Below are positions 1-39,364 of a stretch of DNA of 39,364 nt, one piece after another; the first letter of the stretch is position 1, and every line of letters starts with the position of its first letter. Location of the stretch: contig JAHEMO010000006.1 of NCBI GenBank assembly GCA_024643625.1, positions 1 through 39,364 of the forward strand. Reading direction: 5' to 3'. This stretch comes from Chitinophagaceae bacterium (lineage in GTDB: Bacteria; Bacteroidota; Bacteroidia; Chitinophagales; Chitinophagaceae). The notes under the pieces are model-generated. The model did not search any database. It had not been told where the DNA came from and saw only the letters and a list, made by a program, of their open reading frames with translations. The position numbers were made by a program, and so were the translations under genes.

Positions 1-20
1 GGAGAGTAGGTAGCTGCCAT
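1..20 (+). rRNA. rrf: 3' end of 5S ribosomal RNA (partial)
   Basis: The first bases contain the typical 5S 3' tail, GAGAGTAGG followed by TAGCTGCCA. Compare the E. coli 5S end, GAGAGTAGGGAACTGCCAGGCAT. The last nine bases would close helix I with the 5' end of the molecule, which lies outside the window. A strong hairpin with a T run follows directly, as expected at the end of an rRNA operon. The exact 3' end is uncertain by a few bases. Confidence 0.75.
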
Positions 21-33
21 ATTTATTACAATT

Positions 34-63
34 AAGCCGTTTCAATCTTGAAGCGGCTTTTTT
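34..63 (+). terminator. Rho-independent terminator of the rRNA operon
   Basis: The arms AAGCCG-T-TTCAA and TTGAA-G-CGGCTT form a 12-bp stem with one T-G wobble. It is followed by a run of T. It sits about 14 bases after the end of the 5S rRNA and most likely ends that operon. Confidence 0.8.
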
Positions 64-211
64 GCGTCTATAACTATCAGGCATAGCCCCTATAACTTCC
101 AACCAAAATGGTAAAGAAGAACAGACAATCACGCAGCTTAAGGGGTTAACAGCTATTAATTAAATCTTGCTCTTTAGATACTAATATTGTCGGCACCATA
201 AAAATCAAACC

Positions 212-970
212 TTGTTTTTTGTATTCAGCAAATTGCTCAAATCACTCATTCATCCTGCTACTTGGCTGGTGATAGGTTTTTTGTATTGGGTTTATACCAG
301 GCATCCGAGGCGAAAGTCACGGGCAGCATGGATACTGGTAGTAGTTGCATTACTATTTTCAAACACGGCAATCATAAACGCCATAGCTTATAAATGGCAA
401 TACCCGTTGGTATGGCCTGTATTACAGCAGCCGGCTGAGGCAGGTGTACTTTTAACCGGCATGACTTTCACGGATCAAAAAAAACAATCCTTCTTTGGCG
501 GAACTGCCGACAGATTTATTCAGGCGGCTAAACTGTATCATCAGGGTAAGATAAAGCGAATAATCATTAGCGGGGGCAACGCGTCCCTCACTAAAGAAAG
601 ACCAAGTGAGGCTGCATTTTTGCAGCGTGAACTGCAATATCTACAAATACCTGCGGCGCATATTATTATCGAAACCAATAGCAGGAATACCTATGAAAAC
701 GCCATAAATACCCGGAAGCTGCTTGATTCACTAAATATACAGCAGCCGGTATTACTCATTACCTCTGCCATGCATTTAAGACGAGCGATGGCCTGCTATC
801 AAAAACAAAATATTGCCGTAAAAGCATGGCCTGCCAATATTGCAATTGCTAGCCATACGGTTTCCTGGAAAGATATACTCATACCTAACCTTGAAACGCT
901 ATTACAATGGCCGGCTTTACTGCATGAAATTATTGGTTACTACAGCTATAGGCTTACGGGTAAATGCTAA
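212..970 (+). CDS. YdcF/DUF218 family membrane-anchored protein
   Basis: A 252-residue protein with two N-terminal hydrophobic segments (about residues 8-25 and 38-58). A DUF218 (YdcF/ElyC/SanA-like) domain follows from about residue 75. Family hallmarks are the LLTG strand near residue 80, the IISGGNAS loop near residue 120 and ETNSRNTYENA near residue 155. Relatives are linked to envelope precursor metabolism (ElyC/SanA), but the exact reaction is unknown. The start is a TTG at 212; it gives the hydrophobic N-terminus normal for the family, and no in-frame ATG lies nearby. It follows the rRNA operon terminator and probably has its own promoter, which I could not place convincingly. Confidence 0.75.
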   Translation: MFFVFSKLLKSLIHPATWLVIGFLYWVYTRHPRRKSRAAWILVVVALLFSNTAIINAIAYKWQYPLVWPVLQQPAEAGVLLTGMTFTDQKKQSFFGGTADRFIQAAKLYHQGKIKRIIISGGNASLTKERPSEAAFLQRELQYLQIPAAHIIIETNSRNTYENAINTRKLLDSLNIQQPVLLITSAMHLRRAMACYQKQNIAVKAWPANIAIASHTVSWKDILIPNLETLLQWPALLHEIIGYYSYRLTGKC

Positions 971-1088
971 GCAAGTAATCATCGGCAGGAAAATATCATC
1001 AATAGCGCCCTGATACAAATCGTAAGACATACCCTGTAAATACACTTATTTTCACGCCTCCATTTTTGAGAGATTGAATTAATAGATT

Positions 1089-3596
1089 ATGATACCACTG
1101 GCAAAGAAATTTTGGGCACCTCATGTACTAGCTGTCGCTGCTTTTCTGATAATAAGTGTACTGTATTGCCTCCCGGTACTGCAGGGAAAACTACTTGACC
1201 AACACGACTTTGTGCAATGGACGGGAATGTCGAAGGACGCCGAAAACTTCCGCGCCGAAAATGGCCACTATCCCAATTGGACGCAGGGTATGTTTAGTGG
1301 TATGCCGTCATTTCAGATCGCATTCAACAGCAATAATATTATTCCGTGGCTGGTACCTCGTGTCATGGGTTTGTTTATGCCAACACCCATATTATATTTC
1401 TTCCTTAGCTGCATCAGTTTTTACCTGTTAGCCATTGTGCTTAGACTGCGACCAATTATTGGCGTCTTGGGGGCACTTGCTTTTGCGTATGCTACTTACA
1501 ATCCTGTCATCATTTTTGTAGGGCATCATACCAAAATGCTCAGTATGGCCATGATGCCCGCAATGCTTGCTGGCATATATATGGTATTGCACGGAAAATA
1601 TTGGATAGGTGGTGCGCTTACGGCCATTTTTACCGGCGCCCTTATTGCCATGGGCCATTTTCAGATTGCGTATTATTTGATGTTGATGATTGCCTTACTA
1701 CTGGCGTCCTATAGTATTTATTTTTTAAGGCAAAAGCAGAGTACAAGATTATTCAAATCTATTTCTATAATTGTTTTGGCTGCCTTGGTGGGTGTGTTAA
1801 GCAATGCGGTGGCATTGCTGAGTACGTATGATTATGCAAAGGCAACAATTAGAGGAGGAAGCGCACTTGCCGCTTATGATACCAGTACACAGGCGAGGCG
1901 AATAGATGCCTCGGGTCTTGATAGTGCATATGCTATGAGTTATAGCCTGGGTATTGCAGAGCCTTTAGTAATGGTGGTGCCGCGTATGTTTGGCGGTAGT
2001 AGCGGTGAGGCCTTGCCGGAAGATGGAGCTTTGTCGGAAGCATTTCAATCCTACCCAGGACTGGCACAGCAATTTCCCGCATCTGCGTATTGGGGTGGCA
2101 TTGGCGGAACATCCGGACCACCCTATGCAGGAGCACTAATGATGGCTCTTGCAGTATTTGGTATGTTTATAGCGTCAAACCAGCACCGTTGGTGGATGGC
2201 TTCAGCAGTGCTGCTATCAATCATGCTGGCATGGGGTGGTTATTTCTGGAGCTTTAATGGCTTGTTGCTGGAGTATCTGCCTATGTACAATAAATTCAGA
2301 GCGCCCAGTATGGCGCTTGTCATGTGCCAGATCATCATTCCTTTGCTAGCCGCGGTTTCACTCAACAAACTGGTATCAGATCATACAGAAGGCAAGCTCG
2401 ACTTTGTTGTTGTAAAAAAGGGACTAATTGCAGTTGGCGCACTAGCCATTATCTGCATTGCCTTTTACCTCACAGCTGACTATCTCAGTAGTTACGATCA
2501 GCAAATTTTGAAACAGGTTCGTGAGATACCTGATCCTCAAACAAAACAGGTATATACCACCGCGTTTGAGGCATTGCAAACCGATAGAAAATCTCTTGCC
2601 GGTGGCGACCTCGCTCGTTCTTTGTTTTTTATGGCCTCGGCCGTAGTGCTGCTTCTAGCGATAGCAAGAAAATGGCTGAAACCCATACCCGCGTTGGTTT
2701 TAATGACGGGGTTATCTTTTATAGATCTCATCACTGTAGATCTGCGATACCTTAATCACGATAGTTATGTTGAGGTAGAAAAAGATGATAAGGGAGCGCC
2801 TGTTTATGCCGAACTAATACCTTCTGCGGCCAATCTGCAGATTATGCAGGATAAAGGAAACTATCGGGTATTTGATGCAAGGCAGGTGAAAGTGGTAGAC
2901 GGACAACAAAGGGGAGTAGATCCATGGAGCGATGCCAGTCAGGCCTATCATCATCATATGGTAAATGGTTACCACGCGGCAAAACTCAGTCTGTATCAGG
3001 ATCTCATAGAAAAACAACTGAGCAAAAACAACCTGCAGGCATTTAATATGCTCAACACCAAATACTTTTTGGTAAACGATTCGCGTGGAGGGGATAGTGT
3101 GGTGGTAAATGCAAGCGCAAATGGTAATGCATGGTTTGCGCAAAAACTTGTACCAGCCAATACACCGTGGGACGAAATGTCGGCACTTGATACCATCGAT
3201 ACCAAAACATTTGCCGTTGTTTCAGCAGCCGACATGAAAGATATACCAACACCACAGTTTGACAGCTCAGCATCCATCACCGTGAAATCATATGGACATG
3301 AGAAATTGATATACGACATATCAACAGCCACACCACAGTTTGCTGTATTGAGCGAAGTGTATTATGATAGGGGATGGAAAGCTATGGTAGACGGGAAGGA
3401 AGCCGCCATCATAAAGACCAATTATGCATTGCGGGGTATTGCTATTCCTGCAGGTACTAAGCAGCTCGAATTGGTATTTGAACCCAAAGCATTTCAGACT
3501 GGCTTTATGCTAACTAATATCTTTCAATGGTTATCAGTAATAATATTATTGCTCGCCATTTTTATGTGGTGGAAAAGCGCTGCTGTAAAAAAGTAA
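1089..3596 (+). CDS. YfhO-like multi-pass membrane protein
   Basis: An 835-residue polytopic membrane protein. It has an N-terminal membrane segment, an extracytoplasmic loop (LLDQHDFVQWTGMSKDAE, about residues 35-53), then roughly ten further hydrophobic segments to about residue 570. A soluble region follows, and a last membrane helix lies near residue 815. The C-terminal stretch with DRGWKAMVDG and the early PNW-GMFSGMP motif are typical of the Bacteroidota YfhO family, which resembles GT-C glycosyltransferases. A role in attaching sugars to surface polymers is inferred, not shown. The stop lies one base from that of the convergent glycosyltransferase, and no terminator is visible between them. 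Confidence 0.8.
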   Translation: MIPLAKKFWAPHVLAVAAFLIISVLYCLPVLQGKLLDQHDFVQWTGMSKDAENFRAENGHYPNWTQGMFSGMPSFQIAFNSNNIIPWLVPRVMGLFMPTPILYFFLSCISFYLLAIVLRLRPIIGVLGALAFAYATYNPVIIFVGHHTKMLSMAMMPAMLAGIYMVLHGKYWIGGALTAIFTGALIAMGHFQIAYYLMLMIALLLASYSIYFLRQKQSTRLFKSISIIVLAALVGVLSNAVALLSTYDYAKATIRGGSALAAYDTSTQARRIDASGLDSAYAMSYSLGIAEPLVMVVPRMFGGSSGEALPEDGALSEAFQSYPGLAQQFPASAYWGGIGGTSGPPYAGALMMALAVFGMFIASNQHRWWMASAVLLSIMLAWGGYFWSFNGLLLEYLPMYNKFRAPSMALVMCQIIIPLLAAVSLNKLVSDHTEGKLDFVVVKKGLIAVGALAIICIAFYLTADYLSSYDQQILKQVREIPDPQTKQVYTTAFEALQTDRKSLAGGDLARSLFFMASAVVLLLAIARKWLKPIPALVLMTGLSFIDLITVDLRYLNHDSYVEVEKDDKGAPVYAELIPSAANLQIMQDKGNYRVFDARQVKVVDGQQRGVDPWSDASQAYHHHMVNGYHAAKLSLYQDLIEKQLSKNNLQAFNMLNTKYFLVNDSRGGDSVVVNASANGNAWFAQKLVPANTPWDEMSALDTIDTKTFAVVSAADMKDIPTPQFDSSASITVKSYGHEKLIYDISTATPQFAVLSEVYYDRGWKAMVDGKEAAIIKTNYALRGIAIPAGTKQLELVFEPKAFQTGFMLTNIFQWLSVIILLLAIFMWWKSAAVKK

Positions 3597-3597
3597 T

Positions 3598-4812
3598 TTA
3601 GAGAAACTTCGGAAAAAGTGCTTCGCGATAGCCTGCATTAAATTGATCTTGGCCAAATTGCTGTTTAGCATATTGATGCGCTGCCTCGCTTATGGATAGG
3701 AGGGATGACGGATGATTGCAAATATTTGATAATTGCGTAACAGCTTGCAGTATTACACCGGCTTCATTGGCGGCATCTTGCAACAGAAAGCCATTTACCC
3801 CATCTACGATATGTTCGGGTATTACATCTACTGCTGTAACCATGGGTATCGCACCATTAGCCATGGCTTCCTGTATAACCAACGGAAAGCCTTCAAACGT
3901 TGATGTCATCAGTAGTATATCCATGGATTGATGGAGCTGGTACATGGCTTCTGTTGTTGTTATTTGCCCATGATAATGAATTAGCGGTGAGACATCTGCA
4001 GCAATTTCATTAGTGATTGGGCCTGCTAAATGAAATTCTACCGGCAAATGCCTGGCTGCACACTGCCTGATGATTTCCATAATAAGCCAAAGCCGTTTTT
4101 GGTAGCCGCCCCTGCCAGCATAATATACTTTTAGTGGAAGGCTATAATCACGCTTTGCCAAATAAGCTGGCATTATGGGAAGTCTGTAAGTTATAACCCT
4201 CCATCGGCTGTTGTATTGGGTTGGTACACCAAGCTTAGTATAGTATGCCAAATGTTGCTGTACGATACTGTTGCCCGGTGCTATGCGTTCGTCAAGCAGC
4301 GGAATAAAAGGAAACGTAATCCAGGCAAACTTCTTTTCAGCCACATGAATCAGTTCTACAACACGAATTCGCTTTTTAAGGTGTGGCGTGATTTTATAAC
4401 CAAAATTGCATTGACCAATAAAAACCGCAGGATGCTGCTGCATACTGTTTATGTAGTAGCCCCACCTTCCTCTTGCTACAAAGCTTTTCCAGTACTGTCG
4501 CTTATTGTCTGCTTCATTGCTGATGTCAATCGTAGTGACATTAGATTTTTGGTAAAAGCTCAGAAAGGACTCGTGTTGAAATTTTTTGGTAAACACTACC
4601 ATAATACGCTTATCGGTAAATGCATCAAGCATATAGGCATTTATTTTTTCCGCTCCGCCAAGGCTTGGACTTGGAAAGAAACAGAAAAGATCATACTGAC
4701 TTTGCAATGGGTTCCTGACAGCATAATATCGTCCCATAGCCACCCATGGCCACATGACAACCTGTTCTACCCATCGTTTTATTTGTAGCAGTACATACAG
4801 CATTGGGTTCAA
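3598..4812 (-). CDS. Glycosyltransferase, GT-B fold (GT4-like)
   Basis: A 404-residue GT-B enzyme. The N-terminal glycine-rich loop is SLGGAEKINAYM (about residue 50). The C-terminal nucleotide-sugar domain begins near YYAGRGGYQKR (about residue 230). The EX7E signature is E-GFPLVIQ-E within TSTFEGFPLVIQEAMANG (about residues 305-322). Such enzymes move a sugar from a nucleotide donor to a growing glycan on the cytoplasmic membrane face; donor and acceptor cannot be read from the sequence. It opens the polysaccharide locus but runs opposite to most of its genes. A 7-2-7 inverted repeat lies just upstream of the start. Confidence 0.85.
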   Translation of the reverse strand: MNPMLYVLLQIKRWVEQVVMWPWVAMGRYYAVRNPLQSQYDLFCFFPSPSLGGAEKINAYMLDAFTDKRIMVVFTKKFQHESFLSFYQKSNVTTIDISNEADNKRQYWKSFVARGRWGYYINSMQQHPAVFIGQCNFGYKITPHLKKRIRVVELIHVAEKKFAWITFPFIPLLDERIAPGNSIVQQHLAYYTKLGVPTQYNSRWRVITYRLPIMPAYLAKRDYSLPLKVYYAGRGGYQKRLWLIMEIIRQCAARHLPVEFHLAGPITNEIAADVSPLIHYHGQITTTEAMYQLHQSMDILLMTSTFEGFPLVIQEAMANGAIPMVTAVDVIPEHIVDGVNGFLLQDAANEAGVILQAVTQLSNICNHPSSLLSISEAAHQYAKQQFGQDQFNAGYREALFPKFL

Positions 4813-4813
4813 A

Positions 4814-4829
4814 TATCGTAGTTACGATA
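4814..4829. promoter_or_regulatory. Inverted repeat in divergent promoter region
   Basis: TATCGTA-GT-TACGATA is a perfect 7-bp inverted repeat with a 2-bp spacer. It lies immediately upstream of the minus-strand glycosyltransferase start at 4812 and in the 115-bp divergent gap before 4928. On the minus strand the sequence GATATTTG, one mismatch from the Bacteroidota -7 box TAnnTTTG, overlaps its left arm. An operator role is inferred from position only. Confidence 0.3.
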
Positions 4830-4927
4830 GCTATAATCATCAGTTGGCGCAGTGTAGCTTGTGGATTAGCTAATCCTTGTACAATTGTATTCGGCTATTT
4901 GCCCATTTTTGCGGCAATTGAATTGTT

Positions 4928-5671
4928 ATGATAAAGCAACCCAGCGATTTTTCAGCAGCCATTCCTTTTTTGTGGGAAAACGATTATCCCTTACCATGGT
5001 TTATGACCCGTTGGGAAAAGCTTGCTTTTGTAAGCATGGTAGAAAGGTTGAAGCCTTCGGTTGCCATTGAGATAGGTAATGCTTCCGGTGGGAGTTTGCA
5101 GGTGCTTAGCAAAAACTGCGCTAAGGTTTATGCACTCGACTATGATGCTGCTGTGCATGAAAAATTAAAAAGCAAATTTTCAAATGTGAGTTTTCATACT
5201 GGTGACAGTAAAGCCATTTTACCGGCCTTGTTGAAGCAGATAAGTGATCGTGGTGAAAGGCTTGAGTTTATTTTAATTGATGGTGACCATAGTACTTCGG
5301 GTGTTCGAGGCGATATCAATGCCATTTTGCATAACTACAAGCCAATAACTACCTGTTATATTATTTTCCATGATAGCTTTAATCCGGTGTGTCGCAAGGG
5401 AATTGTAGATGCCGATTGGGAAAACTGCCCCTATATTCATGGCGTGGATATTGATTTTTTGCCCGGTTATGTTTTTGCGGAAGACAATGCCTATGAGCGC
5501 AAAGGGCTTTGGTTTGGTTGGAGCATGGCTATTATGAAACCTGAAGCAAGAAGCGGGAAACTGCAGGTGCAGCAAAGTCTTGAGCCTACATACAAAGCCA
5601 TGTTTAAGGCTTCGCGAAACAATACACTAACCTACCGTATAATGAGCCTGTTTAAAAACAGGTACAAATAG
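4928..5671 (+). CDS. Class I SAM-dependent methyltransferase (Methyltransf_24/CmcI-like)
   Basis: A 247-residue single-domain methyltransferase. The SAM-binding motif is AIEIGNASGGS (about residues 46-56), close to the usual EIG-x-x-x-GGS. The acidic loop is YALDYD, the post-II motif is LIDGDHS (about residue 119) and an FHDS motif follows. This pattern fits the cephalosporin-hydroxylase/rhamnosyl-O-methyltransferase group, so O-methylation of a glycan sugar is a reasonable guess given the neighbours. It is followed after one base by a GT2 gene, which implies co-transcription. The ATG at 4928 gives a normal N-terminus. Confidence 0.75.
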   Translation: MIKQPSDFSAAIPFLWENDYPLPWFMTRWEKLAFVSMVERLKPSVAIEIGNASGGSLQVLSKNCAKVYALDYDAAVHEKLKSKFSNVSFHTGDSKAILPALLKQISDRGERLEFILIDGDHSTSGVRGDINAILHNYKPITTCYIIFHDSFNPVCRKGIVDADWENCPYIHGVDIDFLPGYVFAEDNAYERKGLWFGWSMAIMKPEARSGKLQVQQSLEPTYKAMFKASRNNTLTYRIMSLFKNRYK

Positions 5672-5672
5672 T

Positions 5673-6476
5673 ATGACAAATAAGGATGCTGCCACACCAT
5701 TGGTAAGTGTAGTACTTCCGGTTTACAACGGTGGGCGCTTTATTGCAAAGGCCATTGATAGTATTGTTGCTCAAACCTATACCAACTGGGAGTTGATTAT
5801 TATTGATGATGCTTCTACTGATAACACCATTACTATTATCAATACTTACTCCGACGGTCGTATAAAACTTTTACGCAATAGTCAAAACAGCAAGATTGTT
5901 TATTCGCTTAACAAAGGTATTGCCGCTGCAACGGGCGTATATATTGCACGTATGGATGCAGATGATATTTGCCTGCCTGCGCGTTTTGAGAAGCAGGTAG
6001 ATTTTCTGGAGAATCATAAGGATTATGATGTAGTGGATTGTCTGCAGGAATATATTGATGAAGAAGGAAAACCAACCGGCGATTTTAATTTCAGCATTTT
6101 TTCCCACGATGCCATTTACGGGGCACTACAGCGGTACAATTGTTTAGGACATTCCTCCATAATGGCTCGTCGCTCGGCACTGGCTGCTTTTAAGTATAGG
6201 CAGATAGTATTTGAAGATTATGATTTGTGGCTGCGAATGATAGCGCATGGCTCAAGATTTCAAAAATTGGAACAACCACTGTTGCTATACCGCATTCACG
6301 TTGAAAGTATTACCGGGACTGCTAAGGAAAACAATTTACTATTTAGGCATATTGCCGATACAAAATGGTTTTATTACAGGCAATTATCATTAAGCGAAAA
6401 GCTTTCGCCGTTCAATCTTCGTGTCCTATTGAGTATGCTTGGCGATTATACTACCTGGCAAAAGAAACGGCTGTAG
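5673..6476 (+). CDS. Glycosyltransferase family 2
   Basis: A 267-residue GT-A enzyme. The N-terminal nucleotide-binding strand is VSVVLPVYNGG, then IIDDASTDNT. The metal-binding DXD is in RMDADD (about residue 92), and the catalytic-region ED motif is FEDYDLWLRM (about residue 182). No membrane segment is seen, so it is probably a peripheral cytoplasmic enzyme adding one sugar during repeat-unit assembly. It starts one base after the methyltransferase stop and is likely translationally coupled to it. It ends nine bases before the convergent FkbM gene. The sugar specificity cannot be read. Confidence 0.87.
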   Translation: MTNKDAATPLVSVVLPVYNGGRFIAKAIDSIVAQTYTNWELIIIDDASTDNTITIINTYSDGRIKLLRNSQNSKIVYSLNKGIAAATGVYIARMDADDICLPARFEKQVDFLENHKDYDVVDCLQEYIDEEGKPTGDFNFSIFSHDAIYGALQRYNCLGHSSIMARRSALAAFKYRQIVFEDYDLWLRMIAHGSRFQKLEQPLLLYRIHVESITGTAKENNLLFRHIADTKWFYYRQLSLSEKLSPFNLRVLLSMLGDYTTWQKKRL

Positions 6477-6485
6477 CTCAAAATC

Positions 6486-7298
6486 TTATAGGCGGCTGAT
6501 ACCGAAAATATTCAATTGCACATCAAAAATGCCAGCACCGCCCACTTGCATAAACGGTGGCGGCTTGGTATTGTCAGCCTGCAATATTTGGATATCATGG
6601 GTTTGATGAATCATCTGCAGTATATCCAATAGTTTCTGTCCTTCATCAAAATTTCCGTGATATTCTACAAATAGGTTTTTAACGTGGGATAACTGCGGCG
6701 AAATATGTTTTAAAACTTCGTATTCTGCGCCTTCAATATCAATCTTCAAAAGATCAATCGATAGAAATTGTGAAAGGAATACAGACAAATCAACGCTCTT
6801 AACAACTTCACCTTCGTGTTCTGTAATTCTACTGTCTTGGGAATTATTGCTTTTGAAGCGAACGCCCCTGTCGTGAGTCCAAACAGCGGCGTTGTGAACA
6901 ATCACATCCGTCAGCGTATTGAGTGCAATATTCTTTTGGAGTAAGTCGAGGTTAATGGCATCCGGTTCGAAAGCATGAATAGTAGAAGCGGGATGCAGCT
7001 TTTTTAAATACAGCACACTTATTCCAATATTGGCACCGCAATCAACAATTAATGGCTGTTGTGCAGCCGTATTAAAGCGGTAAAGTTCCTGTACAAAAAT
7101 TTCATCGTAGCTATGCATGAATTCATATGGCGAGCGATACTTGAATTGCAAGGCCCCAATGCTGACTTTCTTTTCTGAAATCTTGTTCTGATGCTTCAGT
7201 ATTTTTTGTTGCCACCATCCAATGGGTGGAAATGCAGACTTAGACCTAATGTTTTGCCTTCGCGAAAGGATTGCCTTCAACAAGATATCTTTATCCAT
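6486..7298 (-). CDS. FkbM family methyltransferase
   Basis: A 270-residue SAM-dependent methyltransferase of the FkbM type. Motif I is IVDCGANIGIS, followed by AFEPD, a central NAAVW, and the characteristic LLKIDIEGAEYEVL. FkbM enzymes usually O-methylate sugars or polyketides, and here a surface glycan is the likely target. I choose the ATG at 7298 (MDKDILLK); a longer frame to 7343 would run into the divergent glycosyltransferase. The start lies only 16 bp from the opposite gene's start, so the promoter must lie inside that neighbour. The gene is embedded, on the opposite strand, among plus-strand glycan genes. Confidence 0.82.
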   Translation of the reverse strand: MDKDILLKAILSRRQNIRSKSAFPPIGWWQQKILKHQNKISEKKVSIGALQFKYRSPYEFMHSYDEIFVQELYRFNTAAQQPLIVDCGANIGISVLYLKKLHPASTIHAFEPDAINLDLLQKNIALNTLTDVIVHNAAVWTHDRGVRFKSNNSQDSRITEHEGEVVKSVDLSVFLSQFLSIDLLKIDIEGAEYEVLKHISPQLSHVKNLFVEYHGNFDEGQKLLDILQMIHQTHDIQILQADNTKPPPFMQVGGAGIFDVQLNIFGISRL

Positions 7299-7314
7299 GA
7301 TATTATTGCATAAG

Positions 7315-8238
7315 ATGCTAAGCATTTGTATTCCTACATACAACCAACCACAATTGCTGGAGAGATGCCTTACATCTATTAGCGTGCAAACCTATCGAAA
7401 TTTTGAGATCATCATTACCGACGATTCTAATACCGATGATGTAAAGCATGTGGTTGGTCAATGGCTAGGTAGCTTGCCCATAACCTACGAGAAGCACGTG
7501 AGCCCAAAAGGTAGCCCTGCCAACTGGAATGCTGCTTTAGGCAGGGCAAAGGGTGATTTGATTTATCTGCTTCATCAGGATGATTGGCTATCCACTACCA
7601 ATAGCCTGCAACAAATGGTGTCGGCGCTGGACAAGTGGCCCGATGCGCGTTTTGTGTATTGCCATTACTATGCAAAGGCAGCTTATGATGCACAGGCGTA
7701 CCGTATTAGTACCGCAGGCTTGTCAGTTGAAGAAATTAATGCAAAACCAACCTTGTTATTGTTTAGCAATGAAATAGGCCCCCCCAGCAATGTAATTTTC
7801 AGGAAGGGTAATGAGCAATATGATGAAAGCTTCAAGTGGTTGGTAGACATAGATTTTTATATACGTCTGCTGAAGACCGGTGACGGCCTGTTATTGCCTG
7901 AGCATCTGGTAACTATTGGTGTACACGACGAACAAATTACCAATGCATGTTTGGAGGATAAGGATATTCAGCTGCGCGAAAATATAATGTTGCTGCACAA
8001 GGTTGGTGATACGGCATTGCGTGATATACGGGTATACGATTTCTTTTGGCGGCTATTACGCAATACCGGTGTGCGGAAGGCAGGCGATCTTAACCGGTTG
8101 ATACCGCAATCCGCTATTCCGGCCGCTGTATTGCGCATGATGCAATCGCAGTCTGGCATACGAGCGTCGTATTTGCAGGTTGGCGTAATTTCCAAGATAG
8201 CTATGCTATATAATTATTGGCGCTTTCGTATGGCCTGA
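7315..8238 (+). CDS. Glycosyltransferase family 2
   Basis: A 307-residue GT-A enzyme beginning MLSICIPTYNQPQLLERCL. It continues with IITDDSNTDD, then the metal site LLHQDDWL (about residue 91) and GPPSNVIFR before the acceptor half with WLVDIDFYIRLL. The open frame extends upstream to 7222 and there is also an ATG at 7297. The GT2 fold starts exactly at the 7315 ATG, so I use that. It is divergent from the FkbM gene and the two may overlap if the 7297 ATG is used. It probably adds a sugar to the repeat unit made by this locus; specificity is unknown. Confidence 0.85.
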   Translation: MLSICIPTYNQPQLLERCLTSISVQTYRNFEIIITDDSNTDDVKHVVGQWLGSLPITYEKHVSPKGSPANWNAALGRAKGDLIYLLHQDDWLSTTNSLQQMVSALDKWPDARFVYCHYYAKAAYDAQAYRISTAGLSVEEINAKPTLLLFSNEIGPPSNVIFRKGNEQYDESFKWLVDIDFYIRLLKTGDGLLLPEHLVTIGVHDEQITNACLEDKDIQLRENIMLLHKVGDTALRDIRVYDFFWRLLRNTGVRKAGDLNRLIPQSAIPAAVLRMMQSQSGIRASYLQVGVISKIAMLYNYWRFRMA

Positions 8239-8370
8239 TTGTTATGCAAATCGTTTCAATGCAAATTGTGTGGCATGCACTAGCTAGCGTACTTCGGCAA
8301 ATGCCTAATACCTGACACGGGGTGAAGTCCTTACCTACCAAACCCCAATATCCTACATCTTTGCAGCCGA

Positions 8371-9864
8371 ATGTCGCAGTTATCTATCCAACGTCAATCC
8401 ATCCTCAGCACCATAGTTACGTTGGCCGGTTTTGGTTTTGGAGCGATCAATCTTATTGTGCTGCAGCCTGTAATTCTCACCACGGAAGAATGGGGACTAA
8501 CGCGTGTGATTACCGAACTGGCCGTGTTGCTGGCAAGTTTTTCTTTGTTGGGTACCAATGCTGTTGTAGCTAAGTTTTTACCGTTTTACCGCAGGTATAC
8601 CGCGCCTGGCCAAAACGATTTGCCGGCCCGAACCCTTACTGTATTTGGCCTGGGCATGATGATAACCTTATTGCTGGCCTTTTGGGCACGGCCTTTTTTG
8701 GTGGAGCAGTATGGTCGCAAATCGGCTCTTTTTGAGCCTTACTTTTTTGCATTGCTCGTCTTTATTGTGCTGCAGGGCATGTTTATGTACCTCGAAATTT
8801 TTTCCTGGTTTGCAGGCAAAACGGTGTTGGCAAATTTCCTTAAAGAATTTCTGTTCAGGGTACTTACCACCCTTATGCTTGTTGGGTTTGGACTACAGCT
8901 GTACGGATTCAATGTGTTCATGTGGCTGTTTGCATTTGTGTACCTGCCGGCTGTTATTATACTGTTTATCACGCTTCGGGGTTGGGATGGTTTCAGATTT
9001 ACCTTCAGGCGTTCACAGGTTACGCGTCGCTTAGGTGCAAAAATGTTTTCGTTGGGTGGATTTGTTTTTCTTACCGCCATCAGCAATATCGCTTTTGTGG
9101 TATGCGATACTTTATTTCTAGCGGGTTTGTACAACTTTAGTCAGGCTGGTATTTATGCTCTGGCACAATACTTTTCGCAGGTGTTGGAAGTACCTATGCG
9201 TAGCATGCAATCGAGCAGTGTGCCACTAATAAGTGAGTATTGGCGAGCGAAAAATATGGCAGGTCTGCAAAGTATTTATCGCAAAAGTTGCATCAATCTA
9301 TTGATTGGAGCAGTTGGACTGGGTGGACTTATTGTGATTAATATACCCAACATCACCCGCTTTTTGCCGCAGGAATTTGCAGTAATGGCATGGCCTTTGT
9401 TTATACTCATTATCTCGCGATGGATTAATTTGGGAACAGGCCTTAATGCATCTATTATTCAGCTTAGCTCCTGGTGGCGTTTCGATTTTGCATCTACCCT
9501 TATTTATTCCGTGCTGGGCATACCGCTTAATTTCTTTCTTATTCGGGAATATGGTATGATGGGTGCCGCCATTGCCAATTTATTTGCCATGCTGCTGTAC
9601 AACGGGTTGCGGTTTGCCTTCCTTTACCTCAAATTTGGATTGCAGCCCTTTACCTGGCGCAATATGCTGTTGCTGGTTTTGGGTATCGGGCTTATTGCGT
9701 TGGTTTGGCTCATACCCTTTATGCAGAATATTTATGTGGACGGCATTATGCGCAGTTTACTTTTTGGTGTATTATTTGCACTGATAGTGCTTAAGCTTAA
9801 GTTGAGCGAGGAAATAAATACTTTATGGGTGAAGTGGACCGGAAGGTTAATGAACCGGTCATAA
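8371..9864 (+). CDS. Wzx-like oligosaccharide flippase (polysaccharide biosynthesis protein)
   Basis: A 497-residue integral membrane protein with about 12-14 hydrophobic segments along its whole length. The N-terminus (SIQRQSILSTIVTLAGFGFGAINLIVLQP) and late motifs such as MMGAAIANLFAML match the MATE-like/MOP exporter superfamily used by Wzx flippases. It most likely moves lipid-linked repeat units across the inner membrane for the surrounding glycosyltransferases. A CATCTTTG box, resembling the Bacteroidota -7 element, lies about ten bases before the ATG. No Wzy-type polymerase is recognisable in the window, so polymerisation may be encoded elsewhere or absent. Confidence 0.85.
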   Translation: MSQLSIQRQSILSTIVTLAGFGFGAINLIVLQPVILTTEEWGLTRVITELAVLLASFSLLGTNAVVAKFLPFYRRYTAPGQNDLPARTLTVFGLGMMITLLLAFWARPFLVEQYGRKSALFEPYFFALLVFIVLQGMFMYLEIFSWFAGKTVLANFLKEFLFRVLTTLMLVGFGLQLYGFNVFMWLFAFVYLPAVIILFITLRGWDGFRFTFRRSQVTRRLGAKMFSLGGFVFLTAISNIAFVVCDTLFLAGLYNFSQAGIYALAQYFSQVLEVPMRSMQSSSVPLISEYWRAKNMAGLQSIYRKSCINLLIGAVGLGGLIVINIPNITRFLPQEFAVMAWPLFILIISRWINLGTGLNASIIQLSSWWRFDFASTLIYSVLGIPLNFFLIREYGMMGAAIANLFAMLLYNGLRFAFLYLKFGLQPFTWRNMLLLVLGIGLIALVWLIPFMQNIYVDGIMRSLLFGVLFALIVLKLKLSEEINTLWVKWTGRLMNRS

Positions 9865-9874
9865 TATTGTAATC

Positions 9875-10786
9875 ATGCCAATTATTTCTGTTGCCATTTG
9901 CACGTATAACCGCGATCCTTATATCATCGCCTGTTTGGAGCATTTGGAGCAGCAGACGCTTTCTGCACACAAGTTTGAGGTATTAGTAGTAAACAACAAC
10001 AGCACCGATAGTACAGATGAGAAAGTGAAAACCTTTCTCAGCAGGGATCTCAGCAAAAAGTTTCGCTACTTTTTTGAGGAGCGAAAAGGAGTAAGTTTTG
10101 CCAGGCAGCGGGCCGTGGAGGAAGCGCTTGGGGAAATTATTGTTTTTCTGGACGATGATGCCGAAGCCGATGCAGGTCTTCTTTTAGCCTACGAGCAGTT
10201 TTTTGCGATGCATACTGACGGTGCAGCGGCCGGGGGTACTATTATTCCCAAATATTCGGAAAAGCCCAAGCCGGAGTGGATGAGCGATTGGCTCAATGGC
10301 TACGTGGCCCGCTGCGAATTTGGCGGTGAAACAAGGCTGTACAAAGGCCGGATGAAGTATCCCATTGGTTGCAATATGGCCTACCGTAAAGCATTAATGA
10401 TGCAGGCGGGGGGCTTTGATACTGATCTTGCTTTTCGCAGTGACGACAAGCACATTTACCTCGAAGTAAAGAAGATAAACCCCAATATTTATTACCTGCC
10501 GCATGCGGTGGTACACCATAATATACCGGCCCGCCGCCTAAGTTTTGATTACCTGAAAACCTTGTATTTGAAAACCGGAAACGAAGAAAAGGTCAGGATT
10601 AGAAAAACCGGTAATCCAATGGCCGTGCCCATGAAGCTTGTGGAATTTGTGTTCAAATTTTGCGTGTCTTTACTCATTTGGTTGGGCTACGCGGTTACCG
10701 GCAAAGAAATAAAAGGACGCTATGTCATGTTTTCGCAATGGTTTACACTTGTTGGGTTTTTGCGAAAAGAGGTATATGTGCGCTAG
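9875..10786 (+). CDS. Glycosyltransferase family 2
   Basis: A 303-residue GT2 enzyme. Motifs in order: ISVAICTYNRDPYI, VVNNNSTDST, the metal motif FLDDDAEAD (about residues 89-97), the acceptor-side PIGCNMAYRKAL (about residue 163) and SDDKHIYLEV. A C-terminal hydrophobic stretch (about residues 258-275) may anchor it to the membrane. It starts ten bases after the flippase stop and is probably in the same transcript. It is the last recognisable gene of the polysaccharide locus. The donor sugar is unknown. Confidence 0.85.
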   Translation: MPIISVAICTYNRDPYIIACLEHLEQQTLSAHKFEVLVVNNNSTDSTDEKVKTFLSRDLSKKFRYFFEERKGVSFARQRAVEEALGEIIVFLDDDAEADAGLLLAYEQFFAMHTDGAAAGGTIIPKYSEKPKPEWMSDWLNGYVARCEFGGETRLYKGRMKYPIGCNMAYRKALMMQAGGFDTDLAFRSDDKHIYLEVKKINPNIYYLPHAVVHHNIPARRLSFDYLKTLYLKTGNEEKVRIRKTGNPMAVPMKLVEFVFKFCVSLLIWLGYAVTGKEIKGRYVMFSQWFTLVGFLRKEVYVR

Positions 10787-10872
10787 ATTTTAATCATATA
10801 TTAGGAGGAAAACAACAACATAACGGGAACTTTGAGCATATTGCCATAACGGCATTGCATAATAAAAAATAT

Positions 10873-12420
10873 ATGGCCAAGCGATATTCACGATCTGTTA
10901 TTTACGGGAGCGCTTTTCTTGCGCTGTTATTGACTTTTGCTGTCGGATTGCGGGCGCAGGAGGTTTTCTATTCCGCTCCGCAAAAGGAAGAACTTAAGAC
11001 TCTCAATTTCGACATTATCGGCCAGTACCACAACGAAACGCTGATTTTCAAAAACACCAAACAGCGGAGCTATGTTTCCGTATACGATGAGCAAATGAAA
11101 CTGCTGCGCGATGTGGAGCTTGACTTTATGCCCAACAACGTAATGGAAGCTAATGTGCTTGCCTACCCCACAAGCAGCTATATTTTTTATCAGTATGGCG
11201 ATAAAGGTATTGTTTCAGAAATGGTGGTAAAACTCGACGATCGTGGCAATCCATTAACCAAGCCCATTGAGTTGGACACCACATTTGCGCGTAATGCCAA
11301 GAGCAAGATTTACTCGATTCTTCGGAGCGAAGACAAAAGCAAAATCATGCTTTTTAAAATAAATACCCGCGACGAAACCTCTTTTGTTTTTAAGACGATG
11401 CTTTTCGATAGCAGTCTCAATTTGCTGCATACAACGGTATTCGATTTGCCGATGCCCGACCGTAACGATTTCCTCACTGATTTTTATCTGGACAATAAAG
11501 GAAATTTTGTTTTTGGACAGGGTAAAAGACGCGGCCCGCAGGAAAATATCAATCAGTTTTTTCTTGTGGTTAAGCCTGCTGCAGCCGATTCATTTGCCCG
11601 AAGTGAAATTTCGTTTGATAAAATAACGCTCGATGAAGTGAAGCTTCGGATGGATAATTACAACAACCGTTATCTCTTCACCGGATTTTACTATGATGGC
11701 CGCCGCACAAGCATTGCAGGCATTGCCAATGCTATTTTCGATAAAGATGAAATGGCATGGACAGTACAAAACATAATTCCGATAAGTGGTGAATTCAGAG
11801 AGGATGCAAGAGGAGAGAATAACATAAAAAATGCCTTCAATGATTACTTCATTCGCGATATTATTATCAGAAGTGATGGCGCATTTTTGGTAACGGCAGA
11901 AGCACTGTACGAAAGCAATCGCGGCAATAATCTTAACCGTTGGGATTATTTTGGAAACTCTATGAACTCGCCCTGGATGAATCCCTATTGGGGTGGCTTT
12001 GGTGGGGCCGGATTATATGGCAGCCCCTGGGGTTGGAACAATTTTGGTGGCAACAGAAGTACACGATACCATGCCGACAATGTAGTGGCATTAGCGTTTG
12101 ATAGTGGTGGCAAAGTTCTTTGGACCAATACCATTCGTAAAAGTCAGTTTGATGACGATGCCGACACTTTTGTAAGCTATCAAATGATTAATACCGGCGA
12201 TGGTCTTAAATTTATTTACAACGACTATGCCAAGCGGGAAGTAGTGCTGAGTTACCAGAGTATTACCCCAGAAGGACAGGTAATTCGAAACCCCACTATG
12301 CGCAATCTTGACCGCGGATATACTTTTATACCTCGGTTTTCCAAACAAATCGCTGCAAGGTCGGTAGTTATTCCGGCTATGTATCGCAACTATCTCTGTT
12401 TTACCCGTGTAGATTTTTAA
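10873..12420 (+). CDS. Secreted protein of unknown function
   Basis: A 515-residue protein with a clear signal peptide (MAKRYSRSVIYGS then a hydrophobic core, cleavage probably after LRA-Q near residue 32). The rest is rich in short beta-like segments with recurring pairs such as VVKLDDRGNP and VVALAFDSGGK, which could fit a beta-propeller; this is a guess. A conspicuous Gly/Trp/Asn/Pro patch lies at about residues 362-398 (for example WGGFGGAGLYG and SPWGWNNFGG). The frame is open back to 10660, but that would overlap the upstream glycosyltransferase and bury the signal peptide, so the ATG at 10873 is preferred. No T9SS sorting tail is present. I do not recognise a family. Confidence 0.7.
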   Translation: MAKRYSRSVIYGSAFLALLLTFAVGLRAQEVFYSAPQKEELKTLNFDIIGQYHNETLIFKNTKQRSYVSVYDEQMKLLRDVELDFMPNNVMEANVLAYPTSSYIFYQYGDKGIVSEMVVKLDDRGNPLTKPIELDTTFARNAKSKIYSILRSEDKSKIMLFKINTRDETSFVFKTMLFDSSLNLLHTTVFDLPMPDRNDFLTDFYLDNKGNFVFGQGKRRGPQENINQFFLVVKPAAADSFARSEISFDKITLDEVKLRMDNYNNRYLFTGFYYDGRRTSIAGIANAIFDKDEMAWTVQNIIPISGEFREDARGENNIKNAFNDYFIRDIIIRSDGAFLVTAEALYESNRGNNLNRWDYFGNSMNSPWMNPYWGGFGGAGLYGSPWGWNNFGGNRSTRYHADNVVALAFDSGGKVLWTNTIRKSQFDDDADTFVSYQMINTGDGLKFIYNDYAKREVVLSYQSITPEGQVIRNPTMRNLDRGYTFIPRFSKQIAARSVVIPAMYRNYLCFTRVDF

Positions 12421-12513
12421 GCGACAGGTCTTTTTTATACCAATACACCACCTGACTGAATTGCTGGCGGGGCTGCAAATCATTTCGGATATATTCGCCG
12501 CGAAAATGCGCAA

Positions 12514-13500
12514 ATGGTAGGCCTGTTCAACAACAAAAACACCTTTCAATTACCGCTGCTAATAATAGTGGCGGTAGCTGCGCGGGTTCCTTTTTTAGGA
12601 ATGGCGGTGCCGGTGCCCGAAAAGTTAGCGGGGGGCTTTCTGGAGCCATGGTTCTACCAAAAGCTGGTTCCGGCCTTTAGTGCATTTGCCCTAAATCTTC
12701 TGGCGTTGCTGTGGACGCTTGCCTGCATTTTTTTGGCATCATTTGTGGCCACGCAGGCAAGGCTGTTTTCGAAAAGTGGTTTGCTTCCTGCACTGTGCAT
12801 GTTTCTGTTACTTATTATGCATCCTGCTGTAGCAGCTCCATCTCCGGCATTGCTTATGTTGCCGCTGTACCTGCTTTTTTTCCTGAATAGTATTGGGCTG
12901 TACGCCACCTATAAGCCTGTGGCAGCGGTGGTTAATGCCGGCCTTATTGCGGGCGTTGGCTTTCTGCTATACCATTCCTTTGCCTGGCTTGCGCTGTCGG
13001 GTCTTGTTATGCTTGGTCAATTAAGAGCTTTTCGTATCAAAGAATGGCTGCAATATGTTGCAGCGTTGTTTATTCCTATATATATCGTGCTGTCGCTTAT
13101 GTACATCAACGATAATTGGCAGCCCCGGCTCCTTTTGCCGCAATGGGGCATAGCCGGTGTGCAGCAAAACTGGAATGGCTATTGGTGGCTCTTCGCAGGC
13201 TTCTATGTTTTGCTGGGCCTGATTGCGCTCAATAGCTGGCGGCGAAACCTTAATCGCATGCTCATCCAAAGTCGCAAAAACTGGTATGTGCTATTACTCG
13301 GCGGATTGTTGTGGTTGCCGTCAGCGTTTTGGCCACAGCACCATTTTATGGCTTCTCTGGTATTTATTAGTTTTCCGGCAGGCATGTATATATCCAATAT
13401 TTTTTTTGGCGAAAATGCTTTCTGGAAAACCCTGCTTTTTTGGCTATGGGTGTTGGTTATAGCTGTATTGTCATGGGCCCACCTTATGCAAAAAATATAG
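12514..13500 (+). CDS. DUF6427-like multi-pass membrane protein
   Basis: A 328-residue hydrophobic protein with about eight to ten membrane segments. It begins MVGLFNNKNTFQLPLLIIVAVAARV and has conserved-looking aromatic-rich loops (PFLGMAVPVPEK, WNGYWWLFAGFY). Size, N-terminal form and helix layout recall the Bacteroidota DUF6427 family, whose function is unknown; I cannot confirm this without a profile search. It precedes purQ by about 60 bases, and a purQ promoter candidate lies in between, so the two may be separately transcribed. Confidence 0.6.
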   Translation: MVGLFNNKNTFQLPLLIIVAVAARVPFLGMAVPVPEKLAGGFLEPWFYQKLVPAFSAFALNLLALLWTLACIFLASFVATQARLFSKSGLLPALCMFLLLIMHPAVAAPSPALLMLPLYLLFFLNSIGLYATYKPVAAVVNAGLIAGVGFLLYHSFAWLALSGLVMLGQLRAFRIKEWLQYVAALFIPIYIVLSLMYINDNWQPRLLLPQWGIAGVQQNWNGYWWLFAGFYVLLGLIALNSWRRNLNRMLIQSRKNWYVLLLGGLLWLPSAFWPQHHFMASLVFISFPAGMYISNIFFGENAFWKTLLFWLWVLVIAVLSWAHLMQKI

Positions 13501-13518
13501 GTGCCATAGGCTTTGCCG

Positions 13519-13526
13519 TATATTTG
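13519..13526 (+). promoter_or_regulatory. Candidate -7 box upstream of purQ
   Basis: TATATTTG is an exact match to the Bacteroidota -7 consensus TAnnTTTG, 35 bases before the purQ ATG. No good TTTG -33 element is found at the usual spacing, so support is moderate. Confidence 0.35.
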
Positions 13527-13561
13527 ACCCTTCCGAAAACTGTACTTCAAAAAGCATTCTC

Positions 13562-14248
13562 ATGAAGTTTGGCATTGTTGTTTTTCCCGGTTCTAATTGC
13601 GATAGAGATATGCAGGATGCCCTGACGCAAAATCTTGGTCAGGAGGTTGTTATGCTTTGGCATAAAGACAAAGATCTGAGTGACTTTAGCACCAGCGATT
13701 GCATTGTATTGCCAGGTGGTTTCAGCTATGGCGATTATTTGCGCTGTGGCGCTATTGCCCGGTTTAGTCCCATGATGCAAAGTGTGATAGCCTTTGCTGA
13801 AAAAGGAGGAAAAGTGCTTGGCGTTTGCAACGGCTTTCAGATACTTTGCGAAAGTGGGTTATTGCCGGGGGCATTATTGCGCAACAAGAATCAGCAATTT
13901 ATTTGCCGCAATATTTACATGAAGCCGGATGGCGGCGATGCATTGAAAATTCCAATTGCCCATGGTGAGGGCCGGTTTTTTGCGCTGCCTCAGCAGTTGG
14001 AAGCGATTGAGAAAAATGGGCAGGTCATTTACCGGTATTGCGATGCTGAAGGCCAAATGACGGATGAGGCCAACCCCAATGGCGCTACCAACAATATTGC
14101 CGGCATACGTAATGTTGGCGGTAATGTATTTGGTATGATGCCGCATCCTGAGCGTGCCTGTCATCCTGCGCTGGGTAATACAGATGGCGTCACTGTCTTT
14201 CACCAGTTAGGGCTTTTGGGCCAAAAGCAAGTCGTTATGGCCCTTTGA
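13562..14248 (+). CDS. purQ: Phosphoribosylformylglycinamidine synthase subunit PurQ
   Basis: A 228-residue class I glutamine amidotransferase of purine synthesis. It releases ammonia from glutamine for conversion of FGAR to FGAM by PurL. Seen directly: [15 protein letters not shown] at the N-terminus, [17 protein letters not shown] (about residue 56), the nucleophile elbow GVCNGFQIL (catalytic Cys near residue 87), and the His/Glu pair in MMPHPERA near the C-terminus. Length is normal for stand-alone PurQ. A separate PurQ implies that this organism uses the small PurL + PurS + PurQ form rather than the large fused enzyme; those partners are not in the window. Confidence 0.95.
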
Positions 14249-14399
14249 TGCTGCTGCTGCCGTTAACAAGCTGTTTAGGGCTTTCGGCATTCGTCAAAAT
14301 ATTATTGTAATTCGTCCAATATGTCGGGTTGGTAACATAATGCTTGCAGATGGTGTGGTAAACTTGCAATCGCAAAAGGGATAAAACCTACAACTGGCC

Positions 14400-14852
14400 A
14401 TGAAAAAAATTACTGTACTTCTTGCCGTTAGTTTCATAATGCTTGGTGCATCTGCCCAAATAAAGACTCCCGTATTGTGGAGTTTTAATGCCAAAAAAAT
14501 TGATGCTACCACCTACGAACTGCATATGACGGCAAGTATTGATCATGGCTGGCATATATATACCATTGATCATAGTGCCGACATAGGTGTAGCCACAACT
14601 ATTGCGCTTAAAAACAATCCTTTGGGCGCGGCGTCGGGTAAGATTAAGGTCAATGGGAAACCAGTTTCTATGAAAGATCCAAGCACTGGAGAAATGGTGA
14701 AATTTTATGAGGGCAAGGTAGATTTTGTACAGGTGATTAAACTTAAATCGCCGGTGAAAACAACCTATAGTGGCGAAGTAGAATTTATGGCCTGCGACGA
14801 CAAGCAATGCCTGCCACCCACCACGAAAGAATTTAAAATAGCCCTGCAGTAA
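14400..14852 (+). CDS. Stand-alone DsbD N-terminal (alpha) domain protein, secreted
   Basis: A 150-residue protein with a signal peptide (MKKITVLLAVSFIMLGASAQ) and a single immunoglobulin-like DsbD-alpha domain. The redox pair Cys132-DDKQ-Cys137 sits in the motif MACDDKQCLPPTTKEF, matching the CxxxxC loop of the DsbD N-terminal domain. In E. coli that domain is fused to the membrane part and passes electrons to periplasmic targets. Here it is a separate polypeptide 36 bases before a DsbD-like gene whose own alpha domain lacks these cysteines. It therefore probably acts as the shuttle domain in trans. Confidence 0.85.
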   Translation: MKKITVLLAVSFIMLGASAQIKTPVLWSFNAKKIDATTYELHMTASIDHGWHIYTIDHSADIGVATTIALKNNPLGAASGKIKVNGKPVSMKDPSTGEMVKFYEGKVDFVQVIKLKSPVKTTYSGEVEFMACDDKQCLPPTTKEFKIALQ

Positions 14853-14888
14853 AAAGCGGGCACCTAATCATAGTCAAAACATTTTCTT

Positions 14889-16910
14889 ATGAAGCATCGG
14901 CTGCTTTTGGCCTTGCTTTGCCTGCTTTGTGTGGCAGGTATTGCTCAGGCGCAGGATAAAGCGCCTGCATCGTTTACATACAGCTTTGAGCGTACCAGCG
15001 ATAGTACAGGCTATGTCATTGTAAAAGCGTTGCTCGCCGATGGTCTTCAATTGTTTAGTGCCAAAGCAAGAGGTGCCGACGACCCCTTTGTAAGCAGCCT
15101 GCAACTTGCTGAAAATGGTGTTGCACAAAGGCGGGTGGCCGATACCATTATTGAAAAGGGAAATCTGCTTCAGCCATCAGACGATGTTAATGGCACTGGA
15201 ACATTTCGGGTATTCGAAGATTCCGTGGCTTATTACTATCCGGTGTCTTTTGATGCAATTAATCCACCTGAAAAAATAAGCGGATCCTTTACATGGTTGG
15301 GTAAGAAGGCGGATGAGTTTCCTAATGGAGAAGAAAGTTTTTCCGTTTCGGTAGGTGGCATGCAAAAGCCCGACGAAACCGGTACAGCACCGACAAATGA
15401 TAATGGCAGCGATACTGAAGAAAAGGAGCTTTCGTTGTGGGCTATTTTTCGCGACGGTTTGCTGGCTGGATTTGGCGCTTTTATTATGCCTTGTATTTAT
15501 GCCATGGTACCGGTAACCGTTAGCTTTTTTACCAAGCGAAGCAAAACACGCAGGCAGGGTATTAGAAATGCATTGGTATATTCTTTTTCCATCATGGGCA
15601 TTTTTACTTTGCTAGGCTTTTTGCTTACTGTATTTTTTGGCAAGGGAGCTTTGAATGCTATGGCTAGTTCGGCCATCTTCAACATTGCAGTATTTGTACT
15701 CTTTATGGTATTTGGCATTAGTTTTTTGGGTGCCTTTGAAATTACATTACCGGCCAGCTGGAGTAATAAAATTGACAGCAAAGCCGGTCTCAATAGTTAT
15801 TCCGGCATATTCTTTCTGGCGCTTACGCTGGTTATCGTATCGTTTAGCTGCACGGTGCCGTTTATTGGTGGCCTCACGGTGCGGATTGCGCAGGGCAGTT
15901 ATTGGGCTCCCCTGGTAGGCTTCTTTGGTTTCTCGCTGGCGCTGGCCTTGCCCTTTGCCATCTTCACAGTTTTTCCATCGCTGCTCAACAATATGGGTAA
16001 AAGCGGAAGCTGGCTCAATACGGTAAAGGTGAGTTTAGGGTTTATAGAACTTGCTTTGGCGCTTAAGTTTTTAAGCAGTGCCGATCTTGCTTACCACTGG
16101 GGTATTCTTGATAGAGAAGTGTACCTGAGTCTGTGGATTGTAATTTTCGGATTAATGGGCTTGTATTTATTGGGTAAGCTTAAATTTCATCACGATGATG
16201 ATTTACCACTGAATGATTATGGGAAGCCTTATTTAACGGTAACACGTTTATTTTTTGCCATAGGCACCCTTGCATTTGCGGTGTATATGATACCGGGATT
16301 ATGGGGAGCTCCGCTCAACGGAATCAGCGCATGGGTGCCCGAAATGAAAACCCAGGACTTTAAACTTAATGCGAGTGCCGGAAATGGCCAGGGGGTAGCT
16401 GAAACATCAGCCTATACCGCAGGCATAGCACCCAAAAAATACACCGACCTGCTTGAAAGTGAAATACCCGGCGTGGAAACTTTTTTTGATTATGATGAGG
16501 CACTTGCCGCATCCAGGCAATTGAATAAACCATTAATGATTGATTTTACGGGACATAGCTGCGCTAACTGTCGTAAAATGGAGAAGGAAGTGCTGAGCGA
16601 TGCTGAGGTGATGAAACGGTTGCAAAATGATTTTGTGGTGGTATCGCTTTATGTAGACGACAAACTGGAGTTGCCCGAAACAGAATGGGTGACCAGTACT
16701 TTTGATGGCAGCGTGCTGAAGCGCATGGGCGACAAAAACCTTGATTTTGAAGTAACACTGACCAATAATAATGCGCAGCCGTACTATGTGTTTACTGATA
16801 CAAACGGCAAGCTGCTAACGACCGAGGGCTATGGCTACGATAGCAACATTGGAGCCTTTATTGCCCACCTCGATAAAGTAAAAGCCTTGTTCGGAAAGGT
16901 AAAGCCTTAG
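14889..16910 (+). CDS. DsbD-like thiol:disulfide interchange protein (transmembrane reductant carrier)
   Basis: A 673-residue three-part protein. Signal peptide to about residue 22; an extracytoplasmic alpha-like domain (about 25-155); an eight-helix membrane domain (about 180-470); a C-terminal thioredoxin-fold domain (about 530-673). Membrane redox cysteines are Cys202 in IMPCIYAMVPVTVSFF and Cys321 in SFSCTVPFIGG; the thioredoxin motif is Cys558-A-N-Cys561. This is the DsbD route that carries electrons from cytoplasmic thioredoxin to the periplasm. The alpha-like domain has no cysteine between the signal peptide and Cys202; its ADEFPNGE loop stands where CDDKQC occurs in the upstream protein. 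It is followed by a terminator. Confidence 0.88.
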   Translation: MKHRLLLALLCLLCVAGIAQAQDKAPASFTYSFERTSDSTGYVIVKALLADGLQLFSAKARGADDPFVSSLQLAENGVAQRRVADTIIEKGNLLQPSDDVNGTGTFRVFEDSVAYYYPVSFDAINPPEKISGSFTWLGKKADEFPNGEESFSVSVGGMQKPDETGTAPTNDNGSDTEEKELSLWAIFRDGLLAGFGAFIMPCIYAMVPVTVSFFTKRSKTRRQGIRNALVYSFSIMGIFTLLGFLLTVFFGKGALNAMASSAIFNIAVFVLFMVFGISFLGAFEITLPASWSNKIDSKAGLNSYSGIFFLALTLVIVSFSCTVPFIGGLTVRIAQGSYWAPLVGFFGFSLALALPFAIFTVFPSLLNNMGKSGSWLNTVKVSLGFIELALALKFLSSADLAYHWGILDREVYLSLWIVIFGLMGLYLLGKLKFHHDDDLPLNDYGKPYLTVTRLFFAIGTLAFAVYMIPGLWGAPLNGISAWVPEMKTQDFKLNASAGNGQGVAETSAYTAGIAPKKYTDLLESEIPGVETFFDYDEALAASRQLNKPLMIDFTGHSCANCRKMEKEVLSDAEVMKRLQNDFVVVSLYVDDKLELPETEWVTSTFDGSVLKRMGDKNLDFEVTLTNNNAQPYYVFTDTNGKLLTTEGYGYDSNIGAFIAHLDKVKALFGKVKP

Positions 16911-16953
16911 CTTAACCGGCAGCTTCAGACTGCCCTCCGGAATCACGATATTG

Positions 16954-16980
16954 AAATCCCTCCTCTTTGGGGGGATTTTT
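16954..16980 (+). terminator. Rho-independent terminator after the dsbD-like gene
   Basis: AAATCCCTCC and GGGGGGATTT form a 10-bp stem (one T-G pair) with loop TCTTT, followed by a T run. It lies 43 bases after the dsbD-like stop. It also argues against an ion-channel start at 16951, which would place coding sequence inside the hairpin. Confidence 0.75.
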
Positions 16981-17004
16981 CATTTATTTTTAGCCACAAC
17001 TATT

Positions 17005-17856
17005 ATGAGTGTTTATCAACGCGTAAAGACTAAAGTGTACGGGCTACTCAATCCCGGAGCCGTAGGTGACAGGTATTGGGATAAAGTCATCAATGGCTTT
17101 ATCATCATTCTCATTATATTAAATGTAGTGGCGGTTATGCTGGAAACAGTAAAACCTATCAGCGACCAATACAAAACATTTTTCTACTACTTCGATCTTG
17201 TATCGGTTATTATTTTCAGCGTTGAATATCTGCTGCGTTTGTGGAGTATAAATGTTGATCCCAGGTATCGCAATCACGTTGGCGGCAGGCTCAAATACAT
17301 GGTATCTCCTGCCGCACTTATTGACCTGATAGCGATTTTCCCCTTTTTCATTTATCTCATTTTCGATTCCGGAATTGATTTGCGTGAAGTTTTATTGCTG
17401 CGCTTTTTCAGGGTGTTGCGCATATTCAGGCTTACGGCATACACAAAATCGGCAACTATTATCGGCAATGTTTTTAAACGGAGATACAAGGAATTGTTGC
17501 TCAGCCTTGTGTTGGCGTCCTTTCTCATTGTGATTACGGCCTGCCTCGTATTTTTTGCAGAAAACCGACACCCTGTTAGTAAGGAAAATTTTAGCAGCAT
17601 ACCGGCTACGCTTTGGTGGGCTGTGGTTACACTTACCACCACAGGGTATGGTGATATTGTACCCATGACAACGCTTGGCAAGTCACTCACTTCCCTGCTT
17701 ATACTTGCCGGTGTTGCTTTTTTTGCGTTGCCTGCAGGTATACTATCAGCGGGTTTTCAGGAGGAGTTTAGGCGAAAAAGACTTATGGATACCCATCGCT
17801 GTCCGCATTGCGGCGAATTGCTGGAGTGGGATGAAAGCGGGCATGCCCACGATTAA
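17005..17856 (+). CDS. Voltage-gated-type potassium channel with C-terminal zinc-knuckle-like tail
   Basis: A 283-residue six-helix cation channel. S1 to S3 fall in about residues 25-130. The voltage-sensor-like S4 carries regularly spaced arginines (LLRFFRVLRIFRLTAY). The pore loop holds TTTGYGDIVP with the potassium filter at Thr213-Gly-Tyr-Gly-Asp217. S6 ends near residue 250. The cytoplasmic tail is short and ends in Cys266-Pro-His-Cys269-Gly with an acidic, histidine-containing end (ESGHAHD). One CxxC alone cannot make a full zinc ribbon in one chain, but four could cluster in a tetramer. The ATG at 17005 is chosen because the longer frame to 16951 enters the terminator. Confidence 0.87.
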   Translation: MSVYQRVKTKVYGLLNPGAVGDRYWDKVINGFIIILIILNVVAVMLETVKPISDQYKTFFYYFDLVSVIIFSVEYLLRLWSINVDPRYRNHVGGRLKYMVSPAALIDLIAIFPFFIYLIFDSGIDLREVLLLRFFRVLRIFRLTAYTKSATIIGNVFKRRYKELLLSLVLASFLIVITACLVFFAENRHPVSKENFSSIPATLWWAVVTLTTTGYGDIVPMTTLGKSLTSLLILAGVAFFALPAGILSAGFQEEFRRKRLMDTHRCPHCGELLEWDESGHAHD

Positions 17857-17898
17857 ATTTTGCTGCGCGGAGTCTCGTTATTCTATAGGCTATTGGGC

Positions 17899-17928
17899 AA
17901 AAAAATAACCCGCATATCGCGGGCTATT
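17899..17928 (-). terminator. Rho-independent terminator on the minus strand
   Basis: Read on the minus strand: AATAGCCCGC, loop GATAT, GCGGGTTATT (one mismatch), then a run of seven T. No plus-strand T run follows, so it serves minus-strand transcription. The nearest annotated minus-strand gene (the sigma factor) ends 267 bases upstream, but a small promoter-plus-ORF unit lies directly upstream of this terminator. Confidence 0.65.
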
Positions 17929-17961
17929 GATGGTATAATTAGTTTGTCACGCTGTATTAGC

Positions 17962-18063
17962 CTACCGCATTACTATTGGCAATGGCAAGTAATCGTTAAA
18001 GCCGGAAGCAGTTGGAAATACAGCATGACAAGAAGGTAATTCAGTATTAATGCCATTCTTCAT
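17962..18063 (-). CDS. Candidate small protein (33 aa) or small RNA unit
   Basis: A 33-codon reading frame starts with ATG at 18063 (MKNGINTELPSCHAVF...) and ends with TAG, followed 34 bases later by a strong minus-strand terminator. A promoter-like TTTG-N19-TACATTTA lies just upstream, placing the predicted transcription start only a few bases before the ATG. The peptide has one cysteine and a hydrophobic, proline-rich end (YLPLPIVMR). I recognise no family. The unit could instead be a non-coding RNA of about 170 bases. It sits in the 338-bp gap between the potassium channel and the ECF sigma factor genes. The sequence evidence for transcription is better than that for translation. Confidence 0.35.
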   Translation of the reverse strand: MKNGINTELPSCHAVFPTASGFNDYLPLPIVMR

Positions 18064-18073
18064 AACAACGTCG

Positions 18074-18104
18074 TAAATGTAAATTTCCCTAATCTTTCTG
18101 CAAA
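18074..18104 (-). promoter_or_regulatory. Bacteroidota-type promoter for the small minus-strand unit
   Basis: On the minus strand TTTG (18104-18101) is followed after 19 bases by TACATTTA (18081-18074), seven of eight positions matching TAnnTTTG. The spacing is that expected for the primary Bacteroidota sigma factor. Expected transcription start is near 18068. Confidence 0.5.
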
Positions 18105-18194
18105 CGATTGTGAAGTGTATTTTTATACACAATGACTGAAAACAGGTGCAATTTTGCAGAGTCTTAAGATACTACACTAACCCGAAAGAAAATC

Positions 18195-18776
18195 TTACAG
18201 CGCAATCTGCTTTTCCTTCATCATTTTACGCAAATTGATAAGGCCATAGCGCATGCGACCGAGCGCTGTATTGATACTGCAATGGGTAAGTTGCGCAATC
18301 TCCTTAAAGCTTAGATCGCCATAGTGGCGCAGCACAATTACTTCTCGCTGTTCCTCCGGAAGCAGGTCTAGCATACGGCGCACCCGGTCGTGGCTTTGCC
18401 CACGCATCATTTGTGTTTCTGGACTTGCATCCGATAAATTGAGCCAATCAAATATATCGCGGCCTTCGCTGCTGGTCACCGTTGGGCGGCGCTTTATTCT
18501 ACGAAAATGATCGACACATAGGTTGTGCGCTATTCGCAGCGCCCAACTCAAAAATTTGCCTTCATCGTTGTACCGGTCGGCCCTGATGGTATCAATAATT
18601 TTTATGAATACATCTTGAAATAAATCTTCGGCAAGGTATTTGTCCTTAACCAAAAAATAAATAGAAGTATATATTCTGTCCTTATGTTTTTCAATAAGGA
18701 ATTCCAGTGCCTTAAGATCGCCGGATTTGAACGCAAATACCAGTTCGCTTTCCGAAAGGTGTTGATAGCAGTGCAT
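18195..18776 (-). CDS. ECF-type RNA polymerase sigma factor
   Basis: A 193-residue sigma-70 family protein with region 2 (DRIYTSIYFLVKDKYLAEDLFQDVFIKI, then FLSWALRIAHNLCVDHFR; about residues 30-95) and region 4 (LPEEQREVIVLRHYGDLSFKEIAQLTHCSINTALGRM; about residues 138-178). Regions 1 and 3 are missing, as in ECF factors. It would direct RNA polymerase to a distinct promoter set. No anti-sigma gene (FecR-like or zinc-binding) and no SusC/TonB receptor adjoins it, so it is unlikely to be a polysaccharide-uptake switch. Its control may be at expression level or by an unlinked partner. The ATG at 18776 fits the family N-terminus. Confidence 0.88.
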   Translation of the reverse strand: MHCYQHLSESELVFAFKSGDLKALEFLIEKHKDRIYTSIYFLVKDKYLAEDLFQDVFIKIIDTIRADRYNDEGKFLSWALRIAHNLCVDHFRRIKRRPTVTSSEGRDIFDWLNLSDASPETQMMRGQSHDRVRRMLDLLPEEQREVIVLRHYGDLSFKEIAQLTHCSINTALGRMRYGLINLRKMMKEKQIAL

Positions 18777-18980
18777 TATTACCCGTTTTTAGTTTGTAAG
18801 TAATTGGTCTTTGCAGAACCATTAGGGGTAGAAATAATGCAATAAGCGAACTGTTTTAATTGATTTATGACAGCAAATTAGGTAATAAGTTGCTCCCACA
18901 ACACATTTTTTGTGAAAAAAAATATGTGAAAACATTCTTTGACCAGTGCTGTTTGGTAAAAGAAGCGATCATTTTACTGC

Positions 18981-19011
18981 TTGAATTTGGAACGACCGCT
19001 TCATTATCTTG
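18981..19011 (+). promoter_or_regulatory. Candidate uvrA promoter
   Basis: TTG (18981-18983) and TATCTTG (19005-19011) are 21 bases apart and resemble the Bacteroidota -33/-7 elements with one base missing from the -7 box. If right, transcription starts just before the ATG at 19021, which excludes the alternative TTG start at 19009. Confidence 0.33.
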
Positions 19012-19020
19012 CATTCCTCC

Positions 19021-21858
19021 ATGCCAACAAATACATCTGCCGCCAAGCCACGCACCAATGCAAAAAAGCCTGTTGATGACAGCATTTTTATAAAAGGTGC
19101 CCGTACGCATAATCTTAAAAATGTTGATGTGGCTATTCCGCGACGCAGCCTCGTGGTGGTTACCGGCGTAAGCGGATCGGGTAAATCATCTCTCACTATC
19201 GATACCCTTTTTGCCGAAGGCCAACGCAAGTACGCAGAAAGCCTGAGTGCCTATGCACGTCAGTTTATGCAGCGCATGGTGAAGCCCGATGTAGATTATA
19301 TAAAAGGCCTTTGCCCTGCCATTGCTATTGAGCAAAAAGTTACAACGCGCACACCACGCAGCACCGTGGGTAGTATGACCGAAATTTATGACTATCTGCG
19401 ATTAATGTATGCACGCATTGGTCATACCTTTTCGCCGGATAGTGGCCGTGAGGTGAAAAAGCAGGATGTTACGGATGTGCTTGCTGCCATTGAAAAGCAG
19501 CCGGAAGGTAGCAGGTTGCTTTTGCTGGTACCTTTTAAAAAGCATGAAAGGCGCAAAGTGCTGGAGGAGTTGGGCATCCTCATGCAAAAGGGGTTTAGCC
19601 GCCTTTATGTAAACAAGGAAACCCTGACGATTGAAGATATTGTGGAAGACAAAACGCAACTTGCACAATTGGAAAATTCCAGACAAGATGATGCTTTCAT
19701 TCTGGTAGACAGATTAGTAGTGCGCACATTTGACGAGGACGACCGACACCGAATTTCCGATAGCATTGATACAGCATTTTATGAAGGAGAAGGAGAATGT
19801 ATTTTGTTGGTAGATGGAAAAAAAACGATTCACTTTTCCAATCGTTTCGAGCTGGATGGAATTCGGTTTGAGGAACCCTCGCCAAATCTGTTTTCCTTCA
19901 ATAACCCATATGGTGCATGTCCCGTGTGCGAAGGCTTCGGACAAGTACTAGGCATTGATGCAGATTTAGTAATACCGGATAAACGACTGAGTGTATACGA
20001 AGGAGCCATTGCCCCATGGCGAGGTGAAAAACTTAGCATTTGGAATCAGCAATTAATTAAAAACGCCGGTAAATTTTCTTTTCCTATTCATAAGCCTGTA
20101 GAAGACCTGACAGACGCCCAATACAGATTATTGTGGGAAGGCAATCAATTCTTTGGCGGTATCAATGATTTTTTTGCTGAAGTAGAACAGAATTTGTACA
20201 AAGTGCAATACCGGGTATTACTTAGCCGGTATCGAGGACGCACAGCCTGCCATGCCTGCAAGGGCAATCGCCTTCGGCCCGAAGCCCTCTATGTGCAGGT
20301 AGGAGGCCGGCATATTGGAGAACTTAGTCAAATGCCCGTGCGTGATTTGCTTGCCTGGATACATGCGCTCAAACTCAGCAAACACGACGTTGAAATTGGC
20401 AAGAGAGTACTCACTGAAATTAGACTTCGCCTGCAAACGATGGTTGATGTTGGGCTCGGCTATCTCACACTTAACCGGTTAGCCAATAGCCTGAGTGGCG
20501 GTGAAAGTCAACGCATTCAACTTACCCGTTCGCTGGGCAGCAATCTTACCGACAGTTTATACATTCTTGATGAACCGAGTATTGGTTTGCATCCACGCGA
20601 TACTGCACAACTGATTACAGTATTGAAAAACTTGCGTGATTTAGGAAATACGGTCGTGGTGGTGGAGCACGATGAAATGATGATGCGTCAGGCCGACCAT
20701 ATTATTGATATGGGGCCATTGGCAAGTCACCTTGGGGGTACAGTGGTAGCTGCCGGCAATTATAGCACCCTTATAAAAAATAAGGAAAGCCTTACTGCGC
20801 AGTACCTAACCGGCAAAATGAGCATTCAGAAGCCACATAAGGCAAAGGCCTGGAAGCGCAGCATTACGGTACACGGTGCAAGGCAAAATAACCTGAAGCG
20901 TATTGACGTAACTTTTCCTTTAGAGCAACTTGTGGTAGTGACGGGTGTAAGCGGCAGCGGCAAAACCACATTGGTGAAGCAAATACTATATCCTGCTTTG
21001 CAAAAAATAAAAGGCGAATACGCTGATAAAGTTGGAGCACATCAGAAATTAAGCGGCGATATAGATAAGATATCGCACATTGAAATGATTGACCAAAACC
21101 CTATTGGCAAAAGCAGCAGAAGTAATCCTGTTACGTATATAAAAGCATGGGACGCGGTAAGAGATTTGTATGCCAGCCAGCCGCTCAGTAAAATCAGAGG
21201 GTTTCAGCCGCGGCATTTTAGTTTTAATGTAGATGGTGGCAGGTGTGATGCGTGCAAAGGCGAAGGCGAACAGTTAGTGGAAATGCAGTTTCTGGCAGAT
21301 GTACATCTTACCTGTGATGTTTGCAAAGGCAAGCGGTTTAAAGATGAAGTGCTTGAGGTGACGTTTAGAGAAAGCAGCATTTTTGATGTGCTTGAAATGA
21401 GTGTAGATGAAGCCATGGCATTCTTTGGACACAAGGATACCGGCACCGCGGGCAAAGCCATAGTCAATGCAATTAAACCTTTACAGGATGTGGGGCTTGG
21501 CTATGTAAAGCTTGGACAAAGCAGCGATACATTAAGTGGTGGCGAAGCGCAACGGGTAAAGTTGGCAAGCTTCTTAGGCAAGGGCGGTAATGCCGGTCAT
21601 ATCCTTTTTATTTTTGACGAGCCAACAACGGGCCTACACTTTCATGATATTCAAAAGCTACTGAATTCTTTTTGGGCTTTGCAGGCGCAAGGCCACAGTT
21701 TAATTGTCATTGAGCATAATACTGATGTAATCCGCCATGCAGATTGGGTGATTGACCTTGGCCCCGAAGCCGGCGATGGCGGAGGAAGTTTAGTGTATGC
21801 GGGCTTACCCGAAGGTTTGCCACAATGCAAGGAGAGCTATACCGGTAAATGGCTATAA
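19021..21858 (+). CDS. uvrA: Excinuclease ABC subunit A (UvrA)
   Basis: A 945-residue DNA damage sensor of nucleotide excision repair with two ABC ATPase modules. Walker A motifs: GVSGSGKS at 49-56 and GVSGSGKT at 642-649. Signature motifs: LSGGESQ at 491 and LSGGEAQ at 838. The C-terminal zinc module is complete (Cys742, 745, 765, 768). In the first zinc module only Cys300-PV-Cys303 remains; the first CxxC, found in E. coli UvrA just after the FSANFA stretch, is replaced here by FELDGIRF (276-283). The ATG at 19021 is preferred to a TTG twelve bases upstream. Neighbouring genes are unrelated and uvrB is not in the window. Confidence 0.95.
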   Translation: MPTNTSAAKPRTNAKKPVDDSIFIKGARTHNLKNVDVAIPRRSLVVVTGVSGSGKSSLTIDTLFAEGQRKYAESLSAYARQFMQRMVKPDVDYIKGLCPAIAIEQKVTTRTPRSTVGSMTEIYDYLRLMYARIGHTFSPDSGREVKKQDVTDVLAAIEKQPEGSRLLLLVPFKKHERRKVLEELGILMQKGFSRLYVNKETLTIEDIVEDKTQLAQLENSRQDDAFILVDRLVVRTFDEDDRHRISDSIDTAFYEGEGECILLVDGKKTIHFSNRFELDGIRFEEPSPNLFSFNNPYGACPVCEGFGQVLGIDADLVIPDKRLSVYEGAIAPWRGEKLSIWNQQLIKNAGKFSFPIHKPVEDLTDAQYRLLWEGNQFFGGINDFFAEVEQNLYKVQYRVLLSRYRGRTACHACKGNRLRPEALYVQVGGRHIGELSQMPVRDLLAWIHALKLSKHDVEIGKRVLTEIRLRLQTMVDVGLGYLTLNRLANSLSGGESQRIQLTRSLGSNLTDSLYILDEPSIGLHPRDTAQLITVLKNLRDLGNTVVVVEHDEMMMRQADHIIDMGPLASHLGGTVVAAGNYSTLIKNKESLTAQYLTGKMSIQKPHKAKAWKRSITVHGARQNNLKRIDVTFPLEQLVVVTGVSGSGKTTLVKQILYPALQKIKGEYADKVGAHQKLSGDIDKISHIEMIDQNPIGKSSRSNPVTYIKAWDAVRDLYASQPLSKIRGFQPRHFSFNVDGGRCDACKGEGEQLVEMQFLADVHLTCDVCKGKRFKDEVLEVTFRESSIFDVLEMSVDEAMAFFGHKDTGTAGKAIVNAIKPLQDVGLGYVKLGQSSDTLSGGEAQRVKLASFLGKGGNAGHILFIFDEPTTGLHFHDIQKLLNSFWALQAQGHSLIVIEHNTDVIRHADWVIDLGPEAGDGGGSLVYAGLPEGLPQCKESYTGKWL

Positions 21859-21971
21859 TGTTACGATCGCATTGTCGTTATAGCTTTCGCCAACGAGAAC
21901 TTTCGGGATGAATTAGTTAGCAATTGATTTTCGAATTTTATTGAGCAAGTCATCAAACTGCATATTGCTAC

Positions 21972-23471
21972 TTAGAACTGAAGGTAAATCGGTAATACTT
22001 GTTCTGCTGTTTTCGCCTGAATAAATATCCAGATGAAAATAAAACCAATAGCCAGGTAAGCAGGAGCAGGAATACGGGAAAGTTTTTCTGAAAAAATAGT
22101 GGTTATATTATCAGGTAATGCATGCAGCAGCAAAGCCATCAGCAACATGGCGCATACCGGCAGGTAGCCATCAATCAATTCCGGTATCAGTTCCGCATGA
22201 AAGTTGGTAGTTATGAGTGAGAGTATCGTTGTAGCATCCTGTAAGGTTGCGGCTTTAAAGAATATCCAGCCAAAACATACCAGATGAAAGGTGACAAATA
22301 ACCAGATGGCCTTTTGCCAAATTGGTGCCTTTTGCCTGCTACTGCCCGTTACTCCAAAAAGTCTTTCGATGCCAAGAATGGCACCATGAATACCTCCCCA
22401 AATGATAAAATTCCACGAAGCACCATGCCAGAAGCCTCCCAATAGCATGGTAATCATGAGATTAATGTAGGTGCGAAACTTCCCTTTGCGATTGCCACCT
22501 AGTGGGATATACAAATAATCGCGCAGCCAGCTACTCAGTGATATATGCCATCGCCGCCAAAACTCGGTAATGCTTTTACTCTGATAGGGCGATAAGAAAT
22601 TAATGTTTACATCAAAGCCAAACCACCGGGCAATACCAATGGCAATATCGCTGTATCCGCTAAAGTCGCAATAGATAACCATGGCATAGCAATACACGCC
22701 AAGTAAACATTCGGCGCCGGTTAGCCGGCTGAGAGCATCGGGATCTTCAAATACCCGGTATACATAATTGGTTTGCAGGTAATCACTTATAACCACTTTT
22801 TTAAACAAGCCCGTAAAAATCAGGTAAAAGCCCCGGGCAAACTGTTGTTGCGAAAGCGTGTAGGGTTTATAAATCTGCGGAATAAAATCGGCTGCCCGCA
22901 CAATAGGACCCATCACAAGCTTTGGAAAAAAGGAGAGGAAAAAAAGGTAATCTACAAATCGCTTTACCGGCTTGAATTCGCCGCGATATACATCAATCGT
23001 ATAGCTCAGATTTTCAAAGGTGTAAAACGAAATACCTATTGGCAGAATAAGGTTAAGTGGATTGATATGCTGACTGCTCCAATCGTTCCATAAGGCAATA
23101 AAAAAGTTGGTGTACTTAAAATAGAAAAGCATACCAAGATTGAATATCACTGATATAATCAACAATAGCTTTTTATTACTTTTTTTGTTAGACCGGTAGA
23201 TGGCATTGCTAAGCAACCAATCTGCTATAGCGGCCAGTATCACTAATATTACAAACCAGCCCGAAGCTTTATAAAAGAAGTATAGGGAAAACAAACTAAA
23301 AATGGCCATCCGCGTTGTGGGCCGGTTTCTGTTGATGTAAAACAGAATAGAAAAGACAATAAAAAAGTAAACGAAAAATCCTGACTGAAATAGCAATGGA
23401 TTTTGTGGATCATACAGCAACTGCTTGCCAAGAAGTGTCCAATCAATAGCAGAAGTAAGCAGATGGTTCAA
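21972..23471 (-). CDS. MBOAT family O-acyltransferase (AlgI/DltB/PatA-like)
   Basis: A 499-residue membrane-bound O-acyltransferase with about ten to twelve hydrophobic segments. Family motifs: ILPIGISFYTFENLSYTIDVYRGE (about residue 142), WRRWHISLSSWLRDYLYIPLGGNRKG, and the conserved active-site His349 in LGGFWHGASWNFIIWG. Such proteins carry acetyl groups across the inner membrane for O-acetylation of alginate, peptidoglycan or other surface glycans. It begins 15 bases after the SGNH hydrolase-like gene, its natural partner, and a glucosaminidase lies further upstream. The glycan target is not certain. Confidence 0.9.
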   Translation of the reverse strand: MNHLLTSAIDWTLLGKQLLYDPQNPLLFQSGFFVYFFIVFSILFYINRNRPTTRMAIFSLFSLYFFYKASGWFVILVILAAIADWLLSNAIYRSNKKSNKKLLLIISVIFNLGMLFYFKYTNFFIALWNDWSSQHINPLNLILPIGISFYTFENLSYTIDVYRGEFKPVKRFVDYLFFLSFFPKLVMGPIVRAADFIPQIYKPYTLSQQQFARGFYLIFTGLFKKVVISDYLQTNYVYRVFEDPDALSRLTGAECLLGVYCYAMVIYCDFSGYSDIAIGIARWFGFDVNINFLSPYQSKSITEFWRRWHISLSSWLRDYLYIPLGGNRKGKFRTYINLMITMLLGGFWHGASWNFIIWGGIHGAILGIERLFGVTGSSRQKAPIWQKAIWLFVTFHLVCFGWIFFKAATLQDATTILSLITTNFHAELIPELIDGYLPVCAMLLMALLLHALPDNITTIFSEKLSRIPAPAYLAIGFIFIWIFIQAKTAEQVLPIYLQF

Positions 23472-23486
23472 TGGAAAGGATGAATT

Positions 23487-24869
23487 TTATGGTTGTTGGT
23501 TTACATGGCTGATATCTTGCCGGCTATTGGAGTCAATAGCATTCATTATGGCTTGGTAAAGCAGCGTTGCCAGTTTTTTGCCACCGGCAAAATTTACATG
23601 TGTGTAATCTTTGTTGGCTAAGGGTGGCTTTTGTTCCACCCATTGTTGTATGCTGCCTGCCCCGCCCATAGCTTCATACAGATTCCAGAAATGTACTTTG
23701 GTGCTATCGGCAATGGTATGCTGTATCTGCAGCAACGGTGCTATCCCCTTCGCTGTTTGGTATTGACCTCCGTAACGAAAGGCTTTATCAGCGGTGGTTA
23801 CAATTAAAATATCTGCCTGTGGGAAACTGCGTTTTATTTTTGCAACAGCCTCAATCATCGGGCCTTCATAATATTTGAAGTTTGTGCTGTTGGGTCTCCA
23901 CAGCAAGTTGGCACCAAACTGAAGAATAATGAGGTCATAGTTCGACGTTTCATTTATGGCACTGTACCAACTTTCATCAATATGCCGGTACTCATTGCCA
24001 TCTATACCCCGAAAATTGTAGTTGTCTACAAATACACCCGAATCAGATTCCATACTTACGCCGTACCAGGTTTGGCTGCCGCTAACGGCAATCCGTATCA
24101 TATCGGCACTGTCTGCTATTTTTTGTCGTACAATTCCAGTGGCGTTGAGGTATGGAACCGATTTTCCGTTAACAAGGAAATTTCCCTGATTATGGCCATT
24201 ATATAAGGCATATACTTCATTAAATCTACTGTACAGACTGTCTTTTGTACCGCTGTAGGTTATAGTAGCGTTGCCTGCCGATGCAAACCTGTGTCCTGAA
24301 AGAAACAATTGGTGCCTGTCCTCAGCGTTTTTAAAATGTTCGTCTTTCCAACCCGAAAAAGAATGGTTGACATTGGTTCTGAATCCTGCAATAACACTAG
24401 TAACTGGCACGTATCCAATACCTCTGCCTCCAAAGCGTTGCTGTAGCATGCTCCGAAGGTCGATCGTTACAATATCACCTTCTAAAAAACTGTCCCCTAT
24501 GTGGGCGATACGAACCTTTTTTCGCTTGCCGCCTTGCAGGTCGGCCACCGCTTTTGAAAAATTTGGTAAGGTTTGGGGCTCTGAAATATTGTAATTAATA
24601 ATACCCGTGTATCGAAGAAAATCGGGCAGTGTGCGGATTTCCGGTTTAGCAGACCCAACTACTTTATTTTCATCATTTCTATCGTCCTGAGTTTGCGCTG
24701 AGTTTGCGCTATCTGCCTGTCTTATATCGCTTAAAAAATCAATGGGGCGGGCCTGAAAGCTGCCAATAGAGAAATCAGTAGGCAGAAAGGATAGGGACGT
24801 AAGTACAACCAATAGAAAAAGGCTGAATCCTAAGACCAGCCTTCCTTCATTAACCTTTTTATCAGCCAT
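23487..24869 (-). CDS. SGNH/GDSL hydrolase-like O-acetylation partner protein
   Basis: A 460-residue extracytoplasmic protein with one N-terminal membrane anchor (about residues 10-29), a linker, then an SGNH domain from about residue 115. Block I is HIGDSFLEGD (nucleophile Ser127), an LQFGANLLW segment supplies the glycine/asparagine oxyanion block, and Asp421-YT-His424 completes the triad. Paired with the downstream MBOAT protein it probably transfers or removes acetyl groups on a polysaccharide or peptidoglycan (compare PatB, AlgX). An exact -7 box lies upstream. An 11-bp tandem duplication in the linker region (24687-24708) is notable because loss of one copy would shift the frame. Confidence 0.82.
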   Translation of the reverse strand: MADKKVNEGRLVLGFSLFLLVVLTSLSFLPTDFSIGSFQARPIDFLSDIRQADSANSAQTQDDRNDENKVVGSAKPEIRTLPDFLRYTGIINYNISEPQTLPNFSKAVADLQGGKRKKVRIAHIGDSFLEGDIVTIDLRSMLQQRFGGRGIGYVPVTSVIAGFRTNVNHSFSGWKDEHFKNAEDRHQLFLSGHRFASAGNATITYSGTKDSLYSRFNEVYALYNGHNQGNFLVNGKSVPYLNATGIVRQKIADSADMIRIAVSGSQTWYGVSMESDSGVFVDNYNFRGIDGNEYRHIDESWYSAINETSNYDLIILQFGANLLWRPNSTNFKYYEGPMIEAVAKIKRSFPQADILIVTTADKAFRYGGQYQTAKGIAPLLQIQHTIADSTKVHFWNLYEAMGGAGSIQQWVEQKPPLANKDYTHVNFAGGKKLATLLYQAIMNAIDSNSRQDISHVNQQP

Positions 24870-24903
24870 AGCTAACCCGCCTGCGATTTTCTTTCCGGCG
24901 GAT

Positions 24904-24911
24904 CAAATATA
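24904..24911 (-). promoter_or_regulatory. Candidate -7 box for the SGNH-MBOAT pair
   Basis: TATATTTG on the minus strand matches TAnnTTTG exactly and lies 34 bases before the SGNH start. The nearest TTTG upstream (24941-24938) is 26 bases away, a little longer than usual. It suggests the pair can be expressed independently of the glucosaminidase gene. Confidence 0.38.
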
Positions 24912-24919
24912 ACGGCTTG

Positions 24920-25435
24920 TTACAGGAAATATTTTTTCAAAGCACTGTTAACCTTACCACGCCATGCGGTGGGTTGCGTGCTGTAGCCTGCCTTACTGAT
25001 GGCTGTTACCCACGCAGTGGCATTGTCATTCCCCTTCATATTGGGGTAAAACTTTTTTCGGCTAACCAATCCGCAAAAATCCGCGTAGCTATCCTCAACA
25101 TCGGTGTATTGCTTATAGGCACTTTTGATGCCGTGCGATTTTTTGAGATTGTTTTTACCAACTATGCCAAAATGATTGTTCAGCAATTTACTGTTACGAC
25201 TGCTGCCGTATCCGCTCTCTATTACAGCAACACTGAGTATTACTTCTGCTGGTATGCCATATGCGGCTCCGAGCGAATCAGCAATTGGCCAGTAAGTGTC
25301 AATATAACTATGGCCAAAACTCTTGGTGATTTTGTCCGTGGTGTCGGTTGTGTCCTGATTGGTAAGGGTGTGGTTGTCAATATTGTTTATGCTGCCTGAC
25401 AATGCCAGCAAAAGGGCGAAAATCAAATTCATCAT
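24920..25435 (-). CDS. Secreted glucosaminidase-domain peptidoglycan hydrolase
   Basis: A 171-residue protein with a short hydrophobic export signal (NLIFALLLALSGS) and one glucosaminidase domain (mannosyl-glycoprotein endo-beta-N-acetylglucosaminidase, FlgJ/LytD-like; about residues 45-165). The likely catalytic Glu73 lies in SVAVIESGYGSSRNSKLLNNHFGI, followed by YADFCGLVSRKKFY and WVTAISKAGYST. It should cut the glycan strands of peptidoglycan in the periplasm. Two ATG codons in a row (25435 and 25432) are possible starts. It lies 50 bases upstream of the SGNH/MBOAT pair on the same strand, which suggests linked cell-wall functions. Confidence 0.82.
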   Translation of the reverse strand: MMNLIFALLLALSGSINNIDNHTLTNQDTTDTTDKITKSFGHSYIDTYWPIADSLGAAYGIPAEVILSVAVIESGYGSSRNSKLLNNHFGIVGKNNLKKSHGIKSAYKQYTDVEDSYADFCGLVSRKKFYPNMKGNDNATAWVTAISKAGYSTQPTAWRGKVNSALKKYFL

Positions 25436-25667
25436 GTCCGATTGATTTCGTGAATAATAGCTTTGGCATTCAGTGCCTGAAGCGTTTTTGTCACCTTATC
25501 CTTTCTGTTTGCAGGGCATGTAGTTTAAGCCCAAAATCCTAACTCGTGTTGCAGCCTGTCCGATCACCTGCTTGCTTCTGCGATAACCGTTACTCCTTAT
25601 CTGCGTGGCTGCGATTAAAGGACTGCAAAGTTGAGGCCAAAAGCCAGAAACCACGCTAAATGCTTGC

Positions 25668-25727
25668 AAAAAGGCTTAGTAACAGGTAATGCCTGCCTCT
25701 TTTGGGCTAGTATTGTTGAGCCTTTTT
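25668..25727. other. Stem-loop element with nested hairpin
   Basis: AAAAAGGCT (25668-25676) pairs perfectly with AGCCTTTTT (25719-25727). The loop contains a second hairpin, CAGG-TAATG-CCTG (25683-25695). The outer arms are followed by T runs on both strands, so it could end transcripts in either direction, yet no annotated gene ends here. Confidence 0.4.
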
Positions 25728-25870
25728 TGGTGTAAAAAATTGAAAATCAATATCTTATAGGATCAATTGGGAAGAATTTCCCCTTTTGTTAAAAAAATTA
25801 ATATTGGGGGGTAAGAGCACTTAATGGAGCGTATTGCAATCATAACCAATTGGTTTTTATCCACTTAGTG

Positions 25871-25899
25871 TTGCTGCTGAAATAGGCCTGCCTACTTTG
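25871..25899 (+). promoter_or_regulatory. Candidate rmuC promoter
   Basis: TTG (25871-25873), 19 bases, then TACTTTG (25893-25899) resembles the Bacteroidota -33/-7 pair. The rmuC ATG follows 14 bases later, giving a very short leader without a Shine-Dalgarno site. Confidence 0.42.
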
Positions 25900-25913
25900 C
25901 GTTTACTAGTATT

Positions 25914-27422
25914 ATGGAACAAGATTGGATACTTATAACAGTTGCCGCAGTAGTGTTTGCAGGTTTGTTAAGCGCATACATTACGCGGCTCACGTTTAGG
26001 AGCAAAACGGTAGCCAGGCGGGCTTTTGACGACTTGCAGGCGGAACTTTATGCGCAAAAAGAAAACCTTCGGGCTGCCGAAACACGCCACGAACAAGCCA
26101 TAGGCTTATTGCAAAAAGCAGAAGCCGAACTTAACCGACAAAAGGATGAACTTGATGCCAAAAGACGTGAGTTTATTGTATTAAATAACGACCACTCGCG
26201 AAGGCGTGCTGAAATTGAAAATCTTGGCAGAAATATTGAAAAGGCTGAAACCGAGTTGCAGGAGGCAAAGACTGCTGCCGAGCAACTGCGCTTGCAATGG
26301 CAACAGCAGGTTCAGCAGGCTACACATTGGAAAAGTCAGCATGAAGCCATTACCGAAAAGCTAGCCAGTCAGCAGCAAACCATGGATGCATTTGCGGCAC
26401 AAATGAAAAAGGAATTTTCATTGTTGGCAGATAATGTCCTAAGCCATAAAGCACAACAGTTCAACCAACAGCAGGAAACCAAACTCAACGATTTGCTGAC
26501 ACCACTTCGGCAAAATCTCGACAGCTTTAAAAAGGAAATAACTGATGGTCTGAAAGATGAGCGCGGCCATAGAAGTGGCCTGCAGGCAGAAGTAAAATTA
26601 ATGGCCGAACTGAATAAGCGATTGAGCGAACAGGCCAATAACCTAACCAAAGCCTTAAGCACCAATGTAAAGCAACAAGGCGATTGGGGGGAGGTGATTC
26701 TGGAAACAATTTTGCAATATGTGGGTCTGCAAAAGGATGTCCATTACACAGTGCAGCAAACTACAATCAATGCCGATGGGCAAACCATCAGACCCGACTG
26801 TATCGTTCGCTATCCGGATAGCCGGTTTGTGGTTATTGATAGCAAAGTGAGCCTGGTGCATTACAAACAACTTACTGAAGCCGACGGAGATGATGCAACG
26901 GCGGCCCAACTGATGTTGCGTTCGATGCGGCAACATATTGATGGGCTTGCAGGCAAACGATACGACACCGTATCGGGTGTGCTGGATTATGTGTTTATGT
27001 TTATCCCTGTTGAAGGCGCATTTATAACCGCCATGCAGCAGGATGGACAATTGTGGCAATATGCCTTTGATAAAAAAATATTGCTGGTAAGCCCCACGCT
27101 ATTGGTAAGTGGCATAAAACTGATACACGAATTGTGGCGGCAGGACAATGTAAATCGCAATGCCGAAGCAATTGCCTTAAAAGCCGGTGCGCTTTACGAT
27201 AAGTTTCATGGATTTGTACAAAGCTTTGACGAGATAGGCAAGAAGTTGCAGCAGGCACAGGCAAGCTTTGCCACCGCCGATAATCAATTGCGAAGCGGAA
27301 AAGGCAATGTACTTAAGCGCGCCAATGATATAAAGCTGTTGGGGGCAAAAGCCACCAAAACACTTGCAACAACTACAGATTTTGACACGGAAGAAGAAGA
27401 TGCGGATAGGGATGAACCTTAA
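25914..27422 (+). CDS. rmuC: DNA recombination protein RmuC
   Basis: A 502-residue protein with an N-terminal membrane helix (ILITVAAVVFAGLLSAYIT), a long charged coiled coil (about residues 35-170) and the RmuC nuclease-like domain (about 185-450). Family motifs are KQQGDWGEVILETILQYVGL, IRPDCIVRYPDSRFVVIDSKVSL (the PD-(D/E)xK-like core) and VFMFIPVEGAF. RmuC limits DNA inversions between repeats and is thought to act on DNA at the membrane. Its stop codon interlocks with that of the convergent transporter gene at TTAA (27419-27422). Confidence 0.92.
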   Translation: MEQDWILITVAAVVFAGLLSAYITRLTFRSKTVARRAFDDLQAELYAQKENLRAAETRHEQAIGLLQKAEAELNRQKDELDAKRREFIVLNNDHSRRRAEIENLGRNIEKAETELQEAKTAAEQLRLQWQQQVQQATHWKSQHEAITEKLASQQQTMDAFAAQMKKEFSLLADNVLSHKAQQFNQQQETKLNDLLTPLRQNLDSFKKEITDGLKDERGHRSGLQAEVKLMAELNKRLSEQANNLTKALSTNVKQQGDWGEVILETILQYVGLQKDVHYTVQQTTINADGQTIRPDCIVRYPDSRFVVIDSKVSLVHYKQLTEADGDDATAAQLMLRSMRQHIDGLAGKRYDTVSGVLDYVFMFIPVEGAFITAMQQDGQLWQYAFDKKILLVSPTLLVSGIKLIHELWRQDNVNRNAEAIALKAGALYDKFHGFVQSFDEIGKKLQQAQASFATADNQLRSGKGNVLKRANDIKLLGAKATKTLATTTDFDTEEEDADRDEP

Positions 27423-28291
27423 ATTTTACCCGGTCGTGTAATGCGAAACATTTGCCATATTACTGCTCCAAAAATGAGGGCGAGGCCGGCATAAAATCCC
27501 GGTGATAGTTCCTGGTTTTCTTTGAAAATAATAAAGGCCAATGCAATGCCATAAACCGGCTCAAGGTTGAAACTGAGGTTTTGGGTAAATACGCTGATAT
27601 GCCTGAGCGATTGCAGACTAAGATTTACCGCCAGCACCGTACAAAACCATGCCATTATAATCAGCCAAAGCCAATCCATGCTTGTGGGTAGCAATCTTGG
27701 TGTGTTTATAAAATGCACGTAAAGAGGTAGCAAGAAAGTCCATGCCAGCCAGCCACCGCCTAATTCATACAAAGCCACGGTTTTGGCGCTAAAGCGATTA
27801 ACCAGCTTTTTATTGAACATGGAAAATATAACCACCAGTACTACCGATACAAGTCCAAGTATGATACCAAGTTTGTAATTGGGGTTGAAATGGAAAATGA
27901 GACCGATACCCGTAAGCGCCATCACGCCTAACAGCAGTTCGCGCACATCGAGTCGCTTTTTAAAAGCAAACGGCTCCAGCAGCGCGGTAAATATGCCGCT
28001 TGCCGCCATACAAGTGAGGGCTATGGATACATTGGCCACTTTTATACTGCCGTAAAAAGCTACCCAATGCAACGCCAGTAAAGTGCCTGCCCCTGCCATT
28101 TGCAGCATATCGCGCCAGGCAATTCTTTCATACTCTTTTCGCCACCAGCGCAGCACCAAAAGCGTAATAACGGTTAGCCCCATGCGCCACCACACCAGCA
28201 TACCTTCATTAAGGCTGATAAGGCGACCCAATATGCCCGTAAATCCAAAAAGGAAAACAGCAGCATGTAATTGTAGAAGAGCCTTCTTCAT
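27419..28291 (-). CDS. EamA/DMT family small-molecule transporter
   Basis: A 290-residue membrane protein with ten predicted helices arranged as two EamA repeats (about residues 5-135 and 145-285). Typical features are the N-terminal GFTGILGRLISL, the WRMGLTVITLLVL second helix and FNLEPVYGIALAFIIFKE near the end of the second repeat. DMT members export amino acids, nucleotides or other metabolites; the substrate cannot be read here. A promoter with TTTG-N18-TACCTTCG lies directly upstream and overlaps the terminator of the preceding gene. Confidence 0.87.
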   Translation of the reverse strand: MKKALLQLHAAVFLFGFTGILGRLISLNEGMLVWWRMGLTVITLLVLRWWRKEYERIAWRDMLQMAGAGTLLALHWVAFYGSIKVANVSIALTCMAASGIFTALLEPFAFKKRLDVRELLLGVMALTGIGLIFHFNPNYKLGIILGLVSVVLVVIFSMFNKKLVNRFSAKTVALYELGGGWLAWTFLLPLYVHFINTPRLLPTSMDWLWLIIMAWFCTVLAVNLSLQSLRHISVFTQNLSFNLEPVYGIALAFIIFKENQELSPGFYAGLALIFGAVIWQMFRITRPGKI

Positions 28292-28300
28292 ATAGGCCGC

Positions 28301-28330
28301 CGAAGGTAGTGGGCTTATCCATGCTACAAA
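28301..28330 (-). promoter_or_regulatory. Promoter of the EamA transporter gene
   Basis: On the minus strand TTTG (28330-28327), 18 bases, then TACCTTCG (28308-28301), seven of eight matching TAnnTTTG. The start codon follows nine bases later. The -33 box lies within the T run of the upstream gene's terminator. Confidence 0.45.
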
Positions 28331-28362
28331 AAAATAGCCCGCGACAATTGCCGCAGGCTATT
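28328..28362 (-). terminator. Rho-independent terminator after the T9SS protein gene
   Basis: On the minus strand AATAGCCTGCG pairs with CGCGGGCTATT (one mismatch) across an eight-base loop, followed by seven T. It lies 22 bases after the stop of the large secreted protein. Its stem shares AATAGCC and the CCCGC/GCGGG core with the terminator at 17899-17928. Confidence 0.75.
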
Positions 28363-28383
28363 CCTCATAAGCATGTATGCTGC

Positions 28384-31300
28384 TTACTGAATCATTATTT
28401 TTTCCGTTCGTAATAGCTTGCCGGTTTTGGCATCCATCAGCCGAACCAAATACATGCCACGGGCATTGCCGGAGATGTCTACAGCAGTTGCACCGTTGGA
28501 AAGCCGTATTTGTTTTATCCGGCGTCCGTTCATATCACTTATATCTGCCATCAGCGCAGTACCATTTACCACTTGTGGCGATACGATGCTAAAGCTGCCT
28601 TTGTTAATGGTAGGGAAAATGCGAACTGCATCAGCCCCGCTGTTTCTTACAATGGCCACAACTTTACTGAATGCGGCGCGGCCATCATTGTCAATCATTT
28701 TTAGCCGATAGTAGAGCTGGGTTAGTCCAGCTACATTATTGTCGGAAAAGCTGAAAACCTCGCGATTGCTGTATCGGGGTAAGCTTACCGTGCCTATTTT
28801 TTCGTAAGGATGATCCAATGCCAGCGTGCGCTCCACTTCAAAGCGATTGAAGTTTTCAATGTTATCAGCAGTCCATTGTAAGGACACGGTTTTGCCGAGA
28901 TCCTTGCCATCAAAATTTACCAGCGTAACCGGTAGCGGCGTTTGATTTACCTGACCCAGGAACATGCCATTGCCATGTGTTACTATCAGCATATTGTTAT
29001 CGCCATGCCGTGCATCAATTCCACGCACCAACGCATTATTTATAACGCCTTGTCCTTCCTTGAACCAGCCAGGGTTGTTGGAGGGTAAAGTGCTGGCGCT
29101 GTTATCGTGCCGGTAGCTGTAAAGGCCAGTGTTAGTACCAACATAATATTCGGTTACTTCCTCAGTATTTTTTTGGTAACTCATCATGGCGCAACTGCGG
29201 GCCGATTGTTCGGTCAGGTTGCCTTCCATGTTTATCCATTGCGGATTATCGGCCTTGGTATTGTTGCAATACCAAATATTTACAATACCATAGTTAGACA
29301 GAACAGCCATTATTTTTTCCGGGTACTTGGGGTGTACGGCAATATCTATCACATATCCCTCGGGCAATTGATTATTGGAAACACGCACCGGGGCAGTCAA
29401 TGAATCATCCCCGGCCGGGTTGTCGACCCGATATACTTCGCCGCGCTGATTACCAAAATACAGCAGGCTTGTGGCCGGGTTATAAGGTCCGTTGGAGGTG
29501 GTTATGCACCTGATGGTTGACCCGCCGCCGGAATTAATAAATCCGACGGATGCTAATTGCCGCCATTCAGCATCGCCATGTGCTGTGGTGGTTGTGCTGG
29601 CGTTGCGGGTGCGCCATATCCGGTTGTCGAGGGCATAATAGAGATGCTCCGGATTACTTCTGTCGGTATGAAAGAGTGTCACAAAAAGAGAAGTGCCGGT
29701 GCTGAATTGAGGCCTGATATTAACTGAGCCGCCAAGGGCTGTTCCGTTAGCCGCTCTTGGCTCGCGGCGGATGGCGCCGTTTTGCGTACCAAATATGTAA
29801 TGTCCGGGTAAAATGCCAACCGAAACACCGTCGCCACCTGTCCCAAAATCAGCAAAGGCTGTAGACCCTGTCAGGCTGTAGGTATTGCCATTGTCCTGCG
29901 CACCACCAATTGCCACGCCGCTACCATTTACCTGCTCTAAAGCACCATAATAGTATTGATAGGTTACAAAGTTGTTGTTCTTTTCTGTCCATTGGTTGCC
30001 AAAAGCAGCGTTGGGCATGTAGGAAAGACCGCCGTCAGTGGCGTTGATCATTTGATTAGGATCAGAAGGATTGAAAGCAAACCAATGTATATCAGGGTGG
30101 TGATTTGGCCATTGGCTATAGCTGGTTGGTGTGGCATAACCCCCAATTCTGCCGATGCTGTTTTTGGTGGCAAAGCCGTCTGCAGAGCGATAAGCATTTG
30201 TGCCGCCTATGTAAACGATATCCGACACCGCCGGATAAACAGCTACTACGAGGTCGTATCCACCCTGAACAGCAAACGGGTCGTTGCCCGAACTGTAACC
30301 CGCTTCATCCGGCAGGTTTGCGCTTCGGTCTTCCCAGGTGCCACCATTGTCGGAATTATTTCTGGTGTATTTGAAAAAATCCGCCTCAGGAACCTGATTG
30401 CCGCTGGAATGCGTGGTGTTGTTGTAATACAGCACATAAAGAATGGTCTGGTCGGAAGGAGCAAGTGCCAAAACCACGCGGCCATATCCGTTATACGTAT
30501 TCCATCCGGTAACCAATGCGCTGTTTGCAATGCGCTCATAACTGCCGGGTGCGCCGGTCGCGGAGGTCCATACTCCATCAAAGGCACTGCTTATGACGTT
30601 GCCGCCAATAGCAGCGTATACGCGGCCGGCATTGGTTACAGCTACATCCGCCGAATAGCCACGCTGTGGAGATTCGTTGGTGATGCCTAATACTGTTTCC
30701 CAGGAAAGGCCCCCATCGGTGCTGCGCACTACACCGCCGCCCACAGCAGCATACACATGGCCGTTGGCCGGGCTTACTGCAAGCTTCATTACAATATCGC
30801 GGGGCGAATCGAAAATAAAATTGTCGGCAGAAAAATTGGACAAGCGCGACCATGTTTGGCCATTGTCTGTGGACTTATAAACCCCATTGCCGGAATAAAA
30901 GGCGCCGGGTAAAACACTGGCTGAGTTACCAAAATTTTCACCGGTACCGTAGTACCAGGTATCCTGAAAGCCAGGGCGGGGATCCTGCACTATGCAGGTA
31001 ACATTATGAATAAAACTGCTTGGTGTTACATTAACCCAGGTATCACCACCATTCGTGCTGCGGAATATGCCGGAACTTACACCCCCGGCCAGCAGCACCT
31101 GATTTTCACCGGTGCCATAGCGGATATCATACTCTACCGCCCTTGAACGGCCACCTTTATTGGTTGGGCCCTTTACCATGTAGGCGTTGGCCTGCAACTG
31201 ATTGATGTTTTGCGATAGTTCGCGCCAGGGTACGCCAATGGATTCCTTGCGTTCCAATTCAAATGCGGTTTCAGGAATTTTGCCTGTGGCCGGGTTTTTC

Positions 31301-31455
31301 ATCAGATCGTATTCGTAGGCCAACCTTTCGCCCACAAACAAGGCACGCTCATTTTCCTCCTCCTCATTGTGGTTTAATGTGTTTTGAGGCCAAAACATCC
31401 ACGCGGCGCCAATTACCGTTGCTGAGAGGCATGAGATCAGTAAAATTTTCTTCAT
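28384..31455 (-). CDS. Secreted BNR/sortilin-like beta-propeller protein with T9SS C-terminal sorting domain
   Basis: A 1023-residue protein with a signal peptide (MKKILLISCLSATVIGAAWMF). Many BNR/Asp-box-like repeats typical of VPS10/sortilin propellers follow, for example FRSTNGGDTWVNV, YKSTDNGQTWSRL and VRSTDGGLSWETV (about residues 60-800). A segment beginning PLPVTLVNFDGK (about residue 840) resembles the beta domain that often precedes sorting tails. The last 80 residues (INKGSFSIVSPQV, ISDMNGRRIKQI, ARGMYLVRLMD, KIMIQ) form a type A T9SS sorting domain. It is exported and probably anchored at the surface; the ligand or substrate is unknown. The ATG at 31455 is preferred to a TTG nine bases upstream. 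Confidence 0.85.
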   Translation of the reverse strand: MKKILLISCLSATVIGAAWMFWPQNTLNHNEEEENERALFVGERLAYEYDLMKNPATGKIPETAFELERKESIGVPWRELSQNINQLQANAYMVKGPTNKGGRSRAVEYDIRYGTGENQVLLAGGVSSGIFRSTNGGDTWVNVTPSSFIHNVTCIVQDPRPGFQDTWYYGTGENFGNSASVLPGAFYSGNGVYKSTDNGQTWSRLSNFSADNFIFDSPRDIVMKLAVSPANGHVYAAVGGGVVRSTDGGLSWETVLGITNESPQRGYSADVAVTNAGRVYAAIGGNVISSAFDGVWTSATGAPGSYERIANSALVTGWNTYNGYGRVVLALAPSDQTILYVLYYNNTTHSSGNQVPEADFFKYTRNNSDNGGTWEDRSANLPDEAGYSSGNDPFAVQGGYDLVVAVYPAVSDIVYIGGTNAYRSADGFATKNSIGRIGGYATPTSYSQWPNHHPDIHWFAFNPSDPNQMINATDGGLSYMPNAAFGNQWTEKNNNFVTYQYYYGALEQVNGSGVAIGGAQDNGNTYSLTGSTAFADFGTGGDGVSVGILPGHYIFGTQNGAIRREPRAANGTALGGSVNIRPQFSTGTSLFVTLFHTDRSNPEHLYYALDNRIWRTRNASTTTTAHGDAEWRQLASVGFINSGGGSTIRCITTSNGPYNPATSLLYFGNQRGEVYRVDNPAGDDSLTAPVRVSNNQLPEGYVIDIAVHPKYPEKIMAVLSNYGIVNIWYCNNTKADNPQWINMEGNLTEQSARSCAMMSYQKNTEEVTEYYVGTNTGLYSYRHDNSASTLPSNNPGWFKEGQGVINNALVRGIDARHGDNNMLIVTHGNGMFLGQVNQTPLPVTLVNFDGKDLGKTVSLQWTADNIENFNRFEVERTLALDHPYEKIGTVSLPRYSNREVFSFSDNNVAGLTQLYYRLKMIDNDGRAAFSKVVAIVRNSGADAVRIFPTINKGSFSIVSPQVVNGTALMADISDMNGRRIKQIRLSNGATAVDISGNARGMYLVRLMDAKTGKLLRTEKIMIQ

Positions 31456-31539
31456 TCTAAGCAATTATTGAAAAAATTAGATACGCATTTTTACGGCATA
31501 GCGTTCCGCCGGGCGGTGAAAATAGCGTTCCATCCCGCG

Positions 31540-31583
31540 TTAGCCGCCTTTTGTTCTTTCAAAATTTTGTTGCAAAAGGCTAA
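31540..31583. other. Imperfect inverted repeat downstream of trmD
   Basis: TTAGCCGCCTTTTG (31540-31553) and CAAAAGGCTAA (31573-31583) can pair with a three-base bulge, and the loop contains the palindrome CAAAATTTTG. It lies seven bases after the trmD stop on the minus strand. No T run follows on that strand, so a stabilising 3' stem-loop is more likely than a classic terminator. Confidence 0.35.
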
Positions 31584-31589
31584 GTTTCA

Positions 31590-32273
31590 TCATAATTCTC
31601 CTTCCAAAAGGTCAGGCCGGCGCTCCTGTGTACGCTGCAAACTTTGCTCATAGCGCCATTCTTCAATTTTTCGGGTGTCGCCACTCAGCAGAATATCAGG
31701 CACTTTCATACCCCGGAAGTCTGCAGGACGGGTGTACACCGGTGGTGCCAGCAGGTTATCCTGAAAGCTATCGAAAAGCGCACTTGTTTCGTCATTGAGC
31801 ACGCCGGGTATCAATCTTCCAATGGCGTCAACCACCATGGCAGCCGGCAATTCGCCACCGCTCAGCACAAAATCGCCAATGGATATTTCCATGGTTATAT
31901 AGGTGTCGCGAATCCGTTGGTCAATGCCTTTGTAATGTCCGCAAATAATCAGCAGCCGGTTTTGCAACGATAGCCGGTTGGCGGTGGGTTGGTCAAAGCG
32001 GGTACCATCAGGCGTCATAAAAATTATTTCATCATAACTGCCCTGTTCCTGCAGCTTTTCTATAGCGTTAGCCAGCGGTTCCGGCATCATTACCATTCCG
32101 GCACCGCCGCCGTATTGGTAATCGTCTACCTGTCCATATTCATTTACCGCCCATTGGCGTAAATGGTGAACGGCCACGGTGAGCAGTCCTTTTTGCATAG
32201 CCCGTTTCATTATGCTGTGGCCAAGGGGGCTATCCAGCAATTCGGGTACTACGGTTATAATGTCGATATGCAT
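31590..32273 (-). CDS. trmD: tRNA (guanine-N1)-methyltransferase TrmD
   Basis: A 227-residue SPOUT-fold enzyme that methylates G37 of tRNAs with a GG sequence, preventing frameshifts. Motifs: MHIDIITVVPELL at the start, DDYQYGGGAGMVM, IICGHYKGIDQRI and the knotted SAM site ISIGDFVLSGGELPA. The last part, YTRPADFRGMKVPDILLSGDTRKIEEWR, is the family signature. The frame opens at 32309, but the family N-terminus begins at the ATG at 32273. It follows the S4-domain gene after 17 bases on the same strand and is probably co-transcribed. The usual rpsP-rimM-trmD-rplS cluster is not seen here. Confidence 0.95.
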   Translation of the reverse strand: MHIDIITVVPELLDSPLGHSIMKRAMQKGLLTVAVHHLRQWAVNEYGQVDDYQYGGGAGMVMMPEPLANAIEKLQEQGSYDEIIFMTPDGTRFDQPTANRLSLQNRLLIICGHYKGIDQRIRDTYITMEISIGDFVLSGGELPAAMVVDAIGRLIPGVLNDETSALFDSFQDNLLAPPVYTRPADFRGMKVPDILLSGDTRKIEEWRYEQSLQRTQERRPDLLEGEL

Positions 32274-32290
32274 GGGCTGCTTTGAAATAG

Positions 32291-32680
32291 TTATGAATTT
32301 TCCTGCCAATCGTCAAGATCGCGGCGTTGTTTTTTAGTTGGCCGGCCTATTTTGCTCAGGCGTTTACCGGTATGAAAACTGGTAGCTTGCGATTTTTCAG
32401 GCAATAAATCCTCCGGCGGCGTCAGGTCCTCATAGTGCAAAACGGCTTCAGCGTAGGCAACACGTTTATCAATGATGCTTTTTACGCGTATTACCCAGGG
32501 CCGGCCTTCCGTTTTGGCAATAATGGTATCGCCGGCTTTGATGCTGCGGCTGGGTTTTACTGCTTCATCGTTCAGTCTTACCCTGCCTTTATCGCAGGCT
32601 TCGGTTGCCAATCCCCTTGTTTTATACATGCGGATGGCCCAGAGATATTTGTCTATTCTAATTTTTGCAGCTGCTGTCAT
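32291..32680 (-). CDS. S4 domain RNA-binding protein, Hsp15-like
   Basis: A 129-residue basic protein. The S4 RNA-binding domain occupies residues 5-70 (IRIDKYLWAIRMYKTRGLATEACDKGRVRLNDEAVKPSRSI). A lysine/arginine-rich tail follows with GRPTKKQRRDLDDW, as in the Hsp15 family. Hsp15 recycles free 50S subunits carrying stalled nascent chains. Starting at 32680 gives the normal compact form; the longer frame to 32731 adds an unrelated leader. It forms a short unit with trmD, consistent with a translation-related role. Confidence 0.85.
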   Translation of the reverse strand: MTAAAKIRIDKYLWAIRMYKTRGLATEACDKGRVRLNDEAVKPSRSIKAGDTIIAKTEGRPWVIRVKSIIDKRVAYAEAVLHYEDLTPPEDLLPEKSQATSFHTGKRLSKIGRPTKKQRRDLDDWQENS

Positions 32681-32802
32681 ATGGCGTTGCGAAGGTTGCG
32701 AAAATACCATGCTGTGCGTAAATGAAGCCATTCGTGTGCGTAGCTCATTTTTTCCACCTTATGCTTTGCCTTTATCTTCGCCGGCATCGCAGCGAAAAAT
32801 TC

Positions 32803-34041
32803 ATGAGCATTTTTATTAGCCAGGTATTAATAGCCGATTCCGCAAGCAGCCATAATGGACAGGTCATAAACATCCGCGTTCATCAGGGTAAGCTCGATTT
32901 TGGTGCCGCACGGGCCGTTGATGGCGATGAAATAATAGACGGCAGCGGTTTGCTGGCCATGCCCGGTTTTGCAGATATTTTTTGCCGCATAGGCGAGCCG
33001 GGACTTGAGCAAAAGGAAACACTGAAAACAGTTACTGCTGCCGCTGTTGCCGGAGGATACACCACCTTAATGATGTTGCCCAACACCCGCCCCGCTATTG
33101 ATACCGCAGCGCAGGTGAGCTTTATTGTAGAAAAATCTAAATCGCTGCCGGTGCAGGTGTTTCCCATGGGCGCCATAAGCACAGGTTGCCGAGGCGAAGA
33201 CCTTGCCGAGATGTACGACATGCATGCCGCCGGGGCTGTTGCATTTTCCGATGGTTTGCATGCGGTGCAAAATGCACAGGTGATGCTAAAAGCCCTGCAA
33301 TATGTAAAAGCGGTGGGGGCCACGGTAATCAGCATGCCGGTGGAAGAAAATCTTACCCGACATGCGCTTATGCACGAAGGCATTGCCAGCACACGCCTTG
33401 GGCTACCGGGTATGCCCGCCATGGCGGAGCATCTTATGCTGCAGCGCGATATTGCATTGCTTGAATACACCAAAAGCCGCTTACATATTACGGGTATCAG
33501 TACTGCAGCATCGGTCCAATTGATAAAGCAGGCAAAAGAAAAGGGCTTGCAGATTACCTGTAGTGTATCGCCCTACCATTTGCACTTTACCGATAGCCAC
33601 TTGGGGGACTACGACAGCGCTTTGAAAGTAAATCCGCCGCTGCGCACCGAAGCCGATGTTGCTGCATTGCGGCAAGCTGTTATAGATGGCACTATAGATT
33701 GTATAGCATCGCACCACCAACCGCAGGATTGGGATGCCAAAACCTGTGAGTTTGAATACGCCGCTTATGGCATGAGTACATTGGAAGTATGCTTCAGTGC
33801 AGTAAAAACTGCCTGCCCAATCCTCAGCCCGGAAAGACTCTCCGAATTATTTACCGCCAATCCGCGAAAAATATTTGGATTACCTGCCGTATCATTATCG
33901 CATCAGGCAATAGCTAATATGGTTTTGGTAGCCCCGGACGAAAAGTATACGTTCACCGCCGACATGATAAAATCATTGGGTAAAAACAATGCGTTTGTTG
34001 GTAAAGAATTGCAGGGAAAAATTCATCAGGTTCTGTTGTAA
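32803..34041 (+). CDS. Dihydroorotase homologue, probably catalytically inactive
   Basis: A 412-residue amidohydrolase-fold protein clearly related to PyrC of the multifunctional-complex type (GGYTTLMMLPNTRPAIDT, KVNPPLRTEADVAALRQAVIDGTIDCIAS). Key catalytic residues are missing. The metal motif DxHxHLREPG reads DIFCRIGEPG (58-67), so both histidines and the substrate arginine are lost. The histidine in H-x-C-H-x-ST is Gly231, and the catalytic aspartate of ATDHAPH is His304 in ASHHQPQ. A non-catalytic partner of aspartate transcarbamoylase, as in Pseudomonas PyrX, is a plausible role, but pyrB is not nearby. The ATG at 32803 fits the family start. Confidence 0.85.
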   Translation: MSIFISQVLIADSASSHNGQVINIRVHQGKLDFGAARAVDGDEIIDGSGLLAMPGFADIFCRIGEPGLEQKETLKTVTAAAVAGGYTTLMMLPNTRPAIDTAAQVSFIVEKSKSLPVQVFPMGAISTGCRGEDLAEMYDMHAAGAVAFSDGLHAVQNAQVMLKALQYVKAVGATVISMPVEENLTRHALMHEGIASTRLGLPGMPAMAEHLMLQRDIALLEYTKSRLHITGISTAASVQLIKQAKEKGLQITCSVSPYHLHFTDSHLGDYDSALKVNPPLRTEADVAALRQAVIDGTIDCIASHHQPQDWDAKTCEFEYAAYGMSTLEVCFSAVKTACPILSPERLSELFTANPRKIFGLPAVSLSHQAIANMVLVAPDEKYTFTADMIKSLGKNNAFVGKELQGKIHQVLL

Positions 34042-34088
34042 TAATTTGCATAACCAAATACTTATTTACCAAACTTAAAACACTAACT

Positions 34089-34610
34089 ATGGACAAGAAA
34101 GTAATGACAGCACAGCAAAAGGGACTGATTATTGGCCTTATCCTGGTATTCTTTTCGGTGTTAACCTATACATTAATTCCCGACATGGAAAAACAGCAAA
34201 AATTTGGCTGGGTATCCCTGGTGCTTATGGTTGCCGGCATAGCCTGGGCCGGTATTAAATATGCTTCCGATATGGGCGGTAACGTTACGTTTGGCAACAT
34301 TTTTGGTCATTCCTTTAAAGCCACGGCGGTAATGACCCTGATTATAATTGCGTATTTTTTATTGGCAGCAACAGTGCTCTTCCCCGAAATGAAGGAAAAA
34401 GCAGCTCAACTGGCCTTTAAACAAATGACAGAGCGGGGCGGCATGACTGATGCGCAAATCAATACAGCCGTAGATATGCAGCAAAAGTATTTTATTCCCT
34501 TTGGTACAGCCGCACAGTTGGCGGGTAGCCTGCTGATAGGGGCTATTGGCGGTCTTATAGGTGCGGCTATTGGAAAGAAGAATCCAAACTATACACCTTT
34601 CCAACAATAA
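34089..34610 (+). CDS. DUF4199 family membrane protein
   Basis: A 173-residue protein with four hydrophobic segments (about 12-30, 40-58, 78-100 and 140-162). The layout MTAQQKGLIIGLILVFFSVLTY, WAGIKYASDMGGNVTFGNIFGHSFKATAV and GGLIGAAIGKKNPN matches the Bacteroidota DUF4199 family, whose function is not known. It is followed after 15 bases by a dolichol-phosphate-mannose-synthase-like glycosyltransferase. I recall this order from other Bacteroidota, so a link to glycolipid synthesis or membrane transfer is possible. Confidence 0.8.
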   Translation: MDKKVMTAQQKGLIIGLILVFFSVLTYTLIPDMEKQQKFGWVSLVLMVAGIAWAGIKYASDMGGNVTFGNIFGHSFKATAVMTLIIIAYFLLAATVLFPEMKEKAAQLAFKQMTERGGMTDAQINTAVDMQQKYFIPFGTAAQLAGSLLIGAIGGLIGAAIGKKNPNYTPFQQ

Positions 34611-34625
34611 GGAGCATACCCCCGC

Positions 34626-35567
34626 ATGGATCTATCCGTAATTGTTCCCTTGCTTAATGAAGCCGAATCGCTGCCGGAATTGGCTGCATGGATAACCCGT
34701 GTGGCAGAAGCTGAAAACTATGCTTTCGAAATAATTTTTATTGATGATGGCAGTAGTGATGATAGTTGGGAAGTCATCACAAGCTTGCGTCAAGCCGACT
34801 CCCGTATTAAGGGCATTCGCTTTCAGCGCAACTATGGTAAAAGCGCAGCCCTAAACGAAGGGTTTAAGGCCGCCGCCGGTAACGTGGTTGTCACCATGGA
34901 TGCCGACCTGCAGGATAGCCCCGATGAAATACCGGAATTGGTACGCATGATACAGGAACAGCGCTACGATTTGGTAAGCGGCTGGAAGAAAAAGCGCTAC
35001 GACAATACTTTTACTAAAAATATTCCTTCTAAATTTTACAATGCTGCTGCACGATCTATTAGCAAAATAAAACTCCACGACTTTAACTGCGGATTAAAAG
35101 CGTATAGCAAACGGGTGGTCAAAGGCATTGAAGTGTATGGCGAAATGCATCGCTATATTCCGGTGATTGCCAAATGGAACGGGTTTAAAAATATTGGAGA
35201 GAAGGTGGTAGAGCACCGCGCCAGAAAATATGGTACAAGCAAATTTGGCTGGGAACGTTTTGTAAATGGCTTTCTCGATTTAATGTCTATAACCTTTGTT
35301 GGGAAATTTGGCAAACGCCCTATGCATTTTTTTGGCCTATGGGGCACAATTGTATTTATCATGGGTTTTGGCATAAGTGCCTACCTTATTGTAAAAAAAA
35401 TGATCAATCCTGCATTTTACCTTACCAGCAAACCCACATTTTATCTGGCGCTGGTGTTGGCTATTATTGGTGTACAGCTTTTTTTAGCCGGCTTTCTGGC
35501 TGAGCTCATTTCGCGAAATTCAGCGGATAGAAACACCTATGGCATTGCAGAAAAAATTGGTTTATAG
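34626..35567 (+). CDS. Polyprenyl-phosphate glycosyltransferase (GtrB/DPM1-like, GT2)
   Basis: A 313-residue GT2 enzyme with DLSVIVPLLNEAESL, FIDDGSSDDS, the metal motif TMDADLQDSPDEIPEL (about residues 90-105) and the HRARKYGTSKFGW loop typical of DPM1/GtrB proteins. Two C-terminal membrane helices (about 238-260 and 272-297) match GtrB. Such enzymes make undecaprenyl-phosphate-linked sugar, which a GT-C enzyme then transfers to a surface glycan outside the membrane. It sits between the DUF4199 gene and a GT-B glycosyltransferase, with short gaps, so these probably form one operon. Confidence 0.88.
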   Translation: MDLSVIVPLLNEAESLPELAAWITRVAEAENYAFEIIFIDDGSSDDSWEVITSLRQADSRIKGIRFQRNYGKSAALNEGFKAAAGNVVVTMDADLQDSPDEIPELVRMIQEQRYDLVSGWKKKRYDNTFTKNIPSKFYNAAARSISKIKLHDFNCGLKAYSKRVVKGIEVYGEMHRYIPVIAKWNGFKNIGEKVVEHRARKYGTSKFGWERFVNGFLDLMSITFVGKFGKRPMHFFGLWGTIVFIMGFGISAYLIVKKMINPAFYLTSKPTFYLALVLAIIGVQLFLAGFLAELISRNSADRNTYGIAEKIGL

Positions 35568-35578
35568 GAAAGAATCTT

Positions 35579-36745
35579 TTGCAAACACAAAAAAAGAAAA
35601 TAGTGATTATTGGCCCTGCGCATCCTTTGCGTGCGGGGGGCATCACTACGTTTAACGAAAGGCTTTGCCGCGCTTTTTTAGATGCCGGTCACGATGCGCT
35701 TATTTATAGTTTTTCGTTGCAGTATCCCAATTTTTTGTTTCCCGGAAAATCTCAGTTTACAGATGCCCCACCACCTGAAGGCATCACTATAAAAACCGTG
35801 ATTAATTCGGTAAATCCTTTCAATTGGCTGAAGGCAGGTCGCATGATAAAGAGGGAAAAACCCGATTTGATTATCTGCCGGTACTGGCTGCCGTTTATGG
35901 CGCCTGCACTGGGATCCATATTGCGAATTGTGGGTGGCAGCAGGCAAAATATTACCGTGATTGCGGATAATATATTGCCACACGAAAAGCGATTGGGTGA
36001 TAAACTATTTACACATTACTTAATTCCACCCGTTAGTCGTTTTGTGGTAATGAGCCAAAAGGTAATGCAGGATCTGCGAGGGTTTACGCTAAAGCCGGCA
36101 AGACAAGTGCCGCATCCTTTGTATGATAATTTTGGCGGCAAAGTACCCGTGCAGGAAGCGAGGCAGCAATTGAATGACCGGTATCAGTTGGGGTTGCAAC
36201 CGCAGGAAAAGCTGCTCTTATTTTTTGGTCTTATCCGCGATTATAAAGGTCTCGATATATTGCTGCAAGCCCTGCCAACATTGGATACCACTGATTGCCG
36301 CTTGATAATAGCAGGAGAATGGTATATCGATAAAAAGAATTACGAGCAATACCTGACCGATCCGCAAATTGCGTCCCGGGTTGTAATGTTCGATCATTTT
36401 GTTCCGAATGATGATGTAAAGTATTTTTTCTGTGCAGCAGATTGTGTCATTCAGCCCTACCGTTCTGCTACACAAAGCGGCGTAACGCCGGTTGCTTATC
36501 ATTTTGACGTACCCATGATTGTTACAAATGTCGGAGGCTTGCCTGAGCTTGTTCCGCATACCAAGGCGGGTATTGTTTGCGAGCCGGAGCCCTATGCTAT
36601 CGGGCGCGCTATAGATGCGTATTTTGATATCGGCGCTGAAGTGTTTTTACCCGGGTTGCAAACGGTGAAGAAGAAACTAAGTTGGGAAACATTGGTGCAA
36701 ACCCTTCTTGATTTCAACGACCGAAACGACGAGGATGGCGATTAA
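35579..36745 (+). CDS. Glycosyltransferase, GT-B fold (GT4-like)
   Basis: A 388-residue GT-B enzyme. The N-terminal loop is GPAHPLRAGGITTFNERLCRAF (about residues 12-33). The second domain starts near LLFFGLIRDYKGLDILLQAL (about residue 210), then AADCVIQPYRSATQSGVTPVAYHFDVP and NVGGLPELV near residue 320. The EX7E pattern is not canonical; the stretch at that site is SATQSGVTPVAY. The start is a TTG at 35579, supported by AGGAAAG six bases upstream, which overlaps the stop of the preceding gene. Donor and acceptor are unknown. Confidence 0.82.
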   Translation: MQTQKKKIVIIGPAHPLRAGGITTFNERLCRAFLDAGHDALIYSFSLQYPNFLFPGKSQFTDAPPPEGITIKTVINSVNPFNWLKAGRMIKREKPDLIICRYWLPFMAPALGSILRIVGGSRQNITVIADNILPHEKRLGDKLFTHYLIPPVSRFVVMSQKVMQDLRGFTLKPARQVPHPLYDNFGGKVPVQEARQQLNDRYQLGLQPQEKLLLFFGLIRDYKGLDILLQALPTLDTTDCRLIIAGEWYIDKKNYEQYLTDPQIASRVVMFDHFVPNDDVKYFFCAADCVIQPYRSATQSGVTPVAYHFDVPMIVTNVGGLPELVPHTKAGIVCEPEPYAIGRAIDAYFDIGAEVFLPGLQTVKKKLSWETLVQTLLDFNDRNDEDGD

Positions 36746-36845
36746 ATGTTAGCTGCATCGCGGCCACTATGAGTAGGTAATGCAATCGGATGTGTGGCAA
36801 AAAACGCTATGGCCATTAACCCCTAGCTTTATTAACCTGCATTAC

Positions 36846-36861
36846 ATTTACTGCAGTAAAT
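36846..36861. promoter_or_regulatory. 16-bp perfect palindrome upstream of gmhA
   Basis: ATTTACTGCAGTAAAT is a perfect 16-bp palindrome ending 48 bases before the gmhA start. A possible promoter (TTTTG at 36868-36872 and AACTTTG at 36887-36893) lies just downstream. The position fits a dimeric repressor or activator site; no regulator is known. Confidence 0.4.
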
Positions 36862-36909
36862 AATAAGTTTTGCGGCTTTCCTTTTAAACTTTGAATTGAA
36901 TTTGTTGCT

Positions 36910-37494
36910 ATGATACATATGCTTACATCGGCCATTGAAGAATCTATTGCAGCCAAAAGCCAACTGCTGCTTCAAAGCGATTTGTTGCTAAAAGTGGTTG
37001 CCGTTAGTGAGTTAGTAGCTAAGGCTTTTGCAAGCGGCAACCGAGTATATTTTTGCGGCAATGGCGGCAGTGCTGCCGATGCGCAACATCTTGCGGCAGA
37101 ATTCAGCGGGCCATTTTACAACCGCCAACGCCCGGCCCTACCTGCGGAAGCGCTCCATACCAACAGCTCGTATCTTACAGCAGTGGCCAATGATTATGAT
37201 TACGCCAGCGTATATGCCCGCTATGTAGATGGCATAATGCAGCCCGGCGATATCTTGTTTGGCCTCAGCACAAGTGGTAATAGTGCCAACATAGTAAAGG
37301 CCTTTGAGGCAGCACGCAGCAAAGGCATTACCACTATTGGTATGACGGGTACTGGCGGTGGGCAGATGAAAGCCCTTAGCGATTATCTGCTTAATATGCC
37401 ATCTGCCAATACTCCACGCATTCAGGAATGTCATATGCTTGTTGGCCATAGCATTTGTCAGATGGTGGAATCCATTTTATATCCTGCAGCATAA
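36910..37494 (+). CDS. gmhA: Phosphoheptose isomerase (D-sedoheptulose 7-phosphate isomerase)
   Basis: A 194-residue SIS-domain enzyme that converts sedoheptulose 7-phosphate to D-glycero-D-manno-heptose 7-phosphate, the first step to ADP- or GDP-heptose for lipopolysaccharide or other glycans. Motifs: FCGNGGSAADAQHLAAEFSGPF with the metal-binding His and Glu, LFGLSTSGNSANIVKAF (phosphate loop) and IQECHMLVGHSICQMVE near the end, which supplies the other metal ligands. Its stop codon overlaps by one base with a possible start of the next gene (TAATG), so translational coupling is likely. Confidence 0.92.
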   Translation: MIHMLTSAIEESIAAKSQLLLQSDLLLKVVAVSELVAKAFASGNRVYFCGNGGSAADAQHLAAEFSGPFYNRQRPALPAEALHTNSSYLTAVANDYDYASVYARYVDGIMQPGDILFGLSTSGNSANIVKAFEAARSKGITTIGMTGTGGGQMKALSDYLLNMPSANTPRIQECHMLVGHSICQMVESILYPAA

Positions 37495-37496
37495 TG

Positions 37497-38054
37497 ATGA
37501 GTAAAAAATTACCGGTTATCGATGCTGCCTGGACACTATTTCTGGATAGAGATGGTGTGATTAACTACGAAAAAGTAGAAGACTATATTCATCATTGGGA
37601 TGAATTCAGGTTTTACCCCAAAGCGCCCGAGTCTATCGCTACGCTAAGCAACCTGTTTGGCAAAACGATTGTAGTAACCAACCAAAAGGGGATAGGCAAG
37701 GGGGTGACAGTAGAGAGTGATGTCAGGGATATTCATACAAAAATGAAGGCAGCAATTATGCAGCACGGCGGCAAAATAGACGCCGTGTATTATTGTCCTG
37801 CCACTGATGCCAATGATCCCTGCCGCAAGCCCAATATTGGAATGGCCGTGCAGGCAAAAGACGAATTTGGATCCGTAGATTTTAACCGCAGCATCATGGT
37901 TGGCAATAATCCAAGTGATATGCAATTCGGCCGCAGAGCCGGTATGATTACAATTTTACTCACCACAACCCGTCTGGCCGATACCGTAGATGAACAACTG
38001 GTTGATTTTGTATTTTCCGATCTGGCAGCAGTTGCAGCAGCCTTTACCCGGTAG
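37497..38054 (+). CDS. HAD-IIIA phosphatase, GmhB-like heptose bisphosphate phosphatase
   Basis: A 185-residue HAD-superfamily phosphatase. Motif I is FLDRDGVIN (about residue 14), motif II VVTNQKGIGKG, and the histidinol-phosphatase-like loop is YYCPATDANDPCRKPNIGM. By context with gmhA it should remove the 7-phosphate from heptose 1,7-bisphosphate. It differs from E. coli GmhB: the zinc loop is short, with two cysteines and no histidine, and motif IV reads VGNNPSD, not the usual VGDxxxD. Starts at 37494 and 37497 are equally possible. No heptose kinase or nucleotidyltransferase gene is in the window. Confidence 0.75.
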   Translation: MSKKLPVIDAAWTLFLDRDGVINYEKVEDYIHHWDEFRFYPKAPESIATLSNLFGKTIVVTNQKGIGKGVTVESDVRDIHTKMKAAIMQHGGKIDAVYYCPATDANDPCRKPNIGMAVQAKDEFGSVDFNRSIMVGNNPSDMQFGRRAGMITILLTTTRLADTVDEQLVDFVFSDLAAVAAAFTR

Positions 38055-38125
38055 TTAAATTTTTGCTGCTGTTAAAATACCATGGAGCCTGCACCGTTAG
38101 TGTGGCCAATATCTAACTTGCAGCC

Positions 38126-39106
38126 ATGCGCATTGTTTTTATCATCATCCTGTGCTTTCAATTGCACATCAACGCTCAAGCGCAGCGCATCCATGCGGCA
38201 GATTTGCCAAACTTGCAAACCTATAACGATACGCTGGGTAAATTGGGTGGCTTAATGCTGGATGCGCTAACGCCTCCTGAGCGATTACGATACGATTCAA
38301 TGTTTACCGTAAATCTGGTAAAGGCTCTGCAAACACCGTTTTCTTATTACTTCCCTTTCGACAGCATACTCACGGCGCCCATCGTTTATCCTGCCGACAG
38401 CAGTTTTAGGATCATAACCTGGCACTATGAAAAAGATGGTGGCGATTACAGGCAAAAAGGTGCTATTCAATACAATACCCCCGATGGCAGCCTGAAGCTT
38501 ACGCCACTATATGACTATAGTGATTTTGCAAGCAATGTGCAGGATTCGGTAAGGGACAACCGTCATTGGATTGGTGCCATTTACTACAACATTATTACCA
38601 AGGCCGTAGCAGGAAAAAAAGTGTATTTTTTGTTGGGCTACGACGAGAATAATATGCTCACCACCCGCAAATGGATAGAGCCGTTGCAATTTGATGAGCA
38701 GGGCAATGCGGTGCTTGGCGGCGATTTTTTTGATGTGGGCAACGATTCTATTTTTCCGGCAGGCAGCAGGCGCTACAAAGTAGAATTTAAAAAATATGCC
38801 AATGCCCGTGTGAACTACGATGCGCAGCAGGATTTGATAGTAATGGACAACCTGATAAGCCAAACCAATGAGCCCGATAAATTATATACGCTTGTTCCCG
38901 GTGGCGACTACGAAGGGCTGAAATGGGAAAATGGCAAATGGAAATTTATTGACCGTTTGTTTGTAGATAATCTTGGCGATGGCAATGAGCCTCGCCCTGC
39001 CCTTATTCTCAGTGAGGCCGGCCTGCCGAACGAAGACGTGCTGGGAAAGCAAAGCGAGAAAAACAAGCAACAGGAAGAAGCTAAGAAAAAGAAGAAAGGC
39101 CAATAG
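38126..39106 (+). CDS. Secreted hypothetical protein
   Basis: A 326-residue protein with a signal peptide (MRIVFIIILCFQLHINAQAQ, cut near residue 20). The mature part is mixed and has few strong motifs; stretches such as RIITWHYEKDGGDYRQKGAIQY and VLGGDFFDVGNDSIFPAGSRRYKVEFKKYA look like beta-rich folds. The C-terminus is a highly charged tail rich in Lys, Glu and Gln (KNKQQEEAKKKKKGQ). No lipobox is seen, and no T9SS tail. I do not recognise a family. It follows the gmhB-like gene by 71 bases and may be separately transcribed. Confidence 0.65.
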   Translation: MRIVFIIILCFQLHINAQAQRIHAADLPNLQTYNDTLGKLGGLMLDALTPPERLRYDSMFTVNLVKALQTPFSYYFPFDSILTAPIVYPADSSFRIITWHYEKDGGDYRQKGAIQYNTPDGSLKLTPLYDYSDFASNVQDSVRDNRHWIGAIYYNIITKAVAGKKVYFLLGYDENNMLTTRKWIEPLQFDEQGNAVLGGDFFDVGNDSIFPAGSRRYKVEFKKYANARVNYDAQQDLIVMDNLISQTNEPDKLYTLVPGGDYEGLKWENGKWKFIDRLFVDNLGDGNEPRPALILSEAGLPNEDVLGKQSEKNKQQEEAKKKKKGQ

Positions 39107-39116
39107 TTTGTTTTGG

Positions 39117-39364
39117 TCAAATATGTATTACCGGATGGCAGGCTACTTCGAAATTTACTGCTTTGGCTATAAAACACATTTCGTGTGCGCGGTGGTGCAG
39201 AAGTGAGGCTTTGTTTAACTGACCGGCATTGCTGATGGTTACTCTCGGTCTAAGCATAATCTTCGAAAATTTTCCGCTGCCGTCTTTCCGCTCATGCATT
39301 TCACCTTCAGCTTCATCGGTATAGTCGGTAACCGTGATGCCATTTTCTGCACATAAATGCAGGT
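39117..39364 (-). CDS. OsmC family protein (partial, N-terminus outside window)
   Basis: The C-terminal 82 codons or so of a minus-strand gene that continues past the right edge. The visible protein includes CAENGITVTDYTDEAEGE, KIMLRPRVTI and HHRAHEMCFIAKAVNFEV, which fit the second half of OsmC/Ohr-type folds, including the conserved cysteine near the end of the domain (AHEMCFIA). OsmC-family proteins reduce organic peroxides; this one could also be a YhfA-like member without that activity. The first conserved cysteine would be outside the window. It converges with the hypothetical secreted gene, with a ten-base gap. Confidence 0.75.
   Translation of the reverse strand, partial: LHLCAENGITVTDYTDEAEGEMHERKDGSGKFSKIMLRPRVTISNAGQLNKASLLHHRAHEMCFIAKAVNFEVACHPVIHI

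Follow-up and report, generated by a model that had tools for sequence, protein, structure and literature searches.

The sequence analysed here (the window) is a stretch of 39,364 nucleotides from a member of the Chitinophagaceae, in the class Bacteroidia. Its plus strand carries, at 32803-34041, an open reading frame of 412 residues without internal stops in the translation, which by frame, profile, residues and structural model encodes a pseudo-dihydroorotase (pDHO, PyrX-like), predicted from the sequence to be non-catalytic. A start at the in-frame ATG at 32722 would lengthen the protein by 27 residues. The start at 32803 is preferred, since the alignment with relatives begins at residue 1 and most of them have Met there, in a comparison biased towards 32803 since the script took the nearest Met. 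Downstream on the same strand lie a gene for a DUF4199 protein (34089-34610, recognised by Pfam) and one for a GT2 glycosyltransferase (34626-35567). Among the named orthologues, which are the best 80 of 577 matches and bear titles mostly of Chitinophagaceae or its genera and some just of Bacteroidetes or Sphingobacteriales, the DUF4199 gene is found in 51 loci at E<=1e-8 and the GT2 gene downstream in all 80. A sequence-only reading had set the gene next to glycan genes and trmD; the glycan part of this neighbourhood recurs, while trmD is a neighbour in one of the 80. A scan of the locus for promoters and terminators gave site numbers close to those in shuffled sequence. On the minus strand, 28384-31464 encodes a large protein that ends in a Por secretion (T9SS) tail and weakly matches a glycosylhydrolase.

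The window protein belongs to the type-I dihydroorotase (DHO) family, with 312 bits against TIGR00857 pyrC_multi (cut-off 279). It scored 303 bits against the NCBIfam dihydroorotase equivalog PRK07627 (NF005791), below the curated cut-off of 442, and a Pfam scan of the protein at 0.001 gave no matches. The top PDB relatives are the Aquifex DHO entries 4bjh (E 7e-68) and 3d6n (E 1e-67), matched over residues 12-407, and the full-length alignment with PyrC proposed earlier is thus borne out. An AlphaFold2 model of the protein has a pLDDT of 90.8, and its best fold match is 3d6n_A, the DHO of the Aquifex aeolicus DHO-ATC complex (class A1) in its form bound to aspartate transcarbamoylase (ATCase), with a TM score of 0.93, which means the same fold.

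Alignment with Aquifex DHO revealed changes at six of seven catalytic-site positions: H61, H63, R65, D153, H180, H232 and D305 correspond to F60, R62, G64, D150, M178, G231 and H304. The motif DIFCRIGEP (residues 58-66; 32974-33000, plus strand, coordinates derived from residue numbers) replaces DxHxHLRxP, so that both zinc-binding His and the Arg are changed; by the alignment, Gly231 (33493-33495, plus strand) stands for His232 and His304 (33712-33714, plus strand) for the catalytic Asp305. These three replacements had been read correctly from the sequence beforehand. The added statement that all key sites are lost was slightly overdrawn, being right for six of the seven positions and wrong for Asp150 (33250-33252, plus strand; Aquifex Asp153), the sole residue kept. 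The catalytic-site positions other than Arg65 were taken from PMC3880350, which describes the zinc ligands of Aquifex DHO and an H180A/H232A mutant that is active. Because that mutant is active, the losses of H61, H63 and D305 are the telling ones; with F60, R62 and H304 in their places, the window protein has neither the HxH zinc ligands nor the catalytic Asp of a catalytic DHO, a clear difference from the zinc-binding, catalytic Aquifex enzyme.

A search of the same genome for a further DHO and for pyrB, which had been suggested with the sequence-only reading, found both. The further DHO (L002) belongs to the PRK09236 dihydroorotase family (655 bits, cut-off 535) and is closest to Porphyromonas gingivalis 2gwn. 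It is encoded at 1180-2511 of its locus, minus strand, and is presumed to be the working dihydroorotase. Its motif DDQVHF, which it shares with 2gwn, has Gln where the first zinc His would stand. The PyrB (L003, 307 aa) lies on a contig other than the window's and begins at the profile start. TIGR00240, the profile for pyrI, was unmatched in 39 genomes including the window's own (an assembly 90.4% complete, in 394 contigs), and in the control search 7 of 14 genomes matched, E. coli among them. The genome thus holds, within that assembly completeness, a second DHO and a pyrB but no pyrI match, as expected of an organism with a class A2 partner subunit, and the window gene is a type-I DHO homologue in an intact frame that lacks zinc and substrate residues, Asp150 excepted. 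It does not lie beside pyrB, a feature that is usual rather than defining, as taken from four Pseudomonadota records. We also considered whether PyrB alone would assign the complex to class A or class C: it scored best against 2at2 (210 bits), presumably the Bacillus subtilis ATCase of class C, and 186 bits against the Aquifex protein, which did not discriminate the two.

PyrI is the bridging regulatory subunit of class B ATCase and is unrelated to DHO in fold and sequence; in the partner-subunit reading, pDHO would be its counterpart as the bridge. In a survey of 197 genomes of the class (homologue profile E<=1e-60, pyrB 1e-60, pyrI E<=1e-10), a DHO-type homologue was found in 171, pyrB in 189 and pyrI in nine, from four families, eight of them over the curated cut-off and one (G471) under it. 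The pDHO-like homologue was present in 168 of the 180 genomes with pyrB and without pyrI (one of the 168, G108, has an intact DHO), in none of the nine with both pyrB and pyrI, and in three of the eight without pyrB. The significance of these counts (Fisher p 4e-10 and 2e-4) is inflated by relatedness; by family, counted by hand, the figures are 51 of 54 against 0 of 4 with pyrI (p 8e-5, rising to 9e-5 when the family of G108 is left out), again inflated by relatedness. In the class sample, the presence of pDHO follows the native PyrB and excludes PyrI.

Exceptions occur on both sides. In twelve class genomes pyrB occurs while neither pyrI nor pDHO was matched, and seven of these belong to one genus. 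Two of the twelve are special cases: G352 has a very divergent pDHO behind a BatA-like gene, and G402 has a PyrB of another lineage, so that about ten remain, seven from the one genus. A pDHO but no pyrB match was seen in G353, G442 and G448, and in G033 of a smaller survey, and assembly gaps are a possible cause. In that smaller survey, whose single-protein query underscored G026, pyrB was found without a close pDHO in G003, G029, G032 and G036. A relative of 99% completeness, G034, has neither a pyrB nor a DHO match at E<=0.001 and is perhaps a pyrimidine auxotroph. Weak pyrI matches in two pDHO genomes (G066, G224) were under the cut-off and had stops inside, and were not counted. In a sister class, G232 carries pyrI with an adjoining pyrB together with a type-I DHO match (7.9e-125).

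In a tree of 69 PyrBs, the 40 of the pDHO group fall on one side of a branch (94/95), where the group label was set by locus and at least three of the 40 (G003, G029, G032) come from genomes without a close pDHO. These PyrBs lie with the sister-class PyrBs that adjoin an intact DHO. Behind a 100/100 branch are the PyrBs of eight pyrI genomes, that of G402 and a second PyrB of G445, a genome that has both PyrB lineages and keeps its pDHO. The PyrB of G108 lies outside the pDHO group on a long branch; its gene is beside the intact DHO (L195), the pair is apparently foreign, and a near-identical DHO (L319) adjoins pyrB on a plasmid of Hymenobacter volaticus. In G402, G108, G202 and G034, which have lost PyrB or carry one from a different lineage, the pDHO is gone. 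In G202, of the same genus as G108, neither a DHO homologue nor pyrB was matched at E<=1e-60.

The sister classes present the corresponding intact state. All seven residues are kept in 25 of 27 sister-class DHO loci (the exceptions are L197 and L201), and at 16 of these loci, selected for side-by-side DHO and pyrB matches, the DHO follows pyrB with seven of seven residues. At L197 (G039) a dead DHO (YFGDSNS at the seven positions) has an ATG that overlaps the pyrB stop by four bases. Dead homologues also occur in Pseudomonadota: that of Sinorhizobium meliloti (L314, RFGNGES) has an annotated overlap with pyrB, and the DHO homologues in the Shinella, Azospirillum and Acinetobacter records lack both zinc His and lie behind pyrB, that of Azospirillum keeping the other Asp and His residues. 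Disruption of smc01361 in S. meliloti is described in PMC5929573 as causing pyrimidine auxotrophy, and its authors proposed a PyrX; L314 and smc01361 are presumed to be the same gene in different strains. The S. meliloti protein is, like the window protein, a dead DHO; it is about 33% identical to the window protein and changed at all seven positions. It differs in that its gene overlaps pyrB, whereas the window gene and pyrB are on separate contigs. Both DHO trees were quick ones without bootstrap: the first groups 98 in-class rows (SH-aLRT 94) with L195 outside, the second groups 25 in-class rows at 91, with a support of 17 for the group including Rufibacter, and L197 and L201, both dead and from sister classes, change place between them. 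A single origin of the Bacteroidia pDHO and the Pseudomonadota PyrX was also considered; the best tree sets S. meliloti PyrX apart from the Bacteroidia clade, and one clade was not rejected (p-AU 0.56).

PMC7053772, which cites Schurr 1995 on Pseudomonas PyrX/PyrC', states that in the class A2 ATCase of Pseudomonas the pDHO is a dimer without catalytic activity and that ATCase activity depends on it. The window genome resembles that case in having a type-I DHO homologue that lacks the catalytic residues together with a second DHO presumed to work, and differs in that its PyrB is without the 11-residue N-terminal extension described there. The comparison with Pseudomonas PyrX is one of descriptions, the sequences compared being rhizobial and Acinetobacter ones, and it concerns genes alone on the Bacteroidia side. 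Taken together, the co-occurrence with pyrB, the joint loss, the PyrB tree and the sister-class dead DHO overlapping pyrB agree with the PyrX-like role raised by the sequence-only reading, and the window protein is probably a non-catalytic partner subunit of PyrB in a class A2 ATCase, as in Pseudomonas. The physical complex, its stoichiometry, its effect on ATCase and the history are what we infer. In the proposed architecture, which is that of Aquifex and has a parallel in Pseudomonas, two PyrB trimers would be joined by pDHO dimers into a dodecamer, and pDHO would stabilise or activate PyrB; dihydroorotate would be made by the second dihydroorotase, of the PRK09236 family. A class A1 complex of PyrB and active DHO likely existed in the phylum; in Bacteroidia the second DHO would have taken over catalysis, the active site decaying piecemeal under continued selection on the fold.

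At the emptied site, Phe60 is found in 79 of the 80 named orthologues (one has Leu, none His), His304 in 79 (one has Phe, none Asp), Asp150 in all 80 and Gly231 in 71. Given this strong conservation, the site might have been refitted in close relatives as an effector pocket, pDHO then being a regulatory ATCase subunit that arose from a dead enzyme and does the job of PyrI. Such a role would explain why pDHO and PyrI never occur together in the 197 class genomes; we consider it unlikely.

An inactive DHO as ATCase partner is of a known kind, represented by Pseudomonas PyrX, to which the window group would add members. We found no report of an inactive DHO from Bacteroidetes in the openly available literature searched, which is not proof of absence. 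The label dihydroorotase is probably misleading for the window gene. If the partner-subunit reading is true, most Bacteroidia would have an ATCase of class A2, and many of the class's genes labelled dihydroorotase, for example that of Rufibacter, would be non-enzymes whose label misleads target lists and metabolic models. Within the clade, active-site loss in the dead subunit has gone to many different stages, and there are natural replacements, either PyrI with its own PyrB or the apparently foreign pyrB-DHO pair. With these stages and replacements, comparing lineages becomes a way to test why an inactive DHO is retained on ATCase.

The stages themselves bear on whether the altered site might still be catalytic, perhaps without metal, as a dihydroorotase or another amidohydrolase. 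A Pseudomonas PyrC paralogue without the conserved zinc ligands is reported to be active in PMC2770081, and the replacements at positions 60, 150, 231 and 304 are themselves conserved in the named orthologues. Residues were read in 101 of the 171 class genomes with a homologue. At least one of the H61, H63 and D305 equivalents is missing in 98 of them, and all three are kept in L098, L158 and L195; L195 is also the sole case with seven of seven. L098 (G366) and L158 (G362) are nested in the pDHO group with both zinc His and the catalytic Asp, and judging from the residues they are possibly still active or at a late stage of loss. The retained zinc core of these two would favour an enzyme. Against it, the other 100 class genomes keep zero to five of the seven residues in many combinations, so that no replacement set is constant across the class, and the window's genome has its own PRK09236 dihydroorotase. 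A catalytic function of the window protein seems to us quite improbable.

The gene neighbourhood offers a different kind of alternative, namely that pDHO serves an envelope cluster (BatA-like, DUF4199, GT2), for instance as a scaffold, and that its link with pyrB is incidental. Dead DHOs of the class often lie with envelope genes, either a BatA-like gene or DUF4199-GT2, and none was beside pyrB in the loci read, which speaks against the subunit reading; in the class loci, read with flanks of at most 1.5 kb (5 kb in the named set), G108 alone has a DHO beside pyrB, and that DHO is intact. Besides the named loci, GT2 is downstream in seven of eight order loci (L026-L033) and in nine other class loci with short flanks. 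A home-made profile placed a gene for a BatA-like membrane protein directly upstream, in the same orientation, in 83 of 101 class loci and three of eight order loci; one full-length protein (L306, 1157-3277) was confirmed to carry the BatA domain PF07584. On a 12.5-kb circular plasmid of Rufibacter tibetensis (L318), BatA-like, pDHO, two DUF4199, GT2 and another glycosyltransferase genes follow one another in a row. Neither neighbour is constant, however. The BatA-like gene was not found upstream in any of the 69 named loci that could be scored, nor in 29 of the 30 loci in the window-family set, and outside the window's family Pfam found nine DUF4199 and three GT2 among 93 downstream neighbours scanned of 179 listed. 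Furthermore, across the class sample pDHO occurs along with pyrB and never with pyrI, and G352 has its BatA-like gene still beside a pDHO that has diverged strongly. The conserved neighbours could reflect an envelope role or merely a stable neighbourhood, and we hold the former, as a replacement for the partner-subunit reading, to be very unlikely.

That the gene is the decaying remnant of a dihydroorotase that was displaced, a pseudogene, as the changed catalytic residues, the second DHO and the stops flagged within the match in eight class-survey rows (also in G368 and G493) could suggest, is hardly credible and was rejected, since the eight flagged rows still have open frames of 413-445 aa, an uninterrupted frame over at least 400 of 421 profile positions is found in 97 of 101 class genomes and all 80 named loci, dN/dS is low and most non-catalytic columns are conserved. 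The dN/dS values, which show purifying selection among relatives, were 0.037-0.194 across 30 close pairs, the most similar of 135; the window gene is in none of these pairs, and some of them have a row in common or draw on one genome repeatedly. The frames ran from stop to stop, so that non-homologous upstream codons can raise dN. Two such stop-to-stop frames, L133 (748 aa) and L156 (681 aa), were considered as pDHO-PyrB fusions and set aside, as by eye the extra residues looked like a non-coding upstream frame. A retained non-catalytic role rather than decay, as first proposed from the sequence, is well supported by the class-wide conservation, the low dN/dS and the pattern of column loss. 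Twenty-five intact DHOs share 69 invariant columns, and the median of these columns is kept in 86% of 181 non-redundant pDHOs, a set taken from 225 loci in which the window's family weighs more heavily. Seventeen of the 69 are kept in fewer than 35% of these pDHOs: six are catalytic (60, 62, 64, 178, 231 and 304), four lie within two residues of a catalytic position (65, 151, 152 and 306), and seven are not near one in sequence (92, 254, 258, 260, 276, 308 and 312).
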